NCBI GenBank assembly: GCA_029834535.1
Contig: JAQMWT010000315.1
Location: forward strand, 186,001 to 250,000
DNA: 64,000 bases
Origin: Chrysophaeum taylorii
Taxonomy: Eukaryota > Sar > Pelagophyceae > Pelagomonadales > Pelagomonadaceae
Direction of reading: 5' to 3'
Notes under the pieces: generated by a model
Databases searched by the model: none
What the model saw: only the letters and a program-made list of their open reading frames with translations
Told to the model about the DNA's origin: nothing
Shown: positions 1 through 64,000 of the stretch, one piece after another
Layout of the letters: the number at the start of each line of letters is the position of its first letter
Numbering within the stretch: the first letter of the stretch is position 1
Translations under genes and position numbers: made by a program

Positions 1-278
1 AACTCCCGCGAAAATCAAATGATCGAATGGTTGAATAACCACACTATAAATCTGCAGAAGCCTTCGGTCGCACACCAACCGTCGTGGCGGCGGCGGCGGC
101 TTTGAAACGAACAACATAAACTCGCATATCTACTAGAAGAAGAAGACACTCGGCCAGCAGCCAGTAGGGAGTATAGTTTCCCAGGCGGCGGCTGCAACAC
201 GGGGATCGATCCTGCAGCTGGGGCCCTACGAGAATAAGTCCAGAAAATGGGGTGACGACGACGACGACATTTGGACTT

Positions 279-1673
279 CTAAATCGAGGGGGGTAATACT
301 TTGTATGGGTTGAGGATATGGCGGGGGTCCATGGTATGCTTGAGTTTCCTCATGAGCGCAAGCATCGCCGGGGATTTTGCGCGGGAGAGAAGCGAATTTT
401 TGGACTGACCAAGCCCGTGTTCGGCGGAGATGGAGCCATTGAGCTCGAGGACCCTGTCGAAAATCCACGGTTCGAGCACAGCGGCGAGTTCGTAGTTGGC
501 GTTCTCGTCGTCGCCGGCGGCGACGACGTTGAGGTGGAGATTTGAATCGCCAAGATGACCGTAGCCAGCTACCGTGGTGTTAGGTGGGACCCGGTCGCGC
601 GTCTGGGTGACGAGATCGTACATGTGTTCGAGCGGCAAACTGAGATCATACTTGTGGACGTAACCTCGCGAGGTCATCGCGTCAGAGATCCCCTCGCGGA
701 GACGCCACAACTGGGCTGCCTTGGTGGCGTCGGGGGCTATGACGCCATCCAAGACATCAAGGTCGGTCAGCAGTCCTTCCAGCTTCTCGCGATCGTGGGT
801 CGCGTGACTTCCAGAAGTTTCTACGAGGACGCGAAACGCGGCGTCGTCTCCGAGCGGGTCCGTCGTCCCGGGCTCGTACTCGAGCACGCACCGTCGCGCT
901 TCCGAATCAAAGAATTCGCAGGCCGAAAGGATCTCCGCGCAGGTTCGCCGAGCCGTCGCGAGGACGCCGCGGACTTGGTTGAAGCTCTCGCAAGAAAAGA
1001 GAGCCGCGTTGACGACGGCCGACGACGCTGGAACTGCGAGAGCTATTTTAGTGATGACGCCAAGGGTCCCTTCGCTCCCGATGAATAACTCGTGAATAGG
1101 GTATCCCGTGTTGTCCTTTCGGAGCCCCGTTGAGTAGCCAGCGTCGAGTACGGTGCCGTCGGCCGTCGCCACTTCTAGACCCACGATCGACCCTCGGAGG
1201 GATCCGTAGCGAAGGAACCGCAACCCTCCCGCGTTGGTCGCCGCGTTCCCGCCGATCGTGCACGAGCCTTTGGCACCCAGATCCAGAGGAGCGGCGAAGC
1301 CTTGATCCTTGAGATACGAATCCAGATTCTCGAGAATTACGCCCGCTTCTACCTTGACGACGCCGTCCCTCAATCCGTTAATCGAATCCATGCGGCGCGT
1401 CGACAGGATTATCTCGTCCTTCACGGGCACCGACCCACCAACGAGGCCCGTGTTTCCGCCTTGGGGCACGATCGGCAGCTGTCGTTGGTTGCAATATTTC
1501 AACACGGCGCTCACTTCTTCGGTCGTTCGCGGTCGCACGACCACGCTCGACCGTCCCTTCCACTTGCGCATCCAGTCCACGTTGTAGGACGGGTCGTCCA
1601 CGACCTCGCAAATCGAGCGGAGCGCAGCCATATCACTAGCACCGACGGCCGAATAAAACCGCTTCATCATCAT
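279..1673 (-). CDS. D2HGDH: D-2-hydroxyglutarate dehydrogenase, FAD-dependent (probably mitochondrial)
   Basis: Oxidises D-2-hydroxyglutarate to 2-oxoglutarate with FAD and passes electrons towards the ETF/respiratory chain in family members. The 464-residue single-exon frame starts at three consecutive ATG codons. The FAD-binding PP-loop PQGGNTGLVGG lies at residues 70-80 in an FAD_binding_4 domain (about 40-180). The C-terminal oxidase domain carries the metal/substrate motif GHLGDSNLH (372-380; the family usually has GHxGDGN, so one Gly is Ser) and the closing block HGLGQ...DPRHILNPYKVLP. The short basic N-terminus (MMMKRFYSAV) could be a mitochondrial presequence, which would explain why it is shorter than the human enzyme of about 520 residues. 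A glycolate or D-lactate dehydrogenase of the same superfamily is the main alternative, but the C-terminal block fits D2HGDH best. Confidence 0.9.
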   Translation of the reverse strand: MMMKRFYSAVGASDMAALRSICEVVDDPSYNVDWMRKWKGRSSVVVRPRTTEEVSAVLKYCNQRQLPIVPQGGNTGLVGGSVPVKDEIILSTRRMDSINGLRDGVVKVEAGVILENLDSYLKDQGFAAPLDLGAKGSCTIGGNAATNAGGLRFLRYGSLRGSIVGLEVATADGTVLDAGYSTGLRKDNTGYPIHELFIGSEGTLGVITKIALAVPASSAVVNAALFSCESFNQVRGVLATARRTCAEILSACEFFDSEARRCVLEYEPGTTDPLGDDAAFRVLVETSGSHATHDREKLEGLLTDLDVLDGVIAPDATKAAQLWRLREGISDAMTSRGYVHKYDLSLPLEHMYDLVTQTRDRVPPNTTVAGYGHLGDSNLHLNVVAAGDDENANYELAAVLEPWIFDRVLELNGSISAEHGLGQSKNSLLSRAKSPAMLALMRKLKHTMDPRHILNPYKVLPPSI

Positions 1674-2104
1674 CTACAACTCTTCTGAGAGAGAGGGGGT
1701 GAGGGTTGAGAGGGTTAGGATCATCAATGTTGGAGGATGGAGATGTCACGCCTCTGGGGGTTGTGTCACCGATGCGCGAATGTTACTCCTCGGCGTCGTC
1801 CAGCCCACCAAGCCTCGCCATTGCGCTCAGAGAGACTGGCAATAAGAATACCTCGTCTCGGTTCTGATCAATGGTGTGTATTTGGCGGCCCCCGCATGGT
1901 CTCGTCGGAAATAACGATGTTTCGCGTTTTCCTGTGCTTGAAAGAAGCAAGGGTGAGGTCGGTGGAACGAGTAGTCCCCGAACGCAGATGCACGTTGGGT
2001 GGAGTGACGCTTCATTATTAAAGGAGCTCAACAATGAAAAAGATGGTCATCAAACTGCTAGGCAGGTCTACTAGTGCGGTCGCGTAGCGTTGTCATCCAT
2101 CCAT
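1674..2104. other. intergenic, no gene seen
   Basis: Upstream flank of the minus-strand dehydrogenase. Short frames on both strands show no domain, low-complexity bias or family resemblance. It presumably holds the promoter of the dehydrogenase. Confidence 0.4.
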
Positions 2105-4269
2105 TCATAAACCCGCGAGTCCCTCGTCGTTGTTCTCGTCGTCCTTATCATCGTATTCGTTGTCCGCCGACTCAGGAGCCGGGCTTGGCATTTTTGAAGA
2201 ATATTTGACGATCGATTCGCCTCGAGCCATCATCGTCCTCGACGAAATACTACTCAACGCAGCCCCCATCTTGAATCCCGCGACTTTGTAATTCACCGTC
2301 GAGGGAGATTGTCTCAATGACGCCGATGCGCCTGGCTGGGCAGCCAACTCCCAAAGCACCTCGAACAATGCGTCATCAATCGTCGGAAGTTGCGAGCGAC
2401 GATTCGGTCGTTGCCACGGCTTCTTCGACTCGCGTCGATCTTCGGCACGGAGATCCTCATCGCTCGCGACGCTGCGCCGTCGCGGTAGCCAGGATTGGCT
2501 TTTTCCGTCCCCTACTACACAACCGCCTCGGTCAAAAGCTCGCGGCGCCCCCGACTTGGTCGTAAACGTGCTTCGGGTGCTGCTGCAAAATGGGGACTTT
2601 TTTTTCCGGCCTCGTCGATGGTCGCGTCCCGCGTGGTGGATGTTTAGGACTCGGGCTGGAAATTCTGGATGCACATGCTGATGCTGGACCCTGCAAAGTT
2701 CCGCTCGAGCGCCTTCATCCGCACCGCCCACCCGGGTAACTCCTCGAACGCGCGTTCGATCGTGGCTTTCGTCCGACCGCGTATTCATTCCGTGCGGCCG
2801 AGACGACGAGCTACCTCGATGACGACCAGCCCCGACGTCCGCGCCGATGTCGTCAACTGGTTCTTCGCCGTCTCGTCTTACTGGCGTCGGAGACGCGCTT
2901 CTTACGCTTCGCGGCATAAGTATCGACGCCGCGACCGAAGAACGGTATCGAGTTGACGCGAGGCCGGACGCGCGTTAAACATGCGTGTCCGGATACATTC
3001 CTGGAGCCAGGTTCCTTCGATTACCTGGAGCATGGTCTTGGTTTCCGACAGCCTGATCGACGCCGCGCGAAAAACTTGGCGTAGGCCTCCACGGACACGT
3101 CGAACGGCTCGCACTCCGCTGTCCCAAAAAATCTGATTTTTATCCCGGAACTAACTAACTAACGTCTCGAATAACGCTCGCTAGCTTCGTGCCATTTTCC
3201 GAGGATGGATCTGTCGCCGAGGTCGTGGGAGACGGCGAAGAAGCGGAAGGGTATAACGAGCTTGTCGATTAACAGCAGCAGCGCGTGGCGGTTCTCTCGC
3301 GTGGGCGCCTGAGATTTTGAGCGTCGCGCTGTTTCGCGCAACGCCTTCGTTCGTTCCGCCGCGTCGACCGCCATCGCCTCGGCATCATATTCCTGCGCCG
3401 CCTCTGGCTTGTCTATCGCGCTGTGTAGCTTCGCCACGTTTTGCTCGCGCTGCTTCTGCCTCGCGGCATCGTGGCGCTCGATCAGGATCTGGAGTCGCTC
3501 CTCCAGAAACGCGCGGCATCCCGACCCTTCCTCTCGGCGGCGCCACCCGCGCCTTCATCATGTCCGCAGCCAAGGCCTCGAAGGCGTCGGCGTGGGACGT
3601 GTCTCCGTCTCGTGCTCGGCAATGACAGCGCGCCGCTGCTTATTGGAAGACAGTTTTAATTAATAATCCTGTCCGTCCGTGCTCGAGCTGCTTGATGGGC
3701 ATCGGTAGGGCATCGGTAGGGCGAGGTTGAAGCGGCCGTCGCGCGCGGCTTTATGCGTGTGTTTTTTCTTCTTCTCTGCGGCGCTCGTGCGAACGCCAGG
3801 CCACCGTCTTAACGTACTCGACCGCGAGCGTTACAGTCCCCGTCCCAGGGTCGTAACGCATCTTCCCGAGCAACCTCCAACCCCTCGTCCTCTATCTTTG
3901 AGCGTTCGAATAGTCGTGGACGACGCACTCCTCATCGTCCAACCGAATCCATGTCACGAGGCGCTTGGTCGAACACGCTCGATGATTGCTCGCGAGGTTA
4001 TCGACGAGTTGGTTGTCAGTCACGTCGCGGTCTCCTCGTCGCATGGCGACAAGCTTGATGGTCACTCTCCGCCGACCGACCTTTCGGCGCTCCTCGTCTA
4101 CAGGCCCGTGATTCCGGACTGGCTCCTGTCGGTCCGGCCTGGCTACCATGCTCGGGAGAGGTCTGAGGATAGCTCGCACCTTTACGCGTTTTGCGGGCGC
4201 GACGTCTTGCCTCCAAGCGCGAGAGCAAACATAAATCTGGATGCAGCCGTCGAGTCCCGTGATGTTCAT
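2105..4269 (-). pseudogene. decayed protein-coding gene, copy 1 of a duplicated unknown family
   Basis: The minus strand holds coding-like pieces in shifting frames. From the 5' end: a piece at 4269-3892 containing KLVAMRRGDRDVTDNQL; a helical, charged segment at 3560-3159 (AFLEERLQILIERHDAA, then PFRFFAVSHDLGD); a piece near 3115-3060 reading VEAYAKFF; and an acidic C-terminus (NEYDDKDDENNDEGLAGL) ending at 2105. Related pieces occur at 40050-42180, where the reading includes PFRFFAASCDLGD and VEAYAKFL, so the region was once coding and has been duplicated. Several frame changes and stops separate the pieces. I do not recognise the family. It could be an old transposon-borne gene, since both copies sit near mobile-element relics. 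Confidence 0.5.
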
Positions 4270-4299
4270 GATGTGCCCTAGGTCGCGGGGCTCTCCCGA

Positions 4300-5789
4300 A
4301 CATCGTTCAAGCTAGGCAACGCAACATACCTCCATCAACCAGATCTATGCCGTCTCTCACTCAATACTAGCGGTTTTTAAGCGCTTCCCCGGCGGATCCG
4401 CCAAGTCGGGAGCGTCGGTAGGCTGATCCTCGACGTCCATGCCAATTCTCATCGGATCATCACCCGCGGCCATCGCCGCGCAAGAAGACCCACCAAAAAA
4501 AAGACCCAACGGCGGCGGCATTTTGTGGTGGTTTTGTTGTAAACGATTTGCAACGGATTTAAATACTGAATAATGAGGGTTTCTACAAATTTTGTGTTCG
4601 AAAATGCTGGTGAGGGCCTAGTTTATCCGACCCTATCAATAATAGGTTTTTTTTTTGAGATACAAGCGACTGCTAACACCAAAAAAGCGTGTGTCTCCTC
4701 CCCTGATGCCGCAAATAAGGGTTATTTATTACAAGTCTGGACTGCAAGATTTTTTTGGCAGTGAGAAAAAAAAAAAGATGGCACGCGGTCCTGGTCAGGT
4801 AAAGCGGTCGCGACAGAGGAGGATGGGATGCGCGTGCTGCGAGGGGTGGCAGTTCGCTCCCGTGTGGCTCGAGGACGACGGCACGTAATTATGTAGTGTT
4901 AAGAAGGAAAACGGAGGACCTGCGATGGTCATTGAGCCTTGATCGGATCACCGTGCGAAGCAATGTCTCTTATCGCCTCGCGGTGTGGGCTGAGTGGCGG
5001 CGGCCTCGCAGACGCGCGTCTCTTCTGTGCTCAGGAGCGCGCGTCGTCGCCGGGGTTGCGCGTCTCGGGCAGGCAGATCTAGATAGGAGAGGCTGGGGAG
5101 GGATTTTACCATATGATATTATCGGTGAGGGCGAAAAAAAGATCCAAAAATATCGGCGGTGACGTACTCGCGGAGAACGGTGGTGCGGTCGCCTCGGAGG
5201 GCCTGGGTCTCGGCGACGAGGGCGTCGTCTTCCGCCCGGAGTGGTGGCGAAGCACAGTTTTGCTCAGCTTCTTCGGTGGTGAGTGAGTGCCACACGCCTC
5301 CTCCTTAAGAAGAAAAAAGCCGGCCATTGATCAAGACGCAACGCGTCTCGAAGTGCCCTCTCGAGAAGGAGCAGCAGCAGGACAAGTCACTCGACCTACG
5401 TTCCTTGTACCAAACTAGAGTACAAAAAAAAAGAGGTCGGGGTTTGCGACAACCACCAGTCTGTTTTCAATACAAAACAAGTGTCCTAGTAGCCACCGGA
5501 CTTGGTTGAGATCATCGAGTGGCGACTTGTTCTCGCAATCCTCGAGTGCGCTCCCAAAGTATCCTACGCGTGTTGTTGGCCCGCCGAAAACCACGGCTCT
5601 TCGGACCGCCTTGCGGGCAGCACGGTGTCGTCGTCGCTCGAGGAAGGACGCGCGCCAGCTTGTGAAGCTCGAGAAAAGGATCGCAGCGTACCTAACGTAC
5701 GGAACGCCCCCCCTCTCAACACAACAGTCTCGGACCACCGAAATTCTTAACGGCCCTTCATTCAGAAGAAGGATACGTATGATGAGATA
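4300..5789. other. intergenic, no supported gene
   Basis: Mixed-composition sequence with poly-A/T runs (around 4640-4780) and purine-rich stretches. A plus-strand frame at 5506-5790 without an ATG ends in a TAA that overlaps the ATG of the next gene (TAATG). It could be 5' leader sequence or a missed first exon of the LRR gene, but nothing in it is recognisable. Confidence 0.35.
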
Positions 5790-8639
5790 ATGTTGGGCCG
5801 CAGGCGGTTCGTCGCGAAGCGCGAAGCGCTGATCGCCGAGGCGAGGCGCACGCGGCGGGAAAAGGTTGGAAAGGTGCCCTTGCGCGAACTCGCCGAGGTG
5901 GCCGAAGTGGAACTGGGCGAGTTGGTGCGCAGCGACGCGCAAGCTTTGCAGAAGGAGAAGAAGCGCCAACTGCGGCGCGCCAAGGTGATGCTTGAGCTGC
6001 AGGGCCGCGCGCGGGATGAGGTCCCCGAGTCGAAGGGTGTCAGCGCCCTCGAACTGTACGTGGACCTGCAGGCCAGGCTGCAGGCGATGATGGTGAACGG
6101 TCCGTCGCGGCGAATCTCGACCGCTCCGTCGTTAGCGCCGAGCGCCGAGGCCGCGACGGCGCTAACGACGCGGTTCCTCCTCGACGATACAAAGAATTTC
6201 ACGGCGCGGTGGGTCGTGCGCGACCTCAAGGCGCGGTGCTCGGCCAACGTGGAGAGGGATCGGCGCGAAAAAGAAGAAGAGGAAGCGCGAACGATCGAGG
6301 AGCGCTCTCGCGCGACGAGGCGGACGACCAAAAGGTCGCCGCTCTCGCTGTGGCAAAAGACGCGACTCTCGACGGGCCTCGTGATGGCCTCGACGCGCGC
6401 CAGCAAGCGTAAGCCGGTCGACGTGGTCGACAAGCTAAAGTTTTTCGACGATTTTCGTAGGGTCGCCGACGGACGCGCTATCGGCGGCGTTTTTTCCCCC
6501 GCGGACCGCACGTCCAAGGCCTCGCGCGAGGCGTATCTTTTGGGCTGCTTCCGCGAGGGCGTGCTGCCCGAGCCGCTCTTGAAATGCGACAAGGATGTAG
6601 AGGAGGAGGAGGAGGAGATGGTCGTCGTCGACTTGAATTTAGCGCACTTTGGGATCGGCGACCGAAGGGCTTTCGCCCTCGGCGACGCTTTGTCCTCGCT
6701 CTCGACGAGGCTCTCGACCCTCGACGTCTCCCACAACCGGCTCTCGGGCCGCGCCGTCGCGGCGTTGTTGCGCGAACTCTGCACCGGCGACCCGCGACAT
6801 CTCGTCGTCTTCGACTGCTCGCGCAACGCCCGGTGCCTGGCCGACGTTCGCGCCGCTCGAACGCTCGCGACCCTCGTGCGCCGCGCCCCCCGCCTCGAGG
6901 CCCTCGCGCTGGCCGACACGGGTCTCTCCCGCGACGCGCTGGAGTCGTTCGCTTCCGCCGTCGCGAGGTCGTCGCGCGGGGACGACCACCCCGGCAGCAG
7001 TCTCCGCGCGCTGGACGTCGGGTCGAACGACGTCGACGACGACGCTCTGGTCGCGAGACTCCTTCTGAGTCTCTCGAAACTCGAGCGGCTGAACTTGTCG
7101 TGGAACCGGATCAAGAGCGCCCGGGCGATCGGCGAGGCGCTCGGCACGAACGCCACGCTCCAGCACCTCGACCTCGCGCACAACGCGCTCGGAGATTGCG
7201 GCGGGGGAGAGGCGCTGGCCGCGGGCGCGTCGACGAGCGGCGCGCTCGCGTCGCTCGACCTCAGCTGGAATCGCCTCACGAGTCGGTCGGCCTTGGTTTT
7301 CGCTCACGCTCTGTGGACGCACAACGTCGGGTCGCCCCCAAAGCCGCGCGCCCCGGCGCTCGAGCGCCTCGACCTCAGCGGCAACCCCGTCGGCCGCGCG
7401 GGCGCGAGCGCGCTCTACAAGCGGCTGCTTCTAGGTCTCAAAACAAAAGTCGTCCTGCACGACTGCGCGATCGGCGTCAAACCGCCGCCGCCGCCGCCGC
7501 CGCCGGCAAAAAAGAAGAGAAGGACGGAGGAGGAGGCCGACGAACGGATCGTCCCGCCGACCGCGCCCGACGCCGACGAGCTGGCGCTGCGCTTCGACGT
7601 CGACGCGGTCGAGCGAGACTCGCCCTTCGTGCTCGACTTGTCGAGGCCGTACGACCGCGCCGTCGCCGCAGAGATTGCCAAGAAAGCGTGCGACAACCAA
7701 GCCAAGCTCCGGGTGACGACGACGACGACGACGACCTCGCGCTCCTCGAGCGTCGTGGTGGTGGCGGTGGCGTCGTCCGCGCGCGACTCCGCCTCCTCGG
7801 GACGACAATCGCTCGTCGACGATTCTGCGATGCCGTGGTATTTTCCGACCTCGGGCGTCTGCGAGGTCCGGTACGAGCCGCACCGGCGCGGCGCGGCGTC
7901 GCGGCACCCCGTCGCGGCGCAGGTCCTCCAAAATCTCATCAACGTGCTGGCGGACAAAGAGACCCGAACCGAGCGGAGCGCGGCCGTATCGATGGTGGCA
8001 TCGGACGTCGCCGTCACGACTGACCAGGTCCAGACGGTGATCGACGCGCTCGCCGAGTCGTCCAACAAGAAGCAGACCGAGACGGTCGACGCCGTCGAGA
8101 TTCTCAGCGCGCTCTGGACGCGGATCGTCGACGAGCAACGGAAACTCGACCTCGTCGAGCGGAATTCGGACGTCGCCGTCGCCCTCAGGGACATGCGTGC
8201 CGCGATGAGCTCCGAGGAGCTCGCGCTCTGCGCTTCAAACCCGACCGGCCGCTGGAAGCTCGACATGACGCGCCACTCGCACCGCCTCGTGCTGTCGCGG
8301 CTCCTGGAGGTCGCCTCGATGGAACGCTCGATCGACGCGCGAGCGTGCCGCGAGACGACCTCCCAGGACTGCGACGAGTTTTCGCCCTTTCGAAATGGCT
8401 CGATCAATAGAGTCAAGACGCGCCTCACCGAATCCTCGATGCGCGAGCTCGTCGTCGAGGACCACGCCCGCGCCTTCGCGGCCGTCGTCGATTTCGATTA
8501 CGTCTCGGTCTCCAGGCCTCCCCGCCCGGAGGCGGACGAAGAGCCTCTCAAGTTCAGCCAGCTTGCCAAGGTCAAGGCGCGCCTCGAGGCCTACGTCAAG
8601 AGATGCACGCTCCTCCCGACGACTCGGAACAACCAACGA

Positions 8640-8677
<38 letters not shown>

Positions 8678-9422
8678 CCAAGGGCCTCCTCCTCCTCTTC
8701 CCGTGCCCGTCCCAAAATATCTCTCGCGCAGCCTCTTCTCGTGGAAGACGCTGATGGTGTTGTTGCGACTCGCGACGCTCGGCAAGTACTTGACGGCGCG
8801 CCAGGTACTGATGCTTCACGACTACCTCACCTCCGCAGCGCCGCCTGACGACGACGACGACGACGCGACGCGGAGCGCCGACGTGGTCGTCGTCTTGTTT
8901 TCGCGCCTCTGGGATTTAGAAAACGTGGACGTCGTCCTCGATGAACTTTCCGTCGAGTGCGTCGACCTCGTCGCGACGCGCCTCGGCTGGCAAAACATCA
9001 TGAATCCCCTCCGAATCCCCAAGCGCGTCACGCTCGACCTCAGATTCAGAGACAACCGCGTCGTCGCCCACCACCTTCTCGTGCTCGCCACCCTAGAGAC
9101 CGACAACAAGGTGACCGCACTCGACGAGGAACCCGACTCCGAGGTGACCGTCGCGGCTCTCTACGAGCGTCTTGGTTCTGTGGTCCGCACCTTCATGGAC
9201 GCTACGCTCAGACTCCAGTACAATCCCGACCTTCGGCCCAACTACAAAGCGAGGCTAAACTTTCTCAAGTCCTTCCTCCTCGGCTCAAAACCCATCCCCG
9301 ACCGCGTCTTCGCCTTCAATGACGACTGCCACCGCGCGAGGTTTGCCACCACGAACGATTCGAGGACGCCACCTACGAAACGATCCTCCCGCCCTTCCCT
9401 CGACACGGCGCGCGCCTCATAA
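5790..9422 (+). CDS. large leucine-rich-repeat protein with coiled-coil N-terminus and putative NLS
   Basis: Single open frame of 1210 residues from ATG at 5790. Residues 1-110 are charged and helical (likely coiled coil). Residues about 276-550 hold LRRs of the ribonuclease-inhibitor/RanGAP type, with repeated units such as LDVSHNRLSG, LNLSWNRI, LDLAHNALG, LDLSWNRL and LDLSGNP. A proline run followed by the basic stretch KKKRR (about 563-575) could act as a nuclear localisation signal. The C-terminal half (about 600-1210) is helical without a recognised domain and is interrupted by Asp homopolymers near 950 and 1020, encoded by (GAC)n. LRR proteins of this type usually act as protein-binding scaffolds. 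No kinase, NB-ARC, TIR or F-box was seen. The function is unknown. Confidence 0.8.
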
Positions 9423-9693
9423 CACACCGATGTTTTTGTTGTTGTTGTTGTTGTTGGTCCGATTAATAATTATTTGTAGGAATTTTTTTGAACCGCAGGG
9501 TTTTTTCTGCGGCGATTGTTTTTGCGTCGTTGTTGTCATCATCAATTTGAAGATTGGTCTCCTTGGTGGTCATCTCTGGACAACATGTTCCGGTGCCTGG
9601 CAATTTTCGATGAGTGCGTCGTTGGCTGTGGCAAATAATTAAAATATCTGAAGAATTCTCCAGCAACTACTTACACTATGATAAGAGGATTTC

Positions 9694-9728
<35 letters not shown>
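9423..9728. repeat. AT-rich spacer with (GTT)n and (ATT)n microsatellites
   Basis: A (GTT)n run lies at about 9433-9455, and an (ATT)n run of roughly 36 bp ends at 9728. The Mutator-like element begins inside the ATT run, whose last 9 bases (TTATTATTA) form its left target-site duplication. Confidence 0.6.
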
Positions 9729-9764
9729 GGGAAAAGTCAAGTTTCCAACCACCATGTATGTTTG

Positions 9765-9840
9765 GTCACCGTAAATCCCCAACAAGTTTGGTCACTTAAG
9801 TTTAGTCAATCCGTATCTTGGCTGACTAAACTTATGCTTG
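9765..9840 (+). repeat. left subterminal iterated motif of the MULE
   Basis: About four degenerate copies of (A)AGTTTGGTCA(C). They mirror the array at the right end, so they probably act as transposase-binding subterminal repeats. Confidence 0.55.
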
Positions 9841-9907
9841 AGGAAAGCAAGGATAGGGCTCGCTGACAAAACAAGGCCCGCTGTGATCAAGCATTTGGAG
9901 GTTCTGC

Positions 9908-12900
9908 ATGTCGCGTCGTGACTCCGGAGCGTCCTTCGACTTCGACACGGATGACGAGGAGGTCGATATCGACGAGGGCTTCGCTCAGGTCGAGCGGGAC
10001 CGTCCTGGTATCACGCTGACGTCGGGCGACGACGACACCAAGAACGGCAAGCGTGGCCTGACGAAGGTTAACGACTGTGACAGATCGCCGCGTACGCTGT
10101 CGCAGCTCAGAATGTTCAAGCACCACGTTTCGCTGCTTTCACGCTACCCGACGAAATCCGAATTTAGTATGTGCGTTCGGGAAGAGGCCGAGTTGCAGCA
10201 GAAGATGGTCGACACGGGGGGGAAGCAACAGCGTGCATAACATGATCAATACCGCGACGGCGTTGTCGTTCAAGTGTAAAGTAGAGGGCTGCGGCTTCTT
10301 TAAGCGCGCTGCTCGTCGTGATGGGCTTATAGACTTCGTCGTCACGCATGATGAACCTCACACAGGAGTTTTTACACCGACGAAAACCCAGCCCAAGTCG
10401 AACTACCGCGCAGAGCACTTCTTAGAGGCCGTGACGACCATCATCAAGAAGGGCTCTATGGAGAGCAAGTCAGGAGGCACTACTCGGAAAGGCGTCTGGT
10501 AGATGTCCACAACAACGTCATCAAGGAAAGGCTCAATGAGATGACGAACCGTGAGCATACACTCTCATCCGTCGAGAACATCTAGCTCAAGTCCATCCTA
10601 GCGCTCTTGGGAAACGAGGAGAGGAACGCGGTATCAGCGGTGTCTTGCGCAGGTCTTGTTTGTGGCTGTTGTCCTGCGAGGAGGTGCATGTGTGTGATCA
10701 AACTTGTAATGTTCTGACCAAACTTTGTGACAAAACTTGTGACTGTATGACCAAACGTGTGACTTTATGACCAAACTTTTGACTTGGTGACCAAACTTGT
10801 GACTTTATGATCAAACTTATGTCCGTGTGATCAAACTTTGTGATTAAACTTGTAGCTTTCTGATCAAACTCTTTTGGTTTCGTGACCACACTTGAAAATC
10901 GTAGCTTAGTGTGTTAGTATACTTCGCCACATCTACATTCACGTGTGTGCATCAAAGTCACACTTGTCATTCTCTTAGGCGGAGTTGCACGCTTGCCAGC
11001 GCGCGTTGCGAGCCCACGGTCATGCGGTTAAGTTGTATGGCGCGAAACAAGGAGATCTCCTGAAGGTATTCATGAAGAGGCTCAAGTCTGAGCACAAGTC
11101 GGAACAAGAGTTCAGGCATGGCTCCGACAGGAGCCGGTACAAGAGCTTAGACCTCAACGACTACAAGATCCCTGAAACGCTGCAGTCACCTGCCTTGGCT
11201 GATAGGAAGTTCTTCTTAGGTTATGTCGTCGTGTCGAAACCCGCCATACGCATGATGAATGCGGGCCTCCTGCGCCGGCAGGCGTTTATTGACGGCGTTC
11301 ACTGCCTCGACAACCAGGTGATGATTTCTGTGACCGGCCGTGATGCCAACAACCACCTCGTGATGATATCCACTTCGTGGTGGAACATGACCGAGTCTGC
11401 GGAATCGATCGGCAAGGTCATTAAACTGACCGTCGAGAACATCCCGCACAGAAACTGTCAGGGATTCGTCATAGTACAGGACTTCCAAAAGGGAAGCCTC
11501 ATAGCGCACGTCACCGTGAGTGACCTCGCTAGCACCATTTGATTCCTCGTCTAATTCCGATTCCTGCGCAGCATACGCCCGAGGCCGACGCCTTCTCGTG
11601 CAGTAAGTCTTTGATGAACTGTTTACTCTTCGTGAATACGTCCTATTCACAGTGAACCACGGCAGCGAGAACATCGCAAAGATCGCGGAATCCGGGGATG
11701 CCGCTATCTTTCGTCGCTTTGTTGAGGCGCCTACGAAGGCGGCCAGCGACGCTTTTCATGCCGAACTTTCTCCCAAGGCCCAGCGTTGGGTGAGTCATAA
11801 TCTCCTCGTGGCATTGAGTTTTCTGGCACTACAGGTTGCCAGTCGGCGCGAATATGCGCGAAAGCATCTGAACGATCAGGAAGCAGACACCGTCACAGTG
11901 TTAGACGGGCCCAGGGCACTCTTTGGCACGAGTACGAACAACCCGGCGGAGGCTTTCAACAAGAAGCACATCAACGCGAGGTTATGCAACGGACCCAAGT
12001 CCCTCCAGACCTTGTTCGCTGAGCAGGCAACGACCTACGCGGATACGAGCGCAGCGGCCATCCGGTGCGCAAAAACCGGCGAGAGGCTCACGTGAGTGTT
12101 CCTCGTGTTCGGATGCAAATTGTTGCGTCATTAGTTTCGTCTTGTCTTCGATCAAAATGGCGTGTTTTCGGCCAATAATCTCAAGGGTCTCAACCATCTC
12201 AAATACGTACGGGCCTACGGGCCTTTGTCTTTTCAGATCACACTCCCGTTGTTATGTTCACACTTGTCGGGTTGTTTTATGTGATATCTAAGCGTGAACC
12301 GTAGGCCCAACTACAATAATGATGCCCAAGTCAAGGTTGCAAAAAGCAAGACCCGGATAACAAGAGTTCAGCCTTACGGCGGCGGCGCTGGCGCCAATAA
12401 GGGGACGTTCTTGGTGTATGTCAAAGGTGACAACAATCAGCAACTTACGTCCGTCGTTGTTATCGGGCAGAAGGGATACGTGAATTTTGAAGATTCGGAG
12501 CAACTCGACGTACTTTCCTGTAGCTGTGGCAACTACGCGTTCTCTCGCTTGCCGTGCGTTTGCATGATTGGAGCTCAGATAGCTCGCGGTGAGCATGCTG
12601 AGGATCTCTATCCACTTTGGACCACGACGCAGCGTTGGGAAAATCAATATCGGGTCGGGGGTGTTTCCGATTCTCAACGCAACGGAAATTGAGTCGGCGC
12701 AAGGAGAAATTGAAGCCGAATGCAAAGAAGCTGGTGAGGAGTTTGAGCCTTGGCTGCCATCCGCGATCGGGCCCCGACGGACAGGCAGGCCAAAGACCGA
12801 CCAACGCCAAGAATCCTCGCTGCGGAAGAATACGGGGTCGGGGTCAAAGAAGGACCGGAAGCGAGCACGAAAAGAAATGGCCAAGACGTTCGCCGGGTTG

Positions 12901-13542
12901 GACCCAGAAGGAACTGCAGCCCGGGTCGCCAGTAAAAAGCGGAGGAAAGGAGGCCGCAAAGCAACCGAGCCTCCCGAGCCTACCGAGCCTCCCGCGTCTA
13001 CCGAGCCTCCCGCGTCTACCAAGCCTACCGAGCCTCCCGCGTCTCCCGCGTATACCGAGCCTCCCGCGTCGACCGAGCCTCCCGCGTATACCGAGCCTCC
13101 CGCGTCGACCGAGCCCCCAAACAAGCAGCAGAAAGAGTCGTCTACAAGCTCGTTTCCTCCCTGGTGGCCAACAGACAAAGAAGCGTGGGACCGTGCGCGC
13201 GCCGAGCTCACCACCACCCTCAATATGCTTTCGGCGCGCGGAAGGAGTTTCAAATCAGTCCGGGTGATGGCTTCGGATGTGCCATATCCCGCTGCGCAGC
13301 CTAAACACTACGTTCCTGGAACAGTCACCTACGCCAGAAATAAGTTCGCCGTCACGTACGACAACGGGGACGATACGGAGCGATATGATGCGAACGACGA
13401 AGACAAGGGAATCCTTGCCGAGCTGAGTATGGGGTACTTCTTACCTTTCGAGAACGATTCGGTGCGATATTTGAAGCCGAGTTCAATGATGTGTGTTTTT
13501 ATGGGAGTGTCCAAGAATGTTTGTAGCAGCGAGCTCGTGTGA
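9908..13542 (+). CDS. MULE transposase, multi-exon: zinc-binding N-terminus, DDE core, SWIM finger, Tudor-like domain
   Basis: Coding pieces: 9908-10240 (acidic N-terminus from ATG); 10230-10500, with a MuDR/FAR1-type zinc-binding block (CKVEGCGFFKRA ... THDEPHTG); 10985-11530, with the first DDE aspartate in FIDGVH and the second in VIVQDFQKG. A GTGAGT donor at about 11516 leads into exon HTPEADAFSC (11572-11599), then a GTAAGT donor, then an exon at 11653-12090 with the MULE signature FGTSTNNPAEAFNKKH. A further exon from about 12295 carries the SWIM finger LSCSCGNYAFSRLPCVC. The last piece (about 12670-13542) has GRPK, a Pro/Glu/Thr repeat (TEPPAS units, 12965-13125) and a Tudor/Agenet-like segment (YVPGTV...FAVTYDNGDDTERYD). 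Some joins are uncertain, but the domain order is that of MULEs. Mobility is plausible but unproven. Confidence 0.7.
10690..10905. repeat. internal array of degenerate TGACCAAACTTGTGACTTTA-like units
   Basis: About ten degenerate copies, 18-23 bp apart, of the same gaccaaactt motif found at the element ends. They lie between transposase exons, probably in an intron or at a fossil element end. Confidence 0.65.
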
Positions 13543-14249
13543 CCCCACGGTCCTATCGGGCATGTACACCCAACGCACTCGACACGGAAACAACTGGCTT
13601 CGTGCAGGAATCCAATCAATCAGGACGGCCTACGCGTGCTCCACCGGCCGGAAAGCCTCGCTCCAAGAAAAGGACCCAGTGCGCCATGTTCTCCGCTCGT
13701 TCAACAAGGCTCACAGGTGACTTGTTTATTTCCAAGCTCCCGCGTCGACTTCAAATCCATGGTTCATTAACGCCCGGGGGGCACTTCGACATAGCAGTGT
13801 GGTTGCCTCGACAAGACCGCCGACGACAACCTCCACAACACTATCAAGAGGCACCCTCCTTAGAACCTCTGATGCGCGCTCTCGACCCTGAATCGATTCG
13901 CAAAGACGCTCTCCCTCTCGGATTTTGGGATCCAGAATGGGGTGATCCGTGTCACGCTGACCATTTACCTTTGTCTTTTGGCGTCTGCCTCTTGCCGAAG
14001 AATGGCGGACGACCACGGCAACAGCACCATGGTGAGTCGCGGTATGGGATGCTCCTACGATGGAAGGTGCGAGAATGGGCCCAGCTTAACCGCGTCAAGC
14101 CGTGGGAAACTGCTGGCGAGGCCGCGCGTCGCAGCCCTCAATATGCGAAGCTCCTTGCGTATCGCCGCGCTGCCTTAGGATCTCCTTATAAGGCGGTCAT
14201 GGGGGGGTGTCCATGCCGCGCGTGTAACGCCACGGTAGATTCTGCGTAG
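13539..14249 (+). CDS. 3' coding-like segment of the MULE, unassigned
   Basis: An open frame of 236 codons overlaps the end of the Tudor-like piece. It contains GFWDPEWGDPCHADHLPLSFG and ends GGCPCRACNATVDSA, and could be a further exon or second product of the transposon. No family is recognised. The start is not defined by an ATG of obvious quality, so this is a possible frame only. Confidence 0.35.
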   Translation: MTPRSYRACTPNALDTETTGFVQESNQSGRPTRAPPAGKPRSKKRTQCAMFSARSTRLTGDLFISKLPRRLQIHGSLTPGGHFDIAVWLPRQDRRRQPPQHYQEAPSLEPLMRALDPESIRKDALPLGFWDPEWGDPCHADHLPLSFGVCLLPKNGGRPRQQHHGESRYGMLLRWKVREWAQLNRVKPWETAGEAARRSPQYAKLLAYRRAALGSPYKAVMGGCPCRACNATVDSA

Positions 14250-14339
14250 CTGCAGCACCTAGCTTTCGTTTTAAAAGCATTTTCGCACCAAAAGCGCTCA
14301 CGCGCCCCCTTAAAAAGCCTCCTTAAGTTTGATTTAAAA

Positions 14340-14591
14340 GGCCGAAGTTTGGTCAATATTGTGGAAGTTTGAGGAGTAGTGACCAAACTTGTTGACCAAA
14401 CTTACAAGGAAATTAGTCAAACTTGAAGGGTTGATTGATCAAACTTAATGCAACTTCGGAGTGACCAAACTTAACTGACCTAACTTCTATGGAAAGTGAC
14501 CACACATGTGAGTTTTTCCTTAATCATACATCAAAATCGAGCAAACATGAGAGAAATTCACCAAACTTTTTGACCAAACTTGACGGATCCC
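14340..14591 (-). repeat. right subterminal iterated motif of the MULE
   Basis: At least seven degenerate copies of gaccaaactt (in places a/gtcaaactt). They are the inverted counterpart of the left-end copies and run to the terminal AAACTTGACGGATCCC. Confidence 0.6.
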
Positions 14592-14789
14592 TTATTATTA
14601 TGGGCATCACGAAGCGAACCAAGCGGTGAAGGCGGCAGTCGGATCAGGCGCGGTCTCTCTGAGCAACCAGAACAGCGTCTTCATATGGGCTGGGAGGGCG
14701 TGCGAGCAACGGGCGGCGTGTCGCACGAGATTAATTAATTAATCAATTAATTACACTCGACGGAGAAGAGACGAAAGATATTCCTCGTG

Positions 14790-16222
14790 CTGACGAGCGA
14801 GGAAAACTTCAACACAATCTCATGCACGATGGTCTTCTTCTTCGTACCACGCGGTCGGTCGAAGGAGTTGAGAGCGAACAAGCTTGCAATGCTTCGGAGG
14901 GAGGAGGTCGACGATTTTTGCCGCCGCCGCCGCCGACCAGAAACGAGACTTCAGACGACGCGCCCGCCTGGTGGAAACGAAACCAACCGCGGGAGAGTCG
15001 TACCCTACGCTTGCGCCGCCGAATCAGCGCGTCGGACGAAGACTATCGACGTGGTGGCGCAAGAGCTGCTGCTAACGACGCCCGAGTATCGGCTCCTCCA
15101 GTCCTTCGAGCTTTGGACAGTTGGAGAACCTCGCGGTTATCGTTTTACTTGCCGTCGTAAACTATCTCAGAGGCAAGGGCGGTCTCGAATCTAAGGAAGC
15201 GAACAAAAACGTGGCCCTCTTCATGAAGGTTTTACGACGCCCTCACCTTTGCCAACGCGGTCACCTTTGCCAACAAATTCTGGTGGCTCCAGCGGCGTTG
15301 AGCTTCTACGTTGCATGTTTGCGACGTCGTCGTTCGCGTCGAGATGCAGTCTTCGACCAAGACAAGCGGCAATCGCGTGTTGTTCGGATCATCCTCGCCC
15401 TTGGCCTATTTGTGTTCGAAGAGGGTGTCGACGTCGCCTTCGATATCGAGATACGCAACGACCTCATCAAACCTCTGCGCCGACGTACAGACTTCCTCTT
15501 CCGGAATCGACGTCGGCGCTGTGGTGCGATCCAAAGCGCTTTTTTCCTCTCTTTTTCTCCTTTGGCATCCTCGTCGTAAGCTCGGTGCTCGTCCTCTTTA
15601 TTCGATATCCTGCCGACCGTTCTCAAGAAGAAAAACTTCAAGAAAGCCGACGTCGTTTCTTACCATAAGTCAATTCGTCGATCGTGAGCGCGTGCGTCGG
15701 TATCGTCGCGGCCGTTGGCTTCGTCGTCGCGGACGAACAGTACCGAATTATTTACGAGCAAGGGTGATCACGTTCTTCAGCGTTCGTCATCAACTTGAGC
15801 AAGTCGCGACCAGCGCAGGCCTCCCACCGGTTCCTTCACGCACCCTGGAAACTCCCCAAGTTCGAACAGTCCCTCGACAGCTATTCGACCGAATACTTTC
15901 AGCCCTGCGTCTTTGACTTGGAGATTCAATGCTGCTGTCGTGGCATATTGTGTGTCCTGCGCCCTGGCACTCTTTCAGCAGATCCATCTACGTTTTCCCG
16001 ATACTGTTCTAGTCTGCCCGCGCTATTGTTTTTTTTCTCTTCTTGGTCAAAGCCGCTCTTCTCTTGTCTCTGTGGCATCAAACTGCCTGACGCTGAACCG
16101 AAAAATGTCGCGAAAAAAACCATCAACGAGCTCATCAGTCTCAGACGATTGCAAAGTCGCCGCAACTTCGCCAGCGGGTGCGCAGCGAGTGGCTGGCTAA
16201 AAGCAACAACAGGAGCGACTTG
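14790..16222 (+). CDS. possible multi-exon membrane protein, structure uncertain
   Basis: No single long frame exists, but successive plus-strand pieces look coding and hydrophobic. About 14822-15120 is a basic, Arg-rich piece. About 15119-15230 contains LENLAVIVLLAVVNYLRGKGG, followed in another frame by FYDALTFANAVTFANKFWW. About 15535-15660 contains RFFPLFFSFGILVVSSVLVLF. At 15690-15755 is SACVGIVAAVGFVVADEQYR, and about 15913-16060 reads AAVVAYCVSCALALF. Four candidate membrane helices separated by plausible AG acceptors suggest a spliced gene for a polytopic membrane protein. The joins cannot be settled by eye, so this may instead be a decayed gene. No family is recognised. Confidence 0.35.
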
Positions 16223-16968
16223 ATTGTTACGAAAAGCCTCCTCCAAGACGCGAGCTTGTGATGCGCGCGCGCAGCAAGATTTCAAGATTTCAAGCCATAT
16301 ATATAGCGATAGAGATGTGCTCTTCTTCCTTCTTAGGTCGTCAGCGTCGTGTAAAACGCCGCCGAGGTTTGCAGCCTTCATCACCGTCCAGCAGTCACCC
16401 TGCTGCCTGCCATCAAGTGCATCGCAGAGCAGCTATTCACCCTATTCGATCTTCGTCTTGACAGAGACGATCATGCTTCTTCTTCTTCTTCTTCTTCAAT
16501 CTTTGTTTGCTTGAACTGCTGACAGACTTCCTGAAAGCTCAGCACGTCGTACTCGTTACTCAATCATGACTAGACACGTACGGACGCGCGCCCCGCATAT
16601 GTGCATGGCAGCAGCCGACGACGTCGCATATTTAGGAGATGCCGCCAATGAAAAAAAATCGCATATCCCCGCCTTTTGGCAGCGACGGCGGTGGTTTTGA
16701 CGCGACGACGCAATAGACTACTCAACAAAAAGCGGCGGCGGCGGTATTGATAATAATGAGTGTCCTTAAAGTTGTTGTTGTTGTTGTTGTTGTTGCGATT
16801 TTAGAACTTGAGCAGCAGCAGCAGCAGCAGCATTCGCCGCGGCCGTCGCGTTTGAAGCGAGCAAGAAATTCCCCCCGCAATCAATGCCAGTCATCATCAT
16901 CATCATCATCATCATACTAGGCTTGCCCTCGGCGGCGGGAACCTCTCTCTGCATCACTCACCACCCAT
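16223..16968. other. intergenic with microsatellites, no gene seen
   Basis: Contains (CTT)n near 16472-16496, (GTT)n near 16770-16797, (CAG)n near 16813-16832 and (CAT)n near 16888-16915. Short frames here are simple-repeat translations (poly-Met, poly-Gln, poly-Leu) and not genes. Confidence 0.5.
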
Positions 16969-18051
16969 TCAGGCGGAGGAGGAGGAGGATCGATAGCATT
17001 CGGAAGCTAAGCGGACGCAGGCGTCGAGGGGGGCCGTGGTGCGGAGGGCCTTGCGGTCGAGATGGGTGGGCGCGGCGCGAAAGCCCCGAGTCTGGAGGGC
17101 CCGCGCAAAGTCGTCTCTCGGCGGGGTCCGGACCCCGGCGAGGCGGGCCACGTGGTCGAGCGAGAAGGCGAGGGGGACCGCGTCGAGCGCGGGGTCCTTT
17201 ACCTCGGCAGACATGAGGGTCAGGGTCTTTTCGAGAACCCCACCCCCCAGCCAGCCCCGGTCCCGGGCGTCCCAAGTCATGTCAGCGAGGGTGTCGCGGT
17301 CGTGGAGCGGTCCCGTCCACAAGGGCCCCGAGACGTTGCCGGAGGCGGCGCCCAAGCTGTCCCAGTCGAGCGGGCGGGCGTCGTCGACGAATCTGTAATA
17401 CCTGTGGAAGAGGTCGCGCGCCGCCGACTTTCTGCGCCGAAAGACGCGGCCAGCAACGCGAAAGACGGGCCCGTGGGGCGAGTAGAGGCACCACAGGGGC
17501 ACGAGAGCGTCGCCGGCTTGCGCGGCGGAAGCTACGGCGCGTCCGGCGAGAATTCGGAGCCCGATTTCGTTGTGCGGCGTCCCCGCGGTCGCGCCCAAGC
17601 GCGCGAGCATCGCCCGGCGGCCCGCGGGCCCCCCGGCGCCCGCGGCGGCGGCTCCGGTCGTCGCGAGGAGTACGATGCCTCGATCGTTCGCGGCGGCGAC
17701 GGCGGCGCCGACGTCGAACGAGAGACCGAAGCTGTCGGCGTCCACGACGTCCGCCTTGATGGACCGCAGCAACTCGGTCGCATCCTCGTGCCGCGTCTCG
17801 ACCCGCAATCCCCGGACGTTTTCGAATAGACCCGAGTCCAAATTCGGCTCGTTGGCGACGACGCGACAATCCAGATCCGTTGCGTATCGGACGGCGCGCG
17901 CCCCAGTGCCGGAGAACGCGTCCACGACGAGGCCGCCCGAGGTGCGGTTCGCGGTCAGGACGGCGAGGTCCCGGCTCACCCTCGACTCGGCCCGGAAGAA
18001 GGCGCGGGATGTGTCTATCGACGCGAACTCGAGGGCAAAGACGAAAAACAT
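16969..18051 (-). CDS. TRM1: tRNA (guanine-26 N2)-dimethyltransferase, compact form
   Basis: Trm1 uses S-adenosylmethionine to mono- and dimethylate G26 of tRNAs. From ATG at 18051 the product is 360 residues. The SAM-binding motif VVDAFSGTGARAVRYA begins at residue 42. The catalytic region reads DVVDADSFG (101-109), where the family usually has D-x-DPFG, so Ser replaces Pro. Later family blocks are NEIGLRILAGRAVASAA, LVPLWCLYSPHGPVFRV and the GPLWTGPLHDRDTLADM region. It is close to archaeal Trm1 in length and lacks the C-terminal zinc and basic extensions of fungal/animal enzymes (over 550 residues). A longer frame opening at 18195 would run into the divergent neighbour, so 18051 is preferred. 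It is divergent from the next gene, with 18 bp between the two start codons. Confidence 0.85.
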   Translation of the reverse strand: MFFVFALEFASIDTSRAFFRAESRVSRDLAVLTANRTSGGLVVDAFSGTGARAVRYATDLDCRVVANEPNLDSGLFENVRGLRVETRHEDATELLRSIKADVVDADSFGLSFDVGAAVAAANDRGIVLLATTGAAAAGAGGPAGRRAMLARLGATAGTPHNEIGLRILAGRAVASAAQAGDALVPLWCLYSPHGPVFRVAGRVFRRRKSAARDLFHRYYRFVDDARPLDWDSLGAASGNVSGPLWTGPLHDRDTLADMTWDARDRGWLGGGVLEKTLTLMSAEVKDPALDAVPLAFSLDHVARLAGVRTPPRDDFARALQTRGFRAAPTHLDRKALRTTAPLDACVRLASECYRSSSSSA

Positions 18052-18069
18052 AATAACCCTTACTTCCTG
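18052..18069. promoter_or_regulatory. 18-bp gap between divergent start codons
   Basis: Only aataacccttacttcctg separates the two ATG codons. Both are supported by protein alignment landmarks close to the N-termini, so transcription must begin at, or within, the partner gene. Either leaders are nearly absent or the transcripts overlap. Confidence 0.6.
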
Positions 18070-19209
18070 ATGACGGTGGTGGTGGTGCTTGGGGGGAGCT
18101 TCGCCGGACTCCAGGTTGCCCTCGAGCTGAGCGGGCGCGTCGAGGTGGTGCTGGTGGACCCGCGCGACTACTGGGAGTTTACGCCCTCGATCCACACGGC
18201 CTTGTGCGGGGATCGGGACCCCTCCCAGCTGCTGACGCCGCTCGACGGATTTCTGGCCAAGGTCAAGTTCGTCCAGGCGGCGGCGACGCGCGTTGGAGAA
18301 AAAAGTGTTTTCCTGAGCAACGGGCAGGAAGTCGGGTTCGATTTCTTGGTCGTGGCCACCGGGTGCAGCTACCCCGAACCCGTCCGGGCGATAGAGCCGA
18401 CGCGGGAGAAGCGGCTCGCGGCGCTCGATGCCGCGCGCGCCAGGCTCCGGAACAAAAAGGTTGTGGTCGTAGGCGGCGGCGCGGTCGGCGTGGAGGTCGC
18501 GGGGGAGCTCGGGTCGAACTGCATCTTGGCGACGAACGCCCGAGAGCTCGTGCCAGATTGTCCCGAGGCGACGCGGACGAAAGCGCTCTCGACGCTTCTA
18601 GCGATGGGCGTTCGCGTTGTGCTCGAGTGCCGCGTCGCCGAGGGCGAGGAGGGAAAGTGCGAACTCCGGACGAAGGATGGTGTCGTCGAAACGATCGAGG
18701 GGGTCGAGTGTTTGTGGTGCTTTGGGGGTAAACCGAACGCCTCTTTCATGCCGCCGGAGCTCCTAGATGCCCGCGGCTTCGTCAAGATCGACGAGGGATC
18801 GCGCCGCTGCACGCCCACTATCTACGCCGTCGGCGACGTCGCGGCCAAGCCCGACGCCCAGCGCCTCGCCTCCTACGCCCACCTCGAGGGCGAGTACGTC
18901 GCCCACCACATCCTATCATCGTCGTCGTCGGAAGGAGGCAACAACAACACAGCCCCCTACGCTCCGCCGCCGCGGTTCGTCGCCCTCTCCTTCGGACCGA
19001 CCAACGGCGCCTTCGTCTACGACGCCACGCCCCTCCCGATCCCGGGGCGAGCCATTCCCTACCTCAAGGCCTTGATCGAGCGGTGGTTCATCCGCCTCCT
19101 CCCGATGCCCTACGCCATTCTCAAGCTCCTCCCGGGCGACCCCAAGGCCCGCGCCTGGGCCAAAAAACAACACAAGTCTACTCCTGCTGTTGCTGTTGCA
19201 ACAACCTAA
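18070..19209 (+). CDS. FSP1/AIFM2-like NAD(P)H:quinone oxidoreductase
   Basis: FAD-dependent pyridine-nucleotide-disulphide oxidoreductase of 379 residues. The N-terminal FAD Rossmann motif VVVLGGSFAGLQVALEL sits at residues 4-20, which fixes the start. The NAD(P)H Rossmann motif KKVVVVGGGAVGVEVAGELG is near residue 130. The second FAD contact, TIYAVGDVAA, is near 250. The C-terminus has an amphipathic basic stretch (ALIERWFIRLLPMPYAILKLL) that could associate with membrane. Family members (AIFM2/FSP1, type II NADH dehydrogenases, plant NDC1) reduce ubiquinone, vitamin K or plastoquinone. The human FSP1 N-myristoylation signal (Gly2) is missing. The exact quinone substrate is inference. Confidence 0.82.
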   Translation: MTVVVVLGGSFAGLQVALELSGRVEVVLVDPRDYWEFTPSIHTALCGDRDPSQLLTPLDGFLAKVKFVQAAATRVGEKSVFLSNGQEVGFDFLVVATGCSYPEPVRAIEPTREKRLAALDAARARLRNKKVVVVGGGAVGVEVAGELGSNCILATNARELVPDCPEATRTKALSTLLAMGVRVVLECRVAEGEEGKCELRTKDGVVETIEGVECLWCFGGKPNASFMPPELLDARGFVKIDEGSRRCTPTIYAVGDVAAKPDAQRLASYAHLEGEYVAHHILSSSSSEGGNNNTAPYAPPPRFVALSFGPTNGAFVYDATPLPIPGRAIPYLKALIERWFIRLLPMPYAILKLLPGDPKARAWAKKQHKSTPAVAVATT

Positions 19210-19326
19210 CAACAACAACAACAACAACGGATTTTCGATTTCTACACCCGAGAAGGTTGCGATTCCCGAACGGCTTGGAAAGAGAAGCAACGGCCCTAAA
19301 AGTAAAGAAACTATTTGCAGGGCATC

Positions 19327-20124
19327 ATGTTAAAAAAGACGACGACTCTCATCGTCAGCAAGGGCGTGACGAACGACCTGCGGTACCAGGCCGAACTGCG
19401 GGCGATCCGCGGGCTGAAAAAACGCGAGGTGGCGCTCGTCGAGTGCGACGTGGCGAGCCTCGCAGCAGCGATCGACAACGCGAGCGGTCGAGTCTGGGTC
19501 CACCTCGTCGGTCACCACTGCGCCACCGGCTTGGGCGAGGAAGTGCTGCACCTCGAAAGGGTCAAGCAGGCGGTGGCCCTGAAGCGGACCTACGTCCGCG
19601 CGCCGCTCTCGTCTTCTCAGATGCGAGCAACGCTCGCCAAGCCGACTATCGACTTCGTCTTCTTCAACGCTGCCAAGACCAAGACCCTTGCCAACTCCCT
19701 CGGGGTCGTCGCATTCGGGTGGTCGACGGCCTGCGTCGACCAGGGGTGCGTCGCCTTCGCGCGGGCCTTCTACGCGGCCCTCGAAGATTCCTTTGCCGAC
19801 GCCTTCGATGCCGCCAAGACTGCAATTTCCGCCAAACCCCACGTCATCGATCTCCCCACCGAGGATACTGCGGTCGTTCGGAAGACAAAGGCCTCCCTCG
19901 ACCTCGCCGACCCCATCCTCTGGGCAAAGCGCCGCCGCCGCCACCACCGCACTTTTTTATCCTCGGAGGAGGCGGCGCCGACACTTGGTGGTGATGACCC
20001 CGAACGTGCCACCACCGCCCGGACTCGTCAACCGCGGACCACCACGACCATCTCCGTCGTCGAGGGGTGGCCCCAAAACGACGACGACGACGACGACACT
20101 TTAATAATAAACCCTCTGTCGTAA
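19327..20124 (+). CDS. CHAT/caspase-like fold protein lacking the catalytic Cys (paralogue 1)
   Basis: 265 residues from ATG at 19327. The pattern is that of a CHAT (caspase-HetF-associated) domain: a strand ending VWVHLVGHH (the family has H-x-x-GHG with the catalytic His), then IDFVFFNAAKT where CHAT proteins have V-x-L-N/S-A-C with the catalytic Cys, then GVVAFGWSTACVDQGCVAFARAFYAAL and DAFDAAKTAI, matching the CHAT block of an aliphatic strand, W-x-V-x-D, an aromatic F-Y helix and A-x-x-x-A. The Cys position is Ala, so it should be proteolytically dead. The C-terminus is low complexity. A related gene follows immediately. The fold assignment is inferred from pattern and needs a profile search. 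Confidence 0.55.
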   Translation: MLKKTTTLIVSKGVTNDLRYQAELRAIRGLKKREVALVECDVASLAAAIDNASGRVWVHLVGHHCATGLGEEVLHLERVKQAVALKRTYVRAPLSSSQMRATLAKPTIDFVFFNAAKTKTLANSLGVVAFGWSTACVDQGCVAFARAFYAALEDSFADAFDAAKTAISAKPHVIDLPTEDTAVVRKTKASLDLADPILWAKRRRRHHRTFLSSEEAAPTLGGDDPERATTARTRQPRTTTTISVVEGWPQNDDDDDDTLIINPLS

Positions 20125-20255
20125 TAATGATTTTTTGTTGGGATTCTAATCTCCGTTGGGTACATATCCTGCGACCTTCCGTTGAGTCAGAGTCACCACC
20201 AAAACCCTCACTCACTCCTCAAAACACCGTCCGTTTAAGTCTCTCCTGCCGAAGT

Positions 20256-21005
20256 ATGTGGCCCTGGCTTTGCGGTCGACGCATCCTGGAGAGGCAGCCG
20301 CAGCCCGTCGTGATCATCGTGCGGACCGCCCCCCACCGCGAGGTTGAGGTCGTGCGCGGGGCTTGCTGCGAGGCAGTGGAATGTTCGCCGGAGCAGCTCG
20401 GAGACACCTTGTCGGCGCAGCGTGGCCGATGCTGGGTCCACGTCGTCGGCCATCGCCGAGGCGATGTGGTCGAATCCCACCTTTCGCTCGATCACCTCCA
20501 AGTCGACCTTCTCTTCGTCAACGCCTCGTACTCGGCGACCCCGGCTCGCTCGCCGTACATTGGCTGGACGACGACCGTCCGCGACGAGGGTGCCGTCGCC
20601 TTCGCCGCCGCTTTTTACGAGGCTTCGGCCATGTGGCCGGTGCCCGAGGCCTTTGAGAGGGCGAAGGACGCCGTGGGACCCCACCGCCTCCGAGACCCCT
20701 TCCCCAACCGCTGGACCAAGGTCTGCCTGCGAACCCCCGACGTTGGCCTCTCTGTCGGTGCAGCGCCGAAACCTACCAGTCGCCGGTCTCTCCTCCGTCG
20801 TCACGAGGCACCCGCGCCCGCGGCCCCCGCCGAAACGCCTGAGGATGATCGTGCCGAGGACGATGGTGACCTCGCCGACCTTCCTCCGGGTACGCTCACC
20901 ATCCCTATCGGCATTCCAGTGATCTCCTGGCCCAACAACCCCGACAACAACGCCGCGACAGACTCGGAGAATCCAAGACCGCGCACGCGGCGACGCACTT
21001 CGTAG
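20256..21005 (+). CDS. CHAT/caspase-like fold protein lacking the catalytic Cys (paralogue 2)
   Basis: 249 residues from ATG at 20256, the first convincing ATG (the frame is open upstream but has only a non-ATG start at 20067). It parallels its neighbour block by block: CWVHVVGHRRGD, VDLLFVNASYS, YIGWTTTVRDEGAVAFAAAFYEA and PEAFERAKDAVG. The catalytic Cys position is Ser in NASYS. The C-terminal 70 residues are Pro/Arg/Asp-rich. The tandem head-to-tail arrangement, 131 bp apart, points to local duplication. Both lost the nucleophile but kept the helix-strand core, suggesting a binding or regulatory role. This is inference. Confidence 0.5.
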   Translation: MWPWLCGRRILERQPQPVVIIVRTAPHREVEVVRGACCEAVECSPEQLGDTLSAQRGRCWVHVVGHRRGDVVESHLSLDHLQVDLLFVNASYSATPARSPYIGWTTTVRDEGAVAFAAAFYEASAMWPVPEAFERAKDAVGPHRLRDPFPNRWTKVCLRTPDVGLSVGAAPKPTSRRSLLRRHEAPAPAAPAETPEDDRAEDDGDLADLPPGTLTIPIGIPVISWPNNPDNNAATDSENPRPRTRRRTS

Positions 21006-21350
21006 GTCCCTGCTTTTCGCGTCCGTTGAGATCCCTGCTTTTCGCGTCCGTTGGGATCCCGCATTCTTTCTTTCTTTCTTTCTTTCTTCTCTCGTTCGTG
21101 ACACAAGTGGCGTCGCAAGATACGAAGCTAAGATCGGCAAGATATTTATTTTAAGCGAGAAGTAGTGTGAGAACTGAAATGGGGATGAGAGAACACGTGG
21201 TGCAGGGGTAAGTGTCATAGCTTCCTTTCAAGAAGGGCTCGAAGAAGAAGAATGAAAGAAAGAAAGAAAGAAAGAAACTCGTCGTATCCGTTGCAGGCGC
21301 CTCATTGGCCAACATATTATTATCATTATCATAGCATCATCATCATCATC
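21006..21350. repeat. intergenic with (TTTC)n and (GAAA)n microsatellites
   Basis: (TTCT)n at about 21064-21090 and (GAAA)n at about 21253-21276 lie in inverted orientation and could pair. A tandem pair of 27-bp units (ccctgcttttcgcgtccgttg core) lies at 21006-21060. Confidence 0.6.
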
Positions 21351-22706
21351 ATGTTGGTGGTCGTCGCCGTCCTCCTCCTCACCTCCGCCGGCGCGATGAA
21401 TCCGTATCGGAGTGGACGGACGGAGGTCCTCGGAAGCGGCGGATCGGCTGTTTACGTTACGCCTTACCTGTCGAACTCAACGTACGCGCAGTCGCTCGCG
21501 CGGTCGTCGATTGAGATCGCGGAAACGTACGCTGGGTTCTTCGAGATCGACACTGACGCTTTTACTTATTTCGTGTTTTGCAAGTACGATCCCTCGGCAC
21601 CCGTTGTATTATGGCTGCAAGGAGGACCGGGAGCCTCGTCGCTTTTTGGCCTGTTCACCGAGATTGGTCCGATCGGCGTCGAAAACGGTACGGTCTATGC
21701 CAGAGACTATGCCTGGCCCTTTAACTTGCTTTTCCTCGACAATCCGCTGGGGACGGGATTTTCCTACACGACGAGGGCCGACCGCATGGCGACGAACGAG
21801 ACCACCATCGGCCGAGACCTCGCCGAGGCCGCGCGTCAGTTTTTCCTTCTGTTCCCGGAATATTCCGGCAACGATTTTTACGTTGCTGCCGAATCCTATG
21901 GCGGCAAATACGCGCCGACCTGCGCGTATCACCTCCTGGGCCAGCTCCCGAACCTCAAGGGGATCAGCATCGGGGACGGCGCGTTCGACCCTCGACATCA
22001 GTTCGAAGGATTTGGACAGCTCGCGTACGCGCTAAGCATGGCCGACGCGGACGAACGCCGCGTCTACGAGGCTTACGAAGCGCGGTGGCTTGCCGCGATG
22101 GACTCGGGGGATTACGTGACTGCCTTCTACATCTTCGACGAGTTGCTCAACGGAGACTATTACGAATACGGCACCTACTACGCCAACACCTCGGGGTTGG
22201 GGTCGAACTACTTCAATTTCGAACAGGGACCGGACTCCAACTTGAGCGACTACGCCTTTGTGGATTGGCTCGCCACCGACGCGGGAAGGGACGCGATGAA
22301 CGTCGGCGACGTACCGTACAGCGTCGAAAATTCCACCGTCGAAACGTATCTTATCCCCGATTGGATGCGAGGCGTCACCGAATATCTCGTTCCGTTGCTC
22401 GAAGACGGCAACCTACGAGTCCTCATCTACAGCGGCCAGAACGACGTCATTCTCGGACCTGCGCTCACCGAACACGCCCTCCGTAACCTCGAGTGGTCGG
22501 GCCAGCGAGCCTACCGTCGCGCCGCCAAGCACGTATGGGAAACCCCTGCCCAAGACGATCCCGTCTCCGGCTACGTCAAGGTGGCTGGCCCGCTCACCTA
22601 CGTCGTGGTTCGAGGGGCTGGCCACATGGTCCCCACGGACCAGCCGTCGCGCGCCCTCGACATGATCACGCGCTTCGTCGCCAACACGTCCTTCTTCTTC
22701 TCCTGA
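21351..22706 (+). CDS. secreted serine carboxypeptidase (peptidase family S10)
   Basis: 451 residues from ATG at 21351. This start places a clean signal peptide (MLVVVAVLLLTSAGA) at the N-terminus, whereas an upstream start in the same frame would add simple-repeat sequence. Family landmarks are the oxyanion segment VLWLQGGPGASSLFG, the nucleophile VAAESYGGKYAP, the Asp in LIYSGQNDVILGP and the His in GAGHMVPTDQP. It cleaves C-terminal residues from peptides at acid pH, usually in the vacuole/lysosome or outside the cell. It is complete and single-exon, with several N-x-T/S sequons consistent with passage through the ER. Confidence 0.92.
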   Translation: MLVVVAVLLLTSAGAMNPYRSGRTEVLGSGGSAVYVTPYLSNSTYAQSLARSSIEIAETYAGFFEIDTDAFTYFVFCKYDPSAPVVLWLQGGPGASSLFGLFTEIGPIGVENGTVYARDYAWPFNLLFLDNPLGTGFSYTTRADRMATNETTIGRDLAEAARQFFLLFPEYSGNDFYVAAESYGGKYAPTCAYHLLGQLPNLKGISIGDGAFDPRHQFEGFGQLAYALSMADADERRVYEAYEARWLAAMDSGDYVTAFYIFDELLNGDYYEYGTYYANTSGLGSNYFNFEQGPDSNLSDYAFVDWLATDAGRDAMNVGDVPYSVENSTVETYLIPDWMRGVTEYLVPLLEDGNLRVLIYSGQNDVILGPALTEHALRNLEWSGQRAYRRAAKHVWETPAQDDPVSGYVKVAGPLTYVVVRGAGHMVPTDQPSRALDMITRFVANTSFFFS

Positions 22707-23415
22707 TTATTATTATTATAAACTTGAGAGTTTGTTTATCCTCGCGATCGATCGATCGATCGATCGATCGAAAGCGGTTTCTTGTTGGCGACGGACTTCT
22801 CGTTTTTCTACAAGGTGGAGGTGTTTTTTTTAATAAAAGCCGGTGCTCTGCATCGTAAGAAGGACCTTCCTTTGCTCTAGTATCTATCGAACACAAAACC
22901 CTCGAAGAACGCCAGTAGTAGTCCCCTGCGGAACGCCGTCGTTTCCGATCGGAGGCACAATCGGCACGGCCAAGGCACCGCGCCCCTTACGATTTGGACA
23001 TCTCCGATGCGATCGCCGTAGCGGACGCTTCGAGCACCACCGCGTGCGAAATCATTCACACTAGTAGTAGTCTGTTGCGACTTTCGTTTGGGAGAGGCGC
23101 AGGTGGTCGCCTATTCGTCCGTCCGTCCGTGCAATAGACCGCCGACGCGCTTTCTGGCGGGCGTCAAGAAGAACTTTCTTCCGTTATGGCGCTAAAATCC
23201 TCAGCTCGGTCGACTACACTTTTTGTAATGATCGATTCGGCACCTCATTCATAGCTAGCTCACTGTGGTCCCCCCCAGACCGGAGCACAAGACAGCGGCG
23301 GCGGCGGCGGCGGCATACTTTCTTTCCTTCGAGTAGAGGTCCACCGAACTAATCGGGCCCCTCTCTCTCTCTCTCTCTACGGGCATTCAATTATTACTAC
23401 GACTTTATAATAACA
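22707..23415. other. intergenic, no gene seen
   Basis: Contains a (GATC)n run at about 22747-22771, short poly-T, a (CGG)n run near 23292-23314 and (CT)n near 23361-23378. No coding frame stands out. Confidence 0.45.
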
Positions 23416-23416
23416 A

Positions 23417-23692
23417 GTGCAGGCCAGTAAGTTCACCTAGTCCCAATCTCTAACCCCAGTAAGTTCACCTGGTCCCAGTAAGTTTCGTATAAGTTCACCT
23501 GGTCAGTAAGTTCACCTATCTAAGCTGCTTCGATCCGCACGCGCCGCCAACCTTTGAGTGAGTTTACTCTAAAAACCCTTTGCTCTAAAACCCCAGTATG
23601 TTCACCTGGTCCCAGTTTCGCCTGGTCACTCAGTTCACCTAGTCCCAATCTCAAACCCCAGTAAGTTCACGTGGTCCCAGTAAGTTCAATTA
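23417..23692 (+). repeat. array of degenerate AGTAAGTTCACCTGGTCCC units
   Basis: At least nine partial copies of a unit around gtaagttcacctggtccc, some truncated, irregularly spaced over 270 bp. It adjoins a helicase relic and may be a subterminal array of a non-autonomous element. The irregular spacing and degenerate units exclude a CRISPR array. Confidence 0.6.
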
Positions 23693-23721
23693 TAGTGCGC
23701 GTGTAGACGCCGGGAGGGGGC

Positions 23722-24295
23722 TTATCGGTATTGCGCAGCACGTGTGGGGTAGGGTGGAGTCGTCGACCCAGATGAGTATATCCTCGGGGATGCCGATCGA
23801 CAGAGAGCCACGTAGAGCTGGACGTGGCAGAAGACGGGCTTGGGAAAGAGGACGCCGACTTCGCGGGGCGTCTGGCCCTGGCTCTTGTTGATCATTTGGC
23901 GTAGGTGGGCCTTAAGGGATACAGGTTGGAGGAGCCTCGGTGACAACGACACGATCGATCATGTATCTGGTACCGTTGCAGTGGCCGTGCGACGGGTCGA
24001 GGTCGCGAAGACTTTAAGCTCGCGATCAAAGTCAGCATCCCGTTGGTTGTCAGGGAGTTGAAAACTCTACTGTAAAGAGCGAGGCGTCGTCTTCCGACCC
24101 AGCCTAGTCAGCCGAAAAGAACTCCGACGCCTCGTCTCCGGGAAAAAAAGGCCGCGGTCATGCGCGCGTTGTCAGCATCGACAACATCGTTTCGACGGGG
24201 CGTGAGAATGGCGCGCTGGCTAAAAGTGCCGCCGCGGGTCGTGGAAATAGTCTGCGAGGTCGCCGTAGACGGCTTCGAGGATCAATGGCTGCCTC
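23722..24295 (-). pseudogene. Helitron-type PIF1 helicase relic (C-terminal part)
   Basis: Reading the minus strand in shifting frames gives the ordered C-terminal blocks of PIF1/Helitron helicases: an ILTPRNDVVDA-like block with one frame break (about 24215), an EF-NSLTTNG block (about 24060), DLDPSHGHCNGTRYMI (about 24005-23955), then MINKSQGQTPREVGVLFPKPVF and HVQLYVALCRS (about 23895-23805). At least three frame breaks show it is dead. The NGTR and INKSQGQT blocks are diagnostic. The ILTPRND form is typical of Helitron transposases more than of cellular PIF1. Confidence 0.7.
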
Positions 24296-24436
24296 GCGGG
24301 CCTACATGATCCTTACTCTCGCGCCTATCTGATCCTTACCCTAAATCGAGGGACAAACAAACAAACAGACAAACAGACAGACAGACAAACATCTGTCGAT
24401 TAGTAGTTAGGATTCAACTTATTAAAGAAATAAATT

Positions 24437-25348
24437 TCAGAAGAGTCGACGCGAATTGCCGAGGAGAAGAGCTCCGAGCATGGCCACGGCGGCGCCGAGG
24501 GAGATGGCGAGTTTGGGGCGATTGAGGAGGTAAAGGTCGAGGGGAGGTCGGCGGAGAAGGTCGATAGCGGCCTTATGTATTGTAGGGTTCGCTGCGGCGA
24601 GGACGCGGCCCTTGGAGGAGGCCGAGTGCAGGGTGAGGGGGTTGCCTCGCCAGTCGGTGATGAGAGCCCCCGCGCCGGAGAGGACGGGGACGAGAGAAAG
24701 GTAGTCGTACGGTTGCAAGTCTGCTTCGACAACCAGGTCGACACCAAAATTCGAGGCGAGAAGGGCATAGGCGTAGCAGTCGCAGCCATAGAGGGTCCGC
24801 TTAGTGCGGCGTCTCAGAGCTTCGAACGCAGCCGTCTCGTAGCCGGGCGCGAACATGGACGGCGTCGTCGCGTAGGCCAAACAATTTTCGATGCGATCCT
24901 TACCCTCGGCCGAAACAAGCTTGCCGTTGAAGGTGGTCGTCTCGCCGTCGCCGACCCACCTTTCTCCGAGCACACACTGGTCGATGACCCCGAGTACCGG
25001 AACGCCGCGATAGCACAGCGCGACGAGCGTTCCAAAAAGTGGCTTGCCGGACGTGAACGACTTGGTGCCGTCGATTGGGTCGAGGACCCAGACCCACTCG
25101 GCCAAAGGGTTGGTTTCCCCGAACTCTTCCCCGAGGATTCCGTGGGCCGGGTACGTGGCAGATATGAGGTCGCGCATCGCGCGCTCGGCGCCGCGGTCGG
25201 CCTCGGTCACCGGCTCCGAGGGCATGACGCGCGAGGCGTCGAACTTCTCTTTGATCACGAGGGGTTGTCGCCAGTACTGCCGGATAACGTCGCCGGCGGC
25301 GTCGGCGAGTCTCTGGGCGAACTCGACAACCTCGGGCTCGGGCTTCAT
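24437..25348 (-). CDS. HisN-type histidinol-phosphate phosphatase / inositol-monophosphatase family, with C-terminal membrane tail
   Basis: 303 residues from ATG at 25348 (a GTG four codons upstream is in frame). Mg-dependent IMPase-fold phosphatase with metal-site motifs GEEFGE and WVLDPIDGTKSF. The C-terminal block reads QPYDYLSLVPVLSGAGALITDWRGNPL, the arrangement of HisN histidinol-phosphatases (D-Y-x-x-LVPV-x-x-GAG-x-x-TDW-x-G) rather than animal inositol monophosphatases. HisN removes phosphate in the penultimate step of histidine synthesis. An unusual hydrophobic C-terminal segment (LAISLGAAVAMLGALLLG, then NSRRLF) could be a tail anchor. An inositol- or nucleotide-phosphate substrate cannot be excluded. 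Confidence 0.85.
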   Translation of the reverse strand: MKPEPEVVEFAQRLADAAGDVIRQYWRQPLVIKEKFDASRVMPSEPVTEADRGAERAMRDLISATYPAHGILGEEFGETNPLAEWVWVLDPIDGTKSFTSGKPLFGTLVALCYRGVPVLGVIDQCVLGERWVGDGETTTFNGKLVSAEGKDRIENCLAYATTPSMFAPGYETAAFEALRRRTKRTLYGCDCYAYALLASNFGVDLVVEADLQPYDYLSLVPVLSGAGALITDWRGNPLTLHSASSKGRVLAAANPTIHKAAIDLLRRPPLDLYLLNRPKLAISLGAAVAMLGALLLGNSRRLF

Positions 25349-25689
25349 AGATTCGGTCACTCAAATTCATAAAAAAACCCTAAACCTTTTTTTTCCAAAA
25401 AAAACAGCTCGCCTAAAAAAGTGGTCACGTCAAGTCACGAAAACGTCAACATTTGACGGTCGTTTGACGTCACAACGTTTTGACGACCTCCAATTTCTGC
25501 GACCGCTAGCGGTCGGAAGCGACTCCTCAAGTCGGACCGCAGAGCGGCCCCATATACGCGAGGGGACTGTTCCTTCTCCTCTGGCCACGCTTTTCGTGTG
25601 CCGAGGTCATCCATCACCATGCATATAACTAGTCAGCGACGTACGTTATCCTCAGGGTCAGTCAGTGCGGATTGAATTGACGTCGCGCG
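25349..25689. other. intergenic, no gene seen
   Basis: Upstream flank of the minus-strand phosphatase. It includes a poly-T/A run (about 25372-25410) and three nearby copies of a gtca/tgacg motif (25420-25485, e.g. cgtcaacatttgacggtcg) that could be a regulatory site. Confidence 0.35.
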
Positions 25690-27250
25690 ATGGAAGGAGT
25701 GTTTGCGCTTGAGACGCGTCGCATGGTCTGCTGGAGCTCACCGGGTCGAGGTCGAAAGATGGAGGAAGAATTCGAGGCGGAGAAGAGTGCGCTGCTGACG
25801 GCGACGGCTCCGGTGGTCCAGCGGCCCTCGCTCTCGGTGAAATGCTGTCGCAGGAACAAATTTGGAATGTGCATCACCAACGTCGACTACGGGATTTCCT
25901 CGCGCGAGAAGATCGTGGCCGCGGTCGCGGCGAAGGAGCAGAAGCAGGCCGACGACGCCGCTCCGATAACGTTCCGCGCCCTTCGCCGCTTTCGGGGCGC
26001 ATTCGAAGCTTCGTCCTGGCCAGCTCAAGTCCTTCACCTATGACGAGGTCGCCAATAAGGCTAAGATAATAAGAAGGAGAATGTCCCCTCGGAATCGAAG
26101 AAGCCCACTCCCCCCGTCGTCTACGAGCCCCTGCTTCTGCCTCCGACGCCAGCGTCAGCTCGAGACAACCCCGCGGCCGAACGTGGTGCTGCCCCCAAGT
26201 ACGAGCCCGCCGAGTCCGCCCTCGCCGACGACGATGAGCGTCTGGCCGAGAGCGAGATTTTGTGCTTGGGTGATAATTTAATTTCGTGGCGATGACTCCG
26301 AAGTCTATGCTTGATTCCTGCCCGCGCGTTGCGGGCTCGTCTCGTTAAAAGCCCACGCCGCCAGCTCCTAGTCACCACCACCCTAGACGCGCCCGCCCAT
26401 CCGGGCTCGATGGTGGGGCTTCTCGGGGCCTACCCTTCCTCGAATATCATATCGCCCAAAACTCGCCTCAGAAAGACCCGACGACTTTGGCGCGACACCT
26501 TGACGCGAACTCGTCGAGAACCCGAACCGCGGAAGGCCGAATCACGGGTACATTTTGGTTGTTCGAACGCGCGTTCCGTCGAACGAGGAGATGGCGCGCG
26601 CGTCGACGCGGTTGAGAGTGGTGATGCTCTCGAGACCAACGGAAGGGGTTCGTCGCATCTTTTTTAGGTCGTCGTGCGGACTGTTCCTTTAGATCCGCTT
26701 CGCGAGCCGGAGAAACTGATCTGCGCCTCGATTTCGAGAACGTTCTTCTCGAGACGAACGAGATCCAAAGGCTCCTGAAGATCCTGGAGGAGCAGAAGCA
26801 TTCTGAGGATTCGGAGGCTCGACGAGTATGAGCACGAGCTTAATTGGGAGCTGTTGCGAGCGGATTCGAAATACCGACCTGTCGGTGATACGCGGCGGAT
26901 CCTCGAGTAAAAATTTGCGTCGTCGAGCAGTGCTTCGCGGTTATTTCGGCGACAGCTGGGACCAAAAAACTGGCCAAGCAAGTCCTCGACGAGAAGAATT
27001 TCCAAGCCACTAGGCTGTGTCCCGACGGGCGATGATGAAGACGGATGTATTATTATTTTACGAGACTTTGGAGAAGTACGTAAAACAATTCGAGAGCCGC
27101 TCTCCGTCCACTATCCCCCGGGTCTTCTTCGCCGGGGAGGGATGTACATTGGGGGGAAGCATTTTCCCATTTTGGCCGCCATTGCCATTCTCGTCCTCAA
27201 GACGCAGACCCTCCGGACGCCCAACCCGTCTACCTACCTGGCTTAAAAAG
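25690..27250 (+). pseudogene. decayed or spliced charged protein gene, unknown
   Basis: From ATG at 25690 an open frame of 117 codons carries MEEEFEAEKSALL and ISSREKIVAAVAAKEQKQ. Coding-like pieces then continue in other plus frames: QLKSFTYDEVANKAKIIRRR (about 26023), KKPTPPVVYEPLLLPPTPAS and ALADDDERLAESEILCLGDN (26100-26280), LRLDFENVLLETNEIQRLLK (about 26722-26780) and DVLLFYETLEKYVKQF (about 27044). They share an acidic, helical character. Either this is a multi-exon gene whose joins I could not resolve or a decayed gene. No family is recognised. Confidence 0.35.
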
Positions 27251-27436
27251 GCGGCGGTTCATTCATTCATTCATTCATTCTTCTCCCTCTTATGATTTAT
27301 TTTATTTATTTATTTATTAGGGTTTGTATTCGGTGTGATTCCCTACCCTTTTCTTGTCATCAAGAGGCAAAAGCATCATCATCAAGGAAACCGATGATGA
27401 TGGTGGCGATGACGATGATGTGACTCGTGTGGCAAC

Positions 27437-28957
27437 ATGCTCCGCGTCACGGAGCTCCCCGCGCAGACGACGAGCAGGAAGAAGAAAAAGTCAATCGTCC
27501 GGCGGTGGCTGTCGGGGTCGAAGAAGCACCACCACCACCACCACCACCACCACCACCGTCAGGATGATGACGTCGCAGCTCACGCGACGACGACGGCAAC
27601 AGTGCTCCTCGAGCCGGCGCCGACGGCGCCGACGCCGCCCAAAGCGGCGGCGGCGGCGGCAGAGGATGAGTTTGACGAGGAAGAGGTGCGGGCGTTGCGC
27701 GCCGAAGCCGCCGTCGCCGCGGCGGCCGCGGCAGCCGCCGAGGCCGAGCGATTGGCTCCCGTGGAAGTGAAGTCTCCGCGGGCGAACCAGGTGATGGCGC
27801 TCAAGGACGGGCGACACTTGAGCTTCGCCGAAGCGGGGGATCCCCTCGGGTTTCCCGTCGTGTGTTTTTTCGGCATCGGAGGTTCGCGTTATCTCGTTCT
27901 GCTGTTAGACGACGTCGCCAAGTCGCTCAAACTTCGAGTTATTTCCGTCGACAGACCGGGCTTCGGGCGGTCGACGAACAAGGAGCGATGTTTCCGCGAC
28001 TTTGCGGATGACGTCGAGGCCCTCTGCGAGACGCTCCGGCTGAAAAAACTCGGTTTGTGGGGATATTCCGTGGGGTGCGCGTACGCGGCCGTATGCGCGC
28101 TCTCGACCAAAATTCGGAAGCGTATCGTCGCTCGGATAACCCTCGTGAGTCCGTGGATTCCGCTCACGGCGCCGGGCGTCCCGATCCACTTTAGCCTCGC
28201 CCAGTTCTTCCCGCGATCCGTCGGCGAGCTTTTGAGGCCCAACGACATAGCCGAACGACGCAAGGAGCTCCAAAAACGGGGAGCCCAGGAGTCGGCTCTA
28301 TCGGAGCTCGGCGAGGACGACCTGGCCATGTCGGCACCCTCGGCGAAAATCTCCTCCGTTCATACCAGAGACTCGCCGAGCCTTTTTCTCTGCGGTCTCG
28401 GGGCCGAAGAAGAAAGTCGTCCCGAGGCCGACAACGAGCTAACAGAGGTCGAGATGCGTGCCCTCGAAACCCTACCTCGAGGTCCTCGAGTTCTCCTCGC
28501 ATCCATCATCGAAGCCCAGCGCCAAGGACCCAAGGGCTTTTCCGACGAGTTCACGCTCTGCTGCCGCGATTTTGGCTTCGACTACAAGAACGTCGACTGG
28601 CCTTGTCGCGTTTACCACGGCACCGACGATAACTTAGTGTCTACCGAATCTGTCCGCTGGCTCGTCTCCAACCTGCGACACCACCTCCGCAATCCCGCCG
28701 ACGTCGAGCTCTTCCAAGTCCTCGGCGGCACCCACAACGGCATGGTCTTCGCCATTCTCAAGAGGTCCCTCGCCGCGTTGTCCAACGACGTCAACCAAAA
28801 GTCACTACAGGACAAGGGCTATGGCGTCGACTTCCACGACGACGCATCTACTACCGACGACGACGACGACGACGACGACGACCCTGGCGACGACGACGAC
28901 CCCGGCGACGACGACGACCCTGGCGACCACCATCAAGGGGGGCACGCGCCCTTCTGA
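27437..28957 (+). CDS. alpha/beta hydrolase with low-complexity N- and C-terminal extensions
   Basis: 506-residue single-exon protein. The N-terminal 110 residues are low complexity: a lysine cluster, a run of about ten His (residues about 31-40), and Ala-rich segments. The hydrolase core (about 112-475) starts GRHLSFAEAGDPLGFPVVCFFGIGGSR, continues VISVDRPGFGRS, and has the nucleophile elbow GYSVGC (Ser), a candidate acid in HGTDDNLVS and a His in GGTHNGM. The C-terminus is acidic, with three DDDDPG-type repeats then DHHQGG. The substrate is unknown. Similar algal and oomycete hydrolases are annotated only as esterase/lipase-like. The His-rich start and acidic His-containing end might bind metal, which is speculation. 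Confidence 0.8.
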   Translation: MLRVTELPAQTTSRKKKKSIVRRWLSGSKKHHHHHHHHHHRQDDDVAAHATTTATVLLEPAPTAPTPPKAAAAAAEDEFDEEEVRALRAEAAVAAAAAAAAEAERLAPVEVKSPRANQVMALKDGRHLSFAEAGDPLGFPVVCFFGIGGSRYLVLLLDDVAKSLKLRVISVDRPGFGRSTNKERCFRDFADDVEALCETLRLKKLGLWGYSVGCAYAAVCALSTKIRKRIVARITLVSPWIPLTAPGVPIHFSLAQFFPRSVGELLRPNDIAERRKELQKRGAQESALSELGEDDLAMSAPSAKISSVHTRDSPSLFLCGLGAEEESRPEADNELTEVEMRALETLPRGPRVLLASIIEAQRQGPKGFSDEFTLCCRDFGFDYKNVDWPCRVYHGTDDNLVSTESVRWLVSNLRHHLRNPADVELFQVLGGTHNGMVFAILKRSLAALSNDVNQKSLQDKGYGVDFHDDASTTDDDDDDDDDPGDDDDPGDDDDPGDHHQGGHAPF

Positions 28958-29639
28958 CGACGCGACAAGAAACGACGGGACCTCTCCTACTAGAACTCCC
29001 TTCTCTTCTCCTTTCTGTGACTGCACATACGATCATCTTCTCTCGCCGACGCCGCGTATCCGTTTCTCGTAATACCGACGTCGACGTGCCAATCGCCTCG
29101 AGGGCGTCCAAAGCGCGAAGAACCTCCAGTTGTTTGGACTTGGACTTGAATTCGAACGAACACTTGGTTCATCGTCGAGAAAAAAAATGAGGATCTTTCT
29201 TCAGCTTCGGGGCGGACCGACCGACCGACCTCTTCCTCCTTCGGCAGACAGACAGACACACACACGCACACACACACACACGCAGACAGAAGGCCTCCTT
29301 GCGCCCAACTCGGATCGGAGGAGGAACAGGAACAGAAACAGAAACAGAGACAGAAACAACCCCCCGGAATAAATAATATCGTTCGGGCGCGGGGGTCGTT
29401 CGCTTTTTATTGGTCACCCACCACACACCTCCTACTCCATAAACCCACCCGCATCCTTCAAGCCCACCCCACACACACCCCCCTCTTAGCAGTCGACATT
29501 TAAAGACGAACACCCAACAGACACTCTCTTCGATCCGGGCGGCACCGTGCCTATACATAGGGTCCGAGCATGGATGACGTGTTGTGATACTGGGTTTTGA
29601 ATTCCTCCAACAAAGCTCCTGCTGCTGGTAGCTCTCGAT
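28958..29639. repeat. intergenic with (CA)n and AGAAAC simple repeats; inverted-repeat end near 29479
   Basis: (CA)n-rich stretch at about 29249-29284, tandem GGAACA/AGAAAC units at about 29322-29357, and at 29479-29504 the sequence ccccctcttagcagtcgaca followed by tttaaa, which recurs elsewhere in the window at the ends of putative inverted-repeat elements. This copy lies 136 bp upstream of the next ATG. Confidence 0.55.
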
Positions 29640-30638
29640 ATGCGATATGTGAGCCTCTTCTTATTGCTGGTTGGGGCGAGCCTAATGATGATGTGGCGCG
29701 ACCTGTCGATCGCGAGCCCGCAGGTGGAGGCATTCCGCGGGGGGAACGCGACGGACTGCGATTTCGTGCGGCTGAAGACGCGGAAGGCGGCGGCGCCGGC
29801 GTGCGCGCGGGATTTAAGAGGTGTCGCGAAGCTTCAACGGCAGTGGGCCCTCAGCAAGCCCGTGCTGGCGACGTCGCTCGGAGGCGCGGGGACGTGGCGC
29901 GCGGCGATAGCGCTGCGCGAGGCGGGGCTCCACGTGGAGCACGAGGCCGTTGGATTGGACGGGTCGGTGTCGTGGTTGTACGCGGTGAGGGCGAGATATT
30001 ACCCTGGAAAGGCGGCCGTAGACTCGCGAACTCGGTTTCGAAAGGTTCTGCACGTGGTGCGATGCCCCGCCCAGAATGTGGGGGCGCTCTCGACGCACAA
30101 ACGACAGACGCTCGAGTTCGCCGCGAAGGCTCTGGGCATGGACGCCCCGCCGGACGAAGCCGAAACGTCGTCGCGGTACGAGCTGTCGGCGCGGAGATTA
30201 GGGAATGCCGCGTGGCTCCGGTTCCTCGCCGAGGTCTGGTTGCGGTGGAACGAGCGGATCGAGCGGTTCAGCGATGGTTTAGCTCGGCTCGAAGACGAGG
30301 ACGAGGGCTCGGCGTTGTGCGCGAGGGTCGGCCTGCCCGTGAGGGGAAACCGCTGCGTGTCGTCGGCCGGAACGGTAGCGAGGGTCGCGAGCGCGGTCTC
30401 GTTTGCTGCGAGGGACGCGTCGAATCGCTTGTTCAAAAACGGCGACTACAACCCCGCCCGATGCCTGCGCGGAACTTGCGGCAACAACTCCAACCTCTAC
30501 TACCACCACCGCGACCACGCGACGGTGTCGTGGTCCGCGCTCCGCGACGCCGCCGGACCCTCGTTGGCGGCGCGCATCGTCCGCGCGGCCCACCGGTATG
30601 GCTACCGCCTCGAGGACGGCGGCTGTCCACCAAGATAG
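29640..30638 (+). CDS. type II membrane protein, sulfotransferase-like (P-loop) luminal domain
   Basis: 332 residues from ATG at 29640. Residues 4-19 form a signal-anchor helix (VSLFLLLVGASLMMMW), giving a Golgi-type type II topology. The luminal part has a sulfotransferase-like pattern: a strand and P-loop-like turn LATSLGGAGTWRAAIALREAG (about 79-99; canonical PAPS loops have Lys-Thr/Ser where this has Gly-Thr), then KVLHVVRCPAQNVGALSTH (the 3'-phosphate-binding R-x-P block) and LRFLAEVWLRWNERIERF. Carbohydrate or cell-surface sulfation would be the expected role. Assignment rests on pattern, and the degenerate P-loop leaves activity open. Confidence 0.6.
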   Translation: MRYVSLFLLLVGASLMMMWRDLSIASPQVEAFRGGNATDCDFVRLKTRKAAAPACARDLRGVAKLQRQWALSKPVLATSLGGAGTWRAAIALREAGLHVEHEAVGLDGSVSWLYAVRARYYPGKAAVDSRTRFRKVLHVVRCPAQNVGALSTHKRQTLEFAAKALGMDAPPDEAETSSRYELSARRLGNAAWLRFLAEVWLRWNERIERFSDGLARLEDEDEGSALCARVGLPVRGNRCVSSAGTVARVASAVSFAARDASNRLFKNGDYNPARCLRGTCGNNSNLYYHHRDHATVSWSALRDAAGPSLAARIVRAAHRYGYRLEDGGCPPR

Positions 30639-30653
30639 GAGAAGAAGAAGAAA

Positions 30654-31583
30654 TTAAGCGTAGTACGAGAGCATCCGGCCGGGATTGAAGCCGCCGCCGC
30701 GGTCGGTCGAGAGGTTGTGGGGGTTCGAGGCGTCGACGGCCGCCTCGCCGTTTTCTTTTTCATACTTCCGGTCCTTCGTCGTAGCCGCGAGTTCGGCGCG
30801 GAGCCAGGTGGTGGCGATCTTGAGCATGGGGGAGGGGTGACCCTCCTTGCGGAGCCGCTTATACAAGTCGAGATCATCGAGGCGACCCTCCCACCCCGTA
30901 GTCCCGTCCCTCGCGAGGAAGTGGAGGTGCGAGGGCCAGTCGTCGAGGCCGTCGAAGATGTGGGTCGCGTAGACAATCGTCGCCCCGCGCGTCTCGGTCT
31001 CCTCCTTGAGCCAGAGCAAGAGATCTTGGCGGACGATGACGTCCAGACAGGTCGTGACCTCGTCGAGGAGCAGGATATCGAACGGCCGGACTAACCCTAA
31101 CAACAGTTGGACGCGCCGGCGCTGACCGTCCGACACTCGGTGCATACGCCAATCGGGATCGACTCCCAAGATCTCCATCAAGGCGTCGCGGCGCTCGGGG
31201 TAGGTGTCCTGAAGCTTCTGCATCATATCTCCGACGCGAATGTCGGCTTGGAGAGGGCACCCGTACCCCGCGAACGCGACCGTCCGCATGCCCCACTGCG
31301 TGTCGAGGAAAGCGCGCGACAGGTTGAGCTTGAGGTCGCGGAAGGCGTCGGTCCCCATGACGCGCACGGCCTCCTCCGGCTGCGTCAGGTGCTTCCCCGC
31401 GAGGATCCGAAGGAGCGTAGTCTTCCCGGCGCCGTTCGCGCCGAGGAGAAGACACCGCGACCCAGGAACGAGTCGCATGTTCAGGTTCTTCAGCACCTTG
31501 CGCGCATCGGGGTCGGGCAGGCTCGACGGGTACTCAAAGGTCAGGTTCTTCACTTCCACGGCATACTCGCACAAAGGGGCCAT
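30654..31583 (-). CDS. soluble ABC ATPase of the CAF16 / ABCI20 type
   Basis: 309 residues from ATG at 31583 (an in-frame GTG upstream is less likely). Stand-alone ATP-binding cassette without membrane domain: Walker A GANGAGKTT (48-56), signature in the subfamily form VSDGQRRRVQ (canonical ABC proteins have LSGGQ), and Walker B DILLLDEVTTCLD. This signature, and the N-terminal VKNLTFEYP...VLKNLNMRLVPGSRCLL, match yeast CAF16 (a CCR4-associated factor) and plant ABCI19-21. Its role is probably regulatory rather than transport. It is divergent from the PP2A gene, with 199 bp between start codons. Its 3' end lies 15 bp from the convergent sulfotransferase-like gene. Confidence 0.88.
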   Translation of the reverse strand: MAPLCEYAVEVKNLTFEYPSSLPDPDARKVLKNLNMRLVPGSRCLLLGANGAGKTTLLRILAGKHLTQPEEAVRVMGTDAFRDLKLNLSRAFLDTQWGMRTVAFAGYGCPLQADIRVGDMMQKLQDTYPERRDALMEILGVDPDWRMHRVSDGQRRRVQLLLGLVRPFDILLLDEVTTCLDVIVRQDLLLWLKEETETRGATIVYATHIFDGLDDWPSHLHFLARDGTTGWEGRLDDLDLYKRLRKEGHPSPMLKIATTWLRAELAATTKDRKYEKENGEAAVDASNPHNLSTDRGGGFNPGRMLSYYA

Positions 31584-31782
31584 ATTACTTACTTCTTTGC
31601 TCTCGCGTGCGTGTTCTTCTTTTTCTCCCACCTTGTTTTAGTTTGTTTTCGGGGGCAGTTTTTCAGATGAGGGTAAAAAGCATAATATCGTCGCTTAATC
31701 AATGATGTTCCTGTTGTGATGGATGATAAGGGTTTGAATATATTTTGGAGGAGGAGGTTATTTAATAAGTTAGAGCGACAGC

Positions 31783-33588
31783 ATGTCGTCGTTCTCCCAC
31801 TCTGGTGAGGAGCTCGCGGAGGTGGCCGTTCTGATCGACCAGCTGAAGGACGAGGACGCCAAGGTGCGGGTGGTCGCGACCCGGAACCTGTGCAAGATCG
31901 CCAAGGCGCTCGGGCCGATCCGAACGCGGGAGGAACTCGTTCCCTTCGTGAGCGAGTCAACGGACGAAGGGGACGAGGTGCTGCTCGCCATGGTGGACGA
32001 GCTCGGGAAGCTGCCGAGTTTCGTGGGCGAGCGGTACGCGTACGTGTTGCTGGAGCCGATCGAGGCCCTCGCAACCGTCGAGGAGGCGAGCGTGCGGGAG
32101 AAGGCGGTGGAGGCGGCGGCGAGCGTCGCGGCCGCCATAGACACGGAGGAGGTCGGGCGACATCTGGTGCCCGTGGTGCGACGGCTCGCGACGCACGACT
32201 GGTTCACGGGACGAATGTCGGCCTGCGGGCTCTTCGCCGCGGCGCTCGGCCGCGATCTCGGACGCGGTCCGCGACGCGAGCTTCGGGACTTGTTCGGAGG
32301 TCTGTGTCGCGACGACACGCCCATGGTACGGCGCGTCGCCGCGTCTGCGCTCGGGGGCGTCGTCAAGGCGGACGCCGACCTCGACCGCGACCGGTACCTC
32401 GAGCTCTTCCGGTCCCTCGCCGACGACGACCAGGACAGCGTGCGGCTGCAAACTGTCGAAAACTGCGTAGCTCTCGCGTCCAAGTTTGACGAGCGCGACG
32501 TCGTGCCCGTCGTCCTCGCGACCGCCGCCGACCGGTCCTGGCGGGTGCGGTGGAGCGCCGCCGAGGCCTTCCCGCGGATCTGCGAGGCCTGCCGCGCGGC
32601 GGATTCCCCGGCCCTCAGAGCATCGCTGTGTTCGGTCTTCGTCGACCTCCTCAACGACGTCGAAGCCGAAGTTCGCGTCGCGGCGGCCGTCGCCGTCCCC
32701 CGGGTCGCAAAGACTTGCGGCGATGACGACCTTTTGATGCCCTCGATCGAGGCCCTCGCGACCGACGCCTCCCAGCAGGTCCGGGCGGCCCTCGCGAGCG
32801 CCGTCGGGTCGCTCGCGTCGGCGGTGGGCGACGCGCGCGACCGCGTCCTCCCCGTCCTCCTCGGCCTCCTCCGCGACGCCAACAGCGAGGTCCGCCTCAA
32901 CGTGATATCGAATCTCGCGAGCGTCCACGACGTTGTCGGCCCCGACGTCTCGAAAATCCTCGTTCCCGCCGTCGCTGACCTCTCCAAGGACGCCAAGTGG
33001 CGAGTCCGGGCGGCCGTCATCAGACACGTCCCCGTCGTCGCCGCGAGGCTCGGCAAGCTCGACGACACCTTGTGCACCTCGTGCGTCGCCTGGCTCGCCG
33101 ACGACGTCGCCGCGGTCAGGGCCCTCGCCACCACCAATCTCAGGGCCCTCGCCAAACTTTTCGGGCCCGCCTGGACCAAGAGAGTCGCCGTCTCCAGGGT
33201 CGTCGACATGTGTCGCCATCGCTACTACCTCCGCCGCGTCACGGCCCTCAAGGCCTGCGCGGCCCTCGCCGACGTCGTCCCCCCCGACGCCCTCAGACTC
33301 ATGCTCCTGCCCGCCGTCCTCCAAGCAACCGACGACCAGGTCCCCAACGTCAGATTTAACGCCGCCCAAACCCTCTACGCCCTCGCCCTCGCCCTCGCCC
33401 GCCCCAACGACGATCTCCCCCTCAGAACCCACGAAGACGCGATGGACACCACCGACGAGCCGCCCGCGATGCTGGACATCGTCGGCTCGCGCGTCATTCC
33501 CCGACTCGACCGCCTCAAGGCGGAGGACCCCGACGCCGACGTCCGCGACTTTGCAAAAAGAGCCAGGGACGACATCGCTTCCTTTTAG
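31783..33588 (+). CDS. protein phosphatase 2A scaffold (A/PR65) subunit
   Basis: 601 residues built throughout from HEAT repeats (about 15), close to the 589 residues of animal PR65. Recurrent units such as AKWRVRAAVIRHVPVVAARLG and DANSEVRLNVISNL are characteristic, and the segment NVISNLASVHDVVGPD is near-diagnostic of PR65. It scaffolds the catalytic C and variable B subunits of PP2A in cytosol and nucleus. Single exon with a very GC-rich third position. A strong start and clean frame argue for a functional gene. Confidence 0.95.
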   Translation: MSSFSHSGEELAEVAVLIDQLKDEDAKVRVVATRNLCKIAKALGPIRTREELVPFVSESTDEGDEVLLAMVDELGKLPSFVGERYAYVLLEPIEALATVEEASVREKAVEAAASVAAAIDTEEVGRHLVPVVRRLATHDWFTGRMSACGLFAAALGRDLGRGPRRELRDLFGGLCRDDTPMVRRVAASALGGVVKADADLDRDRYLELFRSLADDDQDSVRLQTVENCVALASKFDERDVVPVVLATAADRSWRVRWSAAEAFPRICEACRAADSPALRASLCSVFVDLLNDVEAEVRVAAAVAVPRVAKTCGDDDLLMPSIEALATDASQQVRAALASAVGSLASAVGDARDRVLPVLLGLLRDANSEVRLNVISNLASVHDVVGPDVSKILVPAVADLSKDAKWRVRAAVIRHVPVVAARLGKLDDTLCTSCVAWLADDVAAVRALATTNLRALAKLFGPAWTKRVAVSRVVDMCRHRYYLRRVTALKACAALADVVPPDALRLMLLPAVLQATDDQVPNVRFNAAQTLYALALALARPNDDLPLRTHEDAMDTTDEPPAMLDIVGSRVIPRLDRLKAEDPDADVRDFAKRARDDIASF

Positions 33589-34013
33589 TAGCTATCACGC
33601 CATCCATCCATCCCCTCCCTCCCCTCGTGGTGTGCAAAATACGTGTCGAAATTCAGTCTTTTTATATTTTATTGGCAGGAGGAGAACTAACAAACAAACA
33701 GCCAGCCAACACCCCGATCTCTTTTTTTTTTTCCCTGAGATCACGAGTCAGGGGGGGGAGGCTCAATTTTTTGTCGGTTGGGTGGGTGCCACCCGGGCCA
33801 AAGGCTCTTGCTTCTTCTTCTTCTTCTTCTTCTTCTCCTCCTCCTTGGGCAGAAGAAGTGTTTTTTTGGGAAAACAAAAAAAATAAGAAGACGAGGAGGT
33901 GTGTGTGTGTGTTTGATTTTTTTTTTTTGGGGGGGGGGTACCCTGCTCCACACCACGGTATTGCGAACATGCCGCTCGTTTCTTCTTCTTCAATAATATT
34001 CGCCTCGAGCTAG
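33589..34013. other. intergenic, homopolymer-rich, no gene
   Basis: Poly-T, (CTT)n (33814-33835), (GT)n (33900-33912) and poly-G runs. Short frames here are simple-repeat translations. Confidence 0.5.
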
Positions 34014-34345
34014 CTAGCTATGGGGAAGGGTGATCTTGAGCTTGCCGGCCGGTTTTGGCGACCCGCACGAACTGGGAGGAGTAGTCGGCCTCGGAGGATT
34101 TTTCGTTAGCGTTGGTAAACAAACACCAGTTGCTGCCGGAGACGGTTGCGGTCGGGCCGCCGGTGATGTAAACGCCGTGCACCTCGTAGCGGACCACAAG
34201 GGCGCCGTGCGACATGCGCAGCACGGATAAGCACCAGACCGTTGTTGGCAGCTATTGGTGTGTTCTTGGTGTGTGACTTGTGGTGCTCGACGAGGTAGAC
34301 CACACGATCGAGCGTCTGATCCACCTCCTTCAGCCCGAAGCTGTT
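34014..34345 (-). pseudogene. degenerate copy of the iota-class carbonic anhydrase gene
   Basis: Minus-strand pieces in at least two frames line up with the intact gene at 38638: VRYEVHGVYITGGPTATVSG (intact: IRYDMYGVYITG-PTATVSG), FTNANEKSS, QFVRVAKTG and, in another frame, PAGKLKITLPHS. The terminal HHSS motif has become LPHS. The upstream half (about 34345-34220) is only weakly similar. Frameshifts and substitutions indicate a dead, inverted duplicate 4.3 kb from the functional gene. Confidence 0.75.
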
Positions 34346-34539
34346 CTCCCCCGAAACTCGTCTAAAAACAAGGCCGCGTCCGAATGCGCCACGGCGCCGG
34401 AATGACATAGCCTTTAGCCACGCCCGACGCATTAGGCAGGCCACTAGTTATCGAGTTGTGAGTTCAAGCCTGTCAGTCAAACCACGTGTTTTTTTGGTTT
34501 CGTTGCTATATGGTTATAAAGCGAATTTCCTCTAGACGG

Positions 34540-35354
34540 GGCGCCATTTGTCACGCTCGCGAGTGGGAGAGAAAGATGTTTTCATTGGTGCGTCCAAGTT
34601 GCGGAGTGCCTTGACCCCGGCGGCGCGTGAACTGTGGGGCTCCGACCCGCGGGGGCGTTTGGAGGCGCACCAGGAGGAGAGAATCTTGAATTCGGCATGC
34701 GGGCGACATGGCCTGCCTGCCGCGCGGAGTTGACTGCGAGAGATATAGGAATCAATGGTCTCCACGATCCAAGCCGCCGGAGAGGAGGGTTGACGTTTTG
34801 ATATGATGTTTCGAGGTTTGGCGAAGTGAAACGCGGCACGTCGCGCATGCGCACTGTACGCGAAAGCATCGTAGGAGAGATTATAGACTGCGGCGGCACC
34901 AGAAAAAAAAAGAGAGTTTCCTGCTCACCCTGGTACGGCCACGTCTATTCGAGGATGCCAAACAGGGAGCGGGTATTCTCTCGCCGCCATACACTCACTA
35001 CCAGCAGATCGCCGATCCTCTAACTCGAGGGCGGCGTCAACCTCAAATAGGGGGCGCCCGCGACAGCAAGCGCATATGTCGCGGAAATGATACGGGACAT
35101 CAGGCGGATCCGGAGAGACCGTTGTCTTTTTTACCGCTACGTGATGGATGGACAACCTCGGTTATCGGTGATTCCGCACCGTGGAGGATGGTGGCGAGGA
35201 TATGAGCGACGTATCCACAGTTCGGCGCTTGGCAGAGACGTACGTATCTCTGGGCATAAACGGGCGTTGATGGTCGTTCGAGTGCGCGCGAGGTAGCAGT
35301 AGTGTCGCGAGTGGCAGTTAAAGATAGCAGCTCGGATTCAGTCAAACAACACAC
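34540..35354 (-). pseudogene. LINE-type (non-LTR) reverse transcriptase 3' relic
   Basis: The minus strand reads, in order, VYVSLCQ...ILATILHGAESP (about 35280-35170), then ETIDSYISRSQL, then QAGHVARMPNSRF (about 34720), the C-terminal hallmark of many LINE reverse transcriptases (Y/V-x-x-x-ILLYGAE-W then GHV-RM-R). Frame changes show decay. A second relic of the same family lies at 54250-54690. Confidence 0.6.
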
Positions 35355-37338
35355 AACTCGAGCGTCGAGATCGACAGCGAGAGTTAAATTACATGAAACT
35401 GAGTAATGAAGAGTGTTGGGATTCGCGAGCGTCGACGTTACGCGATCTGCCCAAGTAACGCATTTCTGATTTGAAAGACGGCTGCCAAAATACCTTATTT
35501 AAAAGCCGGAGTGACGGAGGGTCGTCTCCATTTTCCCTTTTTTTTTTCGTTTCGAAGGCCGGGACGAGCGGTCCCATCCTAGAACACGGCAGCAGCAAAT
35601 GAAGAATTAGACGACGACGACGACGACGAGGAGGAGGACGACGTAGTGGGCTGTAAGCTGTCGACGACGATGCGAGGTTGTCCCGGGGACGAATCCGAGT
35701 ATGGTTTTCACTTGGTGAAGATCTGGTGAGAGCGGCAAGGTTGACATTATTCTAACCAAACGAGCGCAGGTGCAAAGGTAATCAATCGGGCGTGATAGCC
35801 TGAAAGTCTCCCACACGCGGAGATGGTTCAGGAAAGAGATGACAGACGTTTTGCGGGTTCGATGGTTCAGCGGCCAATTAGATGTGGTGCATTTCAATCT
35901 GCTGAAGCTTCACTTACTGAGATGACTGCACCGCCTGAGCATCGTTTGCTGTAGAGCCATATATACGACAAGAACATCCGGCGCGACGCGACCAATCCTG
36001 AGTAGTAGGCAGATGACGATATCGAAGGTGTGACTGATCTAATCGATGATGCACACGCGTTTTAATGCACGGTAGATTGAACTCGCGGATATCTCGGGCC
36101 CGATCACGAGAATCAACGGCGGCCACGAGGAAGTATACAGCATCTCATTGCAGAGCGGTTACCCACCACCACTCCAGCGGGAAAGCCTGCCATGTGCAAG
36201 CGGCGAAAATAATCTCGCACTCATAATACTGGTAGTGTTGGCAGTTCGCTGGAATCGCTGCTCGTCCAGCCTTCGGGCGTCGTGGTACATAACAGGTTTT
36301 CGCTTTGCAATTTTGCTGGGATAGGTGCTAACAATTTACTCCACCTTTCGGAGTGTTGCGGTGAGGAGCATTCTCTGAAGCATTGGTTGTTGACACGACC
36401 TTCGATTCCTGCGCAGCAAACTCGGAAAGAATACATATCTTATGGCGCATGGTTGCTGGTTTTGATTTTGTGACCCTGTACCGTGTTGTCACCTTGGCAT
36501 TGGTTTTCGTCACGCTGACACGACGTATCGGACGTTGGAGACTAGACTCAATTCGCATCCTGATGACGTCGCCGTGATATCGGGTTCGAGCGTGCAGGAT
36601 GTTCCGCTCAAACACAGCGAGCTCAGAAAGGTGTGACTGAAGGGCACGTCAGGTTTTTCTCTCCCGCTAGCGATTCGAGCGGGGTGTGGAAGCCAAGCCC
36701 CGATGTTGCCGCAATCATGCGATGGGGCAAAGGCATTGAGTTAGGAAGCGAGGGAGAAACTGTTACCAGGATGGGCCGCGTTAGATTCACACCCGAGACC
36801 ACTTACCGCGGGGAGTTGCCCTTATGTTGCGCTCTTTAGGGATATAGATGGAATGTGCGAAGCTTCTGATACACGGGCGAGCTCTTGACACTTCTCGCTG
36901 CCCTCACCGAAGGCGTCGATAAGCGATAGTCAACCGCAACTTCCGCGACGACGATGCCTCTCCGGCGACAGGCGCAGCCACGCAGAGACCGTCGGTGCAA
37001 GGAATCGCGTGTGGAGCGGGATGTGCGAACGTGAGGCACATGGAGAAAAGAGCCTAATAACCCCGAAAATCGGAAAGAACGTGGCACAGTTCAAGCGTCA
37101 GTGACTACATTCTGAGTGTACGTCGCCTAATGCCACGTGTTTTCGTTGTCTGAGAGTAAAAATTTAATTTCCTCAAGGCACAGACGACGTTCAACGGCCA
37201 CAAACTCGCTGTTTTGGACGTGGTGGACTCGCTGGGTCTGGGGGTTACTACTGCTTTATTTTCTAGCGAAAAGTGTATGGTCAAATAGGCTAACCCCGGA
37301 GGAGAAGCCGCCCACACACTTTTATATCGCTATATTGG
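35355..37338. other. gene-poor stretch, no supported gene
   Basis: Lower GC than the genes, many stops in all frames. A (GAC)n/(GAG)n run lies near 35610-35640. It is probably accumulated old mobile DNA. Nothing is recognisable. Confidence 0.4.
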
Positions 37339-38414
37339 GTTTTAAGGTCGACTGCTAAGAGGGTGGGTGCTAGAAGGTTTTGGTGCGTTGTGCGGGGACA
37401 TGATAGGGATGTGCCTGAAGGGCGTAGATGGGTATGCGGGGCCTAGTCGATTTCATCGCCGAGCCGCGAGGCAGGCGAAGGGAGGACGAGCCTCGCTGTG
37501 TTGAACGCGCGCGGTCGTCTTTCTAGTCCACGTCCGTGGAACCGAAGGGCGACTGTGTCGGCGTCGCAGTCCTGGCTATAGCACACCTCGGCCACGAAGT
37601 CTCGGGTGAACGAGCGTGCTGCGAAGCAGACGATGTGTCGACGATCGTAGTAGATACTCGGAAAGGTTCGATTTGTTGGACGAACACCGTATCGCGCGGC
37701 GACTTCTCGTCAAAATTTTCATACACCGTAGAAGGTCATTCTGCCGATGGTCCAATTATTCGTGTGGCCACGCGCGAAGAGGCCACGCCAGACTAGTTTG
37801 CCGCGTGTCTTGTGCAGAAACAACAAACAAGATCACTAGGATATTGAGCTAAATGTCCATCTGTCCTCCCAACTCTTGGTAAGGCTTTCCTATATCCATG
37901 TTGTTGAAGGGAAAGCGCCTACCCAGATACATCGCGCGTCTACTGAGCTGCCGTGGACTATTGGCACCTCGACGATCTGCTGTTGGGCGACGATGGCTGC
38001 TGAGTGCAATAGAAGAAGATGCAGTGGGTGTCCTAGGAGGGGGTTTTCCCGCACGGCCCGTTTCGCAAAATGTGGACACCTGCTGCTGCGGAGGGTATGC
38101 ACACGTGTCAGAGAAGCGCGGAGGAAGAGACCACCCGTCGGCGGATTGTGGCCGTCGATCGTAGTGCCTTGAAAATTTGCTGTGAACGGACCGAGTCACG
38201 ACATTAAACCACATGGCATGAGTGGCGACAAACACACAGAATGTAGCGCCTGCCCCGCGGCTCGGCGGTGACCCTGACAAGGCCCCGGGGTGCACCCGCC
38301 TTGTAGGCACCACTCACTCACACCGGTCCAAACCACTGAGCTGCACCACCCTTGGAACCTCCAAGCCCCCACATGCTCACCCCCCTCCTTTAATAATAAC
38401 AGTCGACCTTTAAA
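37339..38414. mobile_element. putative non-autonomous inverted-repeat element (about 1.08 kb)
   Basis: Left end ttttaaggtcgactgctaag followed by agggtgggtg. The right end shows the inverse: cacccccctcc, an interrupted segment, then cagtcgacctttaaaa. The same terminal sequence recurs at 42245/42750 and singly at 29479-29504, so these may be copies of one family. No coding frame inside is recognised. The target duplication was not established. Confidence 0.45.
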
Positions 38415-38637
38415 AACCCCATCCCTCTCGTGTTCTAACGCACCAAAACATTATTAGCCGCGCGCACTCCTTTCTCGCCAGACCTTTATAAATAAACCCC
38501 TCACGACTCACACTACTGAGGCTCGAGGAGCCAAATCAGAATAGCGGCTGTGCCACGTTTCAGAAGGAGGTCACGCACGAACGTCGAGGATCAGAAATTC
38601 GATCAATCGGTCACTGTCGATCACACAGCTAGAAGTC

Positions 38638-39300
38638 ATGGCTGCCAGGATGCTGTCCTGTGCCTTTCGTCGCGTTCATCCCGAGCTCGCGCGCGCAGTC
38701 GATCACCGGCGTTCGCCCGCGCGTTTCTACGCCCTCCTTAGAGGATCCGATGGAGGCGGTGCCGGCGCGGTGAAGGTTGCACCCAAATCGGTGGCGCCTG
38801 CAGCGCCCATGGAAGAACCGATAACGTACGACGAGGTGCGCGCGGCCGTGAAGTCTTGGTGTGACGGCATCATCAAGATCGGGAAGGTGTTCCAGGAAGG
38901 CGGCGACTACAAGGCCAAGGCGATGGAGGTGATCGAGTCGAACTACGCGTTCTCGCACGACACCGCCCCGGGGAACCAGCTTCTCTTCAAGCCGACTAAA
39001 GCGGCCGAGCATCCATTCCGCTCCCAATTTGACGAGTTCGTGTCCTACTTCGTCGGCGATGGGAAGTACTGCGAGGACGCGGGTTTCGCCATTGCTCCGT
39101 GGTCCAAGATCCGCTACGACATGTACGGCGTCTACATCACCGGCCCGACCGCCACCGTCTCCGGCAACTACTGGTTCACCAATGCCAATGACGCTTCCGA
39201 GACTAAGGTCGAGTACACCTTCCAGTTCGTGCGGGTCGCCAACCCAGCCGGCAAGCTCAAGATCGTCCTGCACCACAGCTCTATTCCTTACTCGCCCTAA
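38638..39300 (+). CDS. iota-class carbonic anhydrase (LCIP63/COG4337 type), single domain
   Basis: 220 residues. Iota carbonic anhydrases interconvert CO2 and bicarbonate; the fold is SnoaL/CaMKII-association-domain-like and some members work without metal. Residues about 60-220 carry the family pattern: WCDGIIKIGKVFQEGGDYKA, QLLFKPTKAAEHPFR, VSYFVGD, DAGFAIAPW, GVYITGPTATVSGNYWFTNA, ETKVEYTFQFVR, and the terminal HHSS (212-215) that contributes to the active site. One domain only, whereas diatom LCIP63 proteins often have several. The N-terminal 50 residues (Arg-rich, few acids) look like an organelle presequence, more mitochondrial than the bipartite kind of secondary plastids. The gene family is typical of algae and some bacteria. 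Confidence 0.85.
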   Translation: MAARMLSCAFRRVHPELARAVDHRRSPARFYALLRGSDGGGAGAVKVAPKSVAPAAPMEEPITYDEVRAAVKSWCDGIIKIGKVFQEGGDYKAKAMEVIESNYAFSHDTAPGNQLLFKPTKAAEHPFRSQFDEFVSYFVGDGKYCEDAGFAIAPWSKIRYDMYGVYITGPTATVSGNYWFTNANDASETKVEYTFQFVRVANPAGKLKIVLHHSSIPYSP

Positions 39301-40049
39301 TAGGCTGCTTATCCGCTGCTGTGGTAGCTGTGTACTAATTACGATCGGAGATGGCTTCTTCTTCTTCTTCTTCTTCCAAGGCCCCACTTGAATGTTGTGC
39401 TGTTATATTATGGCGCCGCGGAAGTGTGGGTGGATCGAGGACGGCGGTGGAGAATTTTGTGAGATAGTTCGCTCGGGAGTCAGCCGACGCCACAGTCCAG
39501 GTCCCATGATGTGCGCCCAGTGACGACAACGAAACGGAACGCGCGCATCACCATCCTCAAGCCGCAGGGTGCACGAGACACACCTTTTCGGACCCCAATG
39601 AGATTCGTCCCCTCGTCCTCGTCGTCGTCGACAGCTATCAAGCCACGGGTCCAGCGTCGGAACCCTTATATTTCCCGCCACGCGCAACTTTGGATCCAAT
39701 ATCAGCCCTCACAGAGAAGACCACGACACAGTTATGGTAATGATTAGAACGAATTTCCCGACGGCGGCGACCGTGAGCTTGAATGGCTTCTGGGGATTTT
39801 ATTATTTGCCCGGTATGCACATCTCCTCCTGCATGCATGCAAAAACCCCGTCGATCAACATATCAAGCACGATGAAGAAGGTGGGTCTATGAATCTTACC
39901 GCTAAGAATGTGAAGGCTGGGTTTTGTAAAGGCGACTGCTAAACACGTAGGGTCGGTTAAGAAACGTGGGGGTCCTGCGCCATAGACAAAAAACCTCAAG
40001 GAATGAATGGCAAACTGAAACACGCACCCCAAAACTAACTAACTAACTA
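39301..40049. other. intergenic, no gene seen
   Basis: (CTT)n at about 39355-39375, then mixed sequence. A run of ctaacta units (40032-40051) resembles one at 3150-3163, next to the other copy of the duplicated unknown gene. Confidence 0.4.
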
Positions 40050-42180
40050 ACTTCAGACCTCTCCCGAGCATGGGAGCCAGGCCGGACCGACAGGAGCCAG
40101 TCCGGAATCACGGGCCTGTAGACGAGGGGCGCCGAAAGGTGGGTCGGCGGAGAGTGATCATCAAGCTTGTCGCCATGCGACGAGGAGACCGCGATGTGAC
40201 TGACAACCAACTCGCCGATAACCTTCCGTCTGCGCCCCCCGGCCATACCCCGTCCCACTGCGAACGTTCCGGCTGCCAACCGGCCCGCCCGGGAGGCGAA
40301 TAGGTGCCAACCTACGCCGGGAGAAAAAAAATGGCCCCGATTTGCCTCGATAATACTATCCGTAGCCGCTGCCAAACTGAGAAAGTTCGTCGGAGGCTTG
40401 TGTTATGGCCAAAGTGTGTAGGTCGGGGTCGTCATGTGCGGCTGTATGAAAGAGGGGACGTTGCGTAAAGAGGAGCGGCATGCAAACCCGCGGGCCCATG
40501 ATCGTCGACGCGACATCGCTCTCGAGTGGAACTAAGGCCAATCGGAGTGGCAGGGGGAACCATGCATGCGGGTGTCAATCAGCGTCGCCATCCATCCATT
40601 CGTTCATAAACCATCAAGTCCCTTGTCTTTGATCCCCTCGTTCTCCTCGCAATCTCGTCGTCGTTATCATCGTATTTATTGTTCGTCGACTCAAAGCGCT
40701 TGGCACCGTTGAAGATCGCTGGACGATCTATTCGGCGTCATCGTACTTGACAAATACCAGCCCCAAAATTAATTAATTCCGGCGTCAGTGTATCACCATC
40801 AAGATCGATCGTCTGGCCGGGCATCCAGTTGACGCATCGCTGGGCAGCTAGCTCCCAGAGCACCTCATCATCGGAAGTGGTGAGCAGCGAGTCAGTCGCT
40901 ACTTCTGCTTCTTCTTCGACGCGCGTCGTTCCTTAGCGCGGCGCTCGAGTTTCTCGTCGCTCACGAGCCGCCGCCGAGACCCGAGACTCCGGGCGCCGCG
41001 TCGTCGCGGAACTCAGGACGGTGCGCGTCCCCGGCACACCCAAATCGTCGGTCATAAGCTCGCGGCGTTCCGACTTAATGACGTCGTAAATGTGCTTCAG
41101 GTGCCAAGTCATAAACGGTGCCGGCCTTGCTAATGGTTGCGTCCTATGTTTAGGAGTTGAGGTCCATCGTTGAGCCGATTCGAAGCTGAACGAAGTTCGG
41201 CTCTAGATCCTCCACAGGTAGCCAGGCAATTGCTCGATGTTGAGGCGCGCGTTGACGGACGAGTTCTTGTCTTGCTGCCCGGCGCGAGCGCGGCCTCGTC
41301 GACGAGGGGCTTGACGTATGAGCCTTGGCGGAGTCGGCGATCTCGGGCATCTATTCGACGGCCTCGGCGTCTCTGGCTTGGTGGAGGTTGATGGCGATTT
41401 CCCGGCGCCGATCAGCCTGCGCCGTGCATTCCGCGCGGCCGAGACGAGCTGCCTCGATGATGGCCAGCCCGACGTCATCGCCGAGATTTTCGAGACGTCC
41501 GCTCGAATCTTTGTCGTCGTATCAACGGAGACAATTTTCTGGCGCTTCTTCACAGCATAAATACCGGCGCCGCGACCGAAGAAGGACGCCGCCGAACGCG
41601 CTTTCGACTTGCATGTTGGGAAAACATCCCGGCATAGCACTTGAGGGAGCCGAACTCGTCTTCGACCAGATTCGCGTTATGGTGCGATCATTCGCAGGAA
41701 TGGCGCAACTCCGAGGATTGGGTGGCCGCGGCGAGGTCCACGTCGTCGCCTTGGCGCATGGCCTGACTGTTCTCGAAGGTGTGGAGCCCCAGCCTTCGAT
41801 TATCTGGAGCATGCAGTATCGTAGACCCACGCGCGCACAGCCGCGACATCGGCGGAGATTTCGTCCGACGGTTGACCGACAGCCTGATCAAGGCCGCTTT
41901 AGAAACTTGGCGTAGGCCTCCACGAACAAGTCGAACGCCTCGTACTCCGCTCACGACCTGCGGGTAGTTGTCTCGAAGAACGCGCGCGCCTGCTCGTGGA
42001 TTCGCGCCATTTCGAGAACGGACCAGTCGCCGAGGTCGCAGGAGGCGGCGAAAAAGCGGAAGGGTGAACTTGTCGTGGGTGATTTCCCGACCACCTCGTA
42101 ATAAGATACCGATGAACTCTTCGCGGTGAGCGTGTTCAAGGGACAGAAACCTACTACTTGAGAGAGTGGCTGATGGGAGC
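40050..42180 (-). pseudogene. decayed gene, rearranged copy 2 of the unknown family at 2.1-4.3 kb
   Basis: 40590-42180 parallels 2100-3250 in order and orientation: the minus strand ends with the acidic-tail remnant NNKYDDNDDE (about 40680) and contains KSKARSAASFFGRGA, VEAYAKFLKRP and PFRFFAASCDLGDWSVLE. By contrast, 40050-40215 is a close inverted match to 4008-4170 (KLVAMRRGDRDVTDNQL now reads on the plus strand), so an inversion separates the two parts. Stops and frame changes are frequent. Product unknown. Confidence 0.5.
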
Positions 42181-42244
42181 ACAGAGGCTACAACGCGTTT
42201 TCACTTCCAAACTGAGGTGAAGGGATGGACTAGGGGTCTGGGGT

Positions 42245-42750
42245 GTTTAAAAGTCGACTGCTAAGAGGAGGGGTGCGAGCTGAGGCACGGGCGTTGACGG
42301 GGGTCTAGGGTTCCTATTTGTAGGGGGAGGGTCAAGGGGAAGGGTAAGAATCCGTCAATACCTCCATGAATGAGGCTATGGGGCGAAGAAGCCCAAAGCT
42401 CATTCGCCGGTGAGTCGTGTTGCTCCATTCGCTGACCATGTAGTGACGTTGAAGTTGAGTGTCATTATGGTCAATCAAGAGCAGGCTCGGAGGAGTTTCT
42501 TGAAACGTGGGATGAAAGTTCTTTGCACGAGGCAACACAAGGTCTGTACCCTCGTCTATGTGCGTGAGTATGCCTTTCTGTTCGTTATAGTCCACGTCCG
42601 CCAGGAAAGGTGCGAGTCGTAGAAATTCCACATAACGATGACCCCGACTAGGTCCCGCATACCTATCTACGCCCGTCAGGCACATCCTTCATACCCCACA
42701 AACCACGAACATCCTCCATACCCCACACACCCCCTCTTAGCAGTCGACCT
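42245..42750. mobile_element. putative non-autonomous inverted-repeat element (about 0.5 kb), 3' side abutted by a hairpin element
   Basis: Begins gtttaaaagtcgactgctaa (then gaggaggggtg) and ends with the inverse caccccctcttagcagtcga (then cct). The expected terminal TTTAAA of the right end is missing because the hairpin element starts at 42751. No coding potential is recognised. Confidence 0.5.
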
Positions 42751-43398
42751 GTAGTGGTTTTTCTCTCAGATACCCGCCCCTCTTGGCCGGACCAGAGGCC
42801 TCAACAAGCCCTTTCTCCCAACCCGAACCGCGGTTGAAACCACCACACGCCCGATCTCAGCGTAAACACTCACGCCATCTTAAAATCGGACAATCAAATG
42901 AGGGTAATAAATAGCAAGAAGACAGCAAGAAGGAAACAATACAAATGCCTGGTACATTGGGTTCAGTAGAAGCGCAGGTGAGGGTGAAAAGGTGACACCC
43001 CCCCCCATAATCGCAAGGTCAGTGCCAGGGCAACAATCAGGGTAAGTCAGGTGGCAGGCAGGCAAGTGGGGGGATGGGCGTTACTGCCACAGACCTTTTT
43101 AAGACAGAGGCCAGCCAAATGCATGGGGCGGAGGCTAATCCCAGCACTGTGTGGCAGTAATGCCCATTTCCTCTCACGTGCCTGCCTGCCACCTGACTTA
43201 CCCTGATTGTTGCCCTGGTATTGACCTTGCATTTATGGGGGGGGGGTGTCATCTCGACATCTTCACCTGCGCTTCCACTGGACCCAATGTACCGGGCATT
43301 TGTATTGCTTTCTTGCTGCCTTCTTAATATTACCCTCTATTGATTGTTCGATTTCGTGATGGCGTATGGTATTACGCTGAGATCGGGCGTGTGGTGGT
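42751..43398. mobile_element. long-inverted-repeat hairpin (foldback/MITE-like) element, left arm, loop and most of right arm
   Basis: Left arm 42751-43092 (gtagtggtttt... to ...ttactgccacag), loop 43093-43146 (54 bp), right arm from 43147 (ctgtgtggcagtaa...). The arms are about 85-90 percent identical by eye. The right arm is interrupted at 43398 by the LTR retrotransposon and resumes at 53863-53946, ending aaaaccactac. Uninterrupted, the element would be about 730 bp and could form one large hairpin. No coding sequence. Confidence 0.8.
43394..43398. repeat. 5-bp target-site duplication, left copy (GTGGT)
   Basis: GTGGT directly precedes the left LTR and again directly follows the right LTR at 53858-53862, the signature of integrase-mediated insertion. 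Confidence 0.85.
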
Positions 43399-43735
43399 TG
43401 TGGCGGCAACTCCCGCCTCCTAAGGCTTACCCCTCTTCTAGCCCCCCCCCTTATCAGGGGCACCCTACTCCGTTCCGATGATGTCAGAGTTTTCTCTGAC
43501 ATCATCTTCCTTTTCCGTGACAGGTGTCACCTTGATTTCTGATTTTCGATTATCCTTGATCATAAAGCAACAGCCGATCCTCAAGTTGAGAGGACCAGGC
43601 GCAGGAGTTGTTTGTGGTCGCGTGGCGGGAGAACGGCCATCCTCGTCCAGTGATCCCACCAAGGGCACGGACGCGATCGGCGAGCCAGGATTCGAAGGCA
43701 CGCCAGTTAGCCCCTAAAATTCTCCTTACGCCACA
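43399..43735 (+). repeat. left LTR (337 bp)
   Basis: Starts TGTGGCGGCAAC and ends TTACGCCACA, so the ends form a TGTGG/CCACA inverted pair. It differs from the right LTR by one extra C (near 43461) and one T/G substitution (near 43543). Confidence 0.92.
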
Positions 43736-43737
43736 GG

Positions 43738-43760
43738 TGGTGGAGGAATACGAGATTCGA
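43738..43760 (+). other. candidate tRNA primer-binding site
   Basis: Two bases after the LTR, TGGTGGAGGAATACGAGATT and the following CGA are complementary to a tRNA 3' end: TGG pairs with CCA, and the TTCGA part resembles a T-arm complement. The spacing differs from a standard tRNA by about one base, so the primer tRNA was not identified. Confidence 0.45.
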
Positions 43761-44200
43761 GCGACTATATCGGTCGCAGCGAACTAGTGCATCTTGCATT
43801 CTCTACACGGTCCGGACAAGCCGTGCGCGCCCTGATCAAGCGCGCCGACAAGGAATTCCAGAAGGACCATTGCCGTGGGAAAGTTCCCCGGCCGGATACG
43901 TTTGTCGTCGGAAGTGACGACGCGCGATTTGGTGCTAACCGACGCGCAACCCGGGTACCGCTGCCGCAGGCGAGCGGAGTGAGATCGCAACTCACGGATA
44001 AGGCATTGTTTGCCGGGCAGAGAAGAGTTCTGCCGCCCACCGTACGGATAGATTTGTCGGTGGAAGACGCACGCAACGACGATATTGCGCGTGTCGTGGA
44101 CGATTAGAAGTTCCGGAGCCGAAGGAGCACGAGAACGACGACGACTCAACCATTTTGGACCCGCTTTGATCTCGGCCGAGTAGAACGAGCCAGAGCCGAT

Positions 44201-45757
44201 ATGGAAGACGATGATGCTGCCGTCGAGCAGCTACGATATGAAGAACCGCCAAGCCGTCAGGATGAGACGAACGAGCGGAATGATGATGATGACAATGATG
44301 ACGATGAAGAAGAGCACGATACAGAGGTTGACGAGGAAGAAGAGCTAAATTACAACTACGACAAGCCCACGGAGAGACCGGCGGGAGGACGATCGACAGC
44401 TCCGTCAACGCGTGCAGAACCCCCGGATGCAACGACAATGAATGAGTTCTACGAGGCTCACTTGCGGGCATTACGCGAAGAGAACGAACGCGCGCAAGAA
44501 CGACTTTTAAAACAAATAGGGGGAGAGAACGAACGAAAAGAACGGCTACAACGGAAGGAGAACGAAGAATTAAAAGAGCAACTGCGCCGGGCCAACGCTC
44601 GAACGGACGCCTTCCAGGAACAAATAAGCTCGTTGACCCGTGAAAGAGACGAGTTACGTACGCCGAGTCGATCAAGGCGAGCGAGCAGCCCGGAGTCCCG
44701 AGCTGAGGAAGAGCCGCCGACTACACGACCACGCGCGAAAGCTAGAAAGCCGCGCTATGAAGACGATGAGGACGAAGAAAAGGAGGAGACGCGCGGAACC
44801 GGAAAGATCGACACCCAGGAGTTCTTGATGGGTTTTACGGATCGACTCGCGAGCGCGTTAGCTAAACACGATCGCAACAAGGAGCGGCGATCAACCTCTG
44901 GATTAAAAACCGAAACTTTTAAACTGGTTCTCGATGGACGCGATCAGGATCAGTTCGATTTAGATGCGGGTGCGGTGATGCGTACATTAGCCGAAGACCA
45001 TTTCAGCTTGGAGAAATTCCGATATCTGCTTCCCGCGACCCTGCGCGACACGGTCGCACCGATTTTTCGAGAACACTTAAAGAAATATGAAGACCTGTGT
45101 AAAGACCTCGATCACCCAGCGTCTTTCTATTTATGTCGGGATATCGACGATGAGGAGTACGGTTCCGTGGTACGACGGATACGACGATTGAACGAGAAGT
45201 ATTGCCTCAAGATTTTGAAATATTTCCGAGAGAGTTGTCCGCTGCCGGTGACGGCAGAGGAATCATTACGAAAGTTACAATGCACGACCCAAGCGACCGT
45301 TCCGAAACGCTCTGGAGAACGTCACGTGCATACATATTGCATTAAATTTCAGCAAGAAGCCATGGCATACTGTTCCGTGGCCAACCGCGATCTCAACGAC
45401 GTGGAGATCATCTCTTACTTGATACGTGGACTGGAGTCCAGCGAATTGAAATTCCGCGTGCGAACGATGCGCAGCGGACACCCGATGACGTATAAGACGT
45501 TTACGTCTACGTTGTCGCTGATTACGCGGCTCGAAAACGACTTCGCAACAGCCATGGCGGAGAAGAACAGCCGAAACTTGATGAACCCCTCGAGCGGGAA
45601 GCCGCAGAAGCCGCCGCCTGGACGCGGAGGACGAGCTCTCGTCTCGGGAACGAAAGAGAAGACGACGAAATATGAAGCCTTACGCCTCGAAGAAAAAGTG
45701 GTTCGAGAGGACGTGCCAGGACTGTGGGTTTTTCTTAGCGACCCACGACAAGGATGA
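44201..45757 (+). CDS. retrotransposon Gag
   Basis: 518 codons from ATG. The N-terminal 85 residues are acidic and disordered. Residues about 88-150 are a charged coiled coil (EENERAQERLLKQIGGENER). Residues about 225-440 form a helical capsid-like region, including FKLVLDGRDQDQFDLDAGAV and a C-terminal block EIISYLIRGLESSELKFRVR similar to the retrotransposon-gag domain. The last 86 nt overlap the next frame. Reading through to the Cys-rich segment needs a +1 shift near GAAGAAAAAGTGG (about 45692), which may be programmed as in Ty3. Confidence 0.75.
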   Translation: MEDDDAAVEQLRYEEPPSRQDETNERNDDDDNDDDEEEHDTEVDEEEELNYNYDKPTERPAGGRSTAPSTRAEPPDATTMNEFYEAHLRALREENERAQERLLKQIGGENERKERLQRKENEELKEQLRRANARTDAFQEQISSLTRERDELRTPSRSRRASSPESRAEEEPPTTRPRAKARKPRYEDDEDEEKEETRGTGKIDTQEFLMGFTDRLASALAKHDRNKERRSTSGLKTETFKLVLDGRDQDQFDLDAGAVMRTLAEDHFSLEKFRYLLPATLRDTVAPIFREHLKKYEDLCKDLDHPASFYLCRDIDDEEYGSVVRRIRRLNEKYCLKILKYFRESCPLPVTAEESLRKLQCTTQATVPKRSGERHVHTYCIKFQQEAMAYCSVANRDLNDVEIISYLIRGLESSELKFRVRTMRSGHPMTYKTFTSTLSLITRLENDFATAMAEKNSRNLMNPSSGKPQKPPPGRGGRALVSGTKEKTTKYEALRLEEKVVREDVPGLWVFLSDPRQG

Positions 45758-47534
45758 ACACGGGAACCGCGTCATTTGCAACCGCGAGCCCGACGACTAT
45801 TATGTAGCGATGTGCAAATACATCGAAGACGGCAGAAAGCCCATTTCGCGAGGACGATGGGAGAGCCGACAAAGGAAAAATAATCATTCGCGTGACGACG
45901 GTAGTTCTAATGCCACCTTCGGTTCGAGCGCTGCTCACGATATTCAGAGCAGACTCAATGATATGAGCACGCAGCTAACCACGGTTATGAGTACCGTGCA
46001 GCACTTAACAGATAGACGCGGCCGATCGTCTTCGACACGAACAGGCCGTCGAGATAGCCGGAGCCCCCGACGCCACGACAAGAGCCGTAGTAGCTCGTGC
46101 CAGCGCCGACGGAAAGATAGCAGGAGCTCCAGCCGACATTCACGCCGCCGCCGGCGACGAAGATCTCGCGATCGAGATTCGGACGATGGTCGTTACCGAG
46201 AAGACTCGGGACAGTCGTCTGCAACGTTCGCATTTACGACCCCTTGCGGTCAACAGTTACCATTAGGAGTGACGGTGTACCCGAACACGGACACCCGCAC
46301 CGACGACGCAGCCGACGCCCTTGCCGCGGCTGCATTCGAAGATCTTGCCCGCCCACCGATGGACGAGCCACCCAACGACGTGCTGACCAATCGTCGGTCT
46401 TTGGCACAGATTTATGAGCAGATGTCGAGCGATGAGCTCGAAGATTCGAGCGAGGAACTTGAAGCTACACGATACTGGGAAGGCGATTCAGATTCGGAAG
46501 ATGAAGAAGCTACACTTTGTGAACCAGTGTCTGCGTTAACGTTATTTGACGAGTCGTCCATGGACGACCCACCGTTTATTTTTGATGAGGAAGCCCTCGA
46601 TGCCATCGGCTTATCTTTGGACCCTCCAGAGACGACCGCTGGCGACCGAACTGGCTGTGAGCCAGACATGAATTTCTGCAGTGATAGCTCGTGCGCGCAT
46701 TCGACTGATGAGACGATGACAAGCGCGGGTATTGCAGACGACGATTTTACGACAGAGTTGACGTCGGGGACGACGCCATCTTTTCTTGCGGACCCCCCCG
46801 AAACGGTTTCGATTACTACGGATCGAGACACGGATACGCCGCCGGAAGAAAAGGATAGATTTATGAAGAAGATTAGCAGCGTTCTCGAGTGTGACGAAGA
46901 CAAGCAGACGTGGAACCTGCAGGATTGGTGGACGAAAGCTCGGAATTTCTTGCTGAAGAAGCCACCAGAACAACCGCGCAGCTGCAGACTCAAAGCCGCA
47001 GCTGACACGGAACCGATCGCCGATGCTGATGAGGATCAGCAGGCGACGAATGGATTTACAGATGCATTCTGGAAAGACGAAATGAATGATTTATGGGAGG
47101 GGTCCTTTGCTTCCGTGAACCACGAAGACCAGGATCCCTTACCAACACTGATTCCCTCTGAGATTGTCTTGGAGGAAGAGCGGAAGCCGCCAGATAAAGA
47201 GGCTGCCGCGAGCGTTATGGCTAGGAAGCCAACAACAGATAATACGAAAGCTCAAGCCGCGGTATCGATGCCCAACCCCGGAGATGAGCGAATCAGAGCC
47301 CGATGTGCTCACACTTCGTTGACGCCGCGAGACGGCAAGACGATCGAAGATGATTTGATTACCCTCCGTTGTTTAGATACGGGTTCTCTAACGTTTATGG
47401 CCTGTCACATCTACAGGAATCGTGACGGTCCGAAATTCTCGACGACCATCGGTGTCGATGGAATGGCCGATGTTTCTTTATATTTGCCGAGAAATGGTCA
47501 AAAAGTTGACCAAAGATCAGTTGATTTTCGATGA
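45672..47534 (+). CDS. retrotransposon pol N-terminal part: Cys-rich, Arg/Ser-rich, acidic spacer, start of aspartic protease
   Basis: 620-codon frame, +1 relative to gag. It opens with a Cys-containing segment (CQDCGFFLATH...VICN...MCKYI) that could bind zinc or nucleic acid, then a basic Arg/Ser stretch (residues about 115-175). A long acidic, disordered region (about 190-540) follows, and at 47373-47387 the retropepsin active-site motif LDTGS. The frame closes at 47534, shortly after the protease begins, and protease sequence continues in the next frame. The acidic spacer of about 350 residues is long for a Ty3/Gypsy pol. Confidence 0.7.
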   Translation: MKPYASKKKWFERTCQDCGFFLATHDKDEHGNRVICNREPDDYYVAMCKYIEDGRKPISRGRWESRQRKNNHSRDDGSSNATFGSSAAHDIQSRLNDMSTQLTTVMSTVQHLTDRRGRSSSTRTGRRDSRSPRRHDKSRSSSCQRRRKDSRSSSRHSRRRRRRRSRDRDSDDGRYREDSGQSSATFAFTTPCGQQLPLGVTVYPNTDTRTDDAADALAAAAFEDLARPPMDEPPNDVLTNRRSLAQIYEQMSSDELEDSSEELEATRYWEGDSDSEDEEATLCEPVSALTLFDESSMDDPPFIFDEEALDAIGLSLDPPETTAGDRTGCEPDMNFCSDSSCAHSTDETMTSAGIADDDFTTELTSGTTPSFLADPPETVSITTDRDTDTPPEEKDRFMKKISSVLECDEDKQTWNLQDWWTKARNFLLKKPPEQPRSCRLKAAADTEPIADADEDQQATNGFTDAFWKDEMNDLWEGSFASVNHEDQDPLPTLIPSEIVLEEERKPPDKEAAASVMARKPTTDNTKAQAAVSMPNPGDERIRARCAHTSLTPRDGKTIEDDLITLRCLDTGSLTFMACHIYRNRDGPKFSTTIGVDGMADVSLYLPRNGQKVDQRSVDFR

Positions 47535-47933
47535 AGGCGAACTTCCGATTAAGCGCAAGCTGTACGGATCAGGATTGAATACGACGACGATCCATCGTTG
47601 GATCGCCCTTCGGGTCGCTTTCGCCGACGACTTCGCTGCCCCCATTGTCGCTATTGTAGCCGATACGAATTTGCTTGTTCCTGTTGGGGGCGCGATATAC
47701 GAATTTTAGGAGCCATCGTGGATTTTCCCCATGATCGGATCTGTTTTTGTCGAACCCAAGTCGTCTACGGGCGCAAGAAGATTAAAGTTAAGGATGAACG
47801 AGTCGATGCACCAATCGTGACCTTTCGATCTATTTACGATCGAAATCCGATAACCGTACCGATTTACAATCATCAACACGATGCTTTCGGCAGAGTCTCG
47901 ACCTGGTCAAGACTCGAGTTTATGCTCGTTTGA
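47340..47933 (+). CDS. retropepsin-type aspartic protease, frame-disrupted
   Basis: Begins with LRCLDTGSLTFM. After a frame change near 47490 it reads ELPIKRKLYGSGLN and IVAIVADTNLLVPV. After a second change at the GGGGG run (47689-47693) it gives GRDIRILGAIVDFPHDRICF, the usual closing block of retroelement proteases (G-R-D-I-L...D). The frame ends at 47933. The domain is recognisable end to end but needs two shifts. Confidence 0.7.
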
Positions 47934-48600
47934 GCACGATTAAAGATCTCCGAAGCCCGCCGCCGGAACGTAAGGTAGCCATGGCTACGCGGGGACATGC
48001 TACGACCAAATTCTCCCCAGCTCCGGGAGAAGACGCGCGAAGTAATCGCTTATGCCGCGCGCACGCTAAATCGAGCCCGGTCGAACGTACAATCTACCGG
48101 TTATTTTGTCGAAGCCTATGGAAAAAGGACAGGTTTTCGTCGCTACGTTTGCTGAGAACGAGCAGTTGGGAATTGTCGAAGGAATGTTCTTCTTGCGAAG
48201 AGCGCGACCGGTCCGCTGCTCGGGTGGCAGTTACTGCCACGGAAGAAGTGCCGACGATCGTCACTCAAGGCGAAGCCCTTGCGATTGGTGATATCGTTAG
48301 GTACGAAGATGAGTTGAACGTCTCTACGATCAACGAACTTACGAAAGAATGTGAAGAAGGATACGACAAGGGAACCTTTCTTTCACCGTTTCTGTCGCTA
48401 GTCATTGACGCGATGCGACGAATCTCCCCGCCGATGCTGCTGAGCACGGTGCAGAAGGACGCTATGACCGCTATGACGGACAAGTCCACCCTCAAACGAC
48501 TTGAAGGCAGCGACGATTTCGCTCGAAGGTCAGAAAGATGAAAAAGAAATGCCGCGAGATCACCGAAGCGGAGATCCGCCGCCGATATGAAAAGGTTCAA
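47934..48600 (+). CDS. unassigned pol segment between protease and methyltransferase
   Basis: Coding-like pieces in three frames: REKTREVIAYAARTLNRARS and STGYFVEAYGK (about 48027-48125); GQVFVATFAENEQLGIVEGM, then FFLRRARPV (about 48124-48212); GEALAIGDIVRYEDELNVST with further helical sequence to about 48530. Just before the methyltransferase is CREITEAEIRRRYEKVQWLP. It might be an N-terminal regulatory domain of the methyltransferase. No family is recognised. Confidence 0.45.
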
Positions 48601-48607
48601 TGGCTTC

Positions 48608-49460
48608 CAATCACTTATCGCAAGGTGGTGATGGTTCAGTGGAGCCGGAGGCAGTACTTTAGGTCTCCAACGAGCCAACGAAACGTGTGGGACGTCGTTT
48701 CGAGTCGTGCTAGCACTCGATGCGTCGGACACCGCCAACCAGATCCACCACAAGAACTTTCCGAATATTCCTGTGGTGCAGCACACATTGTGTGGTCGCT
48801 ATGTTACAACCTTACGGTTGATCGAATCTTATTTACCCTACGCGGAATGGTCGTCGTCGATGTGTGTCGCGTCGCCACCCTGCGTACACTCCGCTCTGTG
48901 CAACTTGACTTCCAGAGATGTTGGGAAGGAGTCACCGCTACCCACTGGACGATGAAATTATGCAAGATGGCTGGTTTCTTCATGTGGTTGATAGAGCAGG
49001 AGGCTTCGATTATTTCTTACGTTGCACGTTTGCACCCTTACGTTTACGTCGTCAATTTTTACGACATAACTCCTAGTTTGATGAGCTGTCGTGTGCGATT
49101 GTTGGTTTCCAGCCATCCGCTCCATTTGCGCGCAGTTCCAAAGACTTGCAAGAATATGCAGCAAAAGTTCGCCGCAGCACTTGGTTACGCCGACGAACGA
49201 CATTTACTTCAGATGAACAATTTAGGATCATCACGAGCCGCGACAGACGCAGCTTATACTGTTACGCGTGTCCCGCTTCGCGTAGGACCGCACCGTTCTG
49301 ATTACAGATCTCTGAATCTGGAAATGACTTCGGAGTTGCTGACGATGCCCCCTGATTTTGAGTGGGCCGGCTTCTCCAGGACGACCTCGTTGAAACACTT
49401 GGCGTCCGTCGTGCCACCTGACACGATGGCCTTATTAATGCTCGATCTGCACAACTCTGT
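48608..49460 (+). CDS. cytosine-5 DNA methyltransferase domain inside the retrotransposon, frame-disrupted
   Basis: C5-MTases transfer methyl from S-adenosylmethionine to cytosine in DNA. Motif I: VVMV in one frame, then FSGAGGSTLGLQRAN (48635-48679), matching F-S-G-x-G-G-x-x-x-G-L. Motif II: VVLALDASDTANQIHHKNFP (about 48698-48757), matching A-x-D and the N-F-P that follows. Motif IV: ASPPCVHSA with the catalytic Cys codon at 48881-48883. A possible motif VIII RVRLLVSS lies near 49087. Motif IX/X: SLNLEMTSELLTMPPDFEW then ASVVPPDTMALLML (about 49309-49443), matching the L-x-x-E...P-D-F and GN-x-VPP blocks. ENV (motif VI) was not found. Frames shift near 48632 and 48910. About 280 codons is a compact MTase. 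Confidence 0.75.
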
Positions 49461-49862
49461 GACCAAGGAATTTCACCTGAGCGGCGAAGCTTTGCCGTCA
49501 GCGTTGAGTCCTGCAGACCGACCGTTTGATTATTATTTACAAATTGATGAAACCACCCTTCGTCACGTACAAGTTCCGCTGTTAAACACGCGCACACGTG
49601 TCATAAGATGGGTGTCGACTGATGATCTTCAAGATCACACCAAATGGAAACCTCCAGAGGTACCGTTGATTCCGCCTGCAACAGATGAGCCGGGGACGTC
49701 TCATGCTTCTTCTGCTGGGCCCCCCCGACAACCAAATTTAGACGTTCCGCCAGATCCTGAGCGAGATCGGGAACCGAAGATTAAGAGCGAGCCGAGTGTT
49801 CGTGTCAAAGGCGAGAGGATCAACAAAAGCCACCCGGAAGTGAAACTAAAATACGAGAAAAG
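49461..49862 (+). CDS. linker between methyltransferase and reverse transcriptase
   Basis: Continues the frame of motifs IX/X. It includes FDYYLQIDETTLRHVQVPLL and then a Pro/Glu/Lys-rich disordered stretch (PPDPERDREPKIKSEPSVRV). A one-base change at the AAAA run near 49858-49862 leads into the RT frame. No domain is recognised. Confidence 0.55.
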
Positions 49863-51020
49863 TTCGATGTGCCATGGAAAGATGCGCCGCGCGATGCCGA
49901 GGGTGCACCACTGCCGCAGACTCCTGAGCATGTCAAGGACAACGAAGCAATGAAAGTTAAAATTCCTACGAAGGAAGAAGTTGACAAGGTTGTGCAGGAG
50001 CTGGGAATTCCTGACAATCCGCACTTAGATGACGAGGCGAAACTGATGCTCCGTCACTGTGTGCAATATTCTTGGGCCTTTTTCGACCCGATTATGAGAC
50101 CTGTGGACTCGCCTCCCGTGTCTCTACGATTCAAAGACGCGAATCCGCGACCGATAAAGATGACGCCCTACCGATTGACGCCTGCGAAACTCGAGTGTCT
50201 CCGCAAGCAGATCAGCGAGTGGTGCCGGGATGGAGTCATTCGTCCGGCCAACTCACCTTGGGGCTTTCCTGTGTTGATGCTTCCGAAGAAAGGAGCTGAG
50301 ATTGGAACGTCAAACGCGTTCCGTGCTGCAGTTGACTTACGTCAGCTCAACGATCAATTGGTCAATGACAGTTGGCCAAACATTCGACAAGATGATGCTT
50401 TAGCCTTTCTCGCGATGAGACGATGGCGGACATGCATTGATATTAGATGGGGATACCACAACCTTCGTCTGGATCCGGCAGCGCAGGACGCTGTCACGAT
50501 GGTTAGCCCACTTGGCGCTCACAGTTTCTTGCGATTACCTCTAGGTGTGAAGACAGCCGGAGCTCTTTTCTGCAAGCAAATGGCGAGCGACCTTTCGAAA
50601 TGGATGTATCAAGACTTGGTTGCGTTTGTTGACGATATTATGATGGGATCCGACGATCTTCATCGACATTTACAAGTTTTGATCGAAGTGATGTGTCATT
50701 TGGCACAGAGAGGGTACAGCGGTCGAACCGCGAAGTTCCACCGTCTCAAAGATGATATAGAATTTCTGGGACACATTTCTACCCCAGAAGGCTTGAAGCC
50801 GAATCCAAAGACGCTGGAAGCACTGCAGAAGATGCCGATTCCAGGTACTTTACCGAATACTTCCCCGAAGACCCAGATACGCTCTTTCATCGGCATGAGT
50901 AATTACTGCCGGCGATATGTGAAGGGCTACTCGAAGATTGTGGAACCGTTGAGACGATTAAGCCTCGAAGGTTCGAGAGTGGACGCCCGAGTGTCAGAAA
51001 GCTTGGGATACGATTATTGA
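49863..51020 (+). CDS. retrotransposon reverse transcriptase
   Basis: Gypsy-type RT. The N-terminal entry is RPIKMTPYRLTPAKLECLRKQ, then GVIRPANSPWGFPVLMLPKK, FRAAVDLRQLNDQLV, WRTCIDIRWGYHNLRL (first catalytic Asp), FLRLPLGVKTAGALFCKQM, and the active site FVDDIMM (FVDD instead of the usual YxDD) near 50625-50640. FLGHISTPEGLKPNPKTLEA and FIGMSNYCRRYVKGYSKIVE follow. The frame closes at 51020. The true continuation REWTPECQKAWDTIIEALV is already in the next frame from about 50970. Confidence 0.9.
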   Translation, partial: FDVPWKDAPRDAEGAPLPQTPEHVKDNEAMKVKIPTKEEVDKVVQELGIPDNPHLDDEAKLMLRHCVQYSWAFFDPIMRPVDSPPVSLRFKDANPRPIKMTPYRLTPAKLECLRKQISEWCRDGVIRPANSPWGFPVLMLPKKGAEIGTSNAFRAAVDLRQLNDQLVNDSWPNIRQDDALAFLAMRRWRTCIDIRWGYHNLRLDPAAQDAVTMVSPLGAHSFLRLPLGVKTAGALFCKQMASDLSKWMYQDLVAFVDDIMMGSDDLHRHLQVLIEVMCHLAQRGYSGRTAKFHRLKDDIEFLGHISTPEGLKPNPKTLEALQKMPIPGTLPNTSPKTQIRSFIGMSNYCRRYVKGYSKIVEPLRRLSLEGSRVDARVSESLGYDY

Positions 51021-53481
51021 AGCTTTGGTTGATTCCCGAGGAGTCTACCACGCCGATTATGATCTGCCGTTTCAGATCCGATCCGATGCTTCCAAGGATG
51101 GACTTGGAGCATATCTCTTCCAAATTGTCGAAGTCAAGGACGATGCCGGAAGAGTGACTCGAGAAGAACGAGTAGTTGAATACTGGAGCCGAGCTGTGCC
51201 GAAGGAGATGCGGAATTATGAGCCCCGTCGGCTAGAGCTGCTGGCAGTTATACTTTCTCTAGAGCACTTTCGAGCCTACATTGAAGGGCACCGGACTGTT
51301 TTGGAGACCGATCACCGAAATTTGACGTTTTTACGTAAGGCGACGCACTCGTCTGGGCAGCTTGCTCGTTGGGCGATGCGCCTCGCCAATTTTGACCCTG
51401 AACTTGGTTATAAGCCGGGAAAGTCACCGGGAATGAGTATCCCTGACTGTCTCTCCCGCAACCCGATTGATCATGTCATCGAGACTGACGAGTTTGGAGA
51501 ACCTTTGAACCACGCGTATTTAGTGTTCCAAGAGCTTCCCCGACCTGTTGATGACCGAGGAGTTCCCGTCTCTGGCTGCCACTTCATTATGTCGTTTATT
51601 ACGACCGAACTGCCGGAAGACGGAGACGAAGACCCTGAAAAGGATCCGACGAAATTGGCTACGTCTCACGCTACGAGACAACGTCGGAAGAACCGTGCGC
51701 GTGATGAGCCACAGATCTTCAAGGACGCGGCCGCTTACAAAGATTATATCGATAAGATACCCGATAATATGACGCTCGCGGAGATCGCACGTGAACAAGA
51801 ATCTGATGCTACGTGCGAGGATATTCGCTACCGAATGGCCCAAGGTCAGACGCCACGACGTTCCCGAGCGAACGAACGATTCGAAGTCGTTAAAGATGTT
51901 CTTTACCGCATTTCTGCTGATTTGCACCCGATGATTGTTGCACCTGCTACGTTGCACAAACGCATTATTCGACTTTATCATGACACTCCGGTTAACGGTG
52001 GTCATATGGGACGTCACAGTACCGTCCAGGCTATCCAAGAACGATTTTGGTGGCCCCACATGTCGAACGAAGTTGGAGTCTTCATTGCTGAATGCTTAGT
52101 TTGTCAGAAAGCTCGTACGCCTGAGCCGAAACGAGCTGGACTCTTGCAGCAGCCCGTCTACGATGGTGATGGTGCTGTTCTTTGCATGGATTTATTTGGA
52201 CCCTTGCCCAGCGCTGGTCCCGAGACGTATCTTCTAGTATTTTTTGATCCGTTCTCGCATTTCTTGATTCTGGATGTTTTGAATGATAAGACTGCTGAGT
52301 CTGTCCTCGAGTCTTTTGTCATTAACATTCTCCTCAAGGGCTACTTGCCCCAGATGATTCGTACCGACAACGGTAAAGAGTTCGTGAACAAGTTGATGCG
52401 CGAGTTTTGCCATCTCTTTAACACACGATACCAAACTACGATTCCTTATCATGCCCAGTCGAACCCGGCTGAGCGTGTCAACCGATTTATCAAGGCCTTC
52501 CTCCGTGCTTGCCTTCAAGGCCGGAACATCACGGATTGGCCTGACTTTGCTCATTATATTGCGTTTTGCTACAACCGCAAGTTTATTCCAGGCACGCAGA
52601 TTTCTCCCTTTATGCTGCGCCTGAACCGTCAGCCGATGCTGCCGACTGACTACACGCTCATGGATTTTGATACACGATTATTGCCGAAGACTCGCTCCGA
52701 TGCAGTCGCCGAGACTCGCGAACGATTGAAATATTATACAAAGCTCGTCCGTGAGGCTCGTGATAAAGCTTTGAAGAAACAGCGATTGGCTTATAATGCT
52801 GATCATGTTGATGTTGAATACAAGGAAGGATCGCACGTTTTGCTCTACATCCCTTTCCTTCAGAACAAACTTCGACCGGAATGGCGAGGGCCGTTTATTA
52901 TCAAGGAACGCCTCTCCCCGGTCACCTATAGGATTGAGTCTCTCGACTCTCCGCCCGAAGAACGACGTGTTCATGTAAGTCAGATCACGCCGGTGATGGC
53001 ACCTCCGATCGTTGATCAAACCATCCGCAAACCCGAAGAAACCTTCCGTGATGATTATCAGCACGGTAAGTTTGTTGTTTTCCGGATTCCTGACCGGAAG
53101 CGCTCTGATTGGCGCAAGAAGATTTATGTTGCCGAAGTTTACGAGCCTTACGATTACCAAAATGATCGTGTCGCTCTACATTTCTATTCCGATTTGGGTC
53201 CGAACGATGATGTCGCTTATTTCAAGCCGACCTCTCACCTTTCGCACCGCAAGCTCAAGCCCGAATTCAAGGACGTTGAAGGTCGAAGTTTCACCGACAA
53301 GTCCCGAATTTCCTCCAACACAACTCCTTGTGTCACGGATTTCGCTCCGCACGAGATTGACGTGTTGGTCCCCAAGTTTACTTTACGCAGTGGTCGGGTT
53401 CCTGAACCGATCATCACCCGCGTTTACCAGAAGATTCGTTCACGAGATGCTCGTAAGGCGAAGCCGCGCTCCTCGCGTTAG
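50970..53481 (+). CDS. retrotransposon RNase H and integrase
   Basis: Enters the open frame at about 50970 (start-to-stop frame 51025-53481). RNase H: FQIRSDASKDGLGAYLFQI, RRLELLAVILSLEHFRAYI, ETDHRNLTFL. Integrase: zinc-binding HHCC (HKRIIRLYHD...GGHMGRHSTVQ...CLVCQKAR), then the DDE core with MDLFGPLPS, RTDNGKEFVN and HAQSNPAERVNRF, then a GPY/F-type C-terminus (EWRGPFIIKERLSPVTYRIE). The last 150 residues, after the GPY/F block, have no recognised chromodomain. Clean over 818 codons, and probably functional. Confidence 0.92.
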
Positions 53482-53521
53482 CACCTCGCTGGGGCAGCTC
53501 GAATTCTTACCAGAGGAGTCC

Positions 53522-53857
53522 TGTGGCGGCAACTCCCGCCTCCTAAGGCTTACCCCTCTTCTAGCCCCCCCCCTTATCAGGGGACCCTACTCCGTTCCGA
53601 TGATGTCAGAGTTTTCTCTGACATCATCTTCCTTTTCCGTGACAGGTGTCACCTTGATTTCTGATGTTCGATTATCCTTGATCATAAAGCAACAGCCGAT
53701 CCTCAAGTTGAGAGGACCAGGCGCAGGAGTTGTTTGTGGTCGCGTGGCGGGAGAACGGCCATCCTCGTCCAGTGATCCCACCAAGGGCACGGACGCGATC
53801 GGCGAGCCAGGATTCGAAGGCACGCCAGTTAGCCCCTAAAATTCTCCTTACGCCACA
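53522..53857 (+). repeat. right LTR (336 bp)
   Basis: Same TGTGG...CCACA ends as the left copy. No strong polypurine tract precedes it; the best is cagaggagtc at 53511-53520. Confidence 0.92.
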
Positions 53858-53862
53858 GTGGT

Positions 53863-53946
53863 TTCACCCGTGGTTCGGGTAGGGAGAAAGGGTTGTTGAG
53901 GCCCCCGGTCCGGCCAGGAGGGGCGGGTATCTGAGAAAACCACTAC
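53863..53946. mobile_element. distal end of the hairpin element's right arm
   Basis: ttcacccgtggttcgggtag to gagaaaaccactac is the inverse of 42751-42840 and completes the inverted-repeat element split by the retrotransposon. Confidence 0.75.
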
Positions 53947-54244
53947 AACTGCCCTTCCTTGCACTCACCCCGGCTCTCCCTTCCGCTCGACACTCGGACC
54001 CCCACTAACCTGAGCTGCTTTTATCAGCGTCCGCTCTGCCTTTTAATAGGCTTTTCCTTTGAGTTGACCCCCTAATCCCCCATGCATTGGGCTGGCCTCT
54101 AGTTAATTATCCCCCAATCTCAGCGCTGTGGCGCGCGGGATCAGTGTCACTGGGCGATGAGAGGGGGGGGGGGTAGAAAAGCGGATTGGGGACGAGTTGA
54201 TTTTTTGCCGCCGGTTGTCAAGGTTTTTGAGCGAGGGAGTACCA
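53947..54244. other. intergenic, no gene seen
   Basis: Contains a segment at about 54080-54130 (catgcattgggctggcctct) resembling the loop of the hairpin element in inverse orientation, perhaps a fragment of another copy. Confidence 0.35.
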
Positions 54245-54249
54245 GGTCT

Positions 54250-54690
54250 TGGTCAGTATGTTGCATTTGCAGAGTGCCTTATTGAGTGAGACCACGGCCG
54301 TACGTGTATTGTGGGGACCCGCGGGGACGTTTGGGGGCGCACCAGGAGGTAAGCATCTTCCGAGGAGGGCGATTCCAGGGCGTGCGGGCAACATGGCCTG
54401 CCCAGCGAAGTTGTCGGCAAGAGATTTAGATGTCGATAGTCTCCAGGTCGAGGCGCTGGAGGAGGCTTGTAGTTTTTACGTGATTTTTGCAAGGTCTGGC
54501 GACGTGTAACGCGGCACATCGCGCGTGCGCACTGTGTGTGAAGCATGGTTGACGATTGTAGATAACCTCGGTTAGGCACCATGATTCCGCACCGTGAAGG
54601 AAGATGGCGAGGATGAGACCGACGTAGACAGTTCGCTTGGCTCGAGAGCAGAGACGTATCACGAGGCAAAAACGTAGTGGCGGAGCGCAC
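54250..54690 (-). pseudogene. LINE-type reverse transcriptase 3' relic
   Basis: The minus strand reads KRTVYVGLILAIFLHGAESW near 54640-54570 and then LQRLDLETIDI, followed by a decayed GHV-RM-like block and Pro-rich tail (PPGAPPNVPAGP). This is the same family and order as the relic at 34540-35354. Frameshifts show it is dead. Confidence 0.6.
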
Positions 54691-55466
54691 CGAAAGCCGC
54701 TTGGTGTACTACAGACTAGTATCCCCCGGTCCTTTGCCGCGTGACGCTACTTCTTTGGGGATGCTGTTTGCTGGAGTGCTGAGTGCGGAAAGTTGCGACG
54801 CACAGGCGAAATCGAGACGCGCGCTATAGAGCCCGCAGCCACTTGCGGCACCAAAAAACTGAAAGAAATTTGTCTCCCATCACGCCTGTTACCAGCTTTG
54901 TAACCGATACAAAATCTTCGACGGCTGACGCCATTGCCTTCTCGTCATTGTGGACTTTGCGCCGTATGTAAAAAAGGTGGTTCGCCGGACAGGAGCGCGA
55001 TTGCCGGCGTGGAAAGGTCACCGCGTCTGCCATTGGGGCAGGTGCGTTCGGCCTCGCGAGATTGCGCAAGCTGTCAAATTCAACGGGCAGACTCGTGCGC
55101 TTCGCGCCACAGCTGGTGGATTCATGCACCAAATAGAAGGCCAACGCCGTGGTGCTGTCAAATTTAAGCGGCGTCTGGTTCCGTGCCATTGATCAGGTAT
55201 TATCATCATCATGGTTTACAACTCCCAGGCTCAAAGAGCCAAAAGGGATGAGCGCAGAGGGAGAAACAAGGAAGAAGCAAGCACGCAAGGGCGGCGGCAG
55301 AAGTAGGAAGAAGGGAGCAGGGCAAAAAAAAAATCAACCAGAAGAAGGAAGGTGAAGAAATGTACACGAAGGCGCGACGCAAGAAGATGTCAATGGAAAC
55401 GAAAAAGGCAGGGAGAGTGGCGACAGGCTCGGCTATGAAGAAAGGCACGAGAAGACGACGCTACCG
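54691..55466. other. intergenic, Lys/Arg-rich low-complexity frames only
   Basis: Purine-rich stretch (55240-55400) gives Lys/Gly-rich translations in all plus frames. No gene is supported. Confidence 0.4.
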
Positions 55467-55621
55467 CTTCGTGATCTCGTCCAGCACGTGCTTCAAGATC
55501 TGCGGCTTCGAATCTTTTGGCACCCGCGAGCTGCTGGGGTCCATCTTGGACCAGTTGTTGGGACGGATCCGCCGCCTACCGCCGCTGGGATTCCAATGCA
55601 TCCGCTTTCTTCTGCCAAAGC
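55467..55621 (+). repeat. inverted duplicate, left copy
   Basis: The segment cttcgtgatctcg...atgcatccgctttc (55467-55603 core) is the reverse complement, with gaps, of 56708-56830: shared tracts include gtgcttcaagatctgcggct directly followed by tcgaatct, and gatgcatccgctttc. The two copies face each other across about 1.1 kb. Confidence 0.65.
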
Positions 55622-56700
55622 CCCCCCCCCAGCACGAATACATAGCCCTAGGGGGTCGGCGACCTCCTCCCTGGAGCTTGTCAGTGGCGCTTGGGGGTCT
55701 CGGACCCACCCCCGAGACGACTGGCATTGCTTCGCCAGACAGTCTCTACTCGTCAAGCTACAGATCAGCAGGGCATTTGTGGCTGGAGGGGGGTTGTGGC
55801 GTGCGGACGGTAACCACGAGGAAGCCCCGCGGGTGTACACCTCGAGTGCTCAGGGCGAACTCCTCCCGCTTGCTTGGACCCTGGGCATGCCCCTCATGCA
55901 TCGTGGCAGATCATCGCGTCCCTGAAACTGTAGTAAAAGTAGGCGGTCCAAGCCGAAAACAGGTTGCATTCAGCACCTCGTCAAGTATTATTACGGCTTG
56001 GAGTCGCGCGTTTGGCTAAGGCACAGTGATCTCTCTGCAGCGGCGCTCCCTCTGATCCTCCGAGCCTGCAACGCCCGTGCCCGAGAGGAGCGCGAGGCTC
56101 TCGGAGGCGCTCCCCCCCGACAGAGCCGCCGAGCCTCAGTTATAGCGGCGGTCCGTAGAATAGTAGCTCTGAAGACCGGGGCGCCTGGCAAGCAGGTTTA
56201 CCCTCGCGTATGAGACCTCCGCGCGATTAGCGAGGAGTAGAGACTGGCGCGTAGGCGTAGGTGCCCGGCCAGGAATCCCACCCCCCCAGCTTGAAATTTT
56301 TGCGCTGGGGGTCGCAGACCTCCACCTCGAAACTTTAACGCTGGGGGGTTGCGACCCCCCCGCCCAGTATCTCGTTGTCATCGCGCGCCCGCCCCCACGG
56401 AAGCGGTCTTCGCCCAGGCAAACCATCCCTCGTTGAAAATGGGAACTTGGCAGAACTGTTTCTTGGCAAGAAAAATGGCAAGAAAATTGGGGCCCAGGCA
56501 AAAATCGGGAGTTGCACAAAAAGTCAGCGCCTCATTATGTGTGAGGCCCGTTCTGTGTAGAGCAAAAGTGGGCCAAAAAACCAAAGTTGGGCAAATTTGA
56601 GGGCTGATTTTTGCTACAACTTAAAACAACTTTATTTTGTGCCTTTTTTTTTTTCCCAAGAAAAAACATTTTTGCCACGATTTTTAGGAGGGGTGGTCCG
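55622..56700. other. spacer between inverted duplicates, no gene
   Basis: Runs of C/G and a tandem pair of units containing cttgaaatttttgcgctggg and ctcgaaactttaacgctggg (56290-56350). No coding frame is supported. Confidence 0.4.
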
Positions 56701-56707
56701 GCTGAGG

Positions 56708-56830
56708 AAAGCGGATGCATCGGAATCCCGGTGGATCCGTTCCAAAATGGACGCCAGCTCGTGGTTGGTTGCCGACAGATTCGAAGCCGCAGATCTTGAA
56801 GCACTTGCGGAATGAGATTATGAAGCGGTG
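56708..56830 (-). repeat. inverted duplicate, right copy
   Basis: Partner of 55467-55621. Short frames on both strands here and in the partner read related peptides (HVLQDLRLRI / KHLRNEIMK), consistent with a former mobile-element end. Confidence 0.6.
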
Positions 56831-57599
56831 CGACGCCAGCTATGCAAATGGCGCGGTGCAGCAACTGGAATTGGGAACGGCTATAACGATGGCGACGAGG
56901 TGCTGCCGTCCTCTGGGGAGCATGGGGAGCATCCGACGCGCTCCCTGACGCCCCTTCGACCCGAGCCGCCCGCACGCTAAAGGCAACAATCGCGCGACGA
57001 CGCCAAATCTTCGCGGCCTAGTACCTGCGCGCCAGTCTCAGAGTCACTACTTGAAGTGCTCGAGTCGCTCGAGTCGCTCGAGAGGAGGAATGACGGCTGT
57101 CGCGGCGAAACGATGTCTTGTCCCAAGACTTGACACGTGGCGGTGACGGGCCCGCGGACGCCGCCGACGAGGTCGGCCAGATATCTCGACGCTCGCCCTC
57201 GTGCACGCACCACCCGGCGGCTTTCAAACGCCCACAGGACCTCCCTACAGAGATCGCCGAGCGTATGCGGGTTCGAGCGGACGCAGGTCGACAACGGTAA
57301 CTGTAGCCCAACATCACCGAGACCAGCCCGAAGCAAGCGCTAGAACCACCAAGGTGGTCGCGCGTGCCCAGCAGCAAGGCCCCACTCCGTCGCATTTTTA
57401 CGTCCGGCGGCGGCAGGGTGCGTACGCCCTGCGGGTTCAACTCCTCTTCTCTCGTCCCCAGCAAGTCGGCGGCTCCGCCTCATTCCTCTCCGGGCGCAGC
57501 CGCGGATACCCTCGTTATGCCCCCCTCTGGAACCCACTTCCCCACGCAACGAGAGTCGGCTCTTGTGCGAAAGCCATGAGCACTTTACTTTTTGTCTTA

Positions 57600-58235
57600 T
57601 GGGGGCGTACCTAAACGACACCTACTTTTACAGGTTCGCGCCCCAGGTATTGCGAGGTACTCGGGAAAAGGTGTGTTGGAACATCGCGACGCGGTGTAAA
57701 AAAGTGCTTCCACGAAAGCCAAAGGCTCGCGCGCTTGTTTTAGTTGTTGGTGACTCGGGCCAGAAAAAAACGCGCCCCAAACATCGTTTCCGCCCGTCCG
57801 GAAGTTCTTCACCTCGGCGAAGCAGTCTCGAAAGCCATCGCGAAGTCTTCGTCGGGCTCGATCTCGGCATTCTAGCTCCTTCTTGAGCGCGGCGGCCAAA
57901 GCGGCCTCGGCGTCCGCGAATGCCGCGCCAACAACCACAGGCGACGGCGGCGGCAGCGGCGGCGCTTCATCGCTCGAGCTGGCCATCGACAAACGCGCGA
58001 GAATAGTCTGTCGCGTCGACAAGCCCCCAGAGCAGCTTGGCCGTGTTGTCCCAGGAGCCCGTCGCGAGGAGGTTAGGTCGCCCGCGGGCGAGAAGGCGAC
58101 CCCGCATATTCTATCCAAATGCACCTTGAACGCGTGGATGAGGCACCGCGATCTTACATCCCATAGCTTGGCAGTAGACTCGTCAAATCCCGTTCCCGTC
58201 ACGACTTTTTCTCGTTTTCTGTACCTCCTCAAAGT
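57600..58235 (-). pseudogene. WD40-repeat gene relic
   Basis: The minus strand begins STAKLWDVRSRCLIHAFKVH and LDRICGVAFSPAGDL, typical WD40 units (AKLWD; V-x-F-S-P-x-G). After a one-base break at about 58075 it continues in another frame ATGSWDNTAKLLWGL, and then becomes unstructured to about 57620. It is a decayed fragment of a WD-repeat protein. A 211-codon frame crosses the break but is out of register for half its length. Confidence 0.6.
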
Positions 58236-58305
58236 GGGGATTTATGTGGGGTATTTATTTTTCAGGTGCTGATTTTGCCCAACTTAGCATTTAAAAAAAA
58301 ATACG

Positions 58306-58490
58306 AAGTGGGGAAAGAACCGTTCTGTACAGCGGTACCAAAAAAAATTTTGTATTTTACTTTAGTAGTTTTTTTACATACTTTTGGAGTTATTTTTTGA
58401 CTTTAGTAGTTAGGATTTTACATACTATACAGCGGTACCAAAAATAATTTTTGGTGCCGCTGTACAGAACTGTTCTTTCTTTCCCCACTT
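58306..58490. mobile_element. MITE-like element with about 45-bp inverted ends
   Basis: Begins aagtggggaaagaaccgttc (then tgtacagcggtacc) and ends with the inverse ggtgccgctgtacagaactg (then ttctttctttccccactt). The interior has two copies of ctttagtagtt...ttttacatact. 185 bp, non-coding. No clear target duplication. Confidence 0.65.
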
Positions 58491-58643
58491 TGGTTTTTTT
58501 CCCACTTTTGCTCTGTACAGCAGAACGGGCCGTATGCTTCACGAATTTTTACAATATTGTATTATAGGAGAAGAAAGAACGGGCGTTCTCCTCACAGTTC
58601 GCTGTAGATATATATATACGAATCTTTGCTTTCAAGGTGAACT

Positions 58644-61600
58644 ATGCGTACCGAAGGATTCGATGGTCTCGAATTGTCTAGAGAGCGACCAGGCATAGAA
58701 GGTGACGAAACTGGTATGACGTCGAGCAAGGCGCGATGGTCCCGCCGTCCCTGGAGCGAGGAAGTGACCTGGCAGGCGCAGGCACGCGAAACGGCCGCGG
58801 CGCTCAACGAGGAAATTTTCCTGACGTGGCTCGACAAAGATGGCGCAGAAACTGCCAACCTGTCGTATAAAATGGTCTGGAACCGCTCGGCGTTCGTGGC
58901 GAACTGGATTCTCGGGGACGTCGGTCTCGCGCCGGGTGATCGCGCCGTACTCGTGTACGCTCCGGGGCCGGAGTTCTTCGTCGCCTTTGTCGCGTGTCTT
59001 CGCGCTGGCGTCTTGGCCGTGCCAAATTACCCTCCCGACCCCTCCGGCCTTGGACGTGGCCTCAGGAAGCTGGATCTCGTACGCACCACCTGCGGCGCCG
59101 AGGTGGGCCTCACCGACAGCATCGTGCGCAATTTGCGCATGGCAACGAGCATATGGCACGCGTGGCCCGCGATACGCTGGCACAACACGGACGGCCTGGG
59201 CGCCGACTCGCCTCTACTTTTTCATCGGCTGATGAGCTCGGAGGAGCAGCAGCCAGATGACCCGATGCTACGAGTCTCGCGCAGCTCCAGCTCGAAGAAG
59301 AACGACGAGGGAGCCGCCGCGCGTTCGACGGTTTTTCACGACGAGCACGACGACGATGTAGCGCGTCGATCGCTCGCGCGCGTTCACGGTGGGGACGGGG
59401 ACCAACAAGCGAACATCGAAGGCGGCGGCGGCGAACGCCTCGACCAAGCCACGGATGACTCGATCGCCTTTCTTCAATTTACGTCGGGCTCGACGGGGTG
59501 CGCTATCGAGAGAGAGTCGTCAAAAAATCGATTTGACATCCCCGCAGGGACCCCAAGGGCGTCATGATTTCGCATCGCAACATCTGGCACAACGTCAACA
59601 ATATCTACATCCCTGGCCAGCACAACTTTCTCGGAACCCGCATCGGCGAGGCGGCGGCGAACCGATTGCACGACTTGGCCGAACCGTCGGAGCGAGTTGT
59701 CGGGGTTAGCTGGCTACCCCAGTTTCACGATAGTGGTCTGATGCTCATGTTGCTCGGGCCATTTCTCGCCGGCTAGAACCAGTGTGATAAGACATACCCC
59801 GATAGAAACGACGATAAGCTGTCCGACTTGTCGTCGGTTGGAAGAGTGATTAAAATTGTGCGCAGGCTATCGCATGGTCAACTTCTCGCCGGTCTCGTTC
59901 CTCGCCGACCCCTTGATGTGGCTGCGCGCCGTCTCCAAGTATCGCGCCATCTGGACGGCCTCGCCAGACTTTGGCTATCGGCTGTGCACGAAGCGCGCCG
60001 CCGATACCGATGTCAGCGACATCGACCTGAGCTGCCTGGTGTACTGCGCGGGCGGCGTCGGCCAGCGGTGCGTCCCGTCGCTCCTCCGCGAGTTCGCCGC
60101 CTACTTTGCAATCCACGCACGCCTCCCCGACGACGGCAGTCGCGGCATATTCGTGCCCAACTACGGCCTCGCCGAGCACGTCGTGGCGACTTGCGGCGAG
60201 AACGACGGCCTCGTCGCGTCCCGTCGGCGACCCGATCTCATCTCGTGCGGTTCAGACTTTATCGTCGACGTCCGTATCGTCGACGCCGCAAACCGACGAC
60301 GCATCGTCGCCGACAACACGCCCGGCGAGCTGTGGTTGAGCTCGGACTCGGTCGCCCAAGGATACTGGGGCAAGCCCGAGCTGAGTGACGAGACCTTTCG
60401 CGCGCGACTCGAGCCAGACGACGGCAAGGTATACCTGAGGACTGGCGACGAGGCCTTCGTGGAGCGGGGCCGCCTCTTCATCTGCGCTCGAATCAAAGAC
60501 TTGATCATCGTTGGCGGCACAAATTACTACAGCGATGACGTCGAAGTGGCTGCGACCGAGGCCATCATCGACTCGGCGAGACCAGGATGCGTCGCCGCCT
60601 TTGCCGTCGTCGACGACGACGACGAACGCGAATTTCTGTGCGTCGTGCTCGAAGTTCGAGACAACGCCGAATCGGAATGCGAGGCTCTCGCGGCCGCGCT
60701 CGCAACGAGGGTTGGCGAGGCTGTCGGCCTGCGACCGCGCCGCGTGGTGTTCATCAAACAGAAAACTATTTTGAAGACGACGAGCGGGAAGCTGAGACGC
60801 CGGGCGATTCGAGATGCGCTACTAGCTGGCGAGCTCCGCGTTATCTTTGACTCGAATTCAACACTTGGCGGCGGCGGCGAACAAAAGATGATACCACTTT
60901 CGGAGGAGGCAGTTGTTGGGGGGCACGACAGCATTGTTGCTCGGAACTACGACGACTCGACCGAGGGCAGCTACGTCCAGCGGCTATGGCGGCGGCTCGT
61001 CGGCGGTGGCGGCGATAATAAGGAGTCTCCCTTGACGACATCGTCATCACCAGAGGTGAAGGATACCTTTGTCGATCCGATGTTGAAGTGGTCCGAGCGC
61101 TTGCTCGCGGATGCTCGACGACGGACTTTCGAACTTTCTGATTTTCTGGGCGAGTGGGAGGTGCTCGACGACCATTACGCGATTCGACGCTTTCATATCA
61201 AGACAGAAAATGCAATCGACGATCGCGATAACGTATACCGCCAGCATCACCTGGGATGTGGCCGCTACGCGCACGAGGCTGCCGTCGTCGCAAAAATCAA
61301 AATTACGTTGGATGACGTCGAGCTGAGGCCTCGCGAAGCGGAGGCGCGACTCCCCCACGACCTCTACGTCCTCGTGCTCCACGCTACCGGCCTCGTCAAG
61401 TTCGTCCCGCACTCTGCGAGCTCGCTGCGTCCGCTTGCTTTGCTCGAAAGCCGCGACAAACTCGACGCCGAGATGAACTTGAAGCACGCAGAGGATTACG
61501 GCTGCTTTCGGTTTGGCATCGTCGTCGGGGACGGTCGAGAACGCAGGTTTCTCCGCCTTAATCGCTGGGCCACCGACAATCGCTACTTCTGGTCCGCTGT

Positions 61601-63300
61601 CAATATCACGCGCGACTTTCCCGACGGAGTCGACGAGCCGCGCGAGCTGATCGCGGCCGGGCTCGCCGCGCACCCCGGCGTTGACGGAACGAGGCCGTCT
61701 GGTGCTCTTCGCGACACGATCTTGGCATTAGAAGGCGAAAGCAACGATCGAGTCGGTGGTCGAACCACCGCGCTGCGATATCGGGCGGCGGCGGCGGCGG
61801 CGATCTCGCCGCGCGTCGATGATTTCCTGCTTGCTGGGCTATCCGGGAGCGAGTCGTCGTCGTTTTCTGGCGGCTTGGCACTCGTCGATCGCGTAGCGAG
61901 ACAGATCATCGACCTCTTCCCTCCAAACACATCCCTCAAAGACCACCCCGAATTGCCCCGCGTCCTCGGGCAGCTTGCCGTTACAGACGAGCTGATGCGA
62001 CGTCTTCACTACGACGAGTCTGTCACCGACGTCGCGACGTTCGTCGAGGCGATCAGGTCAAACGTCGTCAAGATGCCCGTGCTCATGCAGGTTGCGCAAG
62101 AACTCGAGAATCAACGACCCGGCCGCGGACTGCCAATTTCTGACGAGCGCGCCGCTGCAGACCTGCGAGGCGCCGTCATGTATTGTTTCGCGCTCCACGT
62201 GATCGGCATCTCAATGTTACGCGTGTCTTCGCCAACAACCGCCGATTCGGACTTTTTGCTCGATTTTTTGAAGACGCAACAAGCCGCCATAAATCAAGCG
62301 AAGTACGCCGTCGAAACCAGTTCACCCTTCGAGTATGAATATTTCGTGTGAGTGATTCGAAGAACATCGACGATGTAGGCTCATGAAACGCGAGGCTGTG
62401 CAATCATCCGCGCGAAGCATCGCGGAGACGAGACGCGACCCGAGTCAGCTCGCTATTGCCCGAGCAGCCGGCGGGCCTCTCGCGGAGAATATCTTGATGG
62501 CTGCCATCGAGGACGTCACAAAAAACTTTGACCGCAACGCTCGCACTATGGCAGAGTCCGCGCAACATTCACATTCCACCTTCCATGCTCGTTGTTCTCG
62601 TGAAAATCAACGCTGTTTTTAAACGAGGTGGATACGCGTTTTTTTATAGCGGACTAACCACCGTCTCTCAGGTGCTGGCTTCGAACTCGCCTACTGGAGC
62701 TGTGTGCTTCACCAACCAACCGCACGCGTTAAAGTTTCCTCGAGCGGGCTCTACTCGGGCGTCACGGATTTGGTAGGCTTTGACGTGTGCCCGGCAATGA
62801 TGTCAGAGTGGGTCCAAGTGTATCTCGTGTGGAATTTGTCGTTCGGGTTCACGGAGCCGCGCCCATTTTTGCCTCATGTCGCGAAGCTTTTGGTGCCGTG
62901 TTTACTATCTTTGACCAACGAAGACCCGACCTTTTTTTTGTGGATGCGCATTATGACGCTCAACGCGCACGTCACTTCGTTGGTTTGTCACCCCGAGCTC
63001 CGTTGGATTTCTTCGGCGACCTATGACTGGCGATCGACAGACACAAGTACTGCCTTGGGCGAACTGAGCGAACGTCTCGCTTTGCAACTGTCAAATTCTA
63101 TTTCGGCAAAACTTTCAGATAAGATATCGTCTCGGCGCGACGAAGAACGAGGCGACCCGCAGCTTGCGACGTGGTTCTCCAAGGCGCGGCATCAGACACT
63201 CGAGAGATACCGGCGCAGGACCGATCGAGATGCGCTGCTGGCCGTCAAACTCCAATCCGCCTTTGGTTTTAATGATCCGACGACGACGACGACGACTCTT

Positions 63301-63333
<33 letters not shown>

Positions 63334-64000
63334 GAACGACGACGCCACGAGCTCCTCACACTTCCCGAAGCGAAAGATCTCGTTGTGTGCACGTTGCGCT
63401 CCGTGATGGAATCGACGGATGAAAAAAACTTCTCGGTCACGACAAACTTTTTTGACGCGGGGGTCGACTCGCTCGTGATGTGCAATCTCGCGCTGGCTCT
63501 CGGCGACAAACTCGGCGGCGTAAGGATTCCGCTAAGTGCCGCGTTTGAGAATCCAACGATCGAGGCGTTTGCAGAGTTCCTGGTGAAACACGTCGCGTCG
63601 TCAAGCGGTACGAGCGAGCAAAGCGCGGTCCGCGTGGACCAACAACAGGGCGGCGCCGTCGTCGTCGATGGCGCTTCGAGAGCCCAGCCGAGAAAACTTA
63701 GGGAAAACGTACCTTTCTCGTGGAACCAGCTGCAGTTGCTGACAGAGTGTGCGTCCATAGAAAACGCCGGCCAAGGTGGCTCGGGTGTGTTGGCGTTTGC
63801 TGCGTGGGCTCGGGGGAGTTTTTCTGTTTTCGCGTTGCGAACGGCTTTAAACGCTCTCGTTCGGCGACACGCAATTCTCCGCACGACGTATGGAATCGAC
63901 AAGGACGACGGCCACTTCACGCAGAGCGAGCACGACCATATGGAAGTTGCCTTGCTTGATGCAGTTGCGAAAACCGAAGCGGAGGCGGTTCAGCGGGCAA
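58644..64000 (+). CDS. fatty-acyl-AMP-ligase-like / carrier / condensation megasynthase, 5' part (continues past the window)
   Basis: Spliced gene. Proposed exons: 58644-59497, 59548-59771, 59866-62347, 62379-62599 and 62672 onward. The first join restores TSGSTGDPKGVMISHRN (ATP-binding motif) and the second restores FLAGYRMVNFSP. Adenylating domain, residues 1 to about 680: VPNYGLAEHV, YLRTGDEAF, RIKDLIIVGGTNYYSDDVE (the G-x-NYY form of fatty-acyl-AMP ligases) and the catalytic Lys block LKTTSGKLRRRA. Then about 800 residues without a recognised domain. The carrier domain has FFDAGVDSLVM (phosphopantetheine Ser codon 63469-63471). The condensation domain starts with PFSWNQLQLL and RRHAILRTTYG. 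Such enzymes activate a fatty acid as acyl-AMP and pass it to a carrier for polyketide or lipopeptide assembly. Confidence 0.8.
59498..59547 (+). other. intron 1 of the megasynthase gene (50 bp, GT-AG)
   Basis: GTGCGC...CCGCAG. Removal joins ACG-GG to GGACCCC and restores the unbroken AMP-binding motif. Confidence 0.85.
59772..59865 (+). other. intron 2 of the megasynthase gene (94 bp, apparently GC-AG)
   Basis: The reading frame meets TAG at 59774. The only join that keeps the conserved FLAGYRMV region removes GCTAGA...GTGCGCAG, a GC-AG intron. A GT donor further on would leave the stop in the exon. Confidence 0.7.
62348..62378 (+). other. candidate 31-bp intron 3 of the megasynthase gene
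   Basis: GTGAGT donor directly after TATTTCGT, acceptor GATGTAG. Removal joins two open frames in phase. It is unusually short, so an alternative is that the first gene ends at 62351. Confidence 0.5.
62600..62671 (+). other. intron 4 of the megasynthase gene (72 bp, GT-AG)
   Basis: GTGAAA donor, branch-like CTAAC near 62654 and acceptor CTCTCAG. It joins in phase into the open frame that leads to the carrier domain. Confidence 0.65.

Follow-up and report, generated by a model that had tools for sequence, protein, structure and literature searches.

Does the retrotransposon inserted at this locus carry a cytosine-5 DNA methyltransferase (DNMT) upstream of its reverse transcriptase (RT), and if so, what would such an element gain from it? 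The window, that is the whole stretch of 64,000 nucleotides that was analysed (C315:186001-250000, from an assembly of 70.8 Mb in 697 contigs), had been proposed to contain a C5-methyltransferase lying between the protease and the RT of a Ty3/Gypsy LTR element. We examined in turn the architecture of this element, the relationship of the domain to known C5-methyltransferases, its distribution and selection in the genome, and the traces that its activity might have left.

An LTR-bounded element of the Ty3/Gypsy type

The Ty3/Gypsy-type element spans positions 43399-53857 of the window and is read on the forward strand, like all the coding features given below. It is bordered by a 5' LTR (TGTGGCGG...CGCCACA, 43399-43735, + strand) and a 3' LTR (53522-53857, + strand), the alignment of which comprises 340 identical positions out of 343, one substitution and two gaps (99% alike). 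The exact 5-mer GTGGT is found immediately outside both LTRs, at 43394-43398 and 53858-53862, so that the predicted LTR boundaries and perfect 5-bp target duplication are indeed there. Pfam matches in the window identify the RT core (PF00078, 50283-50777, E 1.1e-12), RNase H (PF17917, 51055-51393, E 8.8e-26), the H2C2 zinc-binding domain of the integrase (PF17921, 51943-52119, E 1.2e-17) and the integrase core (PF00665, 52171-52452, E 3.3e-12). This succession of RT, RNase H and integrase is the Gypsy order of Pol.

In the 5' part of the element, a 549-aa open reading frame (44108-45754), without Pfam match above cut-off, is called gag-like from its position, and a 649-aa stretch in another frame (45585-47531) would correspond to a gag/protease region. 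The protease itself is presumptive: no Pfam protease was found in the frames of the window or in those of the open copies described below, and the sole protease-like sign is an LDTG at 47373-47384. The predicted location of the methyltransferase thus holds as regards its position upstream of RT, and on the protease side it comes down to this short motif.

Outside the element, at 58641-63999 of the window, long frames resemble, by eye only, a multidomain gene of the AMP-binding, acyl-carrier and condensation type.

A methyltransferase domain read in two frames

In the window copy, the N-terminal part of the DNMT domain lies in frame 2 (48632-48952), where it is identified by PF00145 and hhalign. 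It includes motif I, FSGAGGSTLGL (48635-48667), motif II, VVLALD (48704-48721), the sequence KNFPN (48752-48766) and motif IV, ASPPC (48869-48883). The C-terminal part lies in frame 1 (48957-49420, the start being approximate), with a candidate motif VIII, SCRVR..., recognised by eye (49084-49113), and the sequence PDFEW (49351-49365); motif IX (49303-49326) and the end of motif X (ASVVPP, 49402-49419, the VVPP block) were placed there by hhalign of the C-terminal half. All the C5-methyltransferase motifs named in the original prediction are therefore present, and in order. Since motifs I-IV are in frame 2 and motifs VIII-X in frame 1, the window copy is frameshifted inside the DNMT domain.

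The domain is not confined to this copy. Searches at the DNA and protein levels detected it at at least 140 distinct places on 123 contigs, some of which may be allelic or on duplicate contigs (e.g. C10/C297), and these fall into two subfamilies, between which identity over the DNMT domain is about 76-78%. Intact copies, which the original prediction had suggested looking for, do exist: in two open copies on contig C5, the longest frames (3063 and 3067 aa) include both the DNMT and RNase H-integrase, the DNMT being in frame with RT.

In a comparison with 18 other aligned copies over 4.56 kb (46900-51460), 13 internal indels, all of them frame-changing, proved private to the window copy, as did two further ones at the alignment edge. 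The number of private indels ranges from 0 to 14 in the other aligned copies, and reaches 54 in the rearranged copy L023. Given that its LTRs are nearly identical, the window insertion is young, or its sequence contains local errors, or both. Frames are also broken, in other copies, by length variants of the GGGCCCCCCC run located between DNMT and RT (49717-49726, + strand). At this site, a mixed G/C run of 10 nt is found as GGGC7, GGC8 or GC9 (41/52 loci read), together with variants of 7, 8, 9 and 11 nt. Among the places listed, the match is broken at the run in 26 out of 96, and in 19 out of 50 for the other subfamily. This variation may be due to slippage, to errors in the assembly or to a device for frameshifting.

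Relationship to C5-methyltransferases

When frames were searched with PF00145, as the original prediction had advised, the window frame reached 18.5 bits, under the cut-off of 22, and an isolated 440-aa stretch of two open copies passed it with 24.2 and 24.7 bits. In these open copies the alignment covers motifs I-II only, and inside the 1521-aa frame of one open copy the score is 20.1 bits, below cut-off.

Profiles were then compared with hhalign. The template (A3) consisted of ten canonical C5 enzymes, namely nine enzymes from phages or plasmids and the host gene that we take to be DNMT2-like (see below); this gene served as query to retrieve the phage and plasmid enzymes (12 records, from which L071, L074 and L075 were excluded). 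An alignment of 16 members of the window family (A2), shallow with a Neff of 1.17, matched the template over motifs I-IV with a probability of 96.2 and an E value of 2.6e-9 (95.2 and 2.6e-8 with a slightly altered input), and the full path spans the template end to end. The C-terminal half alone (residues 106-310) aligned with the template at motifs IX-X with a score of 29.4, for a probability of only 24 and an E value of 8.2e-4. As a control, 60 column permutations of this half gave scores of at most 18.4, and the reversed version 15.5. From the full path and the match of the C-terminal half, the domain is, as judged by profile comparison, a complete and highly divergent C5-methyltransferase homologue, with its weak point in the central region, at motifs VI-VIII.

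Might the motifs be chance matches in an unrelated linker? Three results go in this direction: a PF00145 search of the genome (123 scored of 474 candidates) found 57 places, none of which belongs to the window family, the structure of the domain predicted by AlphaFold has a mean pLDDT of 33.3, too low for fold searches, and the hhalign probability of the C-terminal half is low. However, both halves align with the template in the expected order and do better than permuted controls, and PF00145 is above cut-off in two open copies. We therefore hold chance matches to be very unlikely.

Selection on the domain and copies without it

The dN/dS ratios (Nei-Gojobori, pairwise medians) were computed on open copies of the first subfamily, 31 of which were examined; copies with stops, frame breaks or less than 95% coverage of the domain were removed before each count, and this restriction to open copies lowers the ratio in every domain. 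Median dN/dS was 0.204 for DNMT (29 copies, pooled pN/pS 0.216), to be compared with 0.148 for RT (23 copies, pooled pN/pS 0.191), 0.301 for the linker (23 copies, pooled pN/pS 0.338) and 0.329 for the region before DNMT (16 copies, pooled pN/pS 0.361). A median of 0.10 for RNase H, obtained from 3 copies only, was set aside. When the DNMT was compared with that of two second-subfamily members, the ratio was 0.056 and 0.069, at dS values of 2.4 and 1.7 that are near saturation. The DNMT domain is under purifying selection, almost as strong as on RT and stronger than on its neighbours; selection maintains it within the element. The central claim made for this locus, a C5-methyltransferase homologue placed upstream of RT in a Gypsy-type element, is thus upheld, and extends to a multi-copy family under purifying selection. 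That the domain is a real DNMT homologue maintained by selection is, to us, nearly certain.

We also looked at copies devoid of the domain. Among the matches listed, no DNMT was found upstream at 28 of the 54 RNase H-integrase places and at 61 of the 73 RT places. Flanks were read for four of the 28, and three of these remain collinear as far as about 49480, a point in the linker shortly after motif X; the DNMT domain itself is likely present in these three copies. The copy L036 (C119:4800-5060) lacks positions 48697-49727, i.e. the DNMT after motif I through the G/C run. Its deletion junction was found at 2 of 40 scored places, the second being C41:30719-30978, and this type is a DNMT-less derivative that was copied or duplicated at least once. 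Hence, among the matches listed, no ancestral domain-free copy running from protease to RT appears, only two places with a common secondary deletion.

Host DNMTs and a second repeat family

The 57 places found by the PF00145 search of the genome comprise L001, L002 and 55 others. From their motifs, we take L001 (PF00145 4.1e-19) to be a DNMT2-like host gene, and L002 (C621:16962-17498), which has a 2086-aa open frame with the catalytic motif GTSC, to be a large DNMT5-like gene, perhaps a maintenance enzyme of the host. Among the 55 others, 29 overlap places of a second DNMT-like repeat family and three (L003, L005 and L008) match a member of it directly. This second family (L003-L008 together with 65 or more other places) amounts to at least 71 places, counted as 68 places from 79 search rows plus L003, L005 and L008, and to 94 if the remaining 23 belong to it. 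Its frames reach 1952 aa, with no stop inside the match, and contain, besides a DNMT-like domain (PF00145 1.1e-9), a protease-like motif, DGGAS; no consistent RT neighbour was seen by eye among the PF00078 and PF07727 matches listed. Like the window family, it is dispersed and has a C5-methyltransferase-like domain, but it keeps ENV and has LPC in place of PPC.

With hhalign, the second family gave 95.7 (E 1e-8) to the template and 0.45 to the window family, that is, no specific relation between the two families. In tblastn (E up to 10), the frame of L016 had no match to the DNMT domain of L001 or L002. Based on these two comparisons, the DNMT of the window family plausibly derives from a separate capture, with respect to L001, L002 and the second family only. 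A few short exact patterns, which reach close relatives only, retrieved no relative from viral contigs or from other genome contigs.

The genome is retroelement-rich: of 1670 candidates for Copia-type RT (PF07727), 150 were scored and all 150 matched, and a distinct group of PF00078 matches stands at about 91 bits. The rubisco large chain was found in the genome as well, and its best matches in the PDB are mostly diatom enzymes. A Perkinsus or dinoflagellate host, considered at first, was rejected, the spliced-leader pattern having 0 matches; the host would be a stramenopile-like alga with a red-lineage plastid.

Catalytic residues

Motifs I and IV (PPC) are present in the correct order, both in the alignment and by hhalign. 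The three glycines of motif I are kept in 16 of the 16 aligned copies, and the cysteine of motif IV in 15, the exception being an Arg in L063. Motif VI can be read in two ways. The full hhalign path places ENV over VYVV-NF, leaving the motif VI Glu unmatched, and favours RLHPYVYVVNF as a motif VI without Glu. By eye and spacing, the candidate is WLIEQE at 48985-49002 (or else the motif lies at 49027-49059), with a residue E142 that is kept in 15 of the 16 copies (Lys in L068). Cys104 and E142 are separated by 38 residues, exactly as Cys73 and Glu111 in the canonical alignment, so the motif VI Glu may be kept. In the candidate motif VIII, assigned by eye, RxR is kept and the Gln of QxRxR is replaced.

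These residues are critical for another reading of the domain, as a former methyltransferase that took on another job, such as binding SAM, DNA or RNA, or being a structural part of the particle, and that does not methylate. The Glu left unmatched in the full hhalign path, the lost Gln of motif VIII, the extreme divergence of the domain and the lack of a CpG signature (see below) are all in its favour, whereas the preservation of the motif IV Cys and of the motif I glycines, together with a canonical Cys104-E142 spacing by which the Glu may be kept, argues against it. We regard this loss of activity as an unlikely, if serious, alternative. The domain is, in our view, probably catalytically active.

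Methylation traces

The original prediction had suggested that the element might methylate its own or host DNA and thereby evade or hijack silencing. The element has an observed/expected CpG ratio of 1.32, against 1.30 for the remainder of the window; the ratio is 1.23 for DNMT and 0.83 for the LTR, which is a short stretch. Transitions per site were counted in 28 of the 31 aligned copies, leaving out the three copies at 90% identity or less: they amount to 0.071 at CpG, 0.078 at CHG, 0.072 at CHH and 0.072 at A/T. We thus found no sign of CpG methylation of the copies, either in the CpG content of the window or in the substitutions of these 28 copies. With CpG undepleted and CpG transitions not raised, lasting CpG methylation of the copies is argued against, and the suggested methylation of own or host DNA receives no support from these data.

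Could the enzyme instead alter host chromatin in trans, by methylating host silencing loci or rival elements? At least 140 places could supply it, and the many Copia-type RTs of the genome offer possible rivals. Nevertheless, the rest of the window is free of CpG depletion, Pfam detected no chromatin-reading domain in the frames scanned, and we deem this action in trans quite improbable.

Alternatively, the target may be RNA (element RNA or primer tRNA) rather than DNA, as for DNMT2-like enzymes. The copies bear no CpG mutational trace, which is in line with such a target, and the only methyltransferase chains among the PDB matches listed for the domain, hence its best ones of this type, are DNMT2-type (E 0.06-0.07 in one search, 0.40-0.42 in the other). 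These matches are nonetheless non-significant and limited to motifs I-II, and the second search ranks an unrelated protein higher (E 0.12). A strict RNA target, which overlaps the explanation that we prefer, seems to us rather unlikely.

A proposed role during replication

The explanation that we prefer is as follows. A single capture of the DNMT domain would have preceded the divergence of the two subfamilies, and the domain would function within the Gag-Pol particle as one of its modules. As a part of Gag-Pol, it would travel in the particle and meet the RNA and cDNA of the element, and methyl groups would go to cytosines of the element's nucleic acid (new cDNA, RNA or primer tRNA) during replication. 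Such a short-lived mark could help the copy by protection, masking or integration, and integrated copies would be left without CpG methylation. Methylation of element RNA or cDNA in the particle is, we infer, the simplest benefit. We consider it moderately probable that a singly captured, Gag-Pol-borne DNMT methylates the element's nucleic acid during replication; on the narrower point of whether the target would be this nucleic acid rather than host DNA, our opinion is evenly divided.

A bolder proposal, which we make tentatively and believe to be rather doubtful, is that captures in two unrelated repeat families of this one genome, independent of the known charophyte and dinoflagellate cases, provided enzymes whose substrate is a short-lived replication intermediate (RNA, cDNA or the tRNA used as primer). 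As CpG is not depleted in the window family and its CpG transitions are not raised, its enzyme would act on such an intermediate. If this were true, cytosine methylation would be a step in how retrotransposons replicate, rather than a mark of the host genome. Recurrence in unrelated elements would also make a benefit at the level of replication likely. With its open frames and ordinary LTRs, the window family is suited to asking what a transposon gains from a methyltransferase.

Comparison with known DNMT-bearing elements

As in DNMT-bearing retrotransposons, the DNMT of the window family is in the coding region, multi-copy and under purifying selection. PMC5890265 reports DNMTs in LINE and DIRS elements of Symbiodinium, and describes a Gypsy element of Klebsormidium nitens that carries a Dnmt3. 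In the same paper, CG methylation in yeast was obtained with two DNMTs of Symbiodinium DIRS elements, activity being reported for DIRS enzymes only; for the Klebsormidium Gypsy DNMT none was seen in yeast, a result that its authors judge inconclusive. According to PMC12344493, some DNMT3 members lie within LTR Copia and DIRS elements, as reported for streptophytes and dinoflagellates, and PMC12477816 describes a DNA transposon of Ectocarpus, Sola1-1, with a ParB-like domain and a DNA methyltransferase domain predicted to be of the N4-cytosine or N6-adenine type. In the accessible parts of PMC9998398, PMC6338049 and PMC12477816, no red-plastid alga is described as having a Gypsy element with a C5-DNMT, and searches of open-licence papers turned up no other case.

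The element of Klebsormidium, KnitGypsy-Dnmt3, is, like the window family, a Gypsy-type element present in several copies, whose Pol polyprotein includes a C5-DNMT, and purifying selection on the DNMT is comparable (Ka/Ks below 0.2, as given in the excerpts of PMC5890265, and a median of 0.20 here). It differs by a recognisable Dnmt3 and a DIRS-like repeat structure (same excerpts), whereas the window family has ordinary direct LTRs and a far more divergent domain; here, moreover, the DNMT is upstream of RT and the host has a red-lineage plastid. SymbioDIRS-Dnmt3 and SymbioLINE-Dnmt are likewise retrotransposon-borne C5-DNMTs with many copies and conserved key residues, but they belong to DIRS (tyrosine recombinase) or LINE elements, not to LTR/integrase elements, and SymbioLINE-Dnmt is reported to be CpG-depleted, unlike the window family (excerpts of PMC5890265). 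Sola1-1 of Ectocarpus is, again like the window family, a methyltransferase-bearing mobile element of a stramenopile alga; as described in the excerpts of PMC12477816, it is however a DNA transposon with a predicted N4/N6-type enzyme, the window family being a retrotransposon with a C5-type domain.

The window family therefore adds a probable further lineage, and a probable further capture, to the short list of DNMT-bearing retrotransposons. Because its domain is so divergent that none of the at least 140 places is among the 57 listed by the Pfam search of the genome (123 of 474 candidates scored), further cases may have gone unnoticed, a hint that acquisition of a DNMT by such elements is commoner than is known. 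In sum, the kind of element is already known, and what is new here is its lineage, its divergence and its ordinary LTR architecture.
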